A stretch of DNA of 64,000 nucleotides from Verrucomicrobiota bacterium (GTDB lineage: Bacteria; Verrucomicrobiota; Verrucomicrobiia; Limisphaerales; UBA9464), in contig JAFLEF010000005.1 of the NCBI GenBank assembly GCA_017309115.1, forward strand, positions 161,100 through 225,099, read 5' to 3'. The translations under genes were made by a program, and so were the position numbers. Every line of letters starts with the position of its first letter. The stretch's first letter is position 1. Below, one piece after another: positions 1 through 64,000 of the stretch. Under the pieces are notes generated by a model. The model was given only the letters and a program-made list of their open reading frames with translations. It had not been told where the DNA came from and did not search any database.

Positions 1-1913
1 GCACAGGTGGCGGCGCCCCGTTTGGGATCTCCGGTCATCGTGGTGGCGGCGCGCAGGGAGTTCAGCACGCGGTCGCGGTCCGGATCTGGATCCCGGGGTT
101 TTGGCACGGGACGGGCAAGGGGCGCCGGGGGGCGGATCTTGCTCATCCATGGAACGGAGTCCGCAGGGCTTCCGGCCGCAGCGGCGAGGGCGATCCAACG
201 GTTGGTGGTAGTTTCCCCGAGGCGTTGGAGTGCCACCGCGGTGGCGGGATCGGCGGCGAAGCGGCGGAGGCTCAGTGCGGCTTCGAGTTGAACGAAGGGA
301 TCCGAATCCTGAAGGGCCACGCGCAGCGCTTTGGAGACCGCCCCTTGATCGGGACTGCCGGCCAAGTGCGCGGCCGCAGCGCGAACCCGAGGATTGGAAT
401 CCTGCAGGGCGTTCGTCACGACTGCGGCGTTGGTTCCGCCGAGTCGGGACCACGTGTGCAGGGCGGCGACCCGTCCAGCCGGGGTTTGGGCCAACGCGAG
501 AAAGGCCTCGAGCCGAGAGATCGATTCTGGGGCCGACCGTTCCCAGAGAAGTCGTTGGGCGGTATCCCGGCGCCAACCATTCGGATGATCCAGTTCCCGG
601 ACCAGCTGATCGCTGGTGAGCTTGGCGAGCAAAGGCTGGGTGGCCATCGGAACCGGAGTGGAAGAGCGCAGTCGAACGCGCCAGATTCGGCCTCGGTCCC
701 GGCCTTGATCCCAGTTTACTTGGGTCCGCATTTCCCGGGCAACCCAGTCGGGGTGTTCCACGAATTGCCGATAGAAGTCGGCCACATACAGCGCCCCGTC
801 CGGTCCGGTTCCAAAATTCACCGGATGGAACCAGGGATCGGAACTGACGAGCACTTCGGTTCCCGCCTCGATTCGTTCGGCGCGAAACGTCGGTCCCTCC
901 GGAATCAGGCGCCGGCGATGGACCAGATTGCGCAGGCTCTCGCCGACGAACGCCTGGCCAGTGGTTTCAGCACCGAGCGCGTCTCCCCGGTACACGTGCA
1001 GTCCGCTCAAGGCGTTGAAGTGGCTGCCCGACTCGTTGTTGAAGACCAGCGGAGGCGGGGTGAGCGGAAAGACTTCGCCGACGTCACCCGAAGGCAGGCA
1101 ATCCTGCAGAACCTCCAGGGAGGCCAGGGTGGGGCGGTCGGCGAGGAAGCGGTCGGGCAGAACCTCGTGTCGGAGCGGAATGGTGTTCCACGACAGAAAG
1201 CGGTGGCCCCAATCGTCGCGGGCGTGGCCGAACTGACTTCGACCCGCCAGGGTTTCGAATTCCCCGGTGTCCGGCCGAAAGCGAAAGTCGCGACCGCGCA
1301 GGGAGACCGGAGATCCAGCCGCCGGCGCTTCGTCCACGGTCAGAGTTCCGTTCGTCCAACGCGGCTGATACTGCCGCCGTATCTCGCCATCGCTGCGTCC
1401 ATTGGCGCCATACACCCAACCGTCCAAGCCCCAGAACAGGCCATTGACCCGCAGTTGTTGATTGCCCGTGCCGAACCCGGTGAAGAGGACCCGGCGCTCG
1501 TCAGCTCGGCCATCGCCGTCGTTGTCCCGGAGAAACCATAAATCAGGCGCTGCCGTCACCAGCACACCACCGCGCCAGGGCAGGATGCTGTTCGGGAACG
1601 GGAGTGCCTCGGCGAACACCACCGAAGTATCGACGCGACCGTCTCCGTTGGTGTCTTCCAACCGGCGTATGGCTCCGCCGAAGGTCGCGTTGGGATAGTC
1701 GCGCATTTCCGCCACCCACAGGCGCCCGGATTCATCCCAAGCCAAAGCCACCGGACTGCTGACCTCGGGTTCGGCCGCCACGCACTCGATCTGCCACCGG
1801 GAATCGGCGAGTCGGAACGTGCTCAGTTCCTCGTCGGGAGTGCGGGGTGGAGTGGGCGCGGCCCCGAGTGGAGTCGCTATCAACGCGAGGAGAAGGGCCA
1901 GTCGGGAGATCAT
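1..1913 (-). CDS. PVC-type heme-binding CxxCH protein, 3' end outside window
   Basis: Reading the minus strand from the ATG at 1913 gives an open frame of about 637 codons that runs off the left edge, so only the N-terminal part is visible. It starts with a Sec signal peptide (MISRLALLLALIATPLGA). A beta-propeller of the glucose/sorbosone dehydrogenase-like type follows, with ALAWDESGRLWVAEMRDYP near residue 58 and two calcium-type loops (DTNGDGRVD, DNDGDGRAD). A helical HEAT-like region covers roughly residues 430-590. The last visible residues are GDPKRGAATC, which fits the first cysteine of a CxxCH heme motif. This domain order is typical of the large secreted PVC-type dehydrogenase/cytochrome family of Planctomycetota and Verrucomicrobiota. 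Its substrate is unknown. It lies 17 bp downstream of the ceramidase-like gene on the same strand, so the two are probably co-transcribed. Confidence 0.88.
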   Translation of the reverse strand, partial: MISRLALLLALIATPLGAAPTPPRTPDEELSTFRLADSRWQIECVAAEPEVSSPVALAWDESGRLWVAEMRDYPNATFGGAIRRLEDTNGDGRVDTSVVFAEALPFPNSILPWRGGVLVTAAPDLWFLRDNDGDGRADERRVLFTGFGTGNQQLRVNGLFWGLDGWVYGANGRSDGEIRRQYQPRWTNGTLTVDEAPAAGSPVSLRGRDFRFRPDTGEFETLAGRSQFGHARDDWGHRFLSWNTIPLRHEVLPDRFLADRPTLASLEVLQDCLPSGDVGEVFPLTPPPLVFNNESGSHFNALSGLHVYRGDALGAETTGQAFVGESLRNLVHRRRLIPEGPTFRAERIEAGTEVLVSSDPWFHPVNFGTGPDGALYVADFYRQFVEHPDWVAREMRTQVNWDQGRDRGRIWRVRLRSSTPVPMATQPLLAKLTSDQLVRELDHPNGWRRDTAQRLLWERSAPESISRLEAFLALAQTPAGRVAALHTWSRLGGTNAAVVTNALQDSNPRVRAAAAHLAGSPDQGAVSKALRVALQDSDPFVQLEAALSLRRFAADPATAVALQRLGETTTNRWIALAAAAGSPADSVPWMSKIRPPAPLARPVPKPRDPDPDRDRVLNSLRAATTMTGDPKRGAATC

Positions 1914-1930
1914 GACGGACGGTGAAAGGT

Positions 1931-3274
1931 TCAAGGCGCCGGGGACTCCTGGGCTAGTTCGCGGAGAAGTTCCACGGCCAGATCCGCGATGCGCTCGCCG
2001 GTGCCGGGTTCGGCATAGCTGTGATACCCGGTCCAGACCTGGTAGCCGCCGAGCTGATGCCCCGTGCGGTTGGGGAGGTAACCAATCCAGTCGTTGGCCA
2101 GTTCTGCAACGTACGTGTGGCGGAAGGGGGAGCGATTCTTGATGTCCAGTCCGAGTTGCGTGAAGTACTCGGCCGGAACACCGACCCACGCGATGTCACC
2201 AATCCGAAGGGCCTGGACCCAGGTCTCGCGTTCCTGACCCTGCTGCGAGGCGAGTTCCCTCCGCATGTTCACAAAGACCTTCCGAATGACGTCATCATAG
2301 GGTGGCCCGACGTATTTGCGGACGTAACGGGCGACCGCGGCGTCTTCGGCGGCGTCATCAAACTGGCGTACCCGGAAGGTGAGCGGACGCTTGCGGGCAC
2401 CCAGGGCGCGAACCTCGATGAGTTGAGTTCGTTGCAGCGTATCAAAGACCGCCGTCTTCAGGCGCCGAATGCATTCGTCGCCGCTCAGGTCGAGATTGTG
2501 GGTGGAGCCGCTGGCGCCCTCCAGGAATAGGGCGGTTCCGCCGAGTTGCTGTTCGAGTTCCTGGGCGGCGAGTCCGTAGATGCTCGGGGAGCGACGGCCC
2601 GGAGTGCGGGCTCCAATCGTGTGCGTGCTGTGATTGAAGATCAGCGCCTGCAGACGCTCATCCGGAGACCGAAAGGCGAGTACGGGAAGGTCCGGATCAA
2701 AGGGTCCCGTAACGCGAACGACATTGGTTCGCGGACCCACCCAGTAGATTTGCCCGTCCGCGAGCAACATGCGGCTGTTCTGTCCGACCGTCTTCTCCTC
2801 GCCCACGGCAAACATCAATCGACTGTCGGCCAGACGACTTTTCGCGTCGCGAACGGCGCGAACAATTCCGTCCTGCACCCGCCGCGTGAACACGGCGTCG
2901 GGTCCGTAATCATGAACGCGCATCGTGCTGGGGGCATGATGCGTGTGGGTGCAGTTCACGAGAACGTTGGCGGCGGGAATGCCGAGTTCGCGTTCGATGG
3001 TGGCGACCACGGGGTCCAGATCCTGCCGGGTTAGCATCAAGACATCACAGGCCACCCAGGCCAGAGTAACGCCCTGACGTTCGACGACGACGGCGACACA
3101 GCGCAGTTCGCCTTCCTGTCCCGAAACTTTGCCGGCGGTGATGCCTCCGGCGATGACCATCGCATCGTCGGCTTCCAGGTTGACCGCGGCGGCACCCACG
3201 CGCAGGCCCTGACCGAGCACAGGTTGGGTGAGGCCCAGAAGGAGTGTGGTCAGGAATGAAAACCAGAAGCGCAT
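1931..3274 (-). CDS. Neutral/alkaline ceramidase-like secreted protein
   Basis: A 447-residue protein. I place the start at the ATG at 3274 rather than the longer frame from 3313, because it opens directly with a signal peptide (MRFWFSFLTTLLLGLTQPVLG). The body resembles the neutral/alkaline non-lysosomal ceramidase N-terminal domain: an early VGAAAVNLEADD segment, then VACDVLML, then the conserved NCTHTHHAPS motif at about residues 107-116, where histidines bind catalytic zinc in this family. A second histidine motif, FNHSTHTIG, lies in the middle. Full ceramidases are near 700 residues, so this is the shorter form common in PVC bacteria, whose real substrate is usually not known. It would act in the periplasm or outside the cell. 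The PVC CxxCH gene follows after 17 bp. Confidence 0.8.
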   Translation of the reverse strand: MRFWFSFLTTLLLGLTQPVLGQGLRVGAAAVNLEADDAMVIAGGITAGKVSGQEGELRCVAVVVERQGVTLAWVACDVLMLTRQDLDPVVATIERELGIPAANVLVNCTHTHHAPSTMRVHDYGPDAVFTRRVQDGIVRAVRDAKSRLADSRLMFAVGEEKTVGQNSRMLLADGQIYWVGPRTNVVRVTGPFDPDLPVLAFRSPDERLQALIFNHSTHTIGARTPGRRSPSIYGLAAQELEQQLGGTALFLEGASGSTHNLDLSGDECIRRLKTAVFDTLQRTQLIEVRALGARKRPLTFRVRQFDDAAEDAAVARYVRKYVGPPYDDVIRKVFVNMRRELASQQGQERETWVQALRIGDIAWVGVPAEYFTQLGLDIKNRSPFRHTYVAELANDWIGYLPNRTGHQLGGYQVWTGYHSYAEPGTGERIADLAVELLRELAQESPAP

Positions 3275-3871
3275 GGGAGTCTGGTCGGCAGTGCACCACA
3301 GAGCCGAAGACACGGAAAGAATGAAGGCCGAAGGGGCAAGCCGTGCATGTCTCGGTGAATTGACGTGCCAGGAGTCCGCGAACGCCCGGCTCCGCAGAGC
3401 GTCGCCCTACCAGACCAACGTTTTCCTCTCAGCTCTCAACTGGTTTGTAGGCAGTCCCGGATTCGGGACGGTCGCATCCCACTTGTGGGTCAGATTGAAC
3501 CTCGGGGAGTTCCTGGAATCGAAGCGAGACCTCAATTTGGTGCTGATTCCCGACTGGCACACGACGTGCGGAGTCCGATCAGTGCTGAAGCCTCGATGGA
3601 TGCACTGTAGCGAATTGAACCTAAAGAATTCTGCCGCCCGAAAGGTCTGGCCCTGCTGGACGACACATCTGCCTATGATTGCGCGCCGCCTCGTTCCTGA
3701 TTCCTCCACCCCGGCCTCGTCGACTCCGCGCCGGACGTTCCGGGCGATCCCGTGGTCGATGGGAATCAAACGCGCGCTTGGTCACATCCTACCTCTGGTG
3801 CCTTCGGATCCGTCGCTTGTGGTCGGTTCTCATCAGACCTCGCTTCGACTTCCGTTGCTCTCCCGACCCAC
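3275..3871. other. Intergenic region without a convincing gene
   Basis: About 600 bp between the divergent ceramidase-like gene and the ABC ATPase. Open frames cross it, but their composition is not protein-like and none has a recognisable motif. A 23-bp segment at 3425-3447 (CCTCTCAGCTCTCAACTGGT plus three bases) recurs with two mismatches at 59253-59275. Promoters for both flanking genes are expected here, but I could not identify convincing -35/-10 boxes. Confidence 0.5.
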
Positions 3872-4549
3872 ATGACACCTCTGATCCAGCTCAAGAATCT
3901 GGAGAAATCCTTCCCCACCCGTCCGAGCCCGACGTGGGTGCTTCGACAAATCAACCTCGATATTCAGGAGGGCGAGTTTGTCACCATCATGGGTCCCAGC
4001 GGAGCCGGGAAGTCGACCTTACTGAGCATTCTGGGGCTCTATGACAGCGCCTGGGAGGGCGAGTACTGGCTGGATGGCTCTCCAGTTCACACCCTGAAAC
4101 CGAAGGAGCGGGCGGTGCTCAATCGCCGGTATGTGGGGTTTGTCTTCCAACGCTTTCATCTGCTGGAAGACCTGACGGTAGCGGAGAATCTCGATGCGCC
4201 TTTGAGTTACCGGGATCACAAGAAATCGGAACGCGAGGCGATTGTGGCCGACACGCTCGATCGGTTCGGAATCGTCGGGAAGAAGGACTTGTTTCCAGCG
4301 CAACTCAGCGGCGGTCAGCAGCAGCTGGTGGCGGTGGCCCGGGCAGTGATTGCCAAGCCGAAACTGTTGTTGGCCGACGAGCCAACGGGAAATCTGCATA
4401 CAGCCCAGGGGAACGAGATTATGAACCTGTTCGAGCGGCTGAATCGCGAAGGAACGACCATTATCCAAGTGACCCATTCCGAAGCGAACGCGGCCCGGGG
4501 CAACCGAATCATCCGTTTGCGCGATGGCTGGATGGAGAAGGACAGATAG
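3872..4549 (+). CDS. ABC transporter ATP-binding protein (LolD/MacB type)
   Basis: A 225-residue ATPase. The start is the ATG at 3872 (MTPLIQLKNLEKSF); the longer open frame upstream adds only non-conserved sequence. All ABC motifs are present: Walker A GPSGAGKST at 41-49, signature LSGGQQQ at about 145, Walker B LLLADEPTGNL at about 165, and the switch histidine in VTHS near 200. Sequence and size match the LolD/MacB/FtsE-like group that powers lipoprotein extraction or substrate export with FtsX-like permeases. No permease gene is adjacent; the next gene is a VOC protein and the upstream neighbour is divergent. The partner must be encoded elsewhere, so the substrate cannot be inferred. Confidence 0.9.
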   Translation: MTPLIQLKNLEKSFPTRPSPTWVLRQINLDIQEGEFVTIMGPSGAGKSTLLSILGLYDSAWEGEYWLDGSPVHTLKPKERAVLNRRYVGFVFQRFHLLEDLTVAENLDAPLSYRDHKKSEREAIVADTLDRFGIVGKKDLFPAQLSGGQQQLVAVARAVIAKPKLLLADEPTGNLHTAQGNEIMNLFERLNREGTTIIQVTHSEANAARGNRIIRLRDGWMEKDR

Positions 4550-4629
4550 GAACACGCCCACGTCCCGGGAAACCGGTTGCTTGAAGTGGAGCCTTCGAGT
4601 AGCTGATTTTGGTCACATCCCCAAATCCC

Positions 4630-5118
4630 ATGAAACCTCCTGTCAGCCCGATTCCCGCCGGCTATCACTCTATTCACGCTTACCTCACCGTCCGCGATGC
4701 GGGCCGAGCCATCACCTTCTATCAGGAACTATTTGGCGCCATCGAGGTGGTTCGTCTGACCTTTCCAGGAACCGACGCGGTCATGCACGCTGAACTCAAG
4801 GTTGGCGATTCGATCGTGATGTTGGGTGAGGAGGCCCCGCAGATGAACGTGCACTCGCCGCTCAAATTCGGGGGTTCGCCGGTCAGCATGATGCATTATG
4901 TGACCGATGTGGATGCCCTGTTTGCCCGGGCGATTTCGGCTGGATGCACCCCGATCTTCCCGCCGTCGGATATGTTTTGGGGCGATCGTTTCGGCAAGTT
5001 TGTGGATCCGTTTGGACATGTGTGGGGCGTGGCGACGCACATCGCGGATCCAACGCCGGAAGAGATGGAAGCCGGAGCCCGGGCCATGGCGGGCCCGCCG
5101 GATGACGCGAAGCCGTGA
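4630..5118 (+). CDS. VOC (glyoxalase/PhnB-like) family protein
   Basis: A 162-residue protein. The ATG at 4630 is preferred over an in-frame TTG at 4609. It shows the paired beta-alpha-beta-beta-beta fold of the vicinal oxygen chelate superfamily: HAYLTVRDAGRAITFYQELFGA at the start, then MLGEEAP, and the typical C-terminal DRFGKFVDPFGHVWGVATH. The FVDPFGHVWG ending is characteristic of the PhnB-like/YcgJ subgroup, usually of unassigned substrate. It has no signal peptide and should be cytoplasmic. It starts 80 bp after the ABC ATPase on the same strand; a functional link is not evident. Confidence 0.85.
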   Translation: MKPPVSPIPAGYHSIHAYLTVRDAGRAITFYQELFGAIEVVRLTFPGTDAVMHAELKVGDSIVMLGEEAPQMNVHSPLKFGGSPVSMMHYVTDVDALFARAISAGCTPIFPPSDMFWGDRFGKFVDPFGHVWGVATHIADPTPEEMEAGARAMAGPPDDAKP

Positions 5119-5229
5119 GCCGGGGCTCGGCGGTTGGAACCGCGAATGACGGCCTAGGATCGGAAATTCTCCGTTCGCCGGTTCCCACTGGTGAAGGCGG
5201 TCGGAATGCGGTGACATGGCGGCGAGGCT

Positions 5230-6465
5230 ATGAACCTGCTCGTCGTTTTTCTCGTGCTGGTCTTCGCGTACAGCCTCCTTTCCGGGGCGCTGGAGCGGAG
5301 CCCGTTGACTGGGCCTATCTTCTTTACGTCCTGCGGACTCCTGCTGCCGGTGGTCTTTCCCACCCTGCCGGTCTCGGTGGGAGGACGATCCTTCTTCCTG
5401 CATGTCGCCGAAGTGGGCCTGGTGCTGCTGTTGTTTACCGATGCGAGTCGGACCAACGGGAAGATGTTGCGTCAGTTGGGAAGCCTACCGGTTCGCCTGT
5501 TGAGCACGGGAATGCTCCTGACTCTGGCCTTGGGAACGGTGTTGGCCCGGGTGGTATTTCCTCAGTTGTCCTGGGCTGAGGCGGGAATTCTCTCCGCGAT
5601 TCTGGCTCCGACCGATGCCGGGCTCGGCCAGGTGATCGTGAGCAGTCTGGACGTACCGACGCGCATTCGACAGGCGTTGAATGTTGAAGCGGGTCTGAAC
5701 GATGGGTTGTCGGTACCGTTTCTGATGTTCTTTTTGGCCTTGGTCCAGGAGCACGGATCGGAGGGAGGCGGGCTGATGAAGTTCATGATGGAGCAGCTTG
5801 GCTACGGGGCCATGATCGGCGCGGGCATTGGAGGGATGGGTGGGATGCTGATCGGTTGGGCGCATCGGCGGGGCTGGACGGCCGAAGCGGCGCAATCTCT
5901 GGCAGTGGTGGCTTTGCCGTTGTTGTGTCTCTTGGTGTCCCCACACGTGGGAGCGAGCATGTTCATTGCAGCATTTATGGCCGGGCTGCTGGTGCAGTTC
6001 GGATTCCCGGAGGTGGCCAGGCACAGTGCCGAATTCGCCGAAGGCTGGGGTCAGCTCTTGAACTTCTCGGTCTTCTTTTTCTTCGGCTTCGTAGTCGTCC
6101 GGGAACTAGGCCAGATCACTGGGGCGGCCGTCGTTTATGCCGTCCTGAGTCTGACCGTGATCCGGTTGGTACCGGTGGCCATCGCGCTGTGGGGGACCCG
6201 ACTGAGTCGGCCGACCGTTGTGTTCATGGGCTGGTTTGGTCCCCGGGGTCTGGCTTCATTGGTGTTGGCGCTAGTTTACCTGGAGGAGGAGACCCGCGCC
6301 GGAGGCGAGTCCACGGTGCGCTTGGCGGTGATGGTGACCGTGCTGTTGAGCATCTTCTTGCACGGAATCTCGGCCCAGCCCGGGATCCGACTTTACGCCC
6401 GGAGCCTGGCGCAGCTACCGGCCTCCGCTCCGGAACATCAGGACGAAGTGGTGGCGACGCGTTGA
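5230..6465 (+). CDS. CPA1-family cation/proton antiporter
   Basis: A 411-residue integral membrane protein with about 12 hydrophobic segments. It carries the hallmarks of NhaP/CPA1 sodium(potassium)/proton exchangers: the ILAPTDAGLGQVIV segment with the TD pair of the transport core, then ALNVEAGLNDGLSVPF, where the ND motif carries the cation-binding aspartate, and a late GWFGPRGLASLVLAL segment with the conserved arginine. It is shorter than eukaryotic exchangers and lacks a cytoplasmic regulatory tail. Expected role is inner-membrane pH or ion homeostasis. It is flanked by a 110-bp gap upstream and converges on the giant LamG gene downstream (79 bp between stops). Ion specificity cannot be read from the sequence. 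Confidence 0.88.
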   Translation: MNLLVVFLVLVFAYSLLSGALERSPLTGPIFFTSCGLLLPVVFPTLPVSVGGRSFFLHVAEVGLVLLLFTDASRTNGKMLRQLGSLPVRLLSTGMLLTLALGTVLARVVFPQLSWAEAGILSAILAPTDAGLGQVIVSSLDVPTRIRQALNVEAGLNDGLSVPFLMFFLALVQEHGSEGGGLMKFMMEQLGYGAMIGAGIGGMGGMLIGWAHRRGWTAEAAQSLAVVALPLLCLLVSPHVGASMFIAAFMAGLLVQFGFPEVARHSAEFAEGWGQLLNFSVFFFFGFVVVRELGQITGAAVVYAVLSLTVIRLVPVAIALWGTRLSRPTVVFMGWFGPRGLASLVLALVYLEEETRAGGESTVRLAVMVTVLLSIFLHGISAQPGIRLYARSLAQLPASAPEHQDEVVATR

Positions 6466-6544
6466 GTCCGCCCGGGGCCAGTAGGAGGTTCCCGGGGTGA
6501 CTTCCACTCGCGTTCCGGCGCGGTGCCAACGGCCTTGGGCCGGC

Positions 6545-9500
6545 TCAGTATGGCTGGCGGACGATGACCCGATAGAATCCGGAGACATCCTGCCCGAGGA
6601 GCGGCCCGATGATGATTGGGCCGTCGGTCGTAGGCCAAACGGTCTGCAGAACTTCCCAGTCGGTCAGACCAACCGTGGCGCGTCGTTGCAGCTGATAGAC
6701 TCGGGACGACAAAGCATCGATGACGACCTGGCCGTCCACGATGCGCAGCCGGAGGGCGCTGGCCGCGTTGTTGGCGGACGTGCCGGCCTCGAATTCCTCG
6801 GCGGCGGTCCAGCCATCGCCGTCGAGGTCACTGGTGGCGTCGGCAGCATTGCTGGGATTCGAACCGGTCGCGGTTTCGACGGAATCGGGAATGCCATCCC
6901 GGTCCCCGTCGGCCTGCAGCGGCAATTCGATGACCAACGAACTCGATTTCTCAGAGGCACCCGTTTCTTGAATCACAACCGAAAGCGGATTGCTTAGGTT
7001 GGTCGACACCAGGTTCAGGTCGAAGCTGAGCGTGCCATTCACTGGAATCGAAATGACTCCCGAGCGGGTGGCGCCCACGATCGGATCGTACTCCGCGGTG
7101 AAGATCGCACTCTTCATCTGAAGCGTGCTAACCCCGTTGGCGGGCACCGCGGCGAGCGAGACGGGGGATGAGGCGATACCGGAGTGGCGCAGTTCCAGGC
7201 CCATGCGATAGGGCTGGCCAACCACTCCGGGAACCTCCGGGATCCAGCCGAGCGCTTGGTTGCTGAACCGGGGTTGGATCAAGTGCAGTGAGAACTCGCT
7301 GACGCAACGTCCATGAGCGCCGGCCCGGTATGAGGCTACAATGGCTTCGGAGGTGAGGGCCTGGCGGTAGACCTGGACTTCATCCAACTCGCCTTGGAGA
7401 TAATCGCTGGCCACTTGGCTGGCGGGTTCGCCCAACCGGAAGGGAGCGTCCGAGCGGAGATCTCCTGGGATCGGCTGGCCGGAAATGACTGCCCAGCGTC
7501 CGTCCAGACTGCCGAAGTGACTCAAGTTGCCACCGCGGCCCACGGCCACATGGTGCCATTTCTCGTCCCGGAGGTCCGTGTTGCTGACGATCCAGTCGGT
7601 GGTCCTCGTCCCGTCTCCGGTCCGGAGGACGAGAATTCCGTTGGTGACCACAACGGCGTAACCTTGGATGAAGGAATCCACGATCCGGTGTTTGCTCAGG
7701 ACAGTATGATTTTGACGGGAGTTTCTCGGCAGACGGACCCAGAACTCGAGGGTGAAGGGTTGATCCGCGGCGAAATTCAGAAGCGGATGGTCGGCGACCT
7801 GAAGGGCGGCGTTGGTGCCGTTGAATTCAAACCCGCCATTCACCCGACCGAGAGCGGTATAGGTCAGACCTTCGGTCGGTTCGCCGACCAGACCGTTGAC
7901 CAAGCTGTTGGTGGAGTCGCCTTTCCACCACGCGGCCAATTCCGCCGGGACCGCAGCGCAGACAGCGGAGAGCTCCTGGGTGACTGAGGCGGTGTTATTG
8001 AGGAGGTTGAACTCCAGCGGTTCGGCCGTGAGGCTCACGGTTGAGACCACGTTGGTCGGGAACGTCGCACTGAAGGCGGACGCTTGACCTGCCGGAGTGT
8101 AGACCAGGGTGGCTCCGGACTGTCCGGGAATGGAGCCGAAGTTCACCGTCACCCGGGTTTGCTGTCCGATTCCCGGCGAGAATACGGTCGTTCGCGTGGC
8201 GGTTCCTTGGGACAGAGTTGGGGCGGGGCCGTCGTCATTGTGGCCGCTGTAAGCCGACCCCAGGTTGAGCACGGCCGTGACGTTGGAAGCCGTCGAGGCA
8301 CCGAGGTTGGTCACCACCATCAGGAACTGCGACGAAAAGCGGGGCGCAGTCAGGAGGGGCATGGCCGTCAACTCCACTTTGAGGTCTTCCACCACAGTCA
8401 TCGGGAACGGGGTGCTCAGGCCACGGTGACCGTTGCCATCATCAGCCAATAAACGGACCGCTGGTCCATAGCCCCGAATGGTCAGCGGACCGGTCCAGCG
8501 GCCGTCAACAAACGCGGAGGCGGTGTTGGGTACGACTTCCAAGGGAACGGAGTCGGTGAACGGAGTTACGAATCCGGCGTTAACCCGACCGAGATTGAGC
8601 GAGCCGTCCCGGAAAAATTCCCAGTCGGCGAGGCTCCTCGAATTGCGGGCAAGGTGCGGAACTCGGCGGTAGCCGGTGCTGTTGGAAAGGGCCGGAGCCA
8701 CGGAGGGGCCTGACCAGTCGTCCGCCCGAACCTGGACCGGGATGTAGATTTCTTCGGGTTGGGCGCGGTCAGCAAGGAAGGCGTCGCCAATGCTTCCGAA
8801 CGGATCCACCAGGAGAACGCCGATTCGTACGTCCCGGGGATCTTGCGGGGTGCCGCGATCCGCCCAGGAAACCGTCTGCCCCAGGCGGAAGTTCGGATAC
8901 GCTCCCGTGCCACTACCGGCGGCAATCACAAACACGCCGCCCGCCGGCACCACGGTGTCCACCGGCAATACGAGTGAGGCTCGAGGGGCGGGCCAACGGG
9001 AGGAGTCATAGAACGCCACGGTCCAGCCGCTGAGATCCACCGGACTGGTGGTGACATTCTGCAATTCCACCGTTGCGACGGGACTGACCGCGACTTCAGT
9101 GAACACGACTCCGCTGGGGCGACCGTTCCCGGCAAAAGCCTGGAGGGAGACCACGCTATTGAAGTTGGACACCACGGTTCCCTGGCTGTCGAGAGCGCGT
9201 AGGGACGCGGTAAACGGAGCGCCGGCGGTGACGGCCGTCGCAGGTGTCTCCCAGGAGAATTGGGCGACTTGGGAGATCAACCCGTCATCGTTGAGGATGG
9301 TTCCCGACGGCGGCGGAGTGCCAGCCCGAGGGAGGGTGAGTCCGCTCTCCTGGCTCAGGCTGAGAAAGAACAGTTCGTTTGGTTCGATGGACGAATCTCC
9401 ATTGACGAGCACTTCCACCACTTGGTTGGTCTGGCCCGGAGCGAAGGTCAAGGTACCCGAAGCGGCCACGAAATCAGTCGGCGCCCGGGCGGAGTCATTC

Positions 9501-12500
9501 GTGGTGGCAAAGAAGAGGCTACTCTCGAGGTCCGAGGGACGATCGAGCTGAAATCGGAAGGAAAACGGCGTCGGGCCACTGTTGCCTTCGTTCGCCTGAA
9601 CCGACACGACCGAGAGTACCGGCCGCGGATCGGCGCTGACGATCGTGACCACGGCGTTGGTCTTGCCCGGGACCGCTCCGCCCACCGGAGTGAGCACCAC
9701 GCGGAAGGTCTCATCGGCCTCAAAGATGCCATCGCCGTTGATGGTGATTGGGATGTGCCGGCTGACCGTTCCCGGCGGAAATTCCAAGCGACCGGTAACC
9801 GGCACAAAGTCCTTATCGGCAACCGCACTACCGGCCACGGTCACGTAATCCACCAGGACCGTTTTGGTGCTGATGGCATTGAGGGCGACTTCCAGTTCCG
9901 CGATGGCCGGTTTTCCACCCTCTTCGGTCACCGTTAAATCCTGAACCAGTCCGACCGCCAGGGCCCGGACATCCAGCGTCGATTCGAAGCGGTTGTTAGC
10001 GAGTGTCAGCTCCGATTCCGCGCGCCCGACGGTGGCGGTTAGGGGATAAATACCCTCGATCAACGGACGGAAGACGACGGTGACGACCGCGTTGCTGCCG
10101 GCGGGGATGGTTCCGAGAGAACCGCGGAGGAAGCCGGCCAGGTTCTGAACCGTTCCCTGGGACGAGGTGACCGACTGGAACTGCATGCCGGGCGGCACGG
10201 CGTTGGTGAACGTGACCGCCGTGGAGTCGCTGCCGATGCTGGTGATAACAAACCGTGAGGTGAAGTCTTCGTCGAGGGCGACGGGTCCGCCGGCGGTCGA
10301 GGTGATCAACAGATCTTCGACACACTTCGGAGCACCGCCACTGGAGGCCAGGGTGGCTATTTCCGACGCGCTGAGAGTCCGGTCGTAGAAGGAGATTTCG
10401 TCGAGGTCGCCCAGGAAACCGTTCCGACCGGAACCTGGAAGTCCGCCCAAGAAGTAGGGCAAGTCCAACGGAATGCTCTCCGCAAAAGTCCTGGTGTCGC
10501 CCAGTTGCCCGTCGCGATAGAAGCGGACCTCGGTCGGCGTGCGAACCAGCGCGACGTGGTGCCATTGTAGGTCGTCGATACGAACTCCGGATTCGACGCC
10601 CGCGATGTCGGTTCGGCCGAAGGAGAGGTTCCCGTTGTTGACCAACTGGAAGTTCCAGCCGCCGGCATCGGCACCCAGAATGCTGCCCGCGCCACCCCAC
10701 AAGGTGGCGGTGCTGAGGGAGGCACGTCGGATCCAACCTTCAATGGTGAACTCGGATCGCTGCAGGGCAGCCACCCCTCCCAGACTCACCCCGGAACCCG
10801 CTTGGCCATTGAGTCGGAGGGCGGTGCCAATTCGTCCGGGAGTGTAACTCAGCCCATTCGTCGCCAATGCGTCCCGACCCGCGATGGTATCCACCGCATT
10901 GCTCTCACCGCGCCACCAAGCGGTTAGCTGTGTGGGAGAGGGAATGCAGGCAGGCCGCACAAGAAAAGAGGCAGAGGCGGAGATTGAATTGTCGTCGTCA
11001 GGGATGCTAGCCGACGCCCTTATCTGATAAAGACCGGTGGTGGTTCCCAGAAAGCGGACCGTAATCTCTGCAGGTGCGTCTTGTGTAAGGGAGTCGGCCG
11101 AGAATGTGAGCACGGTTCCCGCAGACGTCTCGACACTGTCGATCGTACCAATGGAGGTAGTTGCACTGGTGACCACCAACCCAGTAGGCAAGAGGTTAGT
11201 AACGGTTACGGGGACTGGGTTGGTCGAGCTGGTGGCCACCCTTAGCAGATAAGAGACGGGAGTATCGCGGACCACTTCGTTGGGAACTTCGGCAAATCTA
11301 AGCTGAATTCGGGATAAACACTTCCCGAAACTGCCAGCGGCCCAAATCGAATCGATTTCCTCGGGAAAGAGCGGGCGATTATAAATTGAGACTTCATCGA
11401 TGGAACCGATAAACGAATAGTTGAGCCCATTGATTAGGGTTGGATTTGCGCCGATGGCAAACGGGCCGCCAAAGGTGAAGGCGGACCCGATCGTACCCAC
11501 TTCGCGGAGTACGCCATCGACGTAGAATCTTAGGTTTGAGGCGGACTTCGTGACTGCCACGTGGTGCCAATTCAAGTCGGTGATCAGCCTAGCGGTGTCA
11601 TAGCGGATGATACCCACGTGGCTAACCGACAAGTTTCCCTCGTGCAGGAAGGCAAGGGAGTATCCTCCAGAATCCGAGGAGAACAGGCCCGCCCCGGCCT
11701 CGGAGTCAGAAGTACGATCCATTCGGTCCCGCTTAACCCACATTTCAATGGTGAAGTCCTGTAAGTGGAGCGCCTCTGTGTTCGGAATCAGTACCCGCTG
11801 GGCTCCACCTCCGAACTTGAAGCCTTGGTTGACGAACCCATCGCTGTAACTGGCACCGCCACTCAACGAGCCGTCAGCGTCGCCAAATTGATCTTCGGCC
11901 GTACTGTCGCCGCTCCACCATGCGACCAACCCTTCCGGTGGGGGCACACAGGAAGTAGCCAGCGGGCGGATTAGGCTCAGCATTTCTGATGCTGAAAGCG
12001 CCCTTGGATAAAACCCCAATTGATCCAGATCGCCCCAGAATGCGTATCGATTGGCATCAAACTCAACGCCCAAGCCGCCCAAGGCAAAGGGGCCGGTGAA
12101 TTCGTAAGAAGCTGATGTGGTCGTTGAACCGACCGATCTTCCGTCGATGTAGAAGGTCAGAACGGAACCGTCCTTGGTTAGGGCGACATGGTGCCACTCC
12201 AAATCATTCACCCGCCCGTGAAGACTGGAGTTTTCCTTACCAATCCAGCTGTGGAAGAGCGATCCGTCGGCAGCCATACTGAGGGCGAAAGCGCCGCTAG
12301 AACCGGCAAAAATGGCAGCGATGCCCGAAGGATTTTGCGACGCGCGCGTGGTATCCCGTCGGCGAACCCAAGTCTCAACGGTAAAGTTCTGCACTGCGAA
12401 ACGAGGGTCCAGTGGCAATTGGACAAAGTTGCCATCCTCCAGGCGGATCGCATTTCCCGACTTTCCGTCAACGAAGACGGATTCCGCAGCGGAAACTCCA

Positions 12501-12658
12501 ACCAGTCCCGTCACCTCCTCCACAAGGTTAGATTCGAACTGGAAGTTGGCCGTGATGCCGGAGGGTTTTGGCTGATTTTCTCCCCAGAGGGTTGAGGTGA
12601 AAAGAAGCATCAGGATTAGGAACTGACCCAACGAAGGAAATCGTGACGGATAATTCAT
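6545..12658 (-). CDS. Giant secreted multidomain protein (4 LamG, 2 Calx-beta, lamin-tail, DUF11-like)
   Basis: A 2037-residue secreted protein. The ATG at 12658 is preferred over 12706 because a signal peptide follows (FLILMLLFTSTLWGEN). Domains by position (rough residues): LamG/concanavalin-like at 40-230, 243-450, 583-780 and 1576-1790, three introduced by an AWW.G signature and all carrying the WHHVA strand. DUF11/CARDB-like beta domains lie at about 455-570, 790-890 and 1430-1560. Calx-beta repeats lie at 904-1006 and 1016-1129. A lamin-tail-like domain (FTEVAVSPVATVELQNV) lies near 1188-1320. A calcium-binding type 3 repeat (DGDRDGIPD, DLDGDGW) is near 1916-1960. The C-terminus ends in a beta domain with YQLQRR...FYRVIVRQ, common in Verrucomicrobiota secreted proteins. 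Likely a cell-surface or matrix adhesin or glycan-binding protein; no catalytic domain is visible. Confidence 0.88.
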   Translation of the reverse strand: MNYPSRFPSLGQFLILMLLFTSTLWGENQPKPSGITANFQFESNLVEEVTGLVGVSAAESVFVDGKSGNAIRLEDGNFVQLPLDPRFAVQNFTVETWVRRRDTTRASQNPSGIAAIFAGSSGAFALSMAADGSLFHSWIGKENSSLHGRVNDLEWHHVALTKDGSVLTFYIDGRSVGSTTTSASYEFTGPFALGGLGVEFDANRYAFWGDLDQLGFYPRALSASEMLSLIRPLATSCVPPPEGLVAWWSGDSTAEDQFGDADGSLSGGASYSDGFVNQGFKFGGGAQRVLIPNTEALHLQDFTIEMWVKRDRMDRTSDSEAGAGLFSSDSGGYSLAFLHEGNLSVSHVGIIRYDTARLITDLNWHHVAVTKSASNLRFYVDGVLREVGTIGSAFTFGGPFAIGANPTLINGLNYSFIGSIDEVSIYNRPLFPEEIDSIWAAGSFGKCLSRIQLRFAEVPNEVVRDTPVSYLLRVATSSTNPVPVTVTNLLPTGLVVTSATTSIGTIDSVETSAGTVLTFSADSLTQDAPAEITVRFLGTTTGLYQIRASASIPDDDNSISASASFLVRPACIPSPTQLTAWWRGESNAVDTIAGRDALATNGLSYTPGRIGTALRLNGQAGSGVSLGGVAALQRSEFTIEGWIRRASLSTATLWGGAGSILGADAGGWNFQLVNNGNLSFGRTDIAGVESGVRIDDLQWHHVALVRTPTEVRFYRDGQLGDTRTFAESIPLDLPYFLGGLPGSGRNGFLGDLDEISFYDRTLSASEIATLASSGGAPKCVEDLLITSTAGGPVALDEDFTSRFVITSIGSDSTAVTFTNAVPPGMQFQSVTSSQGTVQNLAGFLRGSLGTIPAGSNAVVTVVFRPLIEGIYPLTATVGRAESELTLANNRFESTLDVRALAVGLVQDLTVTEEGGKPAIAELEVALNAISTKTVLVDYVTVAGSAVADKDFVPVTGRLEFPPGTVSRHIPITINGDGIFEADETFRVVLTPVGGAVPGKTNAVVTIVSADPRPVLSVVSVQANEGNSGPTPFSFRFQLDRPSDLESSLFFATTNDSARAPTDFVAASGTLTFAPGQTNQVVEVLVNGDSSIEPNELFFLSLSQESGLTLPRAGTPPPSGTILNDDGLISQVAQFSWETPATAVTAGAPFTASLRALDSQGTVVSNFNSVVSLQAFAGNGRPSGVVFTEVAVSPVATVELQNVTTSPVDLSGWTVAFYDSSRWPAPRASLVLPVDTVVPAGGVFVIAAGSGTGAYPNFRLGQTVSWADRGTPQDPRDVRIGVLLVDPFGSIGDAFLADRAQPEEIYIPVQVRADDWSGPSVAPALSNSTGYRRVPHLARNSRSLADWEFFRDGSLNLGRVNAGFVTPFTDSVPLEVVPNTASAFVDGRWTGPLTIRGYGPAVRLLADDGNGHRGLSTPFPMTVVEDLKVELTAMPLLTAPRFSSQFLMVVTNLGASTASNVTAVLNLGSAYSGHNDDGPAPTLSQGTATRTTVFSPGIGQQTRVTVNFGSIPGQSGATLVYTPAGQASAFSATFPTNVVSTVSLTAEPLEFNLLNNTASVTQELSAVCAAVPAELAAWWKGDSTNSLVNGLVGEPTEGLTYTALGRVNGGFEFNGTNAALQVADHPLLNFAADQPFTLEFWVRLPRNSRQNHTVLSKHRIVDSFIQGYAVVVTNGILVLRTGDGTRTTDWIVSNTDLRDEKWHHVAVGRGGNLSHFGSLDGRWAVISGQPIPGDLRSDAPFRLGEPASQVASDYLQGELDEVQVYRQALTSEAIVASYRAGAHGRCVSEFSLHLIQPRFSNQALGWIPEVPGVVGQPYRMGLELRHSGIASSPVSLAAVPANGVSTLQMKSAIFTAEYDPIVGATRSGVISIPVNGTLSFDLNLVSTNLSNPLSVVIQETGASEKSSSLVIELPLQADGDRDGIPDSVETATGSNPSNAADATSDLDGDGWTAAEEFEAGTSANNAASALRLRIVDGQVVIDALSSRVYQLQRRATVGLTDWEVLQTVWPTTDGPIIIGPLLGQDVSGFYRVIVRQPY

Positions 12659-12817
12659 ACGAAGACTCTGAATCAGGTGTGTCAGGAAGTCGGTTCTGAG
12701 CGGCAAGGCTTAGATTCGAAATCAGAGGTAAACACTGTGCAGGCGGCAGCGCCGGTGCAAGGGTTCATTTGTCCACAGCGACTCTTCGCTGTTCCTCGCC
12801 TTGCCGTTCTCGTCCGA

Positions 12818-15517
12818 TTATTCCACCAAAGTGACGACTTCTACCTCCGTGGGACGTTCCAACTGCAGCACCAGACGGCCCGCCGCGGTGTCCCAGCGGT
12901 GCGGAGAGCTTAGCGGCACTTCGACGCCGTTGAGTTTCACCTGGGGCCTACGGGTGAGCCCCTGAATCAGAATCCAGTGCGGTCGCTTCGGCCAGCCCTC
13001 CACCCGAAACTGGACCGCGTTGGAACGTTCCGCGCCGGGAGTTATGGGTCCCGGGGCGTAGACCCACAGTCCCTGGCGCCGGAACACGCGGAAATCGAAC
13101 AGGGGCGGCGCTCCGTAGGACTGGGCGGCCAAGGGAAACAGGGTGGCCGGATTGATGGGAACCGGATTCCGGAACTGGGCACGTAGATCGTAGCTGTCCG
13201 GAAGAAGACCTTGAAACTTGGGCTCGGTGGCCGGGTGGGTTTGCTGAACTCCCGACTGAGCGATTCCATCCGCCAAGGGAATCCACGGTCCGGAGGGATC
13301 ATGGAAAGCCAGAGGGCGGATCGCTTCGGCATAGACGAGCCCGCACCACTGGACAGGCAGACCAATCCAGTTGGGCGCGATCCACTGGGTCGCTCCCAGC
13401 ACGGGGGTCGTCGCATAGGCTCCGACCGGTGTGGTGGAGGCCTGCAAGTAAACGAAGGGAACCCCCGTCCATGCCCAGTACAACGCTTGCTGAAGAAAAT
13501 CAGCTTCGCCGGTGAGCTCGAATCCCAGGGTGTACGCCCGAACCAAATAGGCGCTGGCGAGAATATCCGGGGTGTGCAGCGGGACTTCCCACGTCTGCGC
13601 ACCCCGCGGAACCGTGTTGCGAAAGCGATCCAAGGCGCGGAGGAGTCGGAGCCCTTCGCGAATCAGATCCCGATCCCCGCCGAACAGTCCTCGCTCCAGG
13701 ATTTGGGTAACGCTGGTGGCCGCCAATCCGTTCGCCTCTTTCGACCAGTGGGTAGAACTGAAGTCAGGCCCACCGGCCGGCGCCGCGTACGGCAGGGATC
13801 CATCAGGATGGAATCGGCTCAGCAGACTCCGACCTTCGGCCCGGGCGGTTGCGACCGCTTCTTCCACGCCTCCATAGACCAGGGGGGCCACCGGATAGCG
13901 AACATGACCGACCATCGCGCTGGCGCGTTGGGCGAGCGGAACCTCGGTCAGGGCTGCCGCCGCCTGGGTTCGTGCCCGGTCGGCCAAGGGTCCCTCCGGC
14001 AAATGGTCCGCCAACCAATCCAGATTCCAGGCGGCATCCACCGCCGGTTGGCTTGAGAACGTGGGGCCCACCGCGTGGCGAAACCGATTGCCGTCGCGAA
14101 TGTCCGAATCGAGCCAACCCCGGACGGTGAGGTCGTAGTAAGCCGCGGCGTCCAGCACCGGCTGGGGCTTTGCCGGAAGTCCATGGCGGGCCACATACGC
14201 CTGAACGGAGGGAATGACGGTTTGGCCTTTTCCACCCAGAAGAGTGGCTCGGAAGGTCAACGGCTCGCTCGCGCGCAGAAGTTCTCCTTCATAGGGTAGG
14301 ATTGAACCGTCCTCCCGCTGGCGCGGATCCGATCCCGGATAGATCACGGCCATCACACTGCCTCCGGAATTAAAGATTCGATCGGGCGTGTCATGCAGCG
14401 CGGCGACCCGACGGGAAGGTTCCCACATTATTCCCAGCCAGCGATTGTCCGCAGCCAGCGACATCAGGGGAAAGGTCAACTTCAAGGAGTCGGGAACTTG
14501 CCGGCGGGCCTGGGCCCCGATGAGATCTCGTTCCGAACTGCTGACTTCGTTTTCCAAGTACTCCACCCCGGCCAGCAGGGCTTGGACCTTGTTCGTTCCG
14601 AAGTTTCCAACTCCCGGATGCACGGCCAGCAAGGGCAGATAGACGACCGACCGATCGGCACTCACCACAATCCGGGTTTCCACGTCCAAAGTTCCGGGTC
14701 CAGCGCCGGGCGTAACGATCTGAGTGAGCTCCCAGTCGGCTCCGTTGGGGTCCTTGGCTCGGGTGACGACGCGAAGCGCCGAACCGTCCTGGGTAATCTC
14801 GGCGGGCTGATCCAATGGCCACCAGCGAACCTCATTTTGGTTCTCGTAGCCGATCAGGGGATGATTGTGGCCGATGGCGAAGCGTTGGCCGGCGACCCGC
14901 ACTTCGAACTCACCCCAGCGTGGGCCCTGAATCCATTCCAAGTCCCCGCTTCGAACCTGCGGTGCGGTTGGGGTCACGACCGGGACGGTCGGCTTGGACC
15001 AGGCAGGTGCGGTCAGCAGAATCCGGGGCGTGAACCCCAAGCGACGAACATGGCAGATGCCGGAAGCGCCGGGTGGATCCAGACGAAAGCGGGTGGCGGC
15101 CCGGAGCGCGGGTAAGGGAACACGGGCGGTGTGCCATTGACCCGCTGGCACCACGAACCGGACCGAACGTTCCTCAGCGGGGCCATCCGACCCACTCGCG
15201 AAAAACAGCTGACCGTTGCCTCCCGTCTCCGAAAACAGCTCCAGTTCCATCCAGAGCGGTTGGAGGGGAGGGAAGTCGCGGCTGGGGCCGACGAAGTAGG
15301 GATCAGCGCCGGTGAGGGTGACCGGCAGTCCTCGCTCGAAGTCAGGCAAGCCTAAGGAGCAATCATGCAGGGCCGACCAACCCGTAGCGTTGGTGATTGT
15401 TCGAAAATCAAACTCCGGCAAGGAACCGCGCCGTTCCGCCGGCCGCGCGGAGAGGGTCGTGACCAGGGAAATCCAGACCAGGAATCCGAAGACAGCGAGG
15501 GGACGACGAACAAGCAT
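12818..15517 (-). CDS. Large secreted protein of unknown function, possible polysaccharide-active
   Basis: An 899-residue protein. The frame is open from a GTG at 15721, but the ATG at 15517 starts directly on a signal peptide (MLVRRPLAVFGFLVWISLVT), so I use it. Residues 30-180 form a beta-rich region and the middle (about 440-760) looks helical. It has repeated aromatic and Asp/Trp-rich segments such as GPDFSSTHWSKEANGLAATS and YWAWTGVPFVYLQ, reminiscent of (alpha/alpha)6-barrel glycosidases and lyases. The last 100 residues are a beta domain. I cannot assign a named family. It is divergent from atpB with a 292-bp gap, and upstream of the giant LamG gene on the same strand (159 bp apart). 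Enzymatic function is inference. Confidence 0.72.
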   Translation of the reverse strand: MLVRRPLAVFGFLVWISLVTTLSARPAERRGSLPEFDFRTITNATGWSALHDCSLGLPDFERGLPVTLTGADPYFVGPSRDFPPLQPLWMELELFSETGGNGQLFFASGSDGPAEERSVRFVVPAGQWHTARVPLPALRAATRFRLDPPGASGICHVRRLGFTPRILLTAPAWSKPTVPVVTPTAPQVRSGDLEWIQGPRWGEFEVRVAGQRFAIGHNHPLIGYENQNEVRWWPLDQPAEITQDGSALRVVTRAKDPNGADWELTQIVTPGAGPGTLDVETRIVVSADRSVVYLPLLAVHPGVGNFGTNKVQALLAGVEYLENEVSSSERDLIGAQARRQVPDSLKLTFPLMSLAADNRWLGIMWEPSRRVAALHDTPDRIFNSGGSVMAVIYPGSDPRQREDGSILPYEGELLRASEPLTFRATLLGGKGQTVIPSVQAYVARHGLPAKPQPVLDAAAYYDLTVRGWLDSDIRDGNRFRHAVGPTFSSQPAVDAAWNLDWLADHLPEGPLADRARTQAAAALTEVPLAQRASAMVGHVRYPVAPLVYGGVEEAVATARAEGRSLLSRFHPDGSLPYAAPAGGPDFSSTHWSKEANGLAATSVTQILERGLFGGDRDLIREGLRLLRALDRFRNTVPRGAQTWEVPLHTPDILASAYLVRAYTLGFELTGEADFLQQALYWAWTGVPFVYLQASTTPVGAYATTPVLGATQWIAPNWIGLPVQWCGLVYAEAIRPLAFHDPSGPWIPLADGIAQSGVQQTHPATEPKFQGLLPDSYDLRAQFRNPVPINPATLFPLAAQSYGAPPLFDFRVFRRQGLWVYAPGPITPGAERSNAVQFRVEGWPKRPHWILIQGLTRRPQVKLNGVEVPLSSPHRWDTAAGRLVLQLERPTEVEVVTLVE

Positions 15518-15706
15518 GCTGATCAATCGGCAGACGGGACGGTTTCGCGCCCCGTTCAATTCACTTCCCGGGCCTGGCTGCTCCTCAGTGGAGGGTCCGA
15601 TTCGCACTCGCGTAGAGGGTGTGATAAGTTCGGGATGGTCTCGCGAGAAAGTTTCGAAAACTCGTCTGGGCCAACCGGGACTCCGAAGTCCCGAAGAAAA
15701 AGCTCT

Positions 15707-15722
15707 TGTGAAAAATTTCACA
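15707..15722. promoter_or_regulatory. CRP/FNR-family operator-like palindrome upstream of atpB
   Basis: The sequence TGTGA-AAAATT-TCACA is a perfect TGTGA-N6-TCACA palindrome, the consensus site of CRP-type regulators. It ends 87 bp before the atpB start codon. The same motif with the same spacer length stands upstream of nuoB at 35216. Regulator identity is inferred from the consensus; no CRP/FNR gene is in the window. Confidence 0.6.
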
Positions 15723-15809
15723 CACGACAGACTCCGCGTCTCTTTCGGGGCTATTCGAGAGGGTACGCTGGGAATTTTCCCCGGACCCGCTCAGTTTCCC
15801 CATCCGACC

Positions 15810-16727
15810 ATGCGTTTCCAGCGATCCATTTTAGCGATTGTTTTCGGCCTCTTGCTGCCGCTCTGCGGATGGGCAGCTGAAGGTCATGGGGAATCCGAAG
15901 AAATGAGCGGTCTGCCGACCGCAGCGCCGGTTCTGTTTAATGTGGGTCCGCTGCCGGTCACCAATTCCATGGTTCTCACTTGGTTTGTGGCGGCGATGAT
16001 CATTCTGGGAGCTCAGTTCGCCATGCGGAAATCCGAAATGATTCCGCACGGGGCCCAAAATTTCTGGGAGTGGTTGGTGGAGGGACTGTACAACTTCCTG
16101 ACGGATTTAATTGGCAGTCACCTGGTTAAAAAGACGTTTTGGTTCTTCGGTTCGCTTTTCATTTTCATCGTGGCGACCAACTGGTCCGGTCTCGTTCCGG
16201 GCGTGGGAACCATCGGCTATGGGGTCCAGACCTCGCACGGGTTCCATGTGACCCAACCTCTCCTTCGTGGAGCTCATGCCGACTTCAACATGACCTTCGC
16301 AATGTCCCTGGTCTTCTTCGCCTTGTGGACGATTTGGGCGATCCAGGAGAACGGGGTCACCGGATTTTTCAAACACATATTCGCGCCGAAGGGTGAGACC
16401 AGTGGTGCTCTGTTTGTGATGATGGTGGTGGTCTTCTTTGCGGTCGGTCTCTTGGAAGTCGTTTCCATTCTGTTCCGGCCGGTTTCCCTGAGCTTCCGTT
16501 TGTACGGCAACATCTTCGCTGGGGAAAACATGTTGGAAGCCATGACCCACCTGGGGGGCCCGATCTGGGGCTGGCTGACGGCGTTGCCGTTCTATTTCAT
16601 GGAACTGATGGTCGGAATCGTTCAGGCCCTGGTCTTCATGCTGCTGACGGCGGTGTTTACCCTGCTGATTTGCTCGCACGATGAATCCGAGGGTCACGGA
16701 CATGCTGAAGGCGACCACGGACATTAA
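15810..16727 (+). CDS. atpB: F0F1 ATP synthase subunit a
   Basis: A 305-residue subunit a of the membrane F0 sector, forming the proton half-channels beside the c-ring. The start is the ATG at 15810 (MRFQRSILAIVFGLLLPLCG); the frame is open far upstream, but that part is non-coding leader. The first 23 residues form a cleavable-signal-like hydrophobic segment followed by a charged stretch. The essential arginine is in SLSFRLYGNIFAGE, and the C-terminal helix with ALVFMLLTAVFTLL is typical. The tail is His/Asp-rich (DESEGHGHAEGDHGH). It is the first gene of a canonical atp operon; no atpI is seen upstream. Upstream is a CRP-type palindrome at 15707-15722. Confidence 0.95.
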   Translation: MRFQRSILAIVFGLLLPLCGWAAEGHGESEEMSGLPTAAPVLFNVGPLPVTNSMVLTWFVAAMIILGAQFAMRKSEMIPHGAQNFWEWLVEGLYNFLTDLIGSHLVKKTFWFFGSLFIFIVATNWSGLVPGVGTIGYGVQTSHGFHVTQPLLRGAHADFNMTFAMSLVFFALWTIWAIQENGVTGFFKHIFAPKGETSGALFVMMVVVFFAVGLLEVVSILFRPVSLSFRLYGNIFAGENMLEAMTHLGGPIWGWLTALPFYFMELMVGIVQALVFMLLTAVFTLLICSHDESEGHGHAEGDHGH

Positions 16728-16793
16728 CACTTTCGACCGTCAGACGGTGGCATGACTGCCGGGGCGGCCGAACACAACACAACACGCAATACT

Positions 16794-17003
16794 ATGATGC
16801 TCGCAGAAATCTCCGGAAATATTCACGTCGCCGCCGCGTGCTTTGCCGCCGCCATCGCCGTGGGCATTATCGGCAAGAGCGCTTCCGAAGCGGTCGGCCG
16901 TAATCCCGGCGCCGCAACGAAGATCCTCGTCCAGGCGATTTTGAGCACGGCCTTCGCCGAAGGCGTCGTGTTCTTCGCGCTGTTCCTCTGGAACGGCAAG
17001 TGA
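16794..17003 (+). CDS. atpE: F0F1 ATP synthase subunit c
   Basis: A 69-residue proteolipid of two transmembrane helices forming the rotor ring. Tandem ATGs at 16794 and 16797 are both possible starts; the in-frame ATG at 16752 would add a hydrophilic leader without precedent. The polar loop is GRNPGAA (Arg36-Asn37-Pro38) and the proton-carrying carboxylate is Glu56 in AFAEGVVFF. The serine that follows the glutamate in sodium-type rings is Gly57 and the helix-1 glutamine is absent, so this is a proton-type ring. The usual GxGxGxG of helix 1 is changed to AxAxAxG (Ala18, Ala20, Ala22, Gly24). Such alanine-rich helix packing is known from alkaliphilic Bacillus and affects ring size there. Confidence 0.93.
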   Translation: MMLAEISGNIHVAAACFAAAIAVGIIGKSASEAVGRNPGAATKILVQAILSTAFAEGVVFFALFLWNGK

Positions 17004-17061
17004 TCGCCCGGCGCGGGGCGCAGACGTTCCGCGCCAAAATTTTCCCAGTCACACTCGTTGT

Positions 17062-17613
17062 ATGAGCCAATCCCTTCTTTTTGCCGCCGCCGCTGCGGAG
17101 CCGGGCGCCGTGGAACAGATTGCCCTGACCTTCGGAGCCAATTGGCCGGCGCTGATCTCCAATATCATCAGCTTCACGCTCGTGGCGCTGCTGTTGAAGA
17201 AGTTCGCCTTCGGCCCGATTCAGGCAATGCTGCACGAGCGGAGCGCCCGGATCGAAGAAGGCTTGGCCAACGCCGAGAAGATCAAAGCCGAACTGGCCGG
17301 TGCCCAGAACAAGGCTAAGGAAATCATCAATCAGGCCAGCGCCCAAGGGACCAAGATGATCGAAGAAGCCCGGGCGGCGATGGCGGCTGAGAACGAACGC
17401 AGCCGTCAGCAGGCAGTGGCCGATGCCCAGGATATTCTCGCCAAGGCCCGGATGGCCGGTGAGACCGAACTCGCGCGACTCAAGTCGGAGCTCCGCAAGG
17501 AAGTCACCCGCCTCGTCGTCGAGACCAGCGCCAAGGTCACCGCCGAGGTCCTGACGGTGGACCAGAAGACGCGGTTGGCGGACGACACCAATCGTTTGCT
17601 GGCCAATAACTGA
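17062..17613 (+). CDS. atpF: F0F1 ATP synthase subunit b
   Basis: A 183-residue peripheral-stalk subunit. It has one transmembrane helix (LISNIISFTLVALLLKKFAF, about residues 30-50) and a long charged, alanine-rich helix that forms the dimeric stator coiled coil (RSARIEEGLANAEKIKAELA onward). The first 25 residues before the membrane span are somewhat longer than in E. coli and look signal-like (SLLFAAAAAEPGAVEQ). The C-terminus would contact subunit delta. It sits 58 bp after atpE and 23 bp before atpH. One b-type subunit is present; no b' gene is seen. Confidence 0.94.
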   Translation: MSQSLLFAAAAAEPGAVEQIALTFGANWPALISNIISFTLVALLLKKFAFGPIQAMLHERSARIEEGLANAEKIKAELAGAQNKAKEIINQASAQGTKMIEEARAAMAAENERSRQQAVADAQDILAKARMAGETELARLKSELRKEVTRLVVETSAKVTAEVLTVDQKTRLADDTNRLLANN

Positions 17614-17636
17614 GCGGACCGGACATCGTCCCGACC

Positions 17637-18035
17637 ATGAAGATCACCAAGCAAGCCCGCCGCGACGGACGGGAACTGTTCAATGCCTGCCGGGTCAACG
17701 GGGTTTTGGACGAAGGCCGGGTCCGAGAGGTCGTTACCCGGGTCATCGCCGCCAAGTCTCGCAGCTACCTCGCGGTGCTGGAACACTTCAAACGGTTGGT
17801 CAAACTGGATCTGGATCGCCGTGCCGCCCGCGTTGAGAACGCCGTGGATACCTCCCCGGCTCAAATGGACGCCATCAAGGCCAATCTCGAACGGAAGTAC
17901 GGCCCTGGCCTCAATCTCTCTTTTTGGGTCAATCCCGCACTGATCGGCGGGCTCAAGATCAAGGTCGGCAGCGACATCTATGATGGCTCCGTCGCTGGCC
18001 GTCTTGCTGCCCTCACCAACAGCTCTAATTACTGA
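17637..18035 (+). CDS. atpH: F0F1 ATP synthase subunit delta, short form
   Basis: A 132-residue delta (OSCP-like) subunit linking the stator to the top of F1. Recognition rests on the C-terminal signature NPALIGGLKIKVGSDIYDGSVAGRLAAL (ends near residue 127), which matches the family closely, plus its place between atpF and atpA. Typical bacterial delta is about 175-180 residues with an N-terminal six-helix bundle of about 105 residues. Here only about 65 residues precede the central region, so the bundle that binds the N-termini of alpha is strongly reduced. No upstream in-frame extension with delta-like sequence is visible and the ATG at 17637 follows atpF by 23 bp. Confidence 0.85.
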   Translation: MKITKQARRDGRELFNACRVNGVLDEGRVREVVTRVIAAKSRSYLAVLEHFKRLVKLDLDRRAARVENAVDTSPAQMDAIKANLERKYGPGLNLSFWVNPALIGGLKIKVGSDIYDGSVAGRLAALTNSSNY

Positions 18036-18080
18036 CCTCGCCGTAACCTTCTCCCTCACTTTCAATCCATTTCAGTTCCG

Positions 18081-19607
18081 ATGAGTAACATTCTCCAGGA
18101 AATCGAAGCGCAGATCGCCGGCGTCAAAACCTCGGTGCAGCGCCAGAACGTGGGCTATGTCCGCGAAATCTCCGACGGCGTGGCCAAGGTCGAAGGCCTG
18201 ACGGACGCCATGGCCAATGAGATGCTCGACTTCGGTGACGGCGTCATCGGTCTGGCGCTCAACCTCGAAGAAACCGAGGTCGGCGCCATCATCTTGGGCG
18301 AGTACCTGAGCATCAAGGAAGGCACCGAAGTCCGGACGACCGGCAAGTTGCTTTCCGTCCCGGTCGGTCGGGAGCTCCTCGGCCGAGTGGTGGATACCCT
18401 CGGCCGCCCAGTGGACGGCAAGGGCGATATCCCTACCACCCAGTTCTATCCGGTGGAAAAGATCGCCCCCGGCATCGTCAAACGTCAGTCGGTCAATCAG
18501 CCGCTCCAAACCGGCATCATGGCCATCGACGCCATGATCCCGATCGGCCGCGGTCAGCGCGAGCTGATCATCGGTGACCGTTCGACCGGTAAGACCACGA
18601 TCGGCGTGGATACGATGATCAATCAGGCCCGCATCAATAAGCAGAATGCGGGCGTGGCGGGTTTCCGACCGGTCTACAACATCTACGTCGCCGTCGGTCA
18701 GAAGCAGTCGAATGTCGCCCGCGTCATCGCCGAACTCGAGAAGGCTGGCGCGTTGGACTACACGATCGTCGTGGTCGCTGCCGCCGACTCCCCGGCCGCC
18801 GCCCAGTACCTCGCTCCGTTCTCCGGTGCGGCAATGGGTGAGTGGTTCATGGATAACGGCATGGACGCCCTGATCATCTATGACGATCTCTCCAAGCAAG
18901 CGGTGGCCTACCGTCAGGTTTCCCTGGTCTTGAAGCGTCCTTCCGGCCGTGAGGCGTATCCTGGTGACGTGTTCTATCTGCACAGCCGCCTCTTGGAACG
19001 CGCCGCGCGCGTCAACGAAATGGCGGGTAATGGTTCGCTGACGGCGTTGCCGATCATCGAAACCCAGGCGGGCGACGTTTCGGCATACATTCCGACCAAC
19101 GTGATTTCGATCACTGACGGTCAGATCTATCTGGAAACCGATTTGTTCTACCAGGGTGTCCGTCCGGCCATCTCCGTCGGTCTGTCGGTCTCCCGCGTCG
19201 GTTCGGCCGCGCAGATCAAGGCCATGAAACAGGTCGCCGGCCGCATCAAGCTCGATCTCGCCCAGTTCCGCGAGCTGGCCGCCTTTGCGCAGTTCGGCTC
19301 TGATCTCGATGCCAAGACCCAGGCGACCCTGGAGCGCGGCAAGCGCATCGTGGAACTGTTCAAGCAGAACCAATACAACCCGCTGCCGGTGGAACAGCAG
19401 GCGTCGGTGTTGTGGGCGATGCAGAACAACCTGCTGGACGACGTTCCGGTAGAGAAGATCAAGGACTTCCAGACCAAGCTGATGGACTTCCTGTCCAGCC
19501 GCAAAGCCGCGGTGCTCGACAAGGTTCGCAAGGAAAAGGCGTTCAACGACGCCTTGGCCGGCGAACTCAAGGCGGCGATCAACGAGTTCAAGCAGAGCTA
19601 TCGCTAA
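18081..19607 (+). CDS. atpA: F0F1 ATP synthase subunit alpha
   Basis: A 508-residue non-catalytic nucleotide-binding subunit of F1. The P-loop GDRSTGKTT lies near residue 165, followed by [13 protein letters not shown], the [11 protein letters not shown] segment, and the ATP synthase alpha/beta signature with [17 protein letters not shown] near residue 370, including the arginine finger context. Length matches the family (about 500-515). The N-terminus ([11 protein letters not shown]) would contact delta. It lies 45 bp after atpH and 33 bp before atpG. Confidence 0.97.
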
Positions 19608-19640
19608 GCGGGTTTTCCGCAGCGGAACGACTGAACCATT

Positions 19641-22027
<2,387 letters not shown>

Positions 22028-22081
22028 GGCTGTTCGCCTTGCGTCCTTTCTGGCTGCACCAGAACTTGTTCTGAAAATCTC

Positions 22082-22489
22082 ATGGCCACGCTAAAGCTCG
22101 AAATCGTCACTCCCGAAGCGAAGATCTATTCGGAAGACGTGGACATGGTCACGTTGCCCGGGGTCGAGGGTGAGATGGGCATTTATCCCATGCACATCCC
22201 GCTCATGACCGAAATCGCCTCCGGTGAGGTCTGCGCCCGCAAGGCGGGTCAGGACCATTATCTGGCGGTGGGCTCCGGTTTCGTGGAAATCACCGGGGAA
22301 CGCGTGGCCATTCTGACCGACATGGCCATCAAGGCCGACGACATCGATGAGGCCAAGGCCGAGGAAGCGCGCAAGCGTGCCGAAGCTCGCCTTGCCGAGA
22401 AGTTGGGCGACGACGAGCACGCCACGGTTCAAGCCGCGTTGCTGCACTCGATGGCCCAGCTCAAGGTCAAGCGCCGCAATCGCGTTTAG
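22082..22489 (+). CDS. atpC: F0F1 ATP synthase subunit epsilon
   Basis: A 135-residue subunit with the N-terminal beta-sandwich (KLEIVTPEAKIYSEDVDMVT, then LPGVEGEMGIYPMHIPLMT) and a C-terminal helical part (AKAEEARKRAEARLAEKLGD) that can act as an inhibitory element in this family. GEMGIYPMHIPL is the usual GELGVLPGHAPL-type motif. It is the last gene of the atp operon and is followed 22 bp later by a strong intrinsic terminator. Confidence 0.95.
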   Translation: MATLKLEIVTPEAKIYSEDVDMVTLPGVEGEMGIYPMHIPLMTEIASGEVCARKAGQDHYLAVGSGFVEITGERVAILTDMAIKADDIDEAKAEEARKRAEARLAEKLGDDEHATVQAALLHSMAQLKVKRRNRV

Positions 22490-22511
22490 CCGACCCATCC
22501 ATCGCCTTCGC

Positions 22512-22541
22512 CGCCCCGGAATCCCCGGGGCGTTTTCTTTT
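22512..22541 (+). terminator. Rho-independent terminator of the atp operon
   Basis: The hairpin has arms CGCCCCGG (22512-22519) and CCGGGGCG (22525-22532), an 8-bp perfect GC-rich stem with a 5-nt loop, directly followed by TTTTCTTTT (22533-22541). It lies 22 bp after the atpC stop and before clpS. Confidence 0.9.
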
Positions 22542-22599
22542 GGGGCCGAAGTCCGGGCCTCCGCTTGTCTCAATCGCACCGCCCGCTAAGATTCGCTTC

Positions 22600-22908
22600 A
22601 TGCCGGCGCCCCTGGATTTGCCGCTGCCAACGACTGAAGAAACTCCGGAGCAAGATTCCCGGGGTCTGAAGGAACCCGGCTTCCTGGTGATCTGCTGGAA
22701 TGATCCGATCAACCTCATGGGCTACGTCACGCACGTGTTCCAGACGGTGTTTGGTTGGGATCGCAAGAAAGCGGAGAAACACATGCTCGAGGTTCACGAA
22801 CTCGGCCGCAGCGTGCTGACCCGCGAGAGTTTCGAGAAAGCTGAGTTCTACGTTCATCAGCTGCAAAAGCACTCCTTGCAAGCGACCCTCGAACGGGCCG
22901 ATACCTAG
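22600..22908 (+). CDS. clpS: ClpS, N-degron adaptor of the Clp protease
   Basis: A 102-residue adaptor that delivers proteins with bulky N-terminal residues to ClpAP/ClpCP. The start at the ATG at 22600 gives numbering that coincides with E. coli ClpS: Asn34, Asp35, Met40, Met62 and His66, which line the N-degron pocket there, are all present (WNDPINLM; HMLEVHELGR). Position 36 is Pro rather than Asp. The WNDPINLMGYVTHVFQ and HSLQATLERAD segments look more like the actinobacterial form than the proteobacterial one. It is followed by a DUF2017-like gene and aat, making an N-degron cluster. It starts about 60 bp after the atp terminator. Confidence 0.93.
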   Translation: MPAPLDLPLPTTEETPEQDSRGLKEPGFLVICWNDPINLMGYVTHVFQTVFGWDRKKAEKHMLEVHELGRSVLTRESFEKAEFYVHQLQKHSLQATLERADT

Positions 22909-22926
22909 GTCGCAACCCGCACCCCG

Positions 22927-23412
22927 GTGAAGCTTCTCTCCCATGCCGATGGCAAGTACGTGATCCGCCTCGATTCGCGGGAACATGACGCCCTGTTGGC
23001 GGCTATCGGACTCAGGTCGCATCTGCCCCGCGCGCGTCGGTCCCTCACGGCCGACACCGCCGTTGAACCCGGACTGCGGGCTGCCCAAGGCGATCTGGAC
23101 AACGCCCTCAGCGAGCATCGTCAGGAGCTCACCACCTCCATTGAGAAACTGCTCGGCAACCCGGAAAAGGTTGCCACTCAGGGCAAGGGCAAGGTGCTCA
23201 CGCTCACTTCCGACGAAATCAATCTGGTTCTCCAGGGTCTGAATGATGTCCGGGTGGCCGCGTGGGAACGCTTGGGCTGCCCCGACTTCGACCAGGGCCA
23301 GCGCCCCGAGGTTAATCAGGAGAACTTCCTGTGCCTGTGGACGATTCAGGCCACCGACTTGTTCCAATCCTTCCTCCTCGCGGTACTGACCGGCGAGACT
23401 GACGACGTGTGA
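22927..23412 (+). CDS. DUF2017-like protein in the clpS-aat cluster
   Basis: A 161-residue soluble protein starting at GTG 22927, 18 bp after clpS; its stop overlaps the start of aat by 4 bp (GTGA). It has no signal peptide or membrane helix and looks alpha-helical. The C-terminal half (LTSDEINLVLQGLNDVRVAA and WERLG, then CLWTIQATDLFQSFLLAVL) resembles DUF2017, a family encoded next to clpS in Actinobacteria. The family call is from memory of that pattern and moderately certain. Position between clpS and aat, with translational coupling to aat, suggests a role in N-degron recognition, in adaptor control or in Clp delivery. No catalytic motif is seen. Confidence 0.68.
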   Translation: MKLLSHADGKYVIRLDSREHDALLAAIGLRSHLPRARRSLTADTAVEPGLRAAQGDLDNALSEHRQELTTSIEKLLGNPEKVATQGKGKVLTLTSDEINLVLQGLNDVRVAAWERLGCPDFDQGQRPEVNQENFLCLWTIQATDLFQSFLLAVLTGETDDV

Positions 23413-24089
23413 GCGGGGCCATGGTGTGGATGTTGGACGAGCGTCTGTGGTTCCCGGATCCCCGGAAATCACGTCGGGACGGACTTGTGGCAGTCGGTGG
23501 GGACTTGAGTATTCCCCGTCTCCTCTTGGGATATCGGAGTGGGGTTTTTCCATGGACCACCGGGCCGGTCACGTGGTGGTCGCCCGATCCTCGCGCCATC
23601 TTCGATTTGGGCCGGATCCATGTTCCGCGGAGTCTGGAACGGACGCTGCGGAAGGGCGGATTTCAGGTGACGTGGGATCAGGATTTTCGGGCGGTGATTG
23701 AAGCGTGTGCCACGGCGCCGCGCGGGGACAGTCCCACCTGGATCACCCCCGAGTTTGTGGAGGCCTATCTGGAACTGCACCGGGCCGGACAGGCGCACAG
23801 CATTGAAGTTTGGCACGGGGAGGAATTGGCCGGAGGACTCTACGGGGTGGCGATAGGTGGATTCTTTGCCGGCGAATCGATGTTTCATCGCCGCAGCGAC
23901 GCTTCGAAGGTGGCCGTGGTGGAGATGGGCCGGCGGCTGCAAGCCGATGGGTTCGTGTTGTTCGACACCCAAATGGTGACGCCGGTGACGCGGCTCCTGG
24001 GAGCCCGGGAAATCCCGCGCGTCGACTACCTGCGTAAATTGGAAGCCGCGGTGAGTCGTCCTGAGGCCTGGGGTACGTCTTTGGTTTGA
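23409..24089 (+). CDS. aat: Leucyl/phenylalanyl-tRNA--protein transferase
   Basis: A 226-residue transferase that adds Leu or Phe from aminoacyl-tRNA to proteins with N-terminal Arg or Lys, creating ClpS-recognised degrons. Family motifs are clear: WFPDPRKSRRDGLVAVGGDL at the start, YRSGVFPW, WWSPDPRAIF, then GGLYGVAIGGFFAGESMF and DTQMVTPVTRLLGAREIPR. Length is normal. The frame begins at GTG 23409, overlapping the previous stop by 4 bp; an ATG at 23421 is an alternative. It is the last gene of the clpS cluster, with a 233-bp gap before the pilin operon. Confidence 0.94.
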   Translation: MSGAMVWMLDERLWFPDPRKSRRDGLVAVGGDLSIPRLLLGYRSGVFPWTTGPVTWWSPDPRAIFDLGRIHVPRSLERTLRKGGFQVTWDQDFRAVIEACATAPRGDSPTWITPEFVEAYLELHRAGQAHSIEVWHGEELAGGLYGVAIGGFFAGESMFHRRSDASKVAVVEMGRRLQADGFVLFDTQMVTPVTRLLGAREIPRVDYLRKLEAAVSRPEAWGTSLV

Positions 24090-24256
24090 ACGGATTTCGG
24101 TGGGCTGGACGCCGGAGGATTGGTGTCTCTGGCGGGGCTTCTGGAGGAGTTGGAACTGAGGCCTGCTGACTGCGGGTCGGGAGAATCAAGCCGTTCCCTC
24201 TCGTCAAATCTGGCGATTGGCAAAGACGGTCGGAAAATGGGACATCATGGGAGTCA

Positions 24257-24289
24257 GATCAATCGCTCTGCAACCTGAGTCGATTGATC
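24257..24289. promoter_or_regulatory. Perfect 9-bp inverted repeat upstream of the pilin-like operon
   Basis: GATCAATCG (24257-24265) and CGATTGATC (24281-24289) are exact reverse complements separated by 15 bp. They end 33 bp before the first gene of the secretion operon and directly precede TATAAC (24293-24298), a plausible -10 box, which would give a leader of about 18 nt. The centre-to-centre spacing of 24 bp is compatible with a dimeric regulator. Function is inference. Confidence 0.45.
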
Positions 24290-24322
24290 CAATATAACCT
24301 GATACTCATTCAAGATTAATCT

Positions 24323-24946
24323 ATGAAATACCATCTCTCCCGTCCGGCTCGTGCCGGGTTCACCCTCGTTGAAATGATCGGCGTTCTCGCCATCATTGCC
24401 GTTCTTGCTTCCATGCTCCTGCCGCGGGTCTTCGCCGCCATCAATGATGCCCGGGTCAACAGCGCGGCCATTGCTGTCAATGCTGCCAAATCCGCCGCGA
24501 TGACCTACTTCGGAAAATTTGGCCGCTTTGGTGATGTCACCGGGGCTGTGATCTCGGATTTGTCCAACACCAATGCGAGTTCCTGGGACCGCGAGGTGTT
24601 GCTCCGGGGCGGATACCTGGAGCGTCAGTTCACCACCCGGATCTCAGACAATGCCTACATCACACTCACCAACTGCGTGACCGGAAGTACCGATCCTACC
24701 GGTGCCAACGACGCCTACGACCTCGACGGATTGGGCAGCCCTAGTAACGACGCGTCGGCTGGCCGGGTCGTGGTTCAAGCTTTCCTCGAAAACGTGGCCC
24801 TGGACGATGCTCGGGAGTTGAACCGAAAAATTGATGTGGAAGAGAACCTGGCTGCCAGCGCCGATACCAGCAACCAGGGTCGGGTGAAGTTCAATATGAA
24901 CGGATCCCAAACCGGCACGGTGAAGATCTACCTCGCCCATCGCTGA
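24323..24946 (+). CDS. Type II/IV pseudopilin, GspG-like major subunit candidate
   Basis: A 207-residue prepilin. A positively charged leader of 12 residues (KYHLSRPARAG) ends at the peptidase site G/FTLVEMIGVL, with the conserved Glu at +5 and a 20-residue hydrophobic helix that serves as both membrane anchor and filament core. The remaining residues form a globular domain. It is the first gene of a nine-gene secretion/pilus operon and separated by 41 bp from the ATPase gene, so it probably encodes the most abundant subunit. It lacks the calcium-loop C-terminus of classic GspG, so the G label is by position only. Confidence 0.85.
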   Translation: MKYHLSRPARAGFTLVEMIGVLAIIAVLASMLLPRVFAAINDARVNSAAIAVNAAKSAAMTYFGKFGRFGDVTGAVISDLSNTNASSWDREVLLRGGYLERQFTTRISDNAYITLTNCVTGSTDPTGANDAYDLDGLGSPSNDASAGRVVVQAFLENVALDDARELNRKIDVEENLAASADTSNQGRVKFNMNGSQTGTVKIYLAHR

Positions 24947-24987
24947 GGAAGGCACTGCTCACGATTCAGCCCCCTCACGGAGGAGCT

Positions 24988-26688
24988 ATGTCGATGTTGC
25001 TTCATCGGGAGTCCTTGGTCGCCCGTTTGCTTCGGGAAGGCTTGGTGAATCCCAGTCAGGTTCATCTGGCGGAGACTGAACAGCGTCGCCGGGGTGGAAC
25101 GGTGGCTCGGATGCTCTGTGACTTGGGTTTCATCGGTGCTGAAGAATACGCCCGGAGTGTCGCGGTGGAAGCTGGCATCGCAGTGGCGGACTCCTCCCAA
25201 CTGCGCGCTGATCCCGACTTGATCGAACGGATCACGCTTGATCAGGCCCGCCGACTCCGGGTGGTGCCTCTGACACAGCAGAGCGGCTCGGTAACGGTCG
25301 CGATGGCTGATCCCACCGACGTCCTCGCAACGGATCAGATTCGGCAGATTGTGGGGGAGGATCTCGAAGTGCTCGCGGCCTCCGAGCGTGAGATCCTCAA
25401 CGCCCTCGATGCCTGTGAGCGACGGACTGCGGAACGACCGGCAGCGCTGACGCGGTGGTTGGAGGAGGCTCCTCGGGAGCGCAGCGGGGAACTGGATCCG
25501 GTGAAGCCAGATCAGAAGACGGATGACGCACCCGTGATTCAATTGGTGGAAGAAATCCTCGATCGGGCGGTGGAAGCAGGAGCGAGCGACGTTCACTTCG
25601 AACCCGCCGAAACTTGTTTGCGAGTCCGCTTCCGGTTGGACGGATTGCTGTTCCCCGATGTCCTGCTGCCCCGACCATTACAGACTGCGGTCTCCGCGCG
25701 TCTGAAGATCCTCAGCGACCTGGATGTGGCCGAGTCCCGACGACCACAGGATGGACGCGCCAGCATCTCCACCCGTCGTCGCCGAACCAACCTGCGCATT
25801 TCGACGCTTCCCACCCAGCACGGCGAGAGCGTGGTGGTTCGGCTTCTTCCGGCTGATTCGGTTCTCCCGACCGTGTCGGCGCTGGAACTTCCGGAGGATC
25901 TCGAAAGCCAGCTCAGGAGATCGTTTCGTCAGCCGCATGGCGCGGTCATCGTCACCGGTCCAACGGGCAGTGGAAAGTCGACGACCCTCTATGCGGTCCT
26001 CAATGAGTTAAACCAGCCGGACACCGCCGTCTTCACCTTGGAGGATCCGGTGGAGATGCCGATGGACGGAGTGCGCCAGACCCAGATCTTGGAGGAAGCG
26101 GGGCTTACCTACTCGACGGCACTACGGGCACTCCTGCGTCAGGATCCGGATGTGATCCTCGTGGGTGAAACCCGCGATACCGAAACGGCGCAGTTGATGG
26201 TGCGGGCGGCGCTGACCGGTCACGTGATTCTGACCACGTTGCACACGAATGACGCGGCGGGTGCTGTGCCTCGACTGGTTGATATGGGAGTGGAGCCGGG
26301 ACTCCTTCCCGGAAGTCTCAATGCGATCCTTGCCCAGCGACTAGTCCGGCGACTTTGCTCCGCTTGTCGCGAGCCGGTGGCCGATGCGCCGAGCCTGTGG
26401 TCGACAGTGGAAGGCCTTCGCATCTCACCTTTGGAGCCACGGGCCTGGCAGGCCAGAGGCTGTTCCCAGTGTCGGCATTCCGGATATCGAGGTCGCATGG
26501 GAGTCTTTGAGTTGCTGCTGCCCGACGAACGGTTCCACGATTTGATTGTGGGCCGGGCGAGTCGAGCCGAGTTGGTTCGACGGGCGCGTGAGTTGGGCAT
26601 GCGATCGCTTTTTGAGAACGGTGTTCCTCGAGTTTGGGCGGGAGACACGACATGGGAGGAGTTGCAACAGGCAACCCGGGAGGAATGA
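24988..26688 (+). CDS. GspE/PilB-type assembly ATPase
   Basis: A 566-residue cytoplasmic hexameric motor that drives pilus or pseudopilus assembly. A good Shine-Dalgarno (GGAGG) precedes the ATG at 24988. Residues 1-150 form the N1E/MshEN-like domain (LVARLLREGLVNPSQVHLAE). The ATPase core has Walker A GPTGSGKSTTLYAVL near residue 325, the Asp box TLEDPVEMPM, Walker B LRQDPDVILVGETRD, and the His box TGHVILTTLHTNDA. A tetracysteine zinc motif is present: CSAC near residue 455 and CSQCRHSGYRGR near 497. This zinc motif and the GRMGVFELL ending fit GspE/PilB rather than PilT. gspF starts 3 bp after it. Confidence 0.95.
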   Translation: MSMLLHRESLVARLLREGLVNPSQVHLAETEQRRRGGTVARMLCDLGFIGAEEYARSVAVEAGIAVADSSQLRADPDLIERITLDQARRLRVVPLTQQSGSVTVAMADPTDVLATDQIRQIVGEDLEVLAASEREILNALDACERRTAERPAALTRWLEEAPRERSGELDPVKPDQKTDDAPVIQLVEEILDRAVEAGASDVHFEPAETCLRVRFRLDGLLFPDVLLPRPLQTAVSARLKILSDLDVAESRRPQDGRASISTRRRRTNLRISTLPTQHGESVVVRLLPADSVLPTVSALELPEDLESQLRRSFRQPHGAVIVTGPTGSGKSTTLYAVLNELNQPDTAVFTLEDPVEMPMDGVRQTQILEEAGLTYSTALRALLRQDPDVILVGETRDTETAQLMVRAALTGHVILTTLHTNDAAGAVPRLVDMGVEPGLLPGSLNAILAQRLVRRLCSACREPVADAPSLWSTVEGLRISPLEPRAWQARGCSQCRHSGYRGRMGVFELLLPDERFHDLIVGRASRAELVRRARELGMRSLFENGVPRVWAGDTTWEELQQATREE

Positions 26689-26691
26689 GGT

Positions 26692-27894
26692 ATGCCCCAG
26701 TTTGATTATCGCGGTGTGGATCGTGAGGGTCGGGTTCAAGCGGGCTCGTGGGTTGCTGCTGACGAACTCGAACTGGAGACGTATCTGCGGGCGAGAGGAC
26801 TTTGGTTGTTGGAATCCCGCGCGCAGAAAGCTCGGACAACCGCAGTGCGGTTTGGTCGGGTTCCCCGCGTTGAGCTGATTCAGTTCTGCACCTTGCTGTG
26901 TTTTCAGACACGCGTGGGAATTCCCCTCGTTCAAGCTTTGGACTCGTTGGCTCAGGAGGGTGTTTCGCCGGCCTTTGCGCGTGTCGTTCGGGTGCTCCGC
27001 AGCCGGGTCGAATCTGGTGTGAGTTTGTCCGCCGCGATGGAAGAGATGACCCGCACGTTTCCGCGCGACTTGGTTCATCTGGTTCGTTCCGGGGAGCAGG
27101 GTGGTTCCCTTCCGGAGGCGTTCACTCAGGCGAAGGAGCATCTGGAGTGGCAGGAACGCGTCGCGGCCGAAGTCCGGCAGGCAACACTCTATCCGATGCT
27201 GGTGCTTACGGCGACGGTGGGGTTTGTTCTCGTGCTATTTACCTGGGTGGTGCCGAAGTTTGTCGCGCTCTTAACGGCGGCCAAAGTCCCTTTGCCGGGG
27301 CCCACTCGATTGGTGTTCGCCCTCAGTTCCTGGGCGCAGTCGTCGGGTTGGGTGGTCGTGTTGGCGGTCGTGGGCGCCGTGGTTGTGTTACGATGGTTGC
27401 GGAATCGCTCGCCGGCGGTTGCCTTGGGATTGGATCAAGCGCGAATGGCGCTGCCAGTGTTTGGTGGCTTTGTACGTCTCGTCGTATTGACACGATTCGC
27501 CCATAATCTGGCGCTGCTTTATCGAAACGGGGTCGCTTTGCCTCAGGCCTTGGATTTGGTGGGAGGCGTGGTGGGAAGTCCTCGGGTGACGAACGCCATC
27601 CGAGAGGTGCGCTCCCGAGTATTGGCCGGCACCAGTCTTAGTGAAGCGATGCAGCGCCAGCGGGTTTTTCCAAGTCTCCTGATTCGTATGGTGAGTGTGG
27701 GGGAGCGAACCGGTCAATTGGATCAGGCTCTCGAACAGGTCGCGGGACATTATCAGGAGCTCCTTCCCCGACAGCTGAAACGCGTTCTCGGGTTGTTAGA
27801 GCCTTCCCTAATTCTGGGATTGGTGCTCGTGGTTGGAACTGTCGCTCTCGCCGTAATTCTTCCAGTCCTTTCGCTCATGCAGGGACTTCGCTGA
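26692..27894 (+). CDS. GspF/PilC-type inner-membrane platform protein
   Basis: A 400-residue polytopic platform protein of the pilus/T2SS machinery, interacting with the assembly ATPase. The N-terminus (PQFDYRGVDREGRVQAGSWV) is canonical. Two cytoplasmic GspF domains (about residues 65-190 and 265-390) each contain the family helix bundle, with the motifs FCTLLCFQTRVGIPLVQALD and FAHNLALLYRNGVALPQALD. Hydrophobic segments lie at about 170-190, 215-240 and 370-395. It starts 3 bp after the ATPase stop and ends 1 bp before the next pseudopilin. Confidence 0.94.
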   Translation: MPQFDYRGVDREGRVQAGSWVAADELELETYLRARGLWLLESRAQKARTTAVRFGRVPRVELIQFCTLLCFQTRVGIPLVQALDSLAQEGVSPAFARVVRVLRSRVESGVSLSAAMEEMTRTFPRDLVHLVRSGEQGGSLPEAFTQAKEHLEWQERVAAEVRQATLYPMLVLTATVGFVLVLFTWVVPKFVALLTAAKVPLPGPTRLVFALSSWAQSSGWVVVLAVVGAVVVLRWLRNRSPAVALGLDQARMALPVFGGFVRLVVLTRFAHNLALLYRNGVALPQALDLVGGVVGSPRVTNAIREVRSRVLAGTSLSEAMQRQRVFPSLLIRMVSVGERTGQLDQALEQVAGHYQELLPRQLKRVLGLLEPSLILGLVLVVGTVALAVILPVLSLMQGLR

Positions 27895-27895
27895 G

Positions 27896-28936
27896 ATGAA
27901 CATTCCCGAAACCAACCACACGTCGGGTCGCCGCGGCTTCACCTTGGTGGAATTGATCGGAGTGCTGGCCGTGATTAGCCTGCTCGCGTGGTGGGCCAGT
28001 GAAGGACTGTTCAGTCGTTTGCGGGAAACTCTGCGACAGGATGAGGCGGTGCGACTCCGCGAAGTGGCGGAAGGGTTCCAGCGGGCGGTGATCCGATTCC
28101 AAGGAGTGCCGGGTGAGACCAATTGGGCACCGCTGGTGGCGGAAGCGCTGGCGCGCCCCTTGGAGGGTGTCCTGACTAACCTTTCTGGGTCTCCCCGAAG
28201 GCTGGTCTTCGATCCAGAATTTCGCCTGGGGTCACCGTTCCAGACTCCACCCTTCAGCCAGGGTCCGTCTGGGTCACCGGCACCCCGGCAGGCGCGGGCT
28301 GTGCTCGTGTCCTCTGTGGCGGCTGATTTACCGAATCTCAGTGCGCTCCGTTTTGAGGACTTGTGGAATTGTCCCCCGGATCGATTTCCCGCCCGCTGGC
28401 CATCGCGATGGTCGGGTAAACCGGCGGATTTGCTGATCGAACGGATCTCGCTCGCCGGCTCCTTTCATCGGGTCGTTCTCAACAATCTGTCTTCGACTAT
28501 TGAGGCCCGATTTGCAGTGGGAACCGGAAGTGCGGTCCTCCTTCCGGTTAACGGAATCCATGATTCCCATTATTTGGAAGGTACCGAGTTGGTGTTGTTG
28601 GATTCGACCGGACTTCCCCAGTGGTCCGGAACCGTCACCGACTCCGCAGCGTGGTGTTTCGAATCCGGGGTATGGCGCGAAGGAATGTTCCGAGGCCGAA
28701 ACGCCCCATCGGACACGCTGGCCGAAGCGTTCGACCGGTTTCTTCGACTGCCTTCACCGGGGGCTGTGAGTCCAGCCGACGTGGCGCTGGCGATGCATGA
28801 ATTCCTGGGAGAGTACGGACGTTGGGCGGAACAGGGCTTTGGACGTGTGGCGGGCAATCCTGTTTGGCGCCGCACCCAGGAAGCGGCCGAGCGAATGACC
28901 GACTTCTCCCAACAGTTGCTGGCCCTGACTCCATGA
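27896..28936 (+). CDS. Pseudopilin, large minor-subunit type
   Basis: A 346-residue prepilin with the site RRG/FTLVELIGVLAV at residue 13-14 and Glu at +5, followed by a hydrophobic helix. The roughly 320-residue periplasmic domain is far larger than a major pilin and is not a recognised GspH/I/J/K domain. It is paralogous to the next gene: both contain an RFEDLW/AFQELW motif, a DLLIERISL/DLLLERVDL segment, and a C-terminal helix with a Y.RW motif (EYGRWAEQG / AYERWVTAG). Likely a minor pseudopilin or adhesive tip subunit. It overlaps the next start by 4 bp (ATGA). Confidence 0.82.
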   Translation: MNIPETNHTSGRRGFTLVELIGVLAVISLLAWWASEGLFSRLRETLRQDEAVRLREVAEGFQRAVIRFQGVPGETNWAPLVAEALARPLEGVLTNLSGSPRRLVFDPEFRLGSPFQTPPFSQGPSGSPAPRQARAVLVSSVAADLPNLSALRFEDLWNCPPDRFPARWPSRWSGKPADLLIERISLAGSFHRVVLNNLSSTIEARFAVGTGSAVLLPVNGIHDSHYLEGTELVLLDSTGLPQWSGTVTDSAAWCFESGVWREGMFRGRNAPSDTLAEAFDRFLRLPSPGAVSPADVALAMHEFLGEYGRWAEQGFGRVAGNPVWRRTQEAAERMTDFSQQLLALTP

Positions 28937-30000
28937 AATCGAAGCTCCCAGGTCTGAGGGTTGACGGAAGGCCGTGTCAGGCGGGCTGGACCCTAATTGA
29001 ATTTATCGGCGTTCTCGCGCTCGGAGCGCTGCTGTTGGGCTTGGTGGCGCCGGTCTTCCAGCAGGCTCTCGAGGACCAGGCTCGTGAGCTGGAACATGCG
29101 AATCTCAAAAGTCTGGGAACGGGATTGCGCGAAGTGATTGCGCTGAACGGACAGATCCCAGGTCCGGCCGAGGTGTTCGGTCTGGTGGCTCCACATCTGG
29201 GTTGGAGAGAGGAATCGGCTGGGACCAATTCGCGCGGCAATGCCCGGGTGGTTTTGGTGGATCCGAACCATCGAGTGGGTTCGATCACCTCTCATCTCCC
29301 CTATACTCAATCGGCGATCGGTAGCGTTGCACCTTTGCGATTGCGTCTGCTCCTGGTGAGTTCAGTGGGTGAACCGTTGCCCCTCGGGCTGACCAATGGA
29401 GCGTTGGACGAGGTTGCCTTTCAGGAACTCTGGAATTTGGAAGCTGGACGCGTTCCGACGGGTTGGGTGTGGGATGGCCAAGGAACCGATCTGCTGCTGG
29501 AACGAGTGGATCTGACAGACGCACTCCTCCCCGTCTCGTGGAGTGACCCGGCCGACGTTCATCCGCGAATTTCCGTCGGGACCAACGCCAGCTACTCGCT
29601 GTCCCAGGGATTTCACTCCGGTTGGTATCTTCGGGGAACGTGGGTCCATCTCGAGGATGTCTTCGGACAGCGCCAAGCCTCTGAATGTCTCTCGTCACCT
29701 GCGTCCTTCCGGTTTGAAGCGGGCAGTTGGCGTCGGACAGGCTCTTGGAATGGGCTGAGTGAGAATCCGGGTGGTGCCGACTTCGCGGCTCGGGCGCAGC
29801 GGTTGCTGACGCTTCCCGGTCCTGCTGGCGAATCCTCCAACGCGCCGGTTCGGCTGCTCTCCGCCATGACCAACCTCACGGCGGCCTACGAGCGTTGGGT
29901 CACCGCCGGACACGTGCTCCCTCCCCCGGCGGGATCGGAGCCTGAAACCGCCTGGCAAGAACTGCGTCAGGCGGCCGCTGAATTGGTAACCTCCCCTTGA
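28933..30000 (+). CDS. Pseudopilin paralogue with unusual Trp at the cleavage site
   Basis: A 355-residue protein starting at ATG 28933 inside the previous stop (ATGA), showing translational coupling. The prepilin site is QAG/WTLIEFIGVLAL: glycine at -1 and glutamate at +5 are kept, but +1 is tryptophan rather than phenylalanine or methionine. The periplasmic domain is homologous to that of the preceding gene, so the two arose by tandem duplication and may form a heterodimer. It ends 13 bp before the PilM-like gene. Confidence 0.8.
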   Translation: MKSKLPGLRVDGRPCQAGWTLIEFIGVLALGALLLGLVAPVFQQALEDQARELEHANLKSLGTGLREVIALNGQIPGPAEVFGLVAPHLGWREESAGTNSRGNARVVLVDPNHRVGSITSHLPYTQSAIGSVAPLRLRLLLVSSVGEPLPLGLTNGALDEVAFQELWNLEAGRVPTGWVWDGQGTDLLLERVDLTDALLPVSWSDPADVHPRISVGTNASYSLSQGFHSGWYLRGTWVHLEDVFGQRQASECLSSPASFRFEAGSWRRTGSWNGLSENPGGADFAARAQRLLTLPGPAGESSNAPVRLLSAMTNLTAAYERWVTAGHVLPPPAGSEPETAWQELRQAAAELVTSP

Positions 30001-30013
30001 ATCGCCAACGTCT

Positions 30014-31465
30014 ATGCTCCGGCTTCAAACTCCAGCGACCGAGGCTCGATCTGAGCGCCGCACTCCGTCTGCGATATTGGGGGTCACCTGGGTTCACGGG
30101 TGGTTTCGAGCCGCCAGAATTGGTACCGAGGGGCAACCCTCTTGGACGGCTTCCGGTTTGGTTCGAACTGAGTCCGAGTTGGCGAACAGTCTTCGCGAGG
30201 CGGCGGCGGCCTTGGGGTCCGGGCTTCAAAAGGTGGTGTTCATTGTGGCCCACGCAAATCTTGTCCCGGTTCACCTAGATCTTCCGGTGACCTCCCCGGC
30301 GAGGTTGCGCCAGATCCTGCCGCGGGAAGTGGAACGTCAGAAACCGTTCCCCGAACCCGCGCTTTGGTGGGAGCAACGCGAGGCCGCCTCCCAGAAGTCG
30401 GGCGCCCGGCCGCTGCATCTCCTGGCCAAGTCGGTTCACGACGGAATCTCCCGCGCCTGCGTTCAGGCAGGGCTCAAGCTTGAGTCGGTCATTCCCGTGT
30501 CCGAAGCGATTCGTTCCCTGGATTCGGCCGCCGCGGTTGACGGTTCAATTGTCCTTCGCGCGGTCGTCTTACCCGAAGGATTGGCCATCGTCGCCAGTGA
30601 GGGAAACTGCGTTCTCTTGGTAAGGTCGGTTCGTTTGTCGTCCCTCGAACCCGAACGGTTGGGGCAAGAACTGCGACGGACGCTGACCTACCTGCAGGAG
30701 CAGATCCAAAGGCCGGTGGCGCGCGTCCGACTCTTTGACTTGGGTCCGGAGGCTGTATCCCGGGTCGTTAACGTGCCGGTCGGGGTTCCTCTTGAGAGTC
30801 CAGATGTGGCCGACTCAGCCTGGTTTGAGTGGCTGCAAGGGCGGGGTGCTGCTCCGGCAATCCGGTGGACCAGTACTACGACCCGGGACTTCGGCCAAGC
30901 GATTGGTTTCGGACGATGGGATCGACTCGGATGGATCCTCAGCGGAGTCAGCATTCTCGCAGTCGGTGTCCTGGAATGGAGTCGCTGGACCATGCGGGAG
31001 GAGTGGAGATCCGCCCGAACCCAGAGGGACAACTTGGAAGTGACGGTTCGAACACTGGAGCAGGTCCGCGAAGGTCATCGCCAAGCCCGGGACCTTTTGA
31101 ATCAGTGGAATCGAACTCGGCGAAATCCGCTGCCGATGTGGGTTCCGGCCATTCTGGGATCGGAACTTCCCGCCTCGTGGTTGCTGCACCAGATGAGCCT
31201 CGAGACGAACTCCACCGGATGGACCGTGAGATTTGAAGGTGGCTCGGGATCTCCCGGTGTTTCCTACTCGGAACTGGAGCTAGCCGGTATGTTGGCGAAG
31301 CTGACGAATGGTCCCGGGCACCTCACGGTTCATTCCCCAATCCGATCCGACCTTCCGTCGATGGTGCCGGAAAGTCGGCAGTCTTGGTCTCAGCGCCTTC
31401 AGCCCACCGCCCCGGTGTCGGTGGTCCGGCGGGATCGGTTTGAGCTTAGTTTGCACGTGCCATGA
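30014..31465 (+). CDS. PilM-PilN-like (GspL-like) assembly protein
   Basis: A 483-residue protein combining a cytoplasmic actin-like PilM-type region (about 1-295: HLDLPVTSPARLRQILPREV, later ELRRTLTYLQEQIQRPVARV), a single membrane helix (about 300-322: GWILSGVSILAVGVLEWSRW), a coiled coil, and a periplasmic ferredoxin-like PilN-type domain (from about 375: VPAILGSELPASWLLHQMSL). In T4P systems PilM and PilN are separate; their fusion in one chain is the GspL arrangement of T2SS. It would connect the ATPase to the periplasmic PilO/PilP-like proteins encoded next. The stop overlaps the next start by 4 bp. Confidence 0.78.
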   Translation: MLRLQTPATEARSERRTPSAILGVTWVHGWFRAARIGTEGQPSWTASGLVRTESELANSLREAAAALGSGLQKVVFIVAHANLVPVHLDLPVTSPARLRQILPREVERQKPFPEPALWWEQREAASQKSGARPLHLLAKSVHDGISRACVQAGLKLESVIPVSEAIRSLDSAAAVDGSIVLRAVVLPEGLAIVASEGNCVLLVRSVRLSSLEPERLGQELRRTLTYLQEQIQRPVARVRLFDLGPEAVSRVVNVPVGVPLESPDVADSAWFEWLQGRGAAPAIRWTSTTTRDFGQAIGFGRWDRLGWILSGVSILAVGVLEWSRWTMREEWRSARTQRDNLEVTVRTLEQVREGHRQARDLLNQWNRTRRNPLPMWVPAILGSELPASWLLHQMSLETNSTGWTVRFEGGSGSPGVSYSELELAGMLAKLTNGPGHLTVHSPIRSDLPSMVPESRQSWSQRLQPTAPVSVVRRDRFELSLHVP

Positions 31466-32049
31466 AGATCCGGGCCATACTGACATCGCACGTCCGTAAA
31501 CGACCTGTGGTGGCGGGAGTCGTGACGGTGCTCGCGTTCGGTCTTCTTGCGGGTTCGCTCACCCGACTGTTTCGACTGCGGGCGGAACTTCACCGCACTC
31601 GGCAAGAAGTGGTGCGGCTGCAGGATCTGGTGAGGCATTTGCAGGAGGATCTGTGGAAAGTGGCCCCGGAGGATTTGGACGATCGATTCGGGAATTTCGC
31701 GGAGCGATTGCCGGAGAACGCCTCTGGGGTCCGGGCTTGGTTCTCCGAAGTCCAGTGTCTCGCGTCCAACCTTCGCCTGCTGGTCTCGCCAACTTGGGGA
31801 GACGCGGAAGTCGTTTCCGGACCCTGGGGGCGGTTTGAGCGGATTCAGGTCACCTTGGAAGTTAAGCCCGAGAAGGACGCGGGGAAGAACAAGACCGGGG
31901 CGGTCGTCCGGTGGTTGCGCGAATTGAATTTGGACCAGCCCCCTTTGGAGTTGAACCGCGTCCACTTGAGCGGGACCCAGCAGGGCCTCGCGCTTGCCGT
32001 GGTCGCCGGCAACTTGTGGGTCCGGGTTTCTGAACCCACCGCTCCATGA
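31462..32049 (+). CDS. PilO/GspM-like inner-membrane alignment protein
   Basis: A 195-residue bitopic protein with a short cytoplasmic N-terminus, one transmembrane helix (about residues 17-37: VVAGVVTVLAFGLLAGSLTR), a charged coiled coil (FRLRAELHRTRQEVVRLQDL) and a periplasmic alpha/beta domain. Size and topology match PilO/GspM, and position between the PilM-PilN-like and PilP-like genes supports it. Sequence similarity alone is weak. It overlaps both neighbours by 4 bp. Confidence 0.7.
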   Translation: MKIRAILTSHVRKRPVVAGVVTVLAFGLLAGSLTRLFRLRAELHRTRQEVVRLQDLVRHLQEDLWKVAPEDLDDRFGNFAERLPENASGVRAWFSEVQCLASNLRLLVSPTWGDAEVVSGPWGRFERIQVTLEVKPEKDAGKNKTGAVVRWLRELNLDQPPLELNRVHLSGTQQGLALAVVAGNLWVRVSEPTAP

Positions 32050-32558
32050 AGAATGCGGCCACATTGCGAGGCTTGGCGGCAATGGCTCTAGCCATCATGG
32101 CGATGGGCTTGGGCCAGGGTCTTCGGGATTCGCCCCGCAATCGAATGCCGGACCCTGAGTCGGTTCGATCAGGGCTGTTGCCGTCGCTCGAATCAGGCCA
32201 GTCGTCCGACAGCGACTTGGCTGTCTCGACAGTGTCTCGCCAGGTTCTGGATTCGGTGATCGACACGTGGCTGGAGGAAGGACGCGATCCTTTTGTTGTC
32301 GAGCCGCCGGTCCGGCATGAGCCGACTCCAGATCCTCTGCCGCCGATGCACCAGTTCCAGCTGGCGGCAGTTTGGGTTCAGCCCGGCCGTCGGCTTGCCG
32401 TGATCAACGGTCGGGTGGTCCAACCCGGCGACCGGATCGGTGGCTGCACCTTGGAACGATGCGAACCCAACGCCGTCTGGCTGGCCAATGAAATCGCCGC
32501 CTGCCGGCTCCCCGTTCAACGCAAACCCTCAAAACCATCCCGGGTCTCCTTTCCGTGA
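32046..32558 (+). CDS. PilP/GspC-like periplasmic protein
   Basis: A 170-residue protein with an N-terminal hydrophobic anchor (LRGLAAMALAIMAMGLGQGL), a Pro/Ser-rich linker, and a C-terminal homology-region-type beta domain: HQFQLAAVWVQPGRRLAVIN then GRVVQPGDRIGG. The ING..V.PGD pattern is characteristic of PilP and GspC, which bridge the inner-membrane complex to the secretin N-domains. The secretin gene follows immediately, overlapping by 4 bp (GTGA). Confidence 0.75.
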   Translation: MKNAATLRGLAAMALAIMAMGLGQGLRDSPRNRMPDPESVRSGLLPSLESGQSSDSDLAVSTVSRQVLDSVIDTWLEEGRDPFVVEPPVRHEPTPDPLPPMHQFQLAAVWVQPGRRLAVINGRVVQPGDRIGGCTLERCEPNAVWLANEIAACRLPVQRKPSKPSRVSFP

Positions 32559-34159
32559 ACTCCTTCCTCTCGTACTCCTGCATCCATCCCTGGCCTGCAC
32601 TTCTGGTGGGCCTGCTTTTTTCGGTGTCGACTTTGACTGCCCGTGATTCGTGGGGCCGGGGCAAGAATTCCCCTGGCGAATGGCAGACGGGAGAGTCTTG
32701 GAAGGAGCTGGAGCAACGGTTCGATCAGGTCGGTTGGGAACCGTTTGACCAGCGAACCGCACCGGCACCCACGGTGGACGCCACTCCGGGGATTCGCTCC
32801 GAACCAGTCGATACTGAACCGTCCGGCCTGTACTCCTTCAAGGCGTCCGGACTTGATCTCAAGATGGCGGTCGCACTATTCGCCGAGGCCAACGGCTTGA
32901 ACATCGTCGTGGATCATGATGTTCAGGGCGAAGTATCAATGGAGGTCCGTAAGCTCCCGTTCCGACGCATCATGCAGGCGCTGTTGGAGGCCAATGACTG
33001 TTGGTGGGAGGAGGAGGGTGGACTCATTCGGGTCCGGACCCGCCAGACTCGGCTGCATCAGATTGATTACCTGCGACTGAATCGGAAGGGAGTGGGGCAG
33101 AATTCGGCCACTCTCGCCGCGTCGTCGTCGGGTGGAGGCGGGGTCACGGTTTTGGGGGGCGGTGGAGGGTCAGGCGCTTCGACCGGAGGCGACGCTGCCG
33201 GCGGTTCGGGTGGATCCGTCGTGAACCTGAGCGCTGAGAACAACATCGACTTCTGGAAGGAGTTACGCGCTGACGTCGAACGGTTGCTCACCCCCGAGGG
33301 CCGCGAGTCATTGGCGATCAACGTGACTGCCGGGCTGATCCAGATCACAGATCGGCCTAGTGCCCAACGACGAGTGGAGCGGTATCTGGCAGGAATATCG
33401 CAGGTGATTCAGCGACAAATTGATATCGAAGCCCGTCTTTATGATGTAACGCTCAATGATCAGTTCCAATTTGGCATTGATTGGGAGCAGGTCGTGGAGA
33501 CTTCCAGTGGGGCCTTAACCTTTGGGGCGGCGCCTTCGGTCGTTCGGCCGGTGGGTGGTTTTGATATGGCCCCTGACTCCTTCAATCTGGTGTTCCAAGG
33601 CACCGATACGCGAGTGTTGCTGCAAGCGCTTCAGGAACAGGGTGAGGTTAAGGTCATCTCCAAGCCCCGCTTGCGGACCCTCAACAATCAAACGGCTCTG
33701 ATCAAAGTGGGGACCGAGACCCCATTCTTTCAGAACATTTCGACCATTGTTCCGGGCGGCGGAACTACGATCGGAACCTCGGCCGTCATTGAGCAGGACA
33801 CGGTGACCAGCGTGACTGTGGGAACCATCTTGGCAATCACGCCGCAGGTTGCTGGCGACCAGTGGATCTCCCTGGATATCTCTCCGGTACTCACGAGCCT
33901 GCTGGAAACGCGGGTGTCGCCCAACCGAACCACCACGGCTCCGGTCCTCGATATCAAGCAGGCATCGACCCTGATTCGGGTCCGCAGTGGGTCGACCATT
34001 ATCCTGGGTGGGTTGATTCAGTCAGAGGCGGCCCGGAGTCGTCGGAAGATTCCGGGATTGGGAGATGTTCCCCTCCTCGGGCGTCTGTTTCAGGGAGATT
34101 TCGAAGCTCGGCGGAAGAAGGAGTTGGTTATCTTCGTCACGCCGCGGGTGGTCGAATGA
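32555..34159 (+). CDS. Secretin (GspD/PilQ family)
   Basis: A 534-residue outer-membrane channel. It starts at GTG 32555, overlapping the previous stop, and has a signal peptide (LLVGLLFSVSTLTARDS). Residues 87-170 form an STN/N-domain (FKASGLDLKMAVALFAEANG). A glycine-rich linker lies at about 188-222, then an N3-type domain (SLAINVTAGLIQITDRPSAQ), and the secretin core from about 290, with VKVISKPRLRTLNNQTALIK and the C-terminal signature IPGLGDVPLLGRLFQ. It is shorter than most GspD/PilQ, having a single N0/N1-like and one N3-like domain. It closes the operon. Confidence 0.92.
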   Translation: MNSFLSYSCIHPWPALLVGLLFSVSTLTARDSWGRGKNSPGEWQTGESWKELEQRFDQVGWEPFDQRTAPAPTVDATPGIRSEPVDTEPSGLYSFKASGLDLKMAVALFAEANGLNIVVDHDVQGEVSMEVRKLPFRRIMQALLEANDCWWEEEGGLIRVRTRQTRLHQIDYLRLNRKGVGQNSATLAASSSGGGGVTVLGGGGGSGASTGGDAAGGSGGSVVNLSAENNIDFWKELRADVERLLTPEGRESLAINVTAGLIQITDRPSAQRRVERYLAGISQVIQRQIDIEARLYDVTLNDQFQFGIDWEQVVETSSGALTFGAAPSVVRPVGGFDMAPDSFNLVFQGTDTRVLLQALQEQGEVKVISKPRLRTLNNQTALIKVGTETPFFQNISTIVPGGGTTIGTSAVIEQDTVTSVTVGTILAITPQVAGDQWISLDISPVLTSLLETRVSPNRTTTAPVLDIKQASTLIRVRSGSTIILGGLIQSEAARSRRKIPGLGDVPLLGRLFQGDFEARRKKELVIFVTPRVVE

Positions 34160-34435
34160 AGGGTGGATCAGCGGCTCGCCACAAAATGCTATTTGGTCCA
34201 AGCAATTCGCCACCTATCGCTGGACAACAAAACAACAATTCACATGATTTTTTCAGTTCCCCTACGTGGGCCTATAAATGGTCTGTGACTGAGCGTTGGA
34301 AGATGCTGTGGCTCCCGGTGTGTTCCGGAGGTTCAGTTGGGAACTGTGCGGGTGGGTGTGGCTGATGGGCTGCGCCTCTCCTGCAACCCTGTCTGTCCCC
34401 AAAAACCAAACAAATCCCCATCGGAATCAACAACC
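34160..34435. other. Gap between secretin and response regulator
   Basis: About 276 bp, more A/T-rich than its surroundings (for example ACAACAAAACAACAATTCAC near 34229). I see no ORF with protein-like composition and no strong terminator. A promoter for the response regulator is likely here but cannot be pinned down. Confidence 0.45.
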
Positions 34436-35119
34436 ATGTCCATAAAAGTCTCAATTCATAATACCGCTACGGGCACGTATGAAGGCCTGGCCGCGCTGAT
34501 TCGAATGACCCCGGGCCTTTTGCTGGGATCAGTCGGTGTTTCGGGAGGAACTCATGGACTTCCACCCGGATACCCGCACGTGATTGTCTTTGAACCCGAT
34601 CACTCGGATCCGACGCCCTACAAACTGGTCGGCCGGATTCGGAGTCATCATCCCGGCGCACGGTTCCTGGTTCTCGAGCGCCAATTCTCCCAAAGCTCGA
34701 TCCAGCGCGCGGTCGCGGCGGGAGCGCATGGACTGCTTTCCCTGCGGGCTTCGCATTACACGTTGCTTGAGGCCATTTTCCAAATCGCGGCGGGAGGAGT
34801 GTTTTTTGACCCTTTAGCCCTGGGGATCCTGGTGGAGAGTCTGCACCAGGAACCTTCCCTACTTCTGGCTCAAATGGACCTGACCCATCGTGAGTTTGAT
34901 GTGATGGATGGATATCGGCGCGGTAGTCGGGGCAAGGAAGTGGCCGACTGGCTCCAGCTGAGTCCCTTCACGGTGCAAACGCATGTTCGCAACATTTACT
35001 CCAAGCTGGATGCCCGTTCGATGGCTCATGCCATCGCCTTGTGTCTTCCGATGGGCCGGCACTCTATTCGCTGGCTGGACGGAGTCGCGTCGGAGCCAGG
35101 CGCCGAAAACAGTCAGTAA
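34436..35119 (+). CDS. LuxR/NarL-type response regulator with degenerate receiver
   Basis: A 227-residue two-domain protein starting at ATG 34436. The N-terminal half has the alpha/beta layout of a receiver, but the phosphorylation site is lost: the strand before the usual Asp reads HVIVFEPDHS, with Glu at that position, and the N-terminal acidic pair is absent (KVSIHNTATG). The C-terminal GerE/LuxR helix-turn-helix (about 150-210) is intact: LTHREFDVMDGYRRGSRGKE then VADWLQLSPFTVQTHVRNIY. So it probably binds DNA without phosphorylation. Encoded between the secretion operon and the nuo operon, with no histidine kinase beside it; targets unknown. Confidence 0.85.
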   Translation: MSIKVSIHNTATGTYEGLAALIRMTPGLLLGSVGVSGGTHGLPPGYPHVIVFEPDHSDPTPYKLVGRIRSHHPGARFLVLERQFSQSSIQRAVAAGAHGLLSLRASHYTLLEAIFQIAAGGVFFDPLALGILVESLHQEPSLLLAQMDLTHREFDVMDGYRRGSRGKEVADWLQLSPFTVQTHVRNIYSKLDARSMAHAIALCLPMGRHSIRWLDGVASEPGAENSQ

Positions 35120-35215
35120 GACACGCCTCCGAAACCGCTGGGGAGTGCTCCCGCCGGCGATTTCTCGGCGTACTAAGGGTTCTTCCCGCGGTCTGATGAC
35201 CTCTAGGGAAACCCT

Positions 35216-35231
35216 TGTGAAAAAAATCACA
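35216..35231. promoter_or_regulatory. CRP/FNR-family operator-like palindrome upstream of nuoB
   Basis: TGTGA-AAAAAA-TCACA, a perfect TGTGA-N6-TCACA motif ending 76 bp before the nuoB start. It matches the site upstream of atpB (15707-15722) in half-sites, spacer length, A-rich spacer, the preceding CT and distance to the operon. Confidence 0.6.
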
Positions 35232-35233
35232 AA

Positions 35234-35247
35234 AGCGGCTTGCCGCT
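35234..35247. promoter_or_regulatory. Short palindrome next to the CRP-like site
   Basis: AGCGGC-TT-GCCGCT is a perfect 6-bp inverted repeat starting 2 bp after the TGTGA-N6-TCACA site. It could be a second protein-binding site or a small hairpin in the nuo leader. Function unknown. Confidence 0.35.
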
Positions 35248-35274
35248 GAAAACAGGCCATTCCAAAATGATGAT

Positions 35275-35297
35275 GCCGGGTGGACACATCACCCGGC
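35275..35297 (+). promoter_or_regulatory. Hairpin in the nuo leader just before nuoB
   Basis: GCCGGGTG (35275-35282) and CACCCGGC (35290-35297) form a perfect 8-bp stem with a 7-nt loop, ending 10 nt before the nuoB ATG, where a Shine-Dalgarno would normally lie. No U-run follows, so it is not a terminator. It could affect initiation or mRNA stability. Confidence 0.4.
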
Positions 35298-35307
35298 TCA
35301 TCCACAT

Positions 35308-35907
35308 ATGGCTGTCCAGACGAACTCCCCCGCGACTCGGATCACGACCGAGGTCGGGTACAACTCCAAAATCGAAGGCGAGGTCGTCCACACCCAACTC
35401 GACTCGGCGATCAATTGGTTCCGCAAGAACTCGTTGTGGCCCATGCCGATGGGTTTGGCGTGCTGCGCCATTGAGCTGATGGCGGCCGGAGCCAGTCGCT
35501 TCGATATCTCTCGGTTTGGTGCGGAGGTGATGCGCTTTTCCCCGCGGCAATCGGACGTGATGATTGTGGCGGGAACGGTCACCTACAAGATGGCCTTGGC
35601 GGTTCGCCGGATTTACGAGCAGATGGCTGAACCCAAGTGGGTCATCGCGATGGGTGCCTGTGCTTCCACGGGCGGAATGTACCGCAGCTACGCGGTACTT
35701 CAGGGTGTCGACAACATTGTTCCGGTGGATGTCTACATCGCAGGCTGCCCACCCCGGCCGGAAGCGTTGTTGGACGCGTTGATGAAGCTTCAGGGCAAGG
35801 TTTCCCGCGAACCGATAACCAAGACGTTGTTTGCGGATGTTGCCCCGGCCAAGTACGGCCGCCTGGGCTTGGAACTCGGTGCCGAAGGCCAGATGCTGAA
35901 CCGCTAA
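35308..35907 (+). CDS. nuoB: NADH-quinone oxidoreductase subunit B
   Basis: A 199-residue subunit carrying the terminal iron-sulfur cluster N2 of complex I. The tandem cysteines in [13 protein letters not shown], the cysteine in [12 protein letters not shown] and the one in [12 protein letters not shown] are the N2 ligands. The first residues before [20 protein letters not shown] are variable. It is the first gene of the operon in this window; nuoA, which usually precedes it, is not found within the window. Confidence 0.96.
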
Positions 35908-35919
35908 AACGATCTTCCC

Positions 35920-36501
35920 GTGGCGCAAACCCTCGAATTGGCTCAACAACTTCAGGCCCGGTTCCCCGACCTGCTTTCGGTCCCAGTGGAATTTCGCGGC
36001 GAAGCCAGCCTCCAACTGTCGGATCCGGAACGGATCGTGGAGGTCTGCACCGTCGCCAAGAAGGAACTCGGGTTCGATCTGCTGCTGGATTTGTCCACGG
36101 TGGACAACTACGGCGATGACCCGCGTTGGACGGTGGTTTACGAGCTTTACGGTATCGGGCACGGCTGCCATTTGCGCCTGAAGACGTCGGTTTCCGAGGA
36201 AACGGGCGCCGTTCCCACCGTCTCGACGGTCTGGCGGGCGGCCGATTGGCATGAGCGCGAGGCCTACGACATGATGGGGCTGAAGTTCTCCGGTCACCCG
36301 GATCTGCGCCGGATCCTGATGTGGGAGGGCTATCCGTATTTCCCGTTGCGCAAGGACTTCCCCTTAGCGGGCAAGCCCAGCACCCTGCCCAACACCGCTT
36401 TCACCCGGCCTGCTCCGCTCGAGGGCGGCCCCTTCATCACCCCCGCCGGCGGCCGTGACAGCACGGTTCGGGAGCCGCGCGCTCGCACGCCGGAGAACTG
36501 A
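35920..36501 (+). CDS. nuoC: NADH-quinone oxidoreductase subunit C
   Basis: A 193-residue hydrophilic subunit of the Q-module (30-kDa type). The family signature is WHEREAYDMMGLKFSGHPDL, continuing RRILMWEGYPYFPLRKDFPL. The start is GTG at 35920, 12 bp after nuoB. It is separate from NuoD, unlike the fused NuoCD of E. coli. The C-terminal tail (GGPFITPAGGRDSTVREPRA) is longer than usual and polar. Confidence 0.94.
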   Translation: MAQTLELAQQLQARFPDLLSVPVEFRGEASLQLSDPERIVEVCTVAKKELGFDLLLDLSTVDNYGDDPRWTVVYELYGIGHGCHLRLKTSVSEETGAVPTVSTVWRAADWHEREAYDMMGLKFSGHPDLRRILMWEGYPYFPLRKDFPLAGKPSTLPNTAFTRPAPLEGGPFITPAGGRDSTVREPRARTPEN

Positions 36502-36503
36502 CC

Positions 36504-37763
36504 ATGTCCGCAGTCAAGGAACTCACCATCAAGGACGCCGCGGCTCGGGCCGACGAGCTTCAGGACCTCGAGGGCGACCGCATGGTCGTCAACATGGGTC
36601 CGTCGCATCCGTCCACCCACGGCGTGCTCCGGATCGTCATCGAACTGGATGGCGAAACCATCACCCGCGCCGATCCCGACATCGGTTATCTGCATCGGGG
36701 TGACGAAAAAATCGCGGAGAACATGACGTGGAACCAGTTCATCCCGTACACGGATCGACTGGATTACCTCGCCCCCCTGGCCAACAACGTGGCCTACGCC
36801 TTGGCCGTAGAGAAGCTGATGGGTCTGGACGACAAGCTGCCGCCGCGCTGCCAGTCGATTCGGGTCATCTGCTGCGAATTGGCCCGAATTTCCGCGCATT
36901 TGCTGGGACTGGGAGCCTTCGCCATGGATGTCGGCGCCATGACCGTGTTCCTGCACACGTTCACGGAACGGGAGAAGATCTACAATTTTGCCGAGGCGCT
37001 GACCGGTGCGCGGTTCACCACCAGCTATACGCGCATTGGCGGAGTTTCCCGGGACACTCCTCCGGGTTGGTGTGCCTCCATTGCCAAGTTCTGCGACGAA
37101 GTGCTGGTGTCCGTGGACGATGCCGAGCGGTTGCTGACGCGGAACAAGATCTGGGTGGATCGCACCAAGGAGATTGGCGTGATTTCCCGGGAATTGGCGA
37201 TCGACTACGGTCTCACCGGACCCAATCTGCGCGGCAGCGGGGTGGACTACGATGTTCGCAAGGCGCATCCGTACCTGTGCTACCGCGACTTCGAGTTCGA
37301 CATTCCGGTGGGTTCAGTCGGGGATTGCTACGATCGGTACCTGGTTCGAATGGAAGAGATGCGGCAGAGCGTCCGCATTATTCGTCAGGCGTTGCAGAAG
37401 ATTCCGGGTGGCTACGACAATACCAGCCATGAACCGGTAAACGTTCCGGATGGCAAGGTGGTGTTGCCCTCGAAGAACAAGGTGCTGACCAGCATGGAGG
37501 AGCTGATTCACCAGTTCATGTTGGTCACCCAGGGTCAGAATGCCCCGGTGGGTGAAGTCTATTTCGGCGCGGAGAATCCGAAGGGTGAACTCGGGTTTTA
37601 CATCAACAGTCGCGGAGGCGGAACACCTCACCGATTGAAGATCCGAGCTCCGTCGTTCTGCAATCTGAGCATCCTTCCGGTGTTGCTGCCGGGGAACCTG
37701 ATGAGCGATGTGGTGTCGATCCTCGGTTCGCTCGATTTCGTGATGGGAGAGTGCGACCGATGA
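36504..37763 (+). CDS. nuoD: NADH-quinone oxidoreductase subunit D
   Basis: A 419-residue 49-kDa subunit that shapes the quinone site with NuoB. Canonical motifs: NMGPSHPSTHGVLRIVIELD near the start, YLHRGDEKIAENMTWNQFIP, and the C-terminal GGTPHRLKIRAPSFCNLSIL ending in SLDFVMGECDR. It starts 2 bp after nuoC. Length is normal. Confidence 0.97.
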   Translation: MSAVKELTIKDAAARADELQDLEGDRMVVNMGPSHPSTHGVLRIVIELDGETITRADPDIGYLHRGDEKIAENMTWNQFIPYTDRLDYLAPLANNVAYALAVEKLMGLDDKLPPRCQSIRVICCELARISAHLLGLGAFAMDVGAMTVFLHTFTEREKIYNFAEALTGARFTTSYTRIGGVSRDTPPGWCASIAKFCDEVLVSVDDAERLLTRNKIWVDRTKEIGVISRELAIDYGLTGPNLRGSGVDYDVRKAHPYLCYRDFEFDIPVGSVGDCYDRYLVRMEEMRQSVRIIRQALQKIPGGYDNTSHEPVNVPDGKVVLPSKNKVLTSMEELIHQFMLVTQGQNAPVGEVYFGAENPKGELGFYINSRGGGTPHRLKIRAPSFCNLSILPVLLPGNLMSDVVSILGSLDFVMGECDR

Positions 37764-37797
37764 ACGCCTTGCTCCGGCTATTGAACTGGGACCTGCT

Positions 37798-38286
37798 ATG
37801 AGTTTTTCCGTTCCCCCCACCCTGGAAGCCGAGCTGGACGAGCTGGCCACGCATTATCCGCAGAAGCGCAGCGCGTCGCTGATGTTCCTGCACGCGTTTC
37901 AGGAACATTTCGGACACGTGCCGCGCGAAGCGGTGGAGTGGACCGCCCGCAAGCTGGGTCTGCAACCGATCAACGTGTACGAGCTGGTGACGTTCTACCC
38001 GATGTTCCGGCAGCAGCCGGTGGGCAAGACGCACATCAAGGTTTGCCGCACTCTGAGCTGTGCGCTGGCTGGTTCAGCCGAGCTGCGGGAGCACTTCTGT
38101 CAGAAGCTGGGACTGGATTCGCACAAACACACACCGCAAACGACTGCGGACGGCAAGTTCACGGTGGAGTTTGTGGAGTGTTTGGCCAGCTGCGGCACGG
38201 CGCCGGTCGTGATGGTGAATGACGATTTGCTCGAGAAGGTCACCGTGACCGAGGCCGACCGGGTGCTGGCTTCGGGAAAGAAATGA
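37798..38286 (+). CDS. nuoE: NADH-quinone oxidoreductase subunit E
   Basis: A 162-residue thioredoxin-like subunit binding the 2Fe-2S cluster N1a. The ligands are seen as C-x4-C (VCRTLSCALAG) and C-x3-C (ECLASCGTAP). The N-terminal helical region (HYPQKRSASLMFLHAFQEHF) is typical. It lies 34 bp after nuoD. A 176-bp gap with an antisense tRNA gene separates it from nuoF. Confidence 0.95.
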   Translation: MSFSVPPTLEAELDELATHYPQKRSASLMFLHAFQEHFGHVPREAVEWTARKLGLQPINVYELVTFYPMFRQQPVGKTHIKVCRTLSCALAGSAELREHFCQKLGLDSHKHTPQTTADGKFTVEFVECLASCGTAPVVMVNDDLLEKVTVTEADRVLASGKK

Positions 38287-38336
38287 ACCCCACAACCAAA
38301 GATTTCACCCAGAACGCCGAACTCGTGAGAAGGAGT

Positions 38337-38410
38337 TGGCTGCCCGACATGGATTTGAACCATGACAAACAGATTCAGAGACTGCTGTGCTACCGTTACA
38401 CTATCGGGCA
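38337..38410 (-). tRNA. tRNA-Gln (anticodon CTG)
   Basis: On the minus strand the 74-nt sequence folds as a tRNA: acceptor TGCCCGA/TCGGGCA (7 bp), D-stem GTGT/GCAC with the loop AACGGTA, anticodon loop CTCTGAA (anticodon CTG), a four-base variable loop, T-stem CATGG/CCATG with loop TTCAAAT, discriminator G and an encoded CCA. The U1-A72 pair and G73 are glutamine identity features. The last anticodon-stem pair (31-39) is a T-T mismatch. It reads opposite to the nuo operon, between nuoE and nuoF. Confidence 0.92.
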
Positions 38411-38462
38411 GGCCGGAGCGGGTCGGAAACTAGTCAGGTGAGGTTTTGAGTCAAGCATTGCC

Positions 38463-39893
38463 ATGCCGGAACAATTCAAAATGATTCTGAAGCACGCGGA
38501 TTCCGCGGGGTATACCCCGGATATGGCGTGCTACCTGCGCCACGGCGGATACGAGTCGCTGAAGAAGGCGCTCGCCACTCCCGCGCGAACCCTCCCGGAC
38601 GGCAAAACGCAGTCCCCGCAGGAAGTCGTCCGCGACGAAGTTCTGAAATCCGGCCTGCGCGGTCGCGGTGGCGCCGGATTCAGCGCCGGGCTGAAGTGGA
38701 GTTTCGTGGATCGCCGGAGCGGCAAGCCGATTTACCTGATCTGCAACGCCGACGAATCGGAACCGGGCACGTTTAAGGATCGACAGATCATCTACAAGGA
38801 TCCGCATCAGCTGGTCGAAGGCATGATCATCTCGTGCTGGGCCAACGATGTGAAGCTGGCCTACATCTACATCCGCGGCGAAATGCCGAACGGGGCCAAG
38901 CTGCTGAATCAGGCCCTCAAGGACGCCCGGGCTAACGGGTTCCTTGGCAAAAACATTCTGGGCACCGGTTACGATTTGGAGATTTATGTGCACCGCGGCG
39001 CCGGCGCCTACATCTGCGGCGAGGAGACCGGGTTGATCGAATCCCTGGAAGGCAAACGCGCTTATCCCCGGATCAAACCTCCGTATTTCCCGGCCGTCCT
39101 GGGCCTCTACATGTGCCCAACGATCGTGAACAACGTCGAGACGCTGTGCCACGTCCGGCACATCGTCGCGATGGGATCGGGGGAGTACGCGAAACTCGGA
39201 ACACCCAACAACACCGGCACCCGCATCGTCAGCCTGAGTGGGGATGTGCAGAAACCCGGGTACTTCGAAATCGAGGTTGGCAAGGTGACCATCGGGCAGC
39301 TGATTTTTGACGCCAACTTCGGCGGCGGTCTGAAGCCCGGTCGGACTCTGAAGGCGATCATTCCCGGCGGCTCATCGTCCAAGGTGCTCAAGGCTGGCGA
39401 GGTCTTTAAGCTCAACCGCAAGGGAGCCGACGGTCAGATGACCAAGGTGGACGTGCCGTTGCTAGATCTGCCTTACGATTTCGATTCCCTGCAAGGTGCG
39501 GGAACGATGTCGGGTTCGGGAGCCATCATTGTGATGGACGACACCCGCAGCATGGTGGACAGCCTCGCCAACCTGTCCGCCTTCTACGCTCACGAAAGCT
39601 GCGGACAATGCACGCCCTGCCGCGAAGGCGCCCTCTGGCTCGCCAAAGGCCTGCATCGGCTGGAGCATGGTGAAGGTCGTAAGGAAGACGCCGATTACCT
39701 CACCCACATCGCGCAAAACATCCAAGGCCGGACGATTTGCGCCTTTGGCGAAGCGGCGTCTTGGCCGGTGTTGAGTTTTGTGAAGAAATTCCGGGACGAG
39801 TTTGAGGCCCGGGGAGCTGCTGATGAGGCGGCTCGTGCATCGGGAGCCGGACCGACTCCGGAACGTAAACTCGCGGCCAGTCCGCAACCTTGA
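38463..39893 (+). CDS. nuoF: NADH-quinone oxidoreductase subunit F
   Basis: A 476-residue NADH-binding subunit with FMN and the 4Fe-4S cluster N3. The glycine-rich NADH site is LRGRGGAGFSAGLKW, the FMN site NADESEPGTFKDRQ, then HRGAGAYICGEETGLIESLE, and the cluster motif ESCGQCTPCREGALW. A C-terminal extension of about 30 residues (ARGAADEAARASGAGPTPER) is not conserved. The start at ATG 38463 follows the tRNA-containing gap. Confidence 0.97.
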   Translation: MPEQFKMILKHADSAGYTPDMACYLRHGGYESLKKALATPARTLPDGKTQSPQEVVRDEVLKSGLRGRGGAGFSAGLKWSFVDRRSGKPIYLICNADESEPGTFKDRQIIYKDPHQLVEGMIISCWANDVKLAYIYIRGEMPNGAKLLNQALKDARANGFLGKNILGTGYDLEIYVHRGAGAYICGEETGLIESLEGKRAYPRIKPPYFPAVLGLYMCPTIVNNVETLCHVRHIVAMGSGEYAKLGTPNNTGTRIVSLSGDVQKPGYFEIEVGKVTIGQLIFDANFGGGLKPGRTLKAIIPGGSSSKVLKAGEVFKLNRKGADGQMTKVDVPLLDLPYDFDSLQGAGTMSGSGAIIVMDDTRSMVDSLANLSAFYAHESCGQCTPCREGALWLAKGLHRLEHGEGRKEDADYLTHIAQNIQGRTICAFGEAASWPVLSFVKKFRDEFEARGAADEAARASGAGPTPERKLAASPQP

Positions 39894-39899
39894 TTTGTC

Positions 39900-41603
39900 A
39901 TGTCGAACGCCCCAGCCACCACCGCCGCACCACCTCCGGTCGAGAAGATCCGGATCAAGGTGGATGGCCGTGACGTCGAGGTGCCCAAGCTACTGCCGAA
40001 CTGGCAGGGCAAGTTGGAGCCCACGACCATGCTTCAGGCTGTCCAGATCGCCGGTGGTGAGGTTCCGCACTACTGCTATCACCCGAAGCTTCCCGTCGCC
40101 GGTAACTGCCGGATGTGCCTGATCGAATTCGGCACGCCCATGATGGGCCCGGATCGCAAGCCGGTGCTGAATCCCGATGGCACGCCGAAGATCGCCCGTT
40201 CGGTGCTGCCCTACGAACCGCAGACGCCTCGCGGTGCCATCGCCTGCGCCACGCCCATTTCGCCGGGAATGGAACTCTACCCGAGTTCGCCCGCGACCAA
40301 GCAGATGCGCGAAGCGGTGCTCGAATCCCTTCTGATCAATCATCCGCTGGACTGCCCGATCTGTGATCAGGCGGGCGAGTGCAAGCTGCAGGAGTATTCG
40401 GTAGAGCACGGTCAGGCCAACAGCCGCTTCGTCGAACCCAAGGTTCACAAGCCGAAAGCGGTCGACCTCGGGCCCCGGATCGTGCTCGACGACGAGCGCT
40501 GCATTCTATGCACCCGCTGCATCCGGTTCACCCGGGACATTGCCGGGGACGACGCTCTGGGAATCGTGAACCGCGGTTCGTACAACACGATTGCCGCGTG
40601 GAAGGACGGAGCCTTCGACAACAATTACACGCTCAACACGGTGGACATCTGTCCGGTGGGCGCGCTGACCTCAAAAGACTTCCGGTTCAAAATGCGCGTT
40701 TGGTTCCTCAAGGAGACCAAGAGCGTCTGCTCCAGTTGCGCCACGGGCTGCAACATCACGATCGGGTCCCGCGAAGGGACCATCTACCGCTACGAACCGC
40801 GCGACAACGAAGCGGTCAACGGACCTTGGATGTGTGATGCGGGCCGGTTGAACTATCGCTGGGTCGCGCGGGCCGATCGGATTCACGACGTGTACGTCCG
40901 CGGCGTGAAGTCCACCTGGGAGACGGCCAATCGCGAGATTCACGCCCTTCTGGGTCGGGCTCCGGAAGGCAGTGTGGCCATCGTCGCCGGTGCGCGGCAG
41001 ACGACCGAGGAACTCTACCTGCTCAAGAAGCTCGCCACGCGACTCGGGGCGCTGACCGACTCCATCGCCCGCGAAGGCGAACCCGATCGGTTGCTGGTGA
41101 GTGCCGATCGCAATCCCAACAGCAACGGTGCCCGCTTGACCGGTATCGCCTTCACCGAAATGGGCATTCAGTTGCCCAAGATCGCCGAGGGGATCGCCGC
41201 GGGAACCATCAAGACGCTGATCGTCTTTGGAGAAGATGTGACGAAGCACGGTCTGGGTGCCGATCTGTTGGCGCGTCTCGAGACCCTGATTGTTTCTGAC
41301 ATCCTGCCCAACGCCACCACCGCTGCCGCGCACTTCCTCCTGCCGGGTTGTGCCCATGCGGAGAAACGCGGGACGTTTGTGAACACCAAGGGCCGGGTAC
41401 AGAAGTTCATGAAGGCGGTGGAGCCGCCCGGCGATGCTCGAGCGGAATGGGAAGTCCTGCACGAATGGGTTCACCAAGTGACCGGTCAGAACGGCTTCTC
41501 CACCATCGAAGGATTGTTCAACCAAATGGCGCGCGAAGTTCCCGCCTTCGCCGGTCTGGAATGGAGCAAGCTGGGTGACACGGGCGTCACCATCACGATC
41601 TGA
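39900..41603 (+). CDS. nuoG: NADH-quinone oxidoreductase subunit G, short form
   Basis: A 567-residue electron-wire subunit. It has the 2Fe-2S N1b cysteines in HYCYHPKLPVAGNCRMC, the His-x3-Cys-x2-Cys-x5-Cys N5 site (HPLDCPICDQAGEC), the N4 site (CILCTRCIRF... CPVGAL), and a fourth set, C-x2-C-x3-C-x27-C (CSSCATGC ... MCDAG), that matches the off-pathway cluster N7. N7 is kept in E. coli and Thermus but lost in many lineages. The molybdopterin-like domain is much reduced: the whole protein is 567 residues against about 780-910 in those organisms. It follows nuoF by 6 bp. Confidence 0.94.
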   Translation: MSNAPATTAAPPPVEKIRIKVDGRDVEVPKLLPNWQGKLEPTTMLQAVQIAGGEVPHYCYHPKLPVAGNCRMCLIEFGTPMMGPDRKPVLNPDGTPKIARSVLPYEPQTPRGAIACATPISPGMELYPSSPATKQMREAVLESLLINHPLDCPICDQAGECKLQEYSVEHGQANSRFVEPKVHKPKAVDLGPRIVLDDERCILCTRCIRFTRDIAGDDALGIVNRGSYNTIAAWKDGAFDNNYTLNTVDICPVGALTSKDFRFKMRVWFLKETKSVCSSCATGCNITIGSREGTIYRYEPRDNEAVNGPWMCDAGRLNYRWVARADRIHDVYVRGVKSTWETANREIHALLGRAPEGSVAIVAGARQTTEELYLLKKLATRLGALTDSIAREGEPDRLLVSADRNPNSNGARLTGIAFTEMGIQLPKIAEGIAAGTIKTLIVFGEDVTKHGLGADLLARLETLIVSDILPNATTAAAHFLLPGCAHAEKRGTFVNTKGRVQKFMKAVEPPGDARAEWEVLHEWVHQVTGQNGFSTIEGLFNQMAREVPAFAGLEWSKLGDTGVTITI

Positions 41604-41610
41604 CCACGCC

Positions 41611-42705
41611 ATGGATTCGATCAAATACCTCGATCCGACGACGCAGTTCGTCCTGTTTTCCATCGTCAAGATTCTCATCGCGTTCGTCGTGGTGATGACG
41701 TTTGTGGCGTACGCGGTGCTGGTGGAACGTAAGGTGTCCGCCTGGATTCAGGACCGCGTGGGTCCCAACCGGGCCACACCGTTCTTCGCGCAGTATCTGC
41801 CCTTCATCGGTCCGGCCCTTGTGCGGCTGGGCATTTTCCAGCCAATGGCCGACGGCTTGAAGTTCCTGCTCAAGGAAGACTTCACGCCCGCCTACGTGCG
41901 GAAGGTTTACTTCTGGCTCGCCCCGGCGATCACCGTGATTCCGGCGCTGATGACGATTGCCGTGATTCCGTTTGGTTCGACGCTGGGCAATCCGGCCAAC
42001 CCGATGGTCATTGCCGACCTGAATGTCGGCATTCTCTACACCTTCGGCATCGTCTCGCTCGGTGTGTACGGCATCGTCCTCGCCGGTTACGCCTCCAACT
42101 CCAAGTATCCGTTCTTGGGCGGCATTCGCTCCACCGCCCAGATGATTTCCTACGAAATCGCAATGGGCATGAGCGTGGTGGCGGTGTTCATGGTGGTGGG
42201 AGATTTGAACCTTGGCCAGGTGGTCGCCTACCAGCAGGCCAATGTTTTCCACTGGATGGTCTTCAAGCAGCCGCTGGCCTTTGTGATCTTCCTGGTGGCG
42301 GCCTTCGCGGAAACGAACCGGTTGCCGTTCGATCTGCCCGAATCGGAATCCGAACTGGTCGGTGGTTACCACACGGAGTACAGCTCGATGAAATTCGCGT
42401 TGTTCTTCCTGGGTGAGTACGCCGCGATGATCGCCGCCTCGGCCATGATGGTGACGCTCTTCTTCGGTGGTTGGGCCTATCCGTGGGGCGGCGGCGAAGC
42501 GACCGGACTGCTCAACGGGATCGGACACATCCTCTGCTTCATTTTGAAAATGGGGGTGCTGCTGGTGGTGTTCATCTGGGTTCGCTGGATGTTGCCCCGC
42601 TTCCGCTACGACCAGCTGATGGCACTCGGCTGGAGCCGGTTCATCCCACTGGCCCTCGCCAACATTCTCATCACGGCCATTTGGTTGGCCTGTATCTCCC
42701 GCTAA
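41611..42705 (+). CDS. nuoH: NADH-quinone oxidoreductase subunit H
   Basis: A 364-residue membrane subunit with about eight helices, forming part of the quinone entry. The start is the ATG at 41611 (MDSIKYLDPTTQFVLF), 7 bp after nuoG. Signature segments: ERKVSAWIQDRVGPNRATPF, the loop AFAETNRLPFDLPESESELV and GYHTEYSSMKFALFFLGEYA. Length is slightly above the E. coli protein. Confidence 0.96.
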   Translation: MDSIKYLDPTTQFVLFSIVKILIAFVVVMTFVAYAVLVERKVSAWIQDRVGPNRATPFFAQYLPFIGPALVRLGIFQPMADGLKFLLKEDFTPAYVRKVYFWLAPAITVIPALMTIAVIPFGSTLGNPANPMVIADLNVGILYTFGIVSLGVYGIVLAGYASNSKYPFLGGIRSTAQMISYEIAMGMSVVAVFMVVGDLNLGQVVAYQQANVFHWMVFKQPLAFVIFLVAAFAETNRLPFDLPESESELVGGYHTEYSSMKFALFFLGEYAAMIAASAMMVTLFFGGWAYPWGGGEATGLLNGIGHILCFILKMGVLLVVFIWVRWMLPRFRYDQLMALGWSRFIPLALANILITAIWLACISR

Positions 42706-42717
42706 CCGGATTTCACC

Positions 42718-43284
42718 ATGACCAAGGTTGTTGAACGCAAGCCCCTGTCCGCACTCGAGCGGACGTACCTTCCGACGTTGGCCAGCGGTCTCAAGGTCAC
42801 CTGGAAGCACTTCAAGAAAACCGTCTTCGAAGGCAAACCGGCGACGATGGAGTATCCGGAGGAACGCTGGGTGGTGCCCGAGGGATACCGCGGCGCGCCG
42901 TATCTGGTGAAGGATCAGGAAGGCCACACCAAGTGCGTTAGCTGCCAGCTGTGCGAATTCGTCTGCCCGCCCAAGGCCATCAAGATCACGCCGCCCGGGC
43001 CGGAGGGCCAGGTGGCCGATCGCACCAATGCGGAGAAGATGCCGCAGGAGTTCGAAATCAACATGCTCCGGTGCATCTTCTGTGGCTTCTGCCAGGAAGT
43101 CTGTCCGGAGGAGGCGATCTTCCTGCAACGCGATTACTCCCTGACCGGTGAGAGCCGGGAGGAAATGATCTACAACAAGGAGAAGCTGCTGAAGCTCGGC
43201 GGCGTCCACGGCGGCATTCAGAAGTGGAAGCACAAGCTCGAGGAGGCCAAGGAACAGGAAGAGTTCCCGGTGGCCAAGATTTAA
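42718..43284 (+). CDS. nuoI: NADH-quinone oxidoreductase subunit I
   Basis: A 188-residue ferredoxin-like subunit with two 4Fe-4S clusters (N6a, N6b) relaying electrons to NuoB. The motifs are CVSCQLCEFVCPPKAI and CIFCGFCQEVCPEEAI. The N-terminal amphipathic region and the C-terminal polar extension (GGIQKWKHKLEEAKEQEEF) are normal for the bacterial form. It lies 12 bp after nuoH. Confidence 0.96.
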   Translation: MTKVVERKPLSALERTYLPTLASGLKVTWKHFKKTVFEGKPATMEYPEERWVVPEGYRGAPYLVKDQEGHTKCVSCQLCEFVCPPKAIKITPPGPEGQVADRTNAEKMPQEFEINMLRCIFCGFCQEVCPEEAIFLQRDYSLTGESREEMIYNKEKLLKLGGVHGGIQKWKHKLEEAKEQEEFPVAKI

Positions 43285-43305
43285 GGCGATCCGTTCTGTC
43301 ATCCC

Positions 43306-43812
43306 ATGCCCGCGTTCACTGACCTCCTCTTCTACGCCTTCGCCGGTCTGGCGTTGCTGTTTGGCTTTTTGTGCGTGGCCAATCCCTTCAGCCGGAGTCC
43401 GGTCACCAGTGCCATGTTCCTGGTCCTGACCATTATTGCCCTGGCCGGGTTGTTCATTCTCCTGCACGCCTTCTTCCTCGCGGCGGTGCAGATCCTCGTT
43501 TACGCGGGCGCGGTCATGGTGCTGTTCCTGTTCGTGATCATGTTGCTGGACCTCAAGGAAGAGGACCGGCGTAAGATGCGGGGGTTCACCATTGGTGCTG
43601 GCGCCCTCGCTGTCGTTGCCATTGCCGGCATTCTGATTCGCGCCGTGATCGCCGCGCAGCCGTTGGCTCAGGGCATCCTAGTGGAAGGCGAGACGAAGCC
43701 CCTCGGCAAACTGCTCTTCACCCAGTATTTGCTTCCGTTTGAAGTGATGTCCCTCCTCCTGCTCGTGGCCATGGTTGGGGTGATTCTGCTCAGCAAGAAG
43801 GAAATCAAGTAA
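43306..43812 (+). CDS. nuoJ: NADH-quinone oxidoreductase subunit J
   Basis: A 168-residue membrane subunit with five predicted helices. The characteristic segment FFLAAVQILVYAGAVMVLFL, followed by FVIMLLDLKEED, contains the pi-bulge helix of complex I. It lies 21 bp after nuoI and 24 bp before nuoK. Confidence 0.95.
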   Translation: MPAFTDLLFYAFAGLALLFGFLCVANPFSRSPVTSAMFLVLTIIALAGLFILLHAFFLAAVQILVYAGAVMVLFLFVIMLLDLKEEDRRKMRGFTIGAGALAVVAIAGILIRAVIAAQPLAQGILVEGETKPLGKLLFTQYLLPFEVMSLLLLVAMVGVILLSKKEIK

Positions 43813-43836
43813 CGCCCTGGAACCCCGACGATTCCC

Positions 43837-44142
43837 ATGACCCCTGGCCTGAACCATTACCTCGTCGTCAGCGCCCTCCTCTTCTGTCTCGGACTGTTTG
43901 GAGTGCTCGCCCGGCGCAACCTGATCGTGATCTACATGTGCCTCGAGCTCATGTTGAACGCCGCCAACCTAGCCCTCGTCGCCTTTTCCCGCTTCAACGC
44001 CAACCTGAATGGCCAAGTGATGGTCTTCTTCATCATCACGGTGGCCGCCGCCGAAGTGGCGGTGGGACTGGCGCTGATCGTGGCGCTCTACCGCAAACGC
44101 CAGACCGCCCACGTTGAAGACCTGACCAGCCTTCGGTTCTAG
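43837..44142 (+). CDS. nuoK: NADH-quinone oxidoreductase subunit K
   Basis: A 101-residue three-helix subunit of the membrane arm. The two conserved membrane glutamates are in [17 protein letters not shown] and [20 protein letters not shown]. These acids link the quinone module to the antiporter-like subunits. Length matches E. coli NuoK (100). It lies 6 bp before nuoL. Confidence 0.96.
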
Positions 44143-44148
44143 ACCGCC

Positions 44149-46104
44149 ATGGACCATTCCGCCGCCCCCCTCGCCGTCACCTCTTCTCACGCCCAGGATC
44201 TCGCCTGGGTGGTGCTGCTCTTCCCGCTGGTCTCGGCCCTGTCGATCACCTTCGGACTCCGCCGAAGCCGCACGCTCACCAACACCATGGCCCTGAGCGC
44301 CGTGGTCACCGGATTCTTCCTCAGCGTGGCCTTGTTTCTCGGGTTCGGATTCGGCCCGGGCGTCAACGCGGACGCTCTTCCCTGGCTGTCCATTCCGGGC
44401 CTGAACATCCACCTGGGTCTGAAAGTGGATTCGCTCTCCACGCTGATGCTGATGGTCGTCACCGGCATTTCCAGTTTGGTGCATCTCTACAGCACCCAGT
44501 ACATGGACGAAGATCAGGATTATCCAAGGTACTTCGCGGCGCTCGGTCTGTTCACCTTCGCGATGCTCGGCATCGTGCTTTCGGATAACTTGGTTCAGAC
44601 GTTCATTTTTTGGGAGTTGGTTGGCGTCACCAGTTATTTGTTGGTGGGCTTCTGGTACGAGAAGCCGGCCGCTGCGGATGCCGCCAAGAAGGCGTTCCTT
44701 ACCAACCGCATTGGTGATTTCGGGTTCATCCTGGGCATCGTCATCGTCTGGGCGGCCACTGGCACGGTGCAGTTCGATGAACTCGCCCAGAAGTTGCACG
44801 CGGATCCCAAGGTGCTCGGAAACATGGCTTCGCTCGCGGGGGTGCTGATCTTCCTCGGCGCGATGGGCAAGAGTGCGCAGGTGCCGTTGCATGTGTGGTT
44901 GCCGGACGCCATGGAAGGCCCGACGCCCGTATCCGCCCTGATCCACGCCGCCACGATGGTTGCCGCGGGTGTGTACATGTTGTGCCGCGTGTTCTTCCTG
45001 CTCGATCTTCCCGCCGCCTGGCCCGACGCCCTGTCATTCCTCAGCCCGTTCTCCGCGCTCGGCATCATTGCTTGGGTGGGCGGCATCACCTCGTTGCTCG
45101 CGGGTCTGATCGCCATTCAGCAGGACGACATCAAGCGGATCCTCGCCTACTCCACGCTCTCGCAGCTCGGCTACATGATCATGGCGGTCGGATGTGCGGG
45201 TCCGGATGCGGCGATGTTTCATCTGACGACGCATGCCTGCTTCAAGGCGTTGCTCTTCCTCGGTGCGGGCAGCGTGATCGTGGGCTGCCATCATGAGCAG
45301 AACATCTGGAAGATGGGCGGGCTCTGGAAACGAATGCCGACCACGGCCATCTGTTTTGCCATTGGCACAGCGGCCCTGTGCGGTGTGCCGGTGGTGACCG
45401 CCGGATTCTACAGCAAGGACGCGATCTTTGCCGCGGCGCTGGCGGATGGCCGCCACATGCTGTTCGGAATCGGGATTCTCGTGGCTGGATTAACGACCCT
45501 CTACATGGCGCGCCTCTTCTTGGTGGCGTTCCTCGGAACTCCCCGCAGCGAGCAGGCGGAACACGCGCATGAGTCGCCTTGGCGAATGACCCTTCCGCTC
45601 ACGATTTTGGCGTTCCCGTCCGTCGCCCTGGGGTGGCTGCCCATCGGTGGTTTCCTCAAGCATCGATTCTTCCCGGAAGTCGCAGTCCACTATCCGGATA
45701 GCCTCACGGAGATCCTGTTTGAGCCGTTCAATCATTCCCCCCTCGGCGCGGTTTTGGGGCTGGGCATGATCATTTTCGGCGCGTTTGCCGCCGTCATGCT
45801 GTACTGGAGCGCAGCGCAGGATCCGCTGCCTGACCGGGTGCCGGGAATATCCCGGGCTTTGAGTCGTCGGCTGTACTTCGATCAGGTTTACGAGGCGGTC
45901 TTTATTCCGTTGCACGATGCGGTCGCGGCGTTGGCCGATTGGTTCGATCGCTGGATCGTCCAGGGCTTCATCGTCCGCGGAGCCTCCGGTGGTGTGGAAC
46001 TGTTCGGACGCGGGCTCCGGCTCGTGCAGACCGGCAATCTTCAAACCTACGCGTTCTTCTTCGTCGCCGGCGTCGCGCTGGTGGTCCTCCTCGCCCTCAA
46101 CTAA
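44149..46104 (+). CDS. nuoL: NADH-quinone oxidoreductase subunit L
   Basis: A 651-residue antiporter-like proton-pumping subunit at the distal end of the membrane arm, including the long lateral helix at the C-terminus. Key motifs: FIFWELVGVTSYLLVGFWYE with the functional glutamate, AAKKAFLTNRIGDFGF, HVWLPDAMEGPTPVSALIHA and AYSTLSQLGYMIMAVG. Length is normal. Confidence 0.97.
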   Translation: MDHSAAPLAVTSSHAQDLAWVVLLFPLVSALSITFGLRRSRTLTNTMALSAVVTGFFLSVALFLGFGFGPGVNADALPWLSIPGLNIHLGLKVDSLSTLMLMVVTGISSLVHLYSTQYMDEDQDYPRYFAALGLFTFAMLGIVLSDNLVQTFIFWELVGVTSYLLVGFWYEKPAAADAAKKAFLTNRIGDFGFILGIVIVWAATGTVQFDELAQKLHADPKVLGNMASLAGVLIFLGAMGKSAQVPLHVWLPDAMEGPTPVSALIHAATMVAAGVYMLCRVFFLLDLPAAWPDALSFLSPFSALGIIAWVGGITSLLAGLIAIQQDDIKRILAYSTLSQLGYMIMAVGCAGPDAAMFHLTTHACFKALLFLGAGSVIVGCHHEQNIWKMGGLWKRMPTTAICFAIGTAALCGVPVVTAGFYSKDAIFAAALADGRHMLFGIGILVAGLTTLYMARLFLVAFLGTPRSEQAEHAHESPWRMTLPLTILAFPSVALGWLPIGGFLKHRFFPEVAVHYPDSLTEILFEPFNHSPLGAVLGLGMIIFGAFAAVMLYWSAAQDPLPDRVPGISRALSRRLYFDQVYEAVFIPLHDAVAALADWFDRWIVQGFIVRGASGGVELFGRGLRLVQTGNLQTYAFFFVAGVALVVLLALN

Positions 46105-46110
46105 GCCGCC

Positions 46111-47649
46111 ATGTCACCCGTCTCGTTTCTCATTCTCCTGCCGTTCCTGGGCGCGCTGGCCATTCTCCTGACCCCGGCGAAGCATTCCTTCGCTTGGCGG
46201 GGTACAGCGTTGTTGTTCTCCGGTCTCGCGGCGCTGACCGGCCTTTCGATCTTCTTTGATTTCGTTCCGGGAAGTGCCGGATTCCAAATGGTGGGTCGAG
46301 TCGATTGGAATTCCGCTATCGGACTGACCTACCACGTGGGGGTGGACGGCCTGAACGTGGGACTTCTGCTGGTCACGGGTCTCGTCGGGTTTGCCGCGGT
46401 GGGCGTGTCCTCCGAAATCGAGAAGCAGCCGAAGATGTTCTACGTGCTGCTGCTGCTGATCATTGGCGGTGCGCTTGGTTCCTTCGCCTCGCTGGACCTC
46501 TTCTTCCTCTATTTCTTCAACGAAATCGCGTTGGTCCCGACGTTCCTGATGATTGGTATCTGGGGCCGGGGCGAGCAGAAGAATTACGCGGCGTTCCAGA
46601 TCACTCTGTATTTGTCGCTGGGAGCCTTGGTGGCTTTGGCTGGATTGATCTGTCTGTACGCGATGTCCGGAGCCAACACGCTGGATGTCGTCGTTTTGAG
46701 CGCCTGGCTGAAGGAGCATCCGCTTCCGGCCGCGTCGCAGACCCTGATCTTTGGCCTGCTGCTCTTCGGGTTCGGCACCATGGTGGGTCTCTTCCCCTTT
46801 CACAGCTGGGCGCCGCTGGGATACGGAGTCGCTCCGACGGCCACGGCGATGTTGCATGCCGGCATTCTCAAGAAGGTGGGTCTGTACGCTCTGTTGCGCG
46901 CGGCTTATCCGCTGCTCCCGGTGGGCGTCGCCCAATGGACGGGAGTGCTCGCCGTGCTCTGCCTCGGGAACCTGCTGTACTGCGGCTGGGTCGCCATGCG
47001 GCAGAAGGATCTCAATCTGTTGTTCGGAAACTCCAGCCTGGCCCACATGGGCTTCGTCTTCCTGGGCTTGGCGAGTGTCAGCGTCATCGGCATCACGGGT
47101 GCCGTAGTGATCATGGTGGCGCACGCGTTGCTCGCGGCGCTTGAGTTTGCCTTGAGCGGATATCTCTATCGGCAGGCGGGTACGCTTGAATTGAGCAAGC
47201 TCGGGGGCGCGATGCGCCAATTGCCCTTTGTGGGCGCGGCCTTGGTGGCGGCGCTGCTGGCGGGCTGCGGGGTTCCGGGATTCGCCAATTTCGCCGGTGA
47301 AGTGACCGTCCTGTTCGGCGCTTGGAAGGCCTTGCCCTGGCACGTGGTTGCCGCGGCCTGGGGCGGATTGATCATCGGCGGGGTGTACATGCTGCGGGCG
47401 ATCCGGCAGGTCGCTCACGGTGAAGTCAGCCCGGTTCTGGCCCAGTCGACCGACGCGGGCGGCGTCAATCGCGCCCCCTATTTGGTCCTGCTGGTTCCCT
47501 TAATTTACTTTGGCGTCGCACCGACGGGTTTGGTCGATCGCATCAAGCCCAGTGCCGAGCGAATCGTCGCCCGCGCCACCAGTGGCTTGCCTGCTACCCC
47601 GGCTCCGACCGCCGCTGAACCCGCCGTCGCCACCGCTTCCGCCCACTGA
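46111..47649 (+). CDS. nuoM: NADH-quinone oxidoreductase subunit M
   Basis: A 512-residue antiporter-like proton-pumping subunit. It has YFFNEIALVPTFLMIGIWG with the conserved glutamate, FPFHSWAPLGYGVAPTATAM, LHAGILKKVGLYALLRAAYP and NLLFGNSSLAHMGFVFLGLA. The C-terminal Ala/Pro-rich tail is not conserved. It lies 6 bp after nuoL and 5 bp before nuoN. Confidence 0.96.
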   Translation: MSPVSFLILLPFLGALAILLTPAKHSFAWRGTALLFSGLAALTGLSIFFDFVPGSAGFQMVGRVDWNSAIGLTYHVGVDGLNVGLLLVTGLVGFAAVGVSSEIEKQPKMFYVLLLLIIGGALGSFASLDLFFLYFFNEIALVPTFLMIGIWGRGEQKNYAAFQITLYLSLGALVALAGLICLYAMSGANTLDVVVLSAWLKEHPLPAASQTLIFGLLLFGFGTMVGLFPFHSWAPLGYGVAPTATAMLHAGILKKVGLYALLRAAYPLLPVGVAQWTGVLAVLCLGNLLYCGWVAMRQKDLNLLFGNSSLAHMGFVFLGLASVSVIGITGAVVIMVAHALLAALEFALSGYLYRQAGTLELSKLGGAMRQLPFVGAALVAALLAGCGVPGFANFAGEVTVLFGAWKALPWHVVAAAWGGLIIGGVYMLRAIRQVAHGEVSPVLAQSTDAGGVNRAPYLVLLVPLIYFGVAPTGLVDRIKPSAERIVARATSGLPATPAPTAAEPAVATASAH

Positions 47650-47654
47650 ACGCG

Positions 47655-49142
47655 ATGAACTCCTCGTTGCTCGTCATTGAATTTCTCGTCGCCCTTCTGG
47701 GCCTGGGTGTCCTGCTGGCCGATCTCTGGATCGCGCCCTCCGCCCGACGCACGCTGGCGTACGTCGCGACCACTGGACTTCTGCTCGTCTTCACCATCCA
47801 CGCCGGGGCGTTGGCGCCGGCCGATGGCACGGCCTTCGGGGGCATGTTCCTAGTCGATGGCCTCGCCAATTTCTTCAAGTCGATCTTTCTCGTGGCCGCG
47901 ATGGTGGTGCTGATGGTTTCCACCCGCTTTGCCGATCGCCTCAACGGTTACGGCGAGTTCGTGGCCCTGATTCTGTTTGCGACAGTGGGCATGTTACTCA
48001 CCGCCTCCGCCAACGACTTCATCCTGATGTTCGTCTCGCTGGAGCTGATTACGGTGACCTTCTACATCCTGGTCAGCTTTCAGCGGAATCGGCTGAGCTC
48101 CGTTGAAGCCGGCGTGAAGTACCTGATCTTCGGCGCGCTGGCGGCGGCGTTCATGGTGTTCGGCATCACGTTGATCTTCGGCTCCGCCAACTCGACCAAC
48201 TTCTTCGAGATCGCGGCGAAGCAGGGCGAGTTGGCAAAATCCCCCGTGTTCCTCATTGGATTGTTGCTCACCTTTGTGGGTCTGGGTTTCAAGATTTCGG
48301 CCTTCCCCTTCCAAATGTGGACGCCCGACGTCTATCAAGGCGCGCCGGCTCCGGTGACGGCGTTCCTCGCGACGGGTTCCAAAGCCGCCGGCTTTGTCCT
48401 GATCCTGCGTTTGGCCTATGGAGTGGTTCCGGAATTGTCGGCGAAATGGAGTCACCTGTTGCTCGGGTTTGCAGTGATCACGGCGCTCTACGGCAGCTTC
48501 TGCGGATTGGCGCAACGCAGCGTGAAGCGATTGATGGGTTACAGCTCCATTTCCAATGCCGGCTTCCTACTGCTCGGCATTGCGGCCGCGAACGACACTG
48601 GATCCTCCGCCGTGGCCTTCTTCCTGGCGGCCTATGTGTTCACCACCTTGTTGGTCTTCGCCGGCGTCACAGTGGTGACTGCCGATGGTGAAACGGATGA
48701 CTTCAGCGCGTTTGGCGGACTGGGTCAGCGGTCACCTTTCCTGGCGGCGGGATTGACGATCGGTCTGGTCAGTTTGGCTGGGGTGCCGCCGCTCGCGGGA
48801 TTCTTCGCCAAGTTCTGGTTGTTCAAAGCGGCAGCTCTGCGCGTGGCGGACGATCGCTGGTTCCTCGTCGCCATTCTCGCGGCGTGCGTCGCGGTGGTGA
48901 TCTCCTTCTACTACTACTTCGGAATCATCCGCGCGATGTACTGGCCGCGTCACACGGCCGAATCCACTCCGGTGGAGCCCAGCATTCCGGTGCGCTTGGC
49001 GATGGTCACCTGCATCGCTGCGGTCATCTTGATGGGTGTGTTTCCGGGTGGGTTGGTGTCGGTGGCACGTCAGGCGGTGGCTGGACTCGGACCGGCCACA
49101 GCGCCAGCGGCCCACGCGGCGCCACCCGTGGCGGCCCACTGA
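47655..49142 (+). CDS. nuoN: NADH-quinone oxidoreductase subunit N
   Basis: A 495-residue antiporter-like proton-pumping subunit, last of the nuo operon. Typical segments: MFVSLELITVTFYILVSFQR, SVEAGVKYLIFGALAAAFMV, FPFQMWTPDVYQGAPAPVTA and LMGYSSISNAGFLLLGIAAA. The tail is Ala/Pro-rich like that of NuoM. The next gene starts 54 bp downstream; only a weak TTCCCG/CGGGAA inverted repeat lies between, so read-through is possible. Confidence 0.96.
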   Translation: MNSSLLVIEFLVALLGLGVLLADLWIAPSARRTLAYVATTGLLLVFTIHAGALAPADGTAFGGMFLVDGLANFFKSIFLVAAMVVLMVSTRFADRLNGYGEFVALILFATVGMLLTASANDFILMFVSLELITVTFYILVSFQRNRLSSVEAGVKYLIFGALAAAFMVFGITLIFGSANSTNFFEIAAKQGELAKSPVFLIGLLLTFVGLGFKISAFPFQMWTPDVYQGAPAPVTAFLATGSKAAGFVLILRLAYGVVPELSAKWSHLLLGFAVITALYGSFCGLAQRSVKRLMGYSSISNAGFLLLGIAAANDTGSSAVAFFLAAYVFTTLLVFAGVTVVTADGETDDFSAFGGLGQRSPFLAAGLTIGLVSLAGVPPLAGFFAKFWLFKAAALRVADDRWFLVAILAACVAVVISFYYYFGIIRAMYWPRHTAESTPVEPSIPVRLAMVTCIAAVILMGVFPGGLVSVARQAVAGLGPATAPAAHAAPPVAAH

Positions 49143-49196
49143 TTGCCGCAATTTCCCGCGTGAGAAAATGACGGGAAGGGAATCCAATCCCCCGTC

Positions 49197-50597
49197 ATGT
49201 TCCCCTCGTCCTTGGCCCGGAAAGTTGGCTGGTTACTCCTGCCGCTTCTCGCCTTGGTCGGACTGGGAATCTTCCTGCGGACAGTGCCCAATCCTGGCGG
49301 CGTCCGGGAACGTTTGGAGCGACTGCGGGCAGCCGGACTTCCCACCACACCGGCGGAACTGGATGCCTGGTATGTCACCCCGCCCCCGGCTCAGAATCTG
49401 GCGCTCCCTGTTCTGGATGTTGCCGCCGCCTTGCGTGGGGCGGAGCGCCTGGACACCAATCTCCCCTGGTTGGGTCGTGGTCCGATCCCGCCGTCGGGAG
49501 TTCCTCTGGAGCTTGGTCTCCGCACCCGGCTTGAAGGATTCGTCCGAACCAATCGAGAGGCTTTGAAGGTGGCGCGAGCGGCGGCCGAACGTCCGTCGTC
49601 ACGCTATCCGGTGGTCTTGAGTGCGGGTGGATTGAACGCCCGCTTCCCGGACTTGAGTCCGGTTCGAACGGTGGCCGGTGCTTTGGTCCTGGAGGCGGTC
49701 GTCGCGGCGGAAGAGGGGGCAGCGGATCTGGCGGCAGCCGACTTGGTGGCCGGAGTTCGGGTGGCGGATTCTTTGGTCTTCCTGCCGGTTTCCCAATGGG
49801 TCAACGCCGGCCAGTCCTTGTATCGAATCGTGGCCCAGGGGTCCCAGCGAGTCCTCGGCCAACACCTGCTTTCAGACGCCCAGCTGCTGGGCCTCCAGCA
49901 AGCGTGGTCCAATTCGCTGACCATTCCCATCGCAGAGCGAGCTTTGGTGGGAAGTATTGCGCTCTATGAACCCATTCAATCGATGTCTGTTTCGGAGGCG
50001 CTGAATCACTTCGACCCGGGAACCGATGGCAGCACGGAGAGTTTCGTCGAGACGGTCCGCTTGGGCCTGTATGTGGCGGCGGGAGGGTTGCGAACCGACT
50101 ATGGGGTTTTGGTGGAGAACTGGGACGAACGCCGTTTGGCCGCACAGTTGGAGTATCCCCAACGGCTGGCTAAAGAGGCGAAGCTGAAAGCCGAACTGGA
50201 GGACCGCTTCCGTTCCTCCTACCTGCCAGCGGCCCGATATTTCACCTCGGCCGATCACGAGGGCAGGGCTCAATCCGTCGCCTTGCGGCGGGCGGCAGTC
50301 ACGGCTTGCGCGGTGGAACGTTATCGTCTCCAGCACGCTTCGAAATTGCCCACGCAACTCGAGCAGCTCGTGCCGGAGTTTCTCCCGACCGTCCCCTTGG
50401 ATCCCTTCGACGGTCGTCCCCTGCGGTACGTTCCCAGTCGCGAAGGCTATGTCCTTTACAGCGTCGGTCCGGACAAAGTGGACGACCGCGGCCGGCCGAA
50501 TCAGCGCTCACGAAAGCCGGGCGAACCTACTACCTGGGATGTCACCTTTGCGGTTGGACCCATACCCGGTCAGAAGCCGGATCGGATGGCTCCTTAA
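49197..50597 (+). CDS. Membrane-anchored protein of unknown function (tandem paralogue 1)
   Basis: A 466-residue protein with an N-terminal anchor or uncleaved signal (KVGWLLLPLLALVGLGIFLR) and a long, mostly helical extracytoplasmic region. It is homologous over its full length to the following gene. Shared blocks are ERLRAAGLPTTPAEL, LPWLGRG, RYPV.LSAG, DYGVLVE.WDERRLAAQ.EYP, and the C-terminus VPLDPFDGRPLRY ... YSVG.D.VDDRG. That ending resembles the C-terminal loop of GspG-type pseudopilins, found on other PVC proteins as well. No enzymatic motif is seen. Confidence 0.82.
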   Translation: MFPSSLARKVGWLLLPLLALVGLGIFLRTVPNPGGVRERLERLRAAGLPTTPAELDAWYVTPPPAQNLALPVLDVAAALRGAERLDTNLPWLGRGPIPPSGVPLELGLRTRLEGFVRTNREALKVARAAAERPSSRYPVVLSAGGLNARFPDLSPVRTVAGALVLEAVVAAEEGAADLAAADLVAGVRVADSLVFLPVSQWVNAGQSLYRIVAQGSQRVLGQHLLSDAQLLGLQQAWSNSLTIPIAERALVGSIALYEPIQSMSVSEALNHFDPGTDGSTESFVETVRLGLYVAAGGLRTDYGVLVENWDERRLAAQLEYPQRLAKEAKLKAELEDRFRSSYLPAARYFTSADHEGRAQSVALRRAAVTACAVERYRLQHASKLPTQLEQLVPEFLPTVPLDPFDGRPLRYVPSREGYVLYSVGPDKVDDRGRPNQRSRKPGEPTTWDVTFAVGPIPGQKPDRMAP

Positions 50598-50648
50598 CCA
50601 CCGATTGACGCGTGAGTGAAATGCAGGGGGAGCGTCCAATCCTTCGTC

Positions 50649-52046
50649 ATGCCCCGCGCTTCACTCACCCGGAAACTGGGTTGGATTCTCCTGCCAGTTC
50701 TGGCCTTGGGCGCCATCTGGATTTTGCTCCGTTCGGTCCCCGACCCCAGCAACGTTCGCTCTCGGATTGAACGTCTTCGTGCGGCGGGATTGCCCACGAC
50801 TCCAGCGGAACTGGAGGTTTGGTATGCCGCTCCTCCTCCAGCCGAAAACAGGGCGCTTCCCATTCTGGAGGCGGCGGCCGCCTTGCGAGGGGCCGATCAG
50901 AACGACACCAACCTCCCCTGGCTGGGACGTGCTACCATTCCGCCGACTGGAGTCTCGCTGGAACCACGTCTGCGAACCCGAATGGAAGGCTTTGTTCAGA
51001 CCAATCGTGAGGCCCTGAAAGCCGGCCGCAAGGCGACGGAGCGTCCGTTCTCTCGGTATCCAGTGCTCTTGAGTGCAGGAATGGCGATACGACTTCCGCA
51101 TCTGGGGCCGGTGCAAACCTTGACGAGCTCCTTAATCTTGGAGGCGGTCGAGGCGGCGGAAAAGGGGGATTCCGATCTGGCTTCAGCCGACCTCGTGGCG
51201 GGAATCCGGGTTGCGGATTCCCTCGCCCAAGAACCGGTCAACCTCTCGGTCGTGATTGCCAATTCCCTGTACCGGACGGTGGCCGACGGCGCCGAGCGGG
51301 TCTTCTGTCATCATCAGCTTTCCGAGTCCCAGTTGCAGACGTTGCAGCAGGTGTGGACCCAGGCGCTCTCCATTCCTTCCGCCAAGCGGGCGATGATCGG
51401 AAACATCGCGTTCAGTGAAACCCTTCGCACCTTGTCGGTCAGGAACGCACTCGTGGAGTTTGACCGGGCGAGTGATGGCAGCGCTATGAGCGCGTGGTCG
51501 ACCCTCCGGTTGGGAATGCATGTGGCCGCTGGCGGCCTGCGAAAGGACTATGGAGTCCTGGTGGAGCATTGGGACGAACGGCGACTGGCGGCCCAGATGG
51601 AGTATCCCGAGCGTCTCGCCCAGGAGAAGAAGCTCCAATCCGACCTCGAGACTCGGGTGGTCACGTCGTACCTGCCCGCAATCCGATATCACATTGGATC
51701 CGACGAAGACTTGGCGGCAACCTCGATGGCGGTGAAGAGGTCCGCTCTGACGGCCTGTGCGGTCGAACGGTATCGGCTCAAGAATTCCTCGAGATTGCCC
51801 GAGCGATTGGAGGAGCTGGTTCCCGAGTTTCTGCCGGCGGTACCCTTGGATCCCTTCGACGGTCGGCCGCTCCGGTATGAAGTCAGCGGCGAAGGATACG
51901 TTATCTACAGCGTCGGATCGGACCTGGTAGATGACCGGGGCCGATCGAATCAGCGCCCGCGAAAGCGGGGCGAACGCAAAACGAGGGATGTCCCCTTTAC
52001 CGTGGGACCGATGCCTGATCCAAAGCCGGCTGAGAGGGTTCCATAG
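50649..52046 (+). CDS. Membrane-anchored protein of unknown function (tandem paralogue 2)
   Basis: A 465-residue protein; I use the ATG at 50649 (MPRASLTRKLGWILLP) because it aligns with the start of paralogue 1, rather than the ATG at 50616. Anchor helix, domain order and the PLDPFDGRPLRYEVSGEGYV end are as in the upstream gene. The short leader is shared too: TCCAATCC and CGTCATG precede both starts, so the duplicated unit includes upstream sequence. Its last 50 bp overlap the 3' end of the convergent DUF455/ATP-grasp gene. Confidence 0.82.
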   Translation: MPRASLTRKLGWILLPVLALGAIWILLRSVPDPSNVRSRIERLRAAGLPTTPAELEVWYAAPPPAENRALPILEAAAALRGADQNDTNLPWLGRATIPPTGVSLEPRLRTRMEGFVQTNREALKAGRKATERPFSRYPVLLSAGMAIRLPHLGPVQTLTSSLILEAVEAAEKGDSDLASADLVAGIRVADSLAQEPVNLSVVIANSLYRTVADGAERVFCHHQLSESQLQTLQQVWTQALSIPSAKRAMIGNIAFSETLRTLSVRNALVEFDRASDGSAMSAWSTLRLGMHVAAGGLRKDYGVLVEHWDERRLAAQMEYPERLAQEKKLQSDLETRVVTSYLPAIRYHIGSDEDLAATSMAVKRSALTACAVERYRLKNSSRLPERLEELVPEFLPAVPLDPFDGRPLRYEVSGEGYVIYSVGSDLVDDRGRSNQRPRKRGERKTRDVPFTVGPMPDPKPAERVP

Positions 52047-54123
52047 GCTTCCGCTGGACTTCGAACACCGCGAGACACACTTGGGCCGTCTCTGGGTCGG
52101 ACAAACAGACGGCGCCTTCCTGCAGCCGGGCTCGAGGTTCACCGGCGAAGCGCGGCGGCGACTGCGTGGCTAGAGCGAGCGCGAACTCCGTAAAGGTGGT
52201 GTGACCGAGCGAGTCCAGATGCGACCGGTTCACCAAACGGAACCGCCCGTGACTGCCGGGCTGCACGTGTCGTAGAAGTTCCAACGTCACTCGACCCATG
52301 GTGTAGCGCGGATTGATCTCCACGACGGGCTTGAGTCGGACCTCGCCGTCGGAACTTCGATAAACAAACGCATCGAGGCCCACCGGTCCCTGGAAGGATT
52401 GAGCCCGGAACCAGTCGCCCAAGCGGATACCCAGGCGTTGAAAGAAGGCAGGGAACTCACTGGCGATCCGGGCTGGGAAGGCGCGGGTCACCGGCGTTGG
52501 AACCCGGCGGGGCTGGGGTTCGACCCAGTTCCCCTGATATTGCCCGCGATGATCGTTCAATAATCCGGTGAAGCCCAAACCTTCGAATCCAGAGGAGGAC
52601 ACTTCGCCCTGCCACGAGAAGTCCACCAAGCGCTCCAACCACGGCTCAATCACCACGGAGATCCCGCGCTCCAGGGTGGTTGCGAGCCAGCGTTCTTGGT
52701 TCGGCAGCAGCACCGGTTCCCACAAGCGCAACGCATTGCGTCCGGCGAGTCCCAGCGACTCCTTGGCGACCAGTCGGGCGAATCCGCGAGCCCGGAAGTC
52801 AGCAATGACGTCCTTCGCCTCGGCCAGGGATCCGACGGCGCGTCCCACGACTTCCGGTGGACACAGCCCGGGGGTGGCGCGTTCCGCTTCCAACAGCTCC
52901 CGCAGAAACGCCGCGCTGGCCGCCTTCGCGTACCACTCGCGACCCCCGGCCGGAAAACACTGTTCCGGCGGGCGCGATTCTCCCGTCACTGAAGCGAACA
53001 GCGGTTCCAGTAGCTCCCGGCTGTCCGGCGCCCAAGCCCAAGGACGCAGGCCGCCCAGTTTTCGCTGAGCCAGGGAACGCAGCGATGCGTGGGGATCCGG
53101 CTCCAACTCGACGAACTCCGGCAGCGGAAAACCGGCCTGTTTAAGGCGGCTCAGGAACCCCGCCGCCGGCCGTCGCGGCACCAGGACCACGTCATCCTGA
53201 CGCCCCAGGAATAGCGGCAAATGCGCGAGATCCTGCGCCAGCTGCACCTGGGCCTTCACGGGAGCAAAGGTGGAGCCCCGCGCCAGCCGACCTTCGGCAA
53301 AGGGATTGAAGACGAAAACCTGCGGCGTCCGACCTTTCGACTGCGAGAAGATGTCGAGTTCGGCGATGAACTGCGCGTCGAGTCCTGCCGCGCGCCGGCC
53401 CTCGACATTCAGAGAGGTTCCCTTCGCTCGCTGCGGGGACAGGGGAAACTTCAGATGACCACTGAACGCTTCCCAGTCACTCAGCCCGGGATCCTTCCAG
53501 CGACGAAACCATTTCAGTCCGTGGGCCACGTGCGCGATTTCATCCCGGTAGATGCCTTCCAGGAGTTCGGACGTCGTCGTGTCCCCCACTGCCGCAAACC
53601 CCCGCGCAAACTGCCGACAGAAATCCAGATTCGCCTGTTCGAAGGTCAGGCTCAGACCGGCCACGAAATCCATCGGATGCTGCATCGGCGAGACGGTTCG
53701 CCAGAAGTATCCGCTGACGGGCAATTCCCCGAACTGCAGTCCGCACTGATGCATTCGCCGAAGGTACAACCGGGTGTGGTCTTGCTCCTCCTGAAGCGTC
53801 TGGGCGACGCCCCGGCGAAAGGCGGCCGGCGCATCGGGAAAGCGCAGTAGCACGAGGGCCATAAGTTCGGTCGCCAGCAGCTCGTGATTGGCGAAGAAGT
53901 GGAGGAGCCGGCCGCGTTCGTGTTCCTGTTCGAGACGATGAAGGCCGGGGAAGTCCCGTTGAGCGCCGGTAGGCTTGAAGCGCAATTCCGCGGGCCGGCC
54001 TGGCTGATCTGGAGTCGGCAGAGCCGAGCCGGGCCGTTCGTCGGTGAGGACATCCGGCCGGCGCAGCTTATCCTCCAGCGTGGTGGCGAAGAGGACCTGT
54101 TCAGCAAACTCGCGCAGTTCCAT
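51997..54123 (-). CDS. DUF455 (ferritin-like) + ATP-grasp fusion protein
   Basis: A 708-residue cytoplasmic protein. Residues 1-250 match DUF455, a ferritin-like four-helix family: carboxylate/histidine ligands appear in FANHELLATELMALVLLRFP, LQEEQDHTRLYLRRM and IYRDEIAHVAHGLKWFRRW, which could hold a di-metal centre. Residues 265-430 form an alpha/beta linker domain. From about 440 the chain has ATP-grasp features: LVAKESLGLAGRNALRLWEP, VVIEPWLERLVDFSW, and VGLDAFVYRSSDG then LKPVVEINPRYTMGRVTLEL with the metal-binding E and N. This suggests an ATP-dependent carboxylate-amine (or thiol) ligase joined to a metal-dependent oxygenase/hydroxylase-like domain. It is divergent to the GHMP kinase-UDPGP fusion. 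Confidence 0.82.
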   Translation of the reverse strand: MELREFAEQVLFATTLEDKLRRPDVLTDERPGSALPTPDQPGRPAELRFKPTGAQRDFPGLHRLEQEHERGRLLHFFANHELLATELMALVLLRFPDAPAAFRRGVAQTLQEEQDHTRLYLRRMHQCGLQFGELPVSGYFWRTVSPMQHPMDFVAGLSLTFEQANLDFCRQFARGFAAVGDTTTSELLEGIYRDEIAHVAHGLKWFRRWKDPGLSDWEAFSGHLKFPLSPQRAKGTSLNVEGRRAAGLDAQFIAELDIFSQSKGRTPQVFVFNPFAEGRLARGSTFAPVKAQVQLAQDLAHLPLFLGRQDDVVLVPRRPAAGFLSRLKQAGFPLPEFVELEPDPHASLRSLAQRKLGGLRPWAWAPDSRELLEPLFASVTGESRPPEQCFPAGGREWYAKAASAAFLRELLEAERATPGLCPPEVVGRAVGSLAEAKDVIADFRARGFARLVAKESLGLAGRNALRLWEPVLLPNQERWLATTLERGISVVIEPWLERLVDFSWQGEVSSSGFEGLGFTGLLNDHRGQYQGNWVEPQPRRVPTPVTRAFPARIASEFPAFFQRLGIRLGDWFRAQSFQGPVGLDAFVYRSSDGEVRLKPVVEINPRYTMGRVTLELLRHVQPGSHGRFRLVNRSHLDSLGHTTFTEFALALATQSPPRFAGEPRARLQEGAVCLSDPETAQVCLAVFEVQRKPMEPSQPALDQASVPR

Positions 54124-54394
54124 GGATTCGGGCCAATCGGGCGGAATCGGAACGTCAGGCTACGGATTGCCTGGAAAGTTCCAAGTCGTACGCTGCCAGG
54201 AACGCCTGGAGCTGGGCCAGGCCCGGATTCGAGGTTCGGCTCCAAATCGGTGCCGGTTCAGCGCACGTTGACTCCTCCGCATCCCGGCGCTGCGGGCGAC
54301 GGCTCGGTGGGAACTTCGCCCTACCCGCGGATGGTTTGCGTGGGGCGGACGTTGACGGGTCCGGGGGGAATGCGGCCTGATTCGTCCGCTGCGT
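54124..54394. other. Divergent promoter region of the fusion-gene pair
   Basis: About 270 bp between two divergent start codons. Only shadow ORFs cross it. It should contain both promoters, but I could not identify clear boxes or operators. Confidence 0.4.
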
Positions 54395-57300
54395 ATGGAG
54401 AGTTTGCTTCGCCTCATTACCTCCGCTGACCCAAGCGTTCGTAACCAATCCCTGGATGCCCGGTGCCAATCGGCCAGCCGGGAAGAATTGCTGACCGCTG
54501 CGGCGGAGTTGGACGCATTTCGACGGAGCGCCGAGAACCTTTACGAGCGGGTTCGAGCCCTGTTCTTCCTGTACGCCCTGTATCGCTTTCATCTGCCCGG
54601 GAAGCTGGGCGCCGCCCAAGGTCCGCTGATTCCCTTCCAGGGCTTCGAACAATTGCTCAGCCGTCGCTTCGAGGAGGCGCTCGACACCTACCTGCGGCTG
54701 CAGCAGGAACAGGGTCCCAGTGACGGGCTGTGTTCCGCCTTGGCCGCGGCCTACCATCGTCTGGCGTTCCAGACGCTGGCCGATCAGGTGCGTCGGAGTG
54801 TGCGAACTGTTCGGGGGAATCAGTGGATGTTCCGCATGGGACATCCGGCGGACCAACCCCTGCGGCTGCGCCCGGAACTGCTCCAGCGGGCTGAGGACGG
54901 CACGTATCCAATTCTCCGGGAACAAACCCCGGTGCGAATGGATCTCACGCACTCGGCGTGGTCGGACATTTTCTTTCTCGGCATGGATTACCCGGAAGGC
55001 GCCAAGGTGCTGAACATCTCGGTGGACCTCGGCGTGCATGGACGGGATGCCGCCCCGCGTCCGCCGGTGAGCGCCTGGTTGCGGGTGATTGAAGAGCCAG
55101 TGTTGCGGCTCACCTCGGTGGATCTGGGCTCGACCGCGGACCTGACCGCCCTTAGCGACGTCTTTGACTTTGCGAAGGACTATCTCGGGTTGCTGAAGGC
55201 GGCGGTCATCGCTTCGGGCATTGTCCCGCCGGGAATTGAAGGTTCAGGTCAATCCCTGGCAGATCTGCTGACCCAGGTCGTGGGGCCGGGTCGAGGTTTG
55301 GAAATTGTTTCCTGTGTCAACGACATCCCGAAGGGCTCACGGCTGGCGGTCAGCACGAACCTGCTGGGTTCCTTGATCAGCGTGTGCATGCGGGCGACGG
55401 GGCAAACCAGTGGCGAGACAACCGGGGGCACGGGGGAACGGCAGATTCCGGGACTGACCGGGCCTTTGTCGGAATCGGATCGAAGGATCGTTTTGGCCCG
55501 CGCTTTGTTGGGCGAATGGCTCGGGGGTTCGGGCGGCGGCTGGCAGGATTCCGGCGGCGTGTGGCCAGGCATCAAATTGATCACCGGGGTTGCTGCTTCC
55601 GAAGGCGATCCGGAGTGGGGCATTTCCCGGGGTCGACTCATGCCCGTGCACCAGGTGTTCCCGCGGGAGGAGATTCCGGAGTCGGCGCGGCAAGCGCTGA
55701 TGGATTCCCTCGTGGTGGTCCACGGCGGCATGGCGCAGAACGTTGGGCCAATCCTCGAAATGGTGACCGAGAAGTATCTGTTGCGCAGCGCGGCCGAGTG
55801 GGAAGGACGTCAGGAAGCGTTGGGCGTGCTGGAGGAGGTAATCTCGGCGTTGAAGCGGGGCGACATTCGGGCGCTGGGAGCGGCCACCACGCGCAACTTT
55901 CGTCAGCCGATTCAGACCATCATTCCCTGGGCCTCGACCGCGTTCACCGAACAACTCATCACACGCTGCGAACAGGAGTTTGGTGCCGATTTCTGGGGCT
56001 TTTGGATGTTGGGCGGGATGTCCGGTGGAGGCATGGGGTTCATCTTTGCACCGGAGCGAAAGATCGAGGCCCAGGCCCGCTTACGTGAAATCATGCTCAC
56101 GACCAAACGCGAACTGCAGCAGGCCCTGCCCTTCGCGATGGATCCGGTGGTGTTCGATTACGCCATCAATGAGCGCGGCACCTACGCCGACTTGTTGAGC
56201 GGTTCGGGCGCCCTGATGCCGCCGGGCTACTATGCGCTGACCGTGCCGGCTCTGTTGCGGGCGGATCGCCGGGAATTGTCTGCGGTGCGCCGGGCCGAGT
56301 TGGACAAGTTCGGGGCAGCGGCGCGGACCCAGCCCGAATTGCGCGGCATGGTGCAGACCTTGTTTGATGTCCTGCTGCCCCGGGGTCGGGCCGATCAGGC
56401 GGGCGCGGCCACCTTGCACGAATTGCTCGAACAGAATGGATTTGATCGGGCCCAGCATGAGCAAATCCGTTCGGATTTGCGGGAAGGCCGGATTGGTCTC
56501 GCGCAGAATCGGCTGCGAGCCGACACGCAGATCGAAGATGTAGCGGAGGGTGACGTGGGCCTGGGGAGCCCGGTTTCAGACTCGGGCCGCTGGCGGGAGT
56601 TGGGAAGGGCCGCCCTGCGCGGTGGCGAGGTCGCGGTCGTGACCCTGGCGGCGGGCGCCGGTTCCCGCTGGACCGGCGGGGCGGGCACCTGCAAGGCGCT
56701 GCATCCGTACGCCAAGCTGGCCGGGCGGCATCGCACGTTCCTGGAAACTCATTTGGCCAAGTCGCGCCGGATCTCCCGGCAGTTTGGGGTGCCGTTGCCG
56801 CATTTGGTGACCACCAGTTACGCGACCCACCGACCGACGGCAGAGTTCCTTTCCCGGGTGGCCAATTATGGCTACGAGGGTCCGCTGCTGTTGTCCCCCG
56901 GACGCAGCGTGGGCTTGCGGCTGATTCCGACCGAGCGCGACCTGCGGTTCCAGTGGGAGGAGATGCCTCAGCAGGTGCTCGACGTGCAGCAGCAGAAGGT
57001 TCGCGACAGTCTGCGCGCGGCGTTGATTAACTGGGCCCGGGGAGCGGGCGAAGGCAGCGACTACACAGACAATGTGCCGCTGCAATGCCTGCATCCGGTG
57101 GGACATTTCTTCGAGATTCCCAATCTGCTGCGCAACGGCGTGCTCGCCGATCTGCTGCTGAAGCATCCGAAGCTTCAGCATCTCATGCTGCACAACATCG
57201 ATACGCTCGGCGCGGATGTGGATCCGGAGATGTTGGGCCGCCATGCCGAGAGTGGGGCGTGTCTCACGTTCGAGGTGATTACCCGTCGGTTGGAAGACCG

Positions 57301-57766
57301 GGGCGGTGGGCTCGCGCGCGTGAACGGACGAGTGCGTCTGGTCGAAGGGCTCGCCATGCCGCGGGAAGAGGACGAGTTCCGACTCAGTTACTACAACTCC
57401 ATGACCACCTGGATTCACCTGGATCGGTTTCTGGACGTGCTGGGACTGACCCGGGCTGACGTTTTGGCAGGTGAAGCGTCCCGGGACAAGGTGACGGCGG
57501 CGATTCGCACCTTGGCGGCGAAGTTGCCGACTTACGTGACCTTAAAAGAGGTCAAGAAGCGTTGGGGACACGGCCAGGAGGACGTCTTCCCGGTGGCGCA
57601 GTTCGAGAAACTGTGGAGCGATCTGACGGCCCTACCGGAGATCGACACGCGCTTTGTGGTGGTGCCGCGTTGGCGGGGTCAGCAGCTGAAGGATCAGGCG
57701 CAGTTGGATGGCTGGCTGCGGGATGGGTCCGCGGCGCACGTGCAGACCCTGTGCGAGTGGCAATAG
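54395..57766 (+). CDS. GHMP-type kinase + UDPGP-family nucleotidyltransferase fusion
   Basis: A 1123-residue cytoplasmic protein. Residues 1-165 are helical and unrecognised. A GHMP kinase follows: substrate motif PVRMDLTHSAWSD at about 178, an ATP loop DIPKGSRLAVSTNLLGSLI near 310, and the C-terminal motif MLGGMSGGGMGFIF near 541. From about 745 there is a UDPGP-type nucleotidyltransferase: VVTLAAGAGSRWTGGAGTCK with the G-rich loop and Lys, HLVTTSYATH, FFEIPNLLRNGVLADLL and LMLHNIDTLGADVDPEMLG with the metal-binding Asp. The combination means sugar (or similar) phosphorylation followed by nucleotide activation, as in bifunctional fucokinase/pyrophosphorylase enzymes, but with the domains in kinase-first order and a UDPGP-type transferase. 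Substrate unknown; divergent from the ATP-grasp fusion. Confidence 0.85.
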   Translation: MESLLRLITSADPSVRNQSLDARCQSASREELLTAAAELDAFRRSAENLYERVRALFFLYALYRFHLPGKLGAAQGPLIPFQGFEQLLSRRFEEALDTYLRLQQEQGPSDGLCSALAAAYHRLAFQTLADQVRRSVRTVRGNQWMFRMGHPADQPLRLRPELLQRAEDGTYPILREQTPVRMDLTHSAWSDIFFLGMDYPEGAKVLNISVDLGVHGRDAAPRPPVSAWLRVIEEPVLRLTSVDLGSTADLTALSDVFDFAKDYLGLLKAAVIASGIVPPGIEGSGQSLADLLTQVVGPGRGLEIVSCVNDIPKGSRLAVSTNLLGSLISVCMRATGQTSGETTGGTGERQIPGLTGPLSESDRRIVLARALLGEWLGGSGGGWQDSGGVWPGIKLITGVAASEGDPEWGISRGRLMPVHQVFPREEIPESARQALMDSLVVVHGGMAQNVGPILEMVTEKYLLRSAAEWEGRQEALGVLEEVISALKRGDIRALGAATTRNFRQPIQTIIPWASTAFTEQLITRCEQEFGADFWGFWMLGGMSGGGMGFIFAPERKIEAQARLREIMLTTKRELQQALPFAMDPVVFDYAINERGTYADLLSGSGALMPPGYYALTVPALLRADRRELSAVRRAELDKFGAAARTQPELRGMVQTLFDVLLPRGRADQAGAATLHELLEQNGFDRAQHEQIRSDLREGRIGLAQNRLRADTQIEDVAEGDVGLGSPVSDSGRWRELGRAALRGGEVAVVTLAAGAGSRWTGGAGTCKALHPYAKLAGRHRTFLETHLAKSRRISRQFGVPLPHLVTTSYATHRPTAEFLSRVANYGYEGPLLLSPGRSVGLRLIPTERDLRFQWEEMPQQVLDVQQQKVRDSLRAALINWARGAGEGSDYTDNVPLQCLHPVGHFFEIPNLLRNGVLADLLLKHPKLQHLMLHNIDTLGADVDPEMLGRHAESGACLTFEVITRRLEDRGGGLARVNGRVRLVEGLAMPREEDEFRLSYYNSMTTWIHLDRFLDVLGLTRADVLAGEASRDKVTAAIRTLAAKLPTYVTLKEVKKRWGHGQEDVFPVAQFEKLWSDLTALPEIDTRFVVVPRWRGQQLKDQAQLDGWLRDGSAAHVQTLCEWQ

Positions 57767-57778
57767 ATCGGGTTCCGC

Positions 57779-59077
57779 CTACTGCGAGGCCTTCCACTGG
57801 CGGTCGGCGAAGTTGAGATACTGCTCCCAGTCGTAGCGGGTGAGGTCGTGTTTCCCGGAGCGAACGTGGTATCCGATCGCCTCGCCCACTGGGGTATCGA
57901 CCAGCGGTTGTTCCGAAACGCCCAGACCCTTTTTGCCGAAGAGGGCGTAAACGGGTTCGGCGTGTTTGGCGCTGAGGAATTCGCCTTTGGGATCGGCCCA
58001 GAGATCTTCCTGAGCGCTGGCGACATAAATGGGTCGAGGGGCGGATAGGGCGATCAGTTCGTGCTGGTCCACCGGGAGGGCGTTGACGTTCTGGTTGTAG
58101 TCTTTGAAGCGGGCGCAGAACCAGTGCGGGAAGCTGGTATTGATGCGCCAGACCGTTTCCCCGAACCAGCGTCGGGCCAGCGCCGCGCCGCCTTCCCCTG
58201 ACTCATTGGAAATCACGAGGGCGAATCGGGAATCTTGGGCCCCGGCCCACAGCGCGGTCTTGCCGAGTCGGGAATGACCGATGACGGCCACTCGCTGGGC
58301 GTCGACTCCGGGTTGGTGTTCCAGCGCGTCCAGTGCCCGGCTCAATCCCCAGGCCCAGGCTCCGATGGCGCCCCAGTCATCTGCAGCAAACACTTGGTTG
58401 GTTCCCTGCGGCGCTAGGGCGGCACGAATGCCCTGCTTCCAGCCCTGCGGATGATCCGGTTCGACGTCGCCGCAGTAGAGCGTGGCCAGTCCGTAACCGC
58501 GCTCCAGGATTCGTTCGATGGGCCAGGAGTCGGCGTCAGATCCGCGGGCGGATTCCTGGGCCATGTTGTTGGTTACTCCTAACTTAGGCCGATTCGGAAC
58601 CCAGCGGGTGGTCAGCGGCACCCCGGGATCGGTGGTCACGGTGTAGTTGCCATCGAAGTTGAGTCCGAGGAACACCGGCACGGGACTGGCGGCGCCGTTG
58701 GGCAGATACAGGAGAACTTCTGCGGCCAGACCCTGGGGATTTGTCGTCAGCGGCACGCGAATCCGCCGGCGGGTAGCCCGGCCGCCCAGAGCCTGGGGAT
58801 CGGTAGCGATGACTTGCGCCGGTGCGCGCTCGGTGAGGCCGGGGGCCCGTCCGTAGACATGGGAGCGGAAGAGTTCGAGGAGTTCCGGGCGGCGGATTTT
58901 CTGCCACGCGCCGGCGCTGTCGATGACCTTGCCCTGAAGGCTGACCAGCGGATCGGGCAGCGTGTAGGGCGGGACCTTTGATTCGTCTTGGTTGATGGGG
59001 ATGACGTCGGCGGCAGAAAGGGAGTCAGGCATAATCCAGCACAGGCCCAGGAGGAGGCCGTAAACTAGGGGACGCAT
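57779..59077 (-). CDS. CE15-like glucuronoyl esterase / secreted alpha-beta hydrolase
   Basis: A 432-residue secreted hydrolase. The start ATG at 59077 (MRPLVYGLLLGLCWIMPDSL) gives a signal peptide; the frame is open to 59191, but the extra residues are not conserved. The nucleophile serine is in GHSRLGKTALWAG near residue 265, matching the GCSRxGK motif of CE15, followed by SNESGEGGAALARRWFGE and a late GKHDLTRYDW histidine. These are typical of bacterial CE15 homologues acting on glucuronoxylan-lignin esters. The opening SHVYGRAPG and FLGLNFDGN motifs also fit. It is convergent with the UDPGP fusion (12 bp between stops). Confidence 0.85.
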   Translation of the reverse strand: MRPLVYGLLLGLCWIMPDSLSAADVIPINQDESKVPPYTLPDPLVSLQGKVIDSAGAWQKIRRPELLELFRSHVYGRAPGLTERAPAQVIATDPQALGGRATRRRIRVPLTTNPQGLAAEVLLYLPNGAASPVPVFLGLNFDGNYTVTTDPGVPLTTRWVPNRPKLGVTNNMAQESARGSDADSWPIERILERGYGLATLYCGDVEPDHPQGWKQGIRAALAPQGTNQVFAADDWGAIGAWAWGLSRALDALEHQPGVDAQRVAVIGHSRLGKTALWAGAQDSRFALVISNESGEGGAALARRWFGETVWRINTSFPHWFCARFKDYNQNVNALPVDQHELIALSAPRPIYVASAQEDLWADPKGEFLSAKHAEPVYALFGKKGLGVSEQPLVDTPVGEAIGYHVRSGKHDLTRYDWEQYLNFADRQWKASQ

Positions 59078-59835
59078 GACCGACAGCGTGCGAAGATTGG
59101 GAAACCGCGTCAAAACCTGCCTGCAATCATTGGTGGGCCCAGAGGTTTCGGACCGCGGAAACGACCGTTGGAGAGAGTCGAGAAAAACCAAACCGGTAAA
59201 ATAGATCCGCCGTGGGCGCCTTCCCGTTCCACGAGCTGATTCCGCGGATTTACCTCTCAGCTCTCAGCTGGTTCGCGGGTAGAGGAGAAAACCCGGCGGC
59301 CCGTGGGAAGGGGGACCGCCGGGCCAGGTTTATCATGAGGAGGCACGGCCAGCCTGTTCGCCAACCGCGTTCGGGGTGGAAGGTAGGAGTCTTGCCCCGA
59401 CCATGATGACCGGGACGGAGGGTAGCACTTTCCTTCGCAGAACGTTGGTCAGTGCTCTTTCCACAAGCGCGAGGGATGCATAGAGAGTGCCAAATCCATT
59501 ATTGCGGCTAAACACCACCCCCCGCGGTCTGATGCTGGACAAAAACCGACAGACTGAGCCGATGCGTGCAGTCCCCGGGTGATTTCGGCGCAGCAACGGA
59601 CCACTGCAGCGAAGCCGGTACCGGATCGTCGGTCAAAACTGGTACGCCGATGGGGCCTCGCGTGCGTAGTTCCGTTGAGAGGGTGTCCGCTTGGACGGGA
59701 ACGTTGTGACTGACTCGCTGAAATCTGTTGTTCTGACACCGAGTTGTCGGGTTCGAAACGCCATCGGGTTGGAGCCGCATCCCGGGTCTCCGGGCGCGGT
59801 CTCCATCCCACGTTGAATCCTGAGCTTCCCGACCC
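59078..59835. other. Gene-poor region left of the cassette array
   Basis: About 760 bp with only low-quality ORFs, which have no recognisable domain and an Arg/Ser/Pro-rich composition typical of random frames in GC-rich DNA. It contains the second copy of the 23-bp repeat (59253-59275) and the minus-strand hairpin at 59292-59323. Confidence 0.45.
59292..59323 (-). terminator. Possible terminator for minus-strand transcripts
   Basis: CCCGGCGG (59292-59299) and CCGCCGGG (59316-59323) are exact reverse complements with a 16-nt loop. Read on the minus strand the hairpin is followed by TTTTCTCC, a weak U-run. It lies downstream of the PEP-CTERM remnant and cassette-array genes. Confidence 0.4.
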
Positions 59836-59961
59836 TCAAATCGCAGTTGATTCGGTCCTTAAGGTTCCCGGATTGCGGCGACGGCAGCGAAGGAATGCGA
59901 CACCCAGTCCTCCAATTCCCAACATCAGAATCGCGGATGGCTCCGGAACGGTGGTGGCGCG
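59836..59961 (-). pseudogene. C-terminal remnant of a PEP-CTERM sorted protein
   Basis: The minus strand from 59949 reads VPEPSAILMLGIGGLGVAFL, then RCRRRNPG, ending at a TGA at 59836-59838. This is a textbook PEP-CTERM exosortase sorting signal: VPEP, a hydrophobic helix and an Arg-rich tail. Directly upstream in frame there is a TGA at 59962-59964, and no other frame carries an obvious secreted protein, so the N-terminal part is missing. The break is about 115-135 bp from the leftmost ORF of the cassette array and may mark an insertion or deletion point. Exosortase substrates are common in Verrucomicrobiota. Confidence 0.75.
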
Positions 59962-60096
59962 TCAGAGTTCACCGACCGCCGCTGGAACCCGGCGTTGGCA
60001 GCGAATACAGCGTCCGATGAACCGGCGAGTGCGAACCCAAAACGTCTGGCAGCGGTTCGTGTGGAGCAAAAGTGTTCGGCGATTTTGGTGAAGTGT

Positions 60097-60387
60097 TCAT
60101 AGACTGAAACCGGAGTAGTTCGGCCGTGCCCAGTCGCACGCGCCGCAATTCGGACAGCGGCGGCGAAAGTACCGGAGCGACGTGAGCCAGCGCGGTAGCT
60201 CCCAGAGAACCCAAGACAGGAACAACCAAAGCGGGACAGCAACTACGAACGCCCAGCCGTGGATGCTGCGAGTGAGTATGGCGCAGAGAACTCCTGTGAT
60301 GAGGCCTGCAGGGAGAATAGTGAAGATGCCGCCGGCCGCGCTGTGCTTCCCGAGTTGCTGGTGACAACTATTGCATTCGATGCGCAT
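60097..60387 (-). CDS. Small membrane protein with two CxxC pairs (leftmost cassette-like ORF)
   Basis: A 96-residue protein: CNSC at residues 5-8, two hydrophobic helices (about 20-40 and 46-64), and CPNCGAC at residues 78-84. The two CxxC pairs on the same membrane side could bind zinc. It follows attC site 1 in the direction of transcription, as a cassette ORF would, and a GTTCGGC element stands 16 bp after its stop (60074-60080). I do not find the matching second end with confidence, so its own attC may be degenerate. Function unknown. Confidence 0.68.
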   Translation of the reverse strand: MRIECNSCHQQLGKHSAAGGIFTILPAGLITGVLCAILTRSIHGWAFVVAVPLWLFLSWVLWELPRWLTSLRYFRRRCPNCGACDWARPNYSGFSL

Positions 60388-60418
60388 TTGTTTCGTTCAC
60401 GGATCACGCGTGCTAGTC

Positions 60419-60493
60419 GCCTAACGGAAAGCTGAGCGAGGCCGACGCAGCGCAGCGGATTCGGCATTCGTCTCTGGCGCTGCTGTGTTAGGC
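60419..60493 (-). other. attC site 1
   Basis: 75 bp, with ends GCCTAAC (60419-60425) and GTTAGGC (60487-60493), a perfect 7-bp inverted pair and exact matches to RYYYAAC and GTTRRRY. The interior is partly palindromic (GCAGCGC/GCGCTGC). The stop codon of the 60488-61033 ORF is in the GTTAGGC core. Confidence 0.85.
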
Positions 60494-61033
60494 ATTGCCG
60501 GTCGCATTGGAGAGATGGGCTGAGTAATCAAGGAGCCAAATGCGCTCGATCCAAGCGTCCTCACCGTGCCGACGAATCTCGTCAGCTGCGAGACGTGGTG
60601 AGACACGACGAACCCATGGAACGGCGCGCTCAATGAGCGTGGACCGAAGGTGCCGCAACCGGTCGCGAAGCATGGCTGCCGAGATGCCGTCGAACTCGAA
60701 TCGGTCGTAGTCGTAGTTAAGATTGCGTGGGCGGTATGGCGGCGGTTTGGTAGCTGAGAAATCGGCCAAAAGAAACTTGTAGGGGTAAGCAAACACCTCG
60801 GAGACAAATCCGCGCGGCGTGGTCTCGTCGAGCGTGCGCAGGAATGTATGGCGGAAACACAACACGTGGGAGATGCCGCCTGGTGCTGCGAGGCGACCGC
60901 CAAGCCGGATGAGGCTGAGACAACCAAATCCATCGGTGTGGAAAAGGCTTTTGCCGGAAGATCGAAATCCGGCTGTCGCGAGGGGATGACGAACCTCGGT
61001 GTCGAAGATGGCAGCGAATTCATCAGCGTTCAT
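60488..61033 (-). CDS. Cassette protein, DUF4304-like
   Basis: A 181-residue protein whose N-terminal half fits DUF4304-type cassette proteins: FAAIFDTEVRHPLATAGFRS, GKSLFHTDGFGCLSLIRLGG, then FRHTFLR. No signal or membrane segment is present. The stop TAA lies in attC site 1. The 184 bp upstream to attC site 2 hold no gene. DUF4304 has no established function, though such proteins are frequent in integron cassettes. The family call is from pattern only. Confidence 0.78.
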   Translation of the reverse strand: MNADEFAAIFDTEVRHPLATAGFRSSGKSLFHTDGFGCLSLIRLGGRLAAPGGISHVLCFRHTFLRTLDETTPRGFVSEVFAYPYKFLLADFSATKPPPYRPRNLNYDYDRFEFDGISAAMLRDRLRHLRSTLIERAVPWVRRVSPRLAADEIRRHGEDAWIERIWLLDYSAHLSNATGNA

Positions 61034-61217
61034 TCATGTAGTTCGCGAAGCAGCGCCTTGTTAATGTTAAGGATCCGACAGCACTTTGTTCTGGAATACC
61101 GAAGGCATCCGACAGAAGCACCCCGGCGCTGGCAGGTGTGCCCCGCCGGGGCATACCTAAGAACATCTCCGACGGGGGGATGCTGGCGAGCCATTTCATA
61201 TCGCTAAATGTCGGTAT

Positions 61218-61343
61218 CCTTAACGCCCAAGGTCACCGACATCCGCCGGAAGCGGGCGCGGGCAGCGAATCCCGCGTTCGAGTTCTCCGGCGTATCCGAA
61301 ACTGAGACGTCGGGCGTCGGTTCGGTGCACCGCCTTGTTCGGC
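61218..61343 (-). other. attC site 2
   Basis: 126 bp, with ends CCTTAAC (61218-61224) and GTTCGGC (61337-61343); each departs from the consensus at one position. GGTCACCGAC near the left end is partly complementary to GTCGGTTCGGTGCACC near the right end, giving the expected long imperfect hairpin. Confidence 0.62.
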
Positions 61344-61354
61344 TGTTCTTTTTT

Positions 61355-61804
61355 TCATGCCAACTTCATGTCGTCCGAAAGTCGCACAGCCCACTCGAAT
61401 GTTCGAACTCGCTCACGAGGAACTAGCAACACCAAATAGGAATCCGAGCCATCCTCAATCACGCGCAGCACTCGCTCGGTGTCCTGCAAATAGCTCGCCA
61501 ACACTCGAAGCACCTTCAGTGGTGGCGATGTTTCGATTGTCTCGACACCCGGCAGCCTGGCTCGCTCAGCCGGCGAGAGGCAAGGCACGAGCAAGTCGTA
61601 AATGTCCTCAGGGCTTGCACGCCAGTCAACGCGGCCGCCGTGCCGGCCTGCAACGACTCGCCCAAATGATTTCATTGCCTCCAAGCGGGGTAGCCTCCGC
61701 AAACGAGAAATGTCGTCAGCGGTGAAACAAAGCACGCTACCCAGCTCGGCGAGCGAGTCACTGCCGCGCACCACCGAAATGATTCTGCTGATAAGGTTGC
61801 GCAT
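61355..61804 (-). CDS. Cassette protein, possibly DUF6630-like
   Basis: A 149-residue cytoplasmic protein. The pattern GGRVDWRASPEDIYDLLVPC followed by LRVIEDGSDSYLVLLVPRER resembles DUF6630, whose members have a W-x-A/D-x-PE segment and a DSDSY-lvp ending. The identification is tentative. It ends 11 bp before attC site 2, consistent with a cassette ORF, and starts 20 bp left of the next cassette boundary (attC site 3 at 61825). No promoter is evident. Confidence 0.75.
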   Translation of the reverse strand: MRNLISRIISVVRGSDSLAELGSVLCFTADDISRLRRLPRLEAMKSFGRVVAGRHGGRVDWRASPEDIYDLLVPCLSPAERARLPGVETIETSPPLKVLRVLASYLQDTERVLRVIEDGSDSYLVLLVPRERVRTFEWAVRLSDDMKLA

Positions 61805-61824
61805 GGCAGAGACGTTGCCGAGCG

Positions 61825-61920
61825 GCCAAACGACAGAACTGACCGACGCGGGCGGCCAGCGGGGTTGGAATTGGAAACTGACGTGGCCCGCTCGCGTTCG
61901 GTCCAGTGATCTGGTTCGGC
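61825..61920 (-). other. attC site 3
   Basis: 96 bp, with ends GCCAAAC (61825-61831) and GTTCGGC (61914-61920). It is about 83% identical over its full length to attC site 6 (63537-63632), also 96 bp; shared blocks include CTGACCGACGCGGGCGG and CGCGTTCGGTCCAGTGATCT. Confidence 0.78.
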
Positions 61921-61958
61921 CTTTGACTCATCGTGAATCGTCGTGGATATCTGGCAAC

Positions 61959-62360
61959 TCAACGCCCGTGCCGCCAAGGCTGAAGGAGACCACTCGGTGA
62001 AATTGCCCCCGCGAGGCACGGCGGTCGCTTTTCCGGCATCCCGCCCAACTGGATCCGTACGCGCACGACCAAATACCAGATGATCCCAAACGGCCAAGAC
62101 AGTGCACAGACAACGAACAGACCCATAGGGCCATACGAAATGCCCGACTCGTAACGCCGGAGATGGACACGCGTGGAATCGTAGGCAGCAAGTGCGGAAG
62201 TAACGAACACAACGAGAGCTCCGATGACCGCAGACCAACGCTGCTTGGACGTGGCATATGGCCGCCAATCCGTCTCCTCAATGACATACCAGACCAACAG
62301 AGATAAAATGAAGAGGACAGCAATCACTGCCTTCTTGGAGAATTGGAAGTTAGGTTTCAT
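61959..62360 (-). CDS. Cassette protein, small membrane protein
   Basis: A 133-residue protein with three hydrophobic segments: about 10-27 (KAVIAVLFILSLLVWYVI), 44-60 (AVIGALVVFVTSALAAY) and 78-97 (PMGLFVVCALSWPFGIIWYL). The tail is polar and Pro-rich (GGMPEKRPPCLAGAISPSGL). No family recognised. The ATG at 62360 is 16 bp left of attC site 4, and the stop is 38 bp right of attC site 3, so it is one cassette. Membrane proteins are common cassette cargo. Confidence 0.72.
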   Translation of the reverse strand: MKPNFQFSKKAVIAVLFILSLLVWYVIEETDWRPYATSKQRWSAVIGALVVFVTSALAAYDSTRVHLRRYESGISYGPMGLFVVCALSWPFGIIWYLVVRVRIQLGGMPEKRPPCLAGAISPSGLLQPWRHGR

Positions 62361-62376
62361 ACGAGACGCTCGAAGT

Positions 62377-62502
62377 CGTCAACGACAGAACTGAGCGACA
62401 GCCGCCGAGAGGAACGGTGGAGCGCACGAGGCACCCTCGAATTGCCGCCCGGCGTCGCGCGGAGAAGCGGGGCGGGTGTTCGCTCCAGTGACCTTGTTAG
62501 GG
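62377..62502 (-). other. attC site 4
   Basis: 126 bp, with ends CGTCAAC (62377-62383) and GTTAGGG (62496-62502). The outer parts match sites 3 and 6 (CAACGACAGAACTGAGCGAC; GTTCGCTCCAGTGACCT), but the centre is longer and different. The stop codon of the 62497-63033 ORF is within the GTTAGGG end. Confidence 0.72.
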
Positions 62503-63033
62503 CTTGCTGATCTTGTCGAACTGCTCACTTAAATCCTTTCGACTGATATACAATATGGTCACGGCGCTCTCGATTTTTGAACTTGTAAGGAAGCTCATCT
62601 TGTATCGGTCACCTGTTGAGTCGAACTCAATTTTTTCGGGAAAGGCAATCGAACCTGAAGTCTTGAGGGGAAGATCAACTCGTGACCTGTTTGTGTAGGT
62701 GCTAAAATCCCAACCGACGGAAATCATCATCAGTCGCTTGTTCTCCTCCGGGTCATCCGAATGCAATTTGCCAAACTTGGCATCCTTCGTAGATACCTGA
62801 AGAATCTGCAGCCAACGGTCATGGGCTTTGGAATGGACAAAGAAACCTGGCTCTGTGTTACCGCCAAAATCTCGGTGATCGCCGTAATCCCGCGCCAAGA
62901 ACAGAAAGCTGCCGTCGTAATAGACGACGCTCGTATTGCGCGTGCCTGGGGAATCGGTCTTTGTGACGACGGACTGCGCGCACAGCACTGCCGTTAAAAT
63001 AGCGGTGGCAAGAATCAAGATGCCCGTTCGCAT
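62497..63033 (-). CDS. Cassette protein, secreted, unknown function
   Basis: A 178-residue protein. The ATG at 63033 lies 3 bp from attC site 5 and begins a signal peptide (MRTGILILATAILTAVLCAQ); the frame upstream to 63096 runs through the attC site and is not the real start. A cysteine in AVLCAQ might be a lipobox, but the context is imperfect. The mature part is beta-rich (VVYYDGSFLFLARDYGDHRD; YTNRSRVDLPLKTSGSIAF). No family recognised. The stop lies inside attC site 4. Confidence 0.75.
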   Translation of the reverse strand: MRTGILILATAILTAVLCAQSVVTKTDSPGTRNTSVVYYDGSFLFLARDYGDHRDFGGNTEPGFFVHSKAHDRWLQILQVSTKDAKFGKLHSDDPEENKRLMMISVGWDFSTYTNRSRVDLPLKTSGSIAFPEKIEFDSTGDRYKMSFLTSSKIESAVTILYISRKDLSEQFDKISKP

Positions 63034-63035
63034 AG

Positions 63036-63128
63036 CCCTAACGTCGCTACTCAGTGACGCGCCGGTAATGATGTCCAAAGTGGAACCAGGGCGCAACCGG
63101 CGCGTTCACTGTAGTAGCCTGGTTGGAC
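63036..63128 (-). other. attC site 5
   Basis: 93 bp, with ends CCCTAAC (63036-63042) and GTTGGAC (63122-63128). The arms are strongly palindromic: CAGTGACGCGCCGG near the left pairs with CCGGCGCGTTCACTG near the right with a single extra base. The centre includes CCAAAGTGGAACC. Confidence 0.8.
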
Positions 63129-63137
63129 CGCGAGAAA

Positions 63138-63533
63138 CTATGGCCTGAACTCCTCGACATATTCTGGCTCTCCGGATAACTGCAATCGAACACCTCGCCC
63201 TGTCACGGTGACTGCGTGCACAGAATCGAAGACGAGACGCAACTCAGCATGGGCTTCTGAATCAAGAGGCATGGGAATGTGATTATCGTGCAGCTCGCCA
63301 TCGATCGTCAGCGCACCATCCATGATGTCGCAGGGCAAATCAGGAATCTCGCCATTGACGGATGCATCGCCAAAAATGAGCCGAGCCTCTTGAACCCAAC
63401 CAGTGCCCGCATCGTTTCCAGGCCGACCCTGGGATTTGTGAAGGTAAGCTGGCCGGAAATGAACAATCATCTCGCCAAGTTGCCCGTCAATCGTAGCAAC
63501 TGTTGAATCGTGAAGCTCAATGATTGTGTTCAT
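63138..63533 (-). CDS. Cassette protein of unknown function
   Basis: A 131-residue cytoplasmic, beta-rich acidic protein. The start is the ATG at 63533 (MNTIIELHDSTVATIDGQLG), directly next to attC site 6; an upstream in-frame ATG at 63581 would lie within that attC. Segments RPAYLHKSQGRPGNDAGTGW and GRGVRLQLSGEPEYVEEF look well preserved. It ends 9 bp before attC site 5. I do not recognise the family. Confidence 0.75.
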   Translation of the reverse strand: MNTIIELHDSTVATIDGQLGEMIVHFRPAYLHKSQGRPGNDAGTGWVQEARLIFGDASVNGEIPDLPCDIMDGALTIDGELHDNHIPMPLDSEAHAELRLVFDSVHAVTVTGRGVRLQLSGEPEYVEEFRP

Positions 63534-63536
63534 GCG

Positions 63537-63632
63537 GTCCAACGACGGAGCTGACCGACGCGGGCGGTCAGTGCCGTCCAAGTTGGAAACTGACGCAGCC
63601 CGCCCGCGTTCGGTCCAGTGATCTGGTTAGGC
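63537..63632 (-). other. attC site 6
   Basis: 96 bp, with ends GTCCAAC (63537-63543) and GTTAGGC (63626-63632), both exact matches to the attC consensus. About 83% identical to site 3. The stop codon of the rightmost cassette ORF falls in the GTTAGGC core. Confidence 0.85.
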
Positions 63633-63881
63633 CATTTTTTCGTCTGTCCACACCAGATCAAATTCTATTCCCGTCAGACCGCTCGCGTTCACGACCGCCT
63701 TGAACTCACCATCGTCGGCATCCCCAGTCCTTTCAACGCAATACAACGCTGTTGCTCTGTCTTCCGGGATTTTGAAGATACTCTCTTCGCCGAAACGTGA
63801 GCCGAAAAATGCTGGACGATCCATCTGGCGTTCGTCCCGCCCTGGGCCAAACTTCCGATATTTACTCTTCTTCGGCCTCAA
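63627..63881 (-). CDS. Rightmost cassette ORF, probably 5'-truncated immunity-like protein
   Basis: An open frame of up to 84 residues from a TTG at 63881, which overlaps the transposase stop; an ATG at 63824 would give 65 residues. The segment SRFGEESIFKIPEDRATALY followed by FKAVVNASGLTGIEFDLVW resembles the C-terminal part of DUF1629/Imm11-type immunity proteins, in which the GL.G..F..VW ending is typical. Those proteins are usually about 190 residues, so the N-terminal half is missing and the transposase lies exactly where it should be. The stop is inside attC site 6. The family call is tentative; truncation by the insertion sequence is inference. Confidence 0.6.
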   Translation of the reverse strand: MRPKKSKYRKFGPGRDERQMDRPAFFGSRFGEESIFKIPEDRATALYCVERTGDADDGEFKAVVNASGLTGIEFDLVWTDEKMA

Positions 63882-64000
63882 TATGAGTTTGTGTGGGTAG
63901 CTGGGAGGGGATCCGGGAGGTCGAAGTGAAGGTGGGAGGCGACGAGATAGATCATGGTGGTGAAGTATTCGACGGTGCGGAAGCCGCGGGATTTGCGCTT
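63878..64000 (-). CDS. ISL3-like transposase, C-terminal fragment (runs off window)
   Basis: The minus strand from 64000 to the TGA at 63878-63880 reads KRKSRGFRTVEYFTTMIYLV and ends with LPATHTNSY. The KR.RGFR..EYF..MIYL pattern matches the C-terminal end of ISL3-family DDE transposases. Only about 40 residues are inside the window. The end of the insertion sequence should be close to the stop, right beside the cassette ORF. Its other end and any integrase lie beyond the window. Confidence 0.7.
   Translation of the reverse strand, partial: KRKSRGFRTVEYFTTMIYLVASHLHFDLPDPLPATHTNSY

Follow-up and report, generated by a model that had tools for sequence, protein, structure and literature searches.

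The stretch of DNA analysed here, referred to as the window (64,000 nucleotides), very probably contains an integron gene-cassette array, in which each small gene is followed by an attC site. Seven same-strand genes alternate with seven attC sites, and an eighth gene is truncated by an insertion sequence at the end of C57, the contig carrying the window. The sites were scored with two covariance models built in this analysis, R1 and R2, and the training of R2 consisted of 27 sites from contigs other than C57. The features of the array are as follows.

59954-60081, minus strand: attC site 7, at the distal array end; R1 85.0 bits (absent from R1 training), R2 86.4 bits
60097-60387, minus strand: cassette gene (ORF), 96 aa; best Pfam match PF10601, E 0.00085, below cut-off
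60417-60494, minus strand: attC site 6, 78 nt; R1 32.8 bits (in R1 training), R2 21.1 bits, E 0.00059
60488-61033, minus strand: cassette gene (ORF), 181 aa; stop within the R'' box
61050-61224, minus strand: cassette-like segment with no convincing gene; 58-aa ORF at 61023-61199
61216-61345, minus strand: attC site 5; R1 102.5 bits, R2 78.0 bits
61355-61804, minus strand: cassette gene, 149 aa; PF20335, E 7.1e-06
61823-61921, minus strand: attC site 4; R1 93.5 bits, R2 82.6 bits
61959-62360, minus strand: cassette gene (ORF), 133 aa; Pfam matches all sub-threshold
62375-62503, minus strand: attC site 3; R1 94.8 bits, R2 68.8 bits
62497-63033, minus strand: cassette gene (ORF), 178 aa; no Pfam family
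63034-63129, minus strand: attC site 2; R1 62.6 bits, R2 55.7 bits
63138-63533, minus strand: cassette gene (ORF), 131 aa
63535-63633, minus strand: attC site 1, closest to the contig end; R1 85.6 bits, R2 72.1 bits
63627-63881, minus strand: 3' part of a cassette gene (ORF), 5' end removed by the insertion sequence
63876-64000, no strand assigned: insertion-sequence end; the contig stops here (C57:225099)

The preliminary description had placed six attC-like sites in this region. R2, from which the sites of C57 were withheld, scored all six at the positions given, on the minus strand, with 82.6 to 21.1 bits, and it added a seventh that had been missed (59954-60081). Beyond these seven sites, R2 gave one further match in 64 kb (11.6 bits, E 0.41), and chance is therefore a very unlikely source of six of the seven sites. 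The RYYYAAC/GTTRRRY-like ends described earlier are present, with the AAC kept in all seven sites and the GTT in six, but they are looser than the consensus: strict RYYYAAC (R'') was found in 3/7 and strict GTTRRRY (R') in 2/7. The site at 60417-60494 is weak and of a different type, with the R boxes GCCTAAC/GTTAGGC, and at 59954-60081 the R'' box GCCGAAC is intact and the GTT of R' is gone. A plain inverted-repeat scan recovered one site in full and another in part, and a 23-base right-arm string taken from the sites of contig C3 of the same genome was absent from the window at 3 mismatches. Rfam (E 1, 56-64 kb) gave no match; since we know of no attC family in Rfam, this result was not counted as evidence.

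The pairing of the sites was examined in the alignments A1 and A3. In the L''/L' stem, 90.6% (A1) and 93.4% (A3) of the cells are paired, and each of the two shows double-sided changes in 9 of 15 pairs; for the R helix, the paired cells account for 75.2% and 78.6%, respectively. The double-sided changed cells, 39 in A1 and 50 in A3, were matched by none of 500 shuffles in either, and sliding by 1-3 columns lowered the paired cells from 85.5% (A1) and 88.7% (A3) to at most 45.9%. Of five covariation measures, two were often matched by shuffles in A1 and A3: the pairs with double-sided change by 40/500 and 98/500, and the further pair types by 275/500 and 396/500, respectively. In the structure set for this analysis, unpaired single bases are confined to the R''-L'' arm, 8 columns apart, and one-sided extrahelical bases on this arm belong to the definition of attC (PMC2727003). 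The second of these bases is a bottom-strand T in 27/27 training sites and in 5/6 window rows of A1; the first is the usual G (top-strand C) in only 11/27 sites and differs in 16/27. The covariation, the extrahelical bases and the polarity match those of integron attC sites. Folding of the bottom strand, proposed earlier as a check, was not informative: single-sequence DNA folding failed to separate the strands of the six sites (z of -0.45 to -3.74 for the plus strand and of +0.16 to -3.69 for the minus strand).

With regard to the genes, the ORF at 60097-60387 adds to the six same-strand ORFs listed earlier and brings the cassette genes to seven. The stop codons at 60488, 62497 and 63627 indeed lie within the core, and the gene at 62497-63033 both starts immediately after R' and stops in R''. 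The ORF at 63627-63881, to correct the earlier description, lacks a true start: the insertion sequence, which sets in at about 63876, truncates its 5' end. The product of 60488-61033 gave no DUF4304 match in Pfam at E 0.1; it matches no Pfam or NCBIfam family at that threshold and has a protein match in none of 38 relatives. The DUF6630-like assignment of 61355-61804 is borderline, at 26.9 bits against a Pfam cut-off of 27.0. By its best Pfam match, which is below the cut-off, the product of 60097-60387 may bear a weak resemblance to a zinc ribbon. As judged from the sequence, that of 61959-62360 looks like a small membrane protein, and that of 62497-63033 seems to have a hydrophobic N-terminus as in secreted proteins. 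None of seven window proteins searched against PHROGs hit a family, and plasmids gave no DNA match. The gene at 63138-63533 has a 67% DNA relative in another genus of the family, around which no attC context was detected (R2 gave no match on the relatives L051 and L171). In the DNA search of the genome (40 of 88 candidates scored), the segment at 61050-61224 was the sole window cassette segment seen again: in C81 a copy immediately follows attI, and in C29 a copy follows another, different attI-like stretch. In the window copy, its own attC is cut down, most of it having been lost at the boundary with 60488-61033, so that the segment is fused to the next cassette.

An integron integrase would act on the attC site folded as its bottom strand. 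In the window this is the plus strand, and, with the genes read leftwards, the insertion end of the array points right, in the direction of the contig break. Between the last attC site and the end of the contig there are 367 bases. That end falls inside the insertion sequence, whose terminal part (63876-64000) reads as a putative transposase-like C-terminus; matching insertion-sequence ends were found at C52:1-131 and in contigs of the relative G016. The TIGR02249 search found no integrase on C57, and the insertion end lies beyond the break. The left end is the oldest and is decaying, as seen in the GTT lost at 59954 and the cassette fusion at 61033-61050; the insertion sequence has struck the young end.

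The same types of attC sites adjoin an integrase elsewhere in the genome. In total, 153 attC sites were found on 24 contigs. They are of several types, with no more than 15 in any fetched locus, and within a locus (22 loci and further ones) they share one strand. Of 119 intervals, 90 have their longest ORF on the strand of the attC sites (binomial p 1.9e-8) and 29 on the opposite one. Ten sequence pairs were found between different loci, seven of which extend from the R' end across the gene with 80-97% identity; cassettes thus recur whole in different arrays at this identity. Several immunity-like proteins and some toxin-antitoxin-like ones are among the cargo. C3 carries a complete integron, composed of an intact 364-aa integrase, attI and 11 attC sites of the same types as in the window. 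This integrase scores 415 bits with TIGR02249 (cut-off 265), and its residues 44-363 align with the Vibrio integrase 2a3v, including a KYPNAP segment; we take this segment and the HTLRH and IYTH motifs to be the IntI patch and the catalytic residues. It is the only integrase over the cut-off found in the assembly, which is 95.3% complete. Matches in C44, C46, C79, C43, C29, C64, C19 and C10 fell below the cut-off; those in C44 and C46 adjoin genes read as transposases and were not counted as integron integrases. The covariance models, the covariation and the complete integron on C3 back the earlier reading of the window as integron cassettes.

Eight attI copies were found in the genome. As far as the GTT at which insertion takes place (ATT in C67) they are alike, and beyond it they diverge, except for those of C70 and C67, which resemble each other there. 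In C3, attI lies between intI and the first cassette, with the insertion at GTT, and this is the only copy adjoined by an intact integrase. Iterated CCGACA half-sites occur in five of the eight copies in two flavours, AATATACCGACAG in C3, C81 and C108, and AATCGTCCGACAG in C10 and C86. Among the literature matches listed, whose coverage of subscription journals is thin, no printed report of multiple attI copies per genome was found. One reading, to which we tentatively give a little less than an even chance, is that of a distributed integron: the sole intact integrase, on C3, would serve in trans some eight attI platforms at scattered positions and two dozen contigs with arrays, cassettes would circulate among many chromosomal addresses, and the integrase genes beside the other attI copies would be decaying (C108) or gone. 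In the main reading of the window as an integron cassette array, too, the C3 integrase would excise and insert the window cassettes in trans, and the array itself may be mostly silent storage.

The assembly is broken, which leaves room for readings other than the distributed integron. The array may be a fossil, whose cassettes are immobile and whose sites are relics of former integron activity, a reading that is possible but rather doubtful. The distal site without GTT, the fused cassette at 61033-61050, the weak site at 60417-60494 and the insertion sequence within the proximal cassette are consistent with it; however, AAC and GTT are both kept in six of the seven sites, the genome has an intact integrase, and the identity of cassettes common to other arrays reaches 97%. 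It is unlikely, to a degree that still deserves weighing, that the window array is the distal part of a complete integron with its integrase and attI just past the insertion sequence and the contig end. The position of that end and the closeness of many other arrays of the genome to contig ends agree with this, and split assemblies can yield spurious CALINs (PMC9024848), but the sole integrase found over the cut-off is on C3, with its own attI and array, an argument tempered by the 95.3% completeness of the assembly.

That the many arrays and attI copies are in part an artefact of several strains or species binned as one genome seems distinctly improbable. The genome measures 7.5 Mb, compared with 3.9-5.9 Mb in four relatives of the genus, it comprises 111 contigs with an estimated contamination of 3.69%, and many arrays are close to contig ends. 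Against this, the tetranucleotide correlation of 21 array loci with the window is 0.815-0.962 (median 0.93), whereas 68 loci of other organisms have a median of 0.58, with at least 0.81 in 1/68; composition is a weak criterion against close kin, since three loci of G004, of the same genus, correlate at 0.83-0.92. Moreover, none of 38 relatives contains the attI core (at most 1 mismatch), and the attI flank of C81 is single copy (40 of 645 candidates scored) except for dispersed repeats common to many contigs. Finally, it is scarcely credible that we are dealing with dispersed palindromic repeats that separate the genes of ordinary operons and have no tie to integrons: the sites are inverted repeats and other dispersed repeats abound in the genome, but the AAC/GTT boxes, the one-sided extrahelical bases, the constant orientation relative to the genes and the presence of the same sites beside an intact integron integrase and attI contradict it.

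In relatives, of which each genome had at most 7 candidates scored, the DNA matches to the array fall nearly exclusively on attC stretches. This speaks against a fixed operon, the alternative that the preliminary description had named; the one cassette protein searched for, that of 60488-61033, was likewise absent from 38 relatives. Indirect support for the Verrucomicrobiota-like attribution of that description comes from the integrase, whose five top-listed named relatives are Verrucomicrobia MAGs. Among 39 genomes, the source genome included, attC sites at E 1e-4 were found in 33 and an integrase over the cut-off in 16.

The window array resembles a CALIN in its same-strand small genes, in the lack of an integrase on C57 and in having several attC sites spaced at less than 4 kb; PMC9668308 gives at least two such sites as the criterion, and the seven sites here lie within 59954-63633. 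It differs in being close to a contig end, with an integrase elsewhere in the genome. The earlier suggestion of a CALIN fits the window sequence and C57, but with only 367 bases left past the last site, an integrase may lie just outside. A sedentary chromosomal integron has a single long array in which many cassettes carry similar attC sites, and immunity-like and toxin-antitoxin-like cargo is typical of Vibrio arrays. The genome shares with the Vibrio superintegron such cargo in part, a 2a3v-related integrase, attI and many cassettes of unknown function; it differs in that its sites, of several attC types, are spread over 24 contigs, none of the fetched loci holding more than 15, and do not form a single long and homogeneous array. 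By these loci it does not qualify as a sedentary chromosomal integron, a comparison limited by the broken assembly. In PMC9668308, archaeal MAGs carry up to 107 attC sites (>18 contigs) per MAG and most integrons are CALINs; the present genome likewise has many attC sites across contigs, and it differs from what is described there in having, besides a complete integron, several attI copies that no intact integrase adjoins. Xanthomonas with decayed intI, according to PMC12444791, has lost the integrase and kept the cassettes, and CALINs are mobilised in trans. Integrase loss with cassettes left behind is common to both cases; the present one is set apart from that account by the many attI copies in its genome, one of them beside an intact integrase.

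Integrons of Verrucomicrobiota are already published, as are CALINs as a class, and the array adds to the integron record of this phylum and order. The unusual feature lies outside the window, namely the eight attI copies of which one has an intact integrase. Because it holds natural attI copies with and without an adjoining intact integrase, the genome makes it testable whether one integrase feeds cassettes to sites chromosome-wide, and is a test case for this question. Its cargo, mostly unknown and in several cases immunity-like, is a source of uncharacterised small genes.

The genome comprises 7.53 Mb in 111 contigs, and the window covers bases 161100–225099 of contig C57, its last base being also the terminus of the contig. 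Seven inverted-repeat sites interleaved with small genes were found on the − strand near this terminus. The preliminary description had claimed, from the sequence alone, a cassette array with six attC sites (cassette recombination sites with R″ and R′ boxes at their ends) at 60419–63881. All six were recovered on the − strand by a covariance model, and, as it had stated, three ORFs (60488, 62497 and 63627) do terminate inside the R″ core. The R′ adjoins the start codon and the R″ adjoins the stop (GTTAGGGCTATG at 63033). The longest ORF lies on the attC strand in 6 of the 6 intervals between sites, and nearly all cassette proteins are without a known family in the Pfam, NCBIfam and PHROGs searches. 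The features are as follows.

59400–59470: repeat
59954–63633, − strand: the seven sites and the interleaved genes
59954–60081, − strand: seventh attC, additional to the six
60488–61033, − strand: cassette gene whose protein was searched in relatives
61050–61224: segment with further copies in the genome
63138–63533, − strand: cassette gene

The first attC model built here, R1, found 7 sites in the window. Since 6 of its 15 training sites came from the window, this result is partly circular, and a second model, R2, was therefore built from 27 hand-chosen sites, all on contigs other than C57. R2 found the same 7 sites (86.4, 82.6, 78.0, 72.1, 68.8, 55.7 and 21.1 bits) and a single further match in the 64 kb (11.6 bits, E 0.41); thus, with our own models, all six sites first described were scored. 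Among 31 other loci, R2 matched in 9 of the 23 around integron integrases (none in 14) and in 0 of the 8 around more distant XerC/D-like relatives. Compensatory change is present in both site alignments: the cells changed on both sides numbered 39 and 50 (shuffled means 18.8 and 16.8), counts that none of the 500 shuffles of either alignment attained. For pairs changed on both sides, 40 and 98 of 500 shuffles attained the observed number; for further types of pair, 275 and 396 of 500 did. In the structure set by hand, unpaired single bases are restricted to the R″–L″ arm, the position by which extrahelical bases are defined in the available text of PMC2727003; the second is a top-strand A in all 27 R2 sites, and the first is variable. 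The R boxes of the window are loose (AAC in 7/7, GTT in 6/7; strict consensus in 3/7 for R″ and 2/7 for R′).

Such sites occur on 24 contigs in total. In 26 fetched loci covering 416 kb, R1 gave 146 sites at E 0.01 (7 of them in the window), with matches in 22 of these loci; in 8 more loci, searched at E 0.05, it gave 7 sites, distributed over 4 of them. The loci were picked via BLAST, integrase and model matches and are thus not an unbiased sample. On the whole genome it gave at least 124 matches at E 0.1 (best 150 of 8714 candidates scored). Another attC-like type, GCCTAACATCCAAGGTTG ... GGGGCGTTAGC, at C10 (L053, about 2100–2240) and C81 (L024, 1–130), is invisible to the models, and therefore the site count is probably a lower bound. 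Across 119 intervals between neighbouring sites of this genome, the longest ORF shares its strand with the attC sites in 90 cases and has the opposite strand in 29 (binomial p 1.9e-8), with a median gap between sites of 411 bases.

A script picked 126 ORFs between sites, of which 107 were scanned (19 short or doubtful ones omitted), with 3 hand-chosen proteins added. Among these 110, Pfam at E 1e-4 found 20 families, each in one or two proteins, including SMI1_KNR4, Barstar, Imm35, Tdi1 immunity, HicA, DMP19, Macro and DUF4240; ten PADLOC models of three kinds matched (RT-Protease_XI, PDC-S70, PDC-S10). Putative elements with transposase-like and tyrosine-recombinase genes, as read from the sequence, were also seen at C44 (L019, about 12100) and C46 (L020, about 9610 and 4955). 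They terminate at the identical position in three places, within the attC R″ box (GTTC then AA), and may target attC cores. IS91-type elements prefer GAAC, which would predict such targeting.

Ten sequence pairs, each from two separate fetched loci, share a match of 150 bases or more, and in seven of them the match spans the R′ end through the gene.

Cassette pairs shared between arrays (contigs; identity; extent)
C3/C81; 95.4%; R′ end through gene
C46/C108; 96.8%; R′ end through gene
C75/C68; 95.4%; R′ end through gene
C46/C95; 92.4%; R′ end through gene
C67/C81; 91.1%; R′ end through gene
C3/C68; 80.5%; R′ end through gene
C3/C46; 80.4%; R′ end through gene
C44/C46; 84.6%; match begins 17 bases in
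C46/C20 and C54/C36; partial matches

The window segment 61050–61224 has further copies in C81, directly behind attI (the integron insertion platform), and in C29, where the attI-like stretch preceding it is a different one and adjoins the remnant of a truncated integrase. In the window, most of this segment's own attC has disappeared, and the segment and the following cassette are fused. A palindromic insert of ~50 bases is found in the C81 copy (L024, about 2835–2890), and the C29 copy, at a contig end (L033, 1–50), has at least part of it; the window copy is without it.

A complete integron was found on C3: a 364-aa integrase (5670–6764) and an attI of ~240 bases are accompanied by 11 attC sites, which have the opposite strand. 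This integrase scores 415 bits against TIGR02249 (cut-off 265), its residues 44–363 align with the Vibrio integrase 2a3v (E 5.4e-86), and its five top-listed named loci are Verrucomicrobia MAGs at 58–67% identity (best 80 named loci of 346 relatives). The attI sequence GTCGGTGAATCAACTGTT occurs 7 times in the genome at ≤1 mismatch, against 0 for the backwards-read control, and in 0 of the 38 relatives; at ≤3 mismatches there are 20 matches versus 2. An eighth copy, with two mismatches and ATT instead of GTT, heads the C67 array; two further two-mismatch matches, in C26 and C37, were not accepted as attI. The attI similarity extends to GTT and ends there, except in C70 and C67, which are alike further on. 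R1-detected sites stand behind six of the eight attI: C3 (11), C67 (11), C108 (6), C81 (5), C86 (1) and C70 (1), those in C86 and C70 being at contig ends. Behind the attI of C10 and C26 stands one cassette-like gene, and the models detect no site after it. An intact integrase lies beside attI only at C3. C108 carries a remnant with stops, no integrase above the cut-off was found on C81, C86, C70, C26 or C10, and C67 ends 224 bases upstream of attI.

Long dispersed-repeat stretches (CTCTCAGCTCTCAGCT, TACCCCTTACCGCTTACC and a block of GATTAATCTGGAACACAGG) lie upstream of attI in C3 (L018, 6800–8600), C10, C86, C108 and C70, and recombination through these repeats might have copied the platforms. 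Upstream of the insertion point, the attI of C3/C108/C81 and of C10/C86 contain inverted repeats of 28 bases (TGTCGGTATATTGCGCAATATCCGACAG and TGTCGGACGATTGGTAATCGTCCGACAG) as well as additional half-sites, all of them candidate binding sites for the integrase or a regulator. That the array and attI contigs represent mixed strains in one bin seems unlikely: although in a same-genus relative three loci show tetranucleotide correlations of 0.83–0.92 with the window, within the range of 21 array loci (0.815–0.962), the contigs have dispersed repeats in common, and 68 loci of other organisms are mostly far lower (median 0.58, 1 at ≥0.81). The shared repeats and the tetranucleotide profiles speak for one genome.

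Among the 39 genomes (38 relatives and its own), R1 matches at E 1e-4 in 33, and the integron integrase family is above the cut-off in 16. A DNA search with 59400–63900, which is blind to diverged genes, gave matches in at least 17 of the 38 relatives (best ≤7 candidates per genome scored), and an attC stretch was among those of 14 of the 17. The non-attC matches listed are the repeat 59400–59470, the sole one in G003 and G022, an insertion-sequence end in G016, and the cassette gene 63138–63533, with a 67% relative in G013, beside which R2 searches of its loci found no attC. The single cassette protein searched (60488–61033) has no match in the 38 relatives at E 1e-5. To the left of the array stands an esterase gene, whose family is present in 12 of 12 genomes searched. 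DNA similarity extends to 59464 in G002 and is confined to the esterase gene in G004 and G003. The stretch 59286–59470, upstream of that gene, is 74% identical to G002, and 59400–59470 recurs in G003, G004, G016, G018 and G022. As far as these comparisons go, the pattern fits the prediction for exchangeable cassettes; the fixed syntenic operon that the preliminary description had set against its reading was not found, the listed DNA matches being mostly attC stretches.

In their available text, PMC8618304 lists Verrucomicrobiota among the integron-bearing phyla and gives three published routes to CALINs (attC clusters without an integrase), and PMC9668308 describes a MAG (more than 18 contigs) that carries 107 attC sites, and states that CALIN cassettes are mobilisable in trans; according to PMC9024848, 22% of IntI-bearing genomes have more than one IntI, and split assemblies lead to spurious CALINs. 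Integrons in the phylum, attC-rich MAGs and CALINs being already published, the window array therefore belongs to a known kind. The combination of several attI copies and a single intact integrase is the part for which a search with limited coverage of subscription journals found no published precedent.
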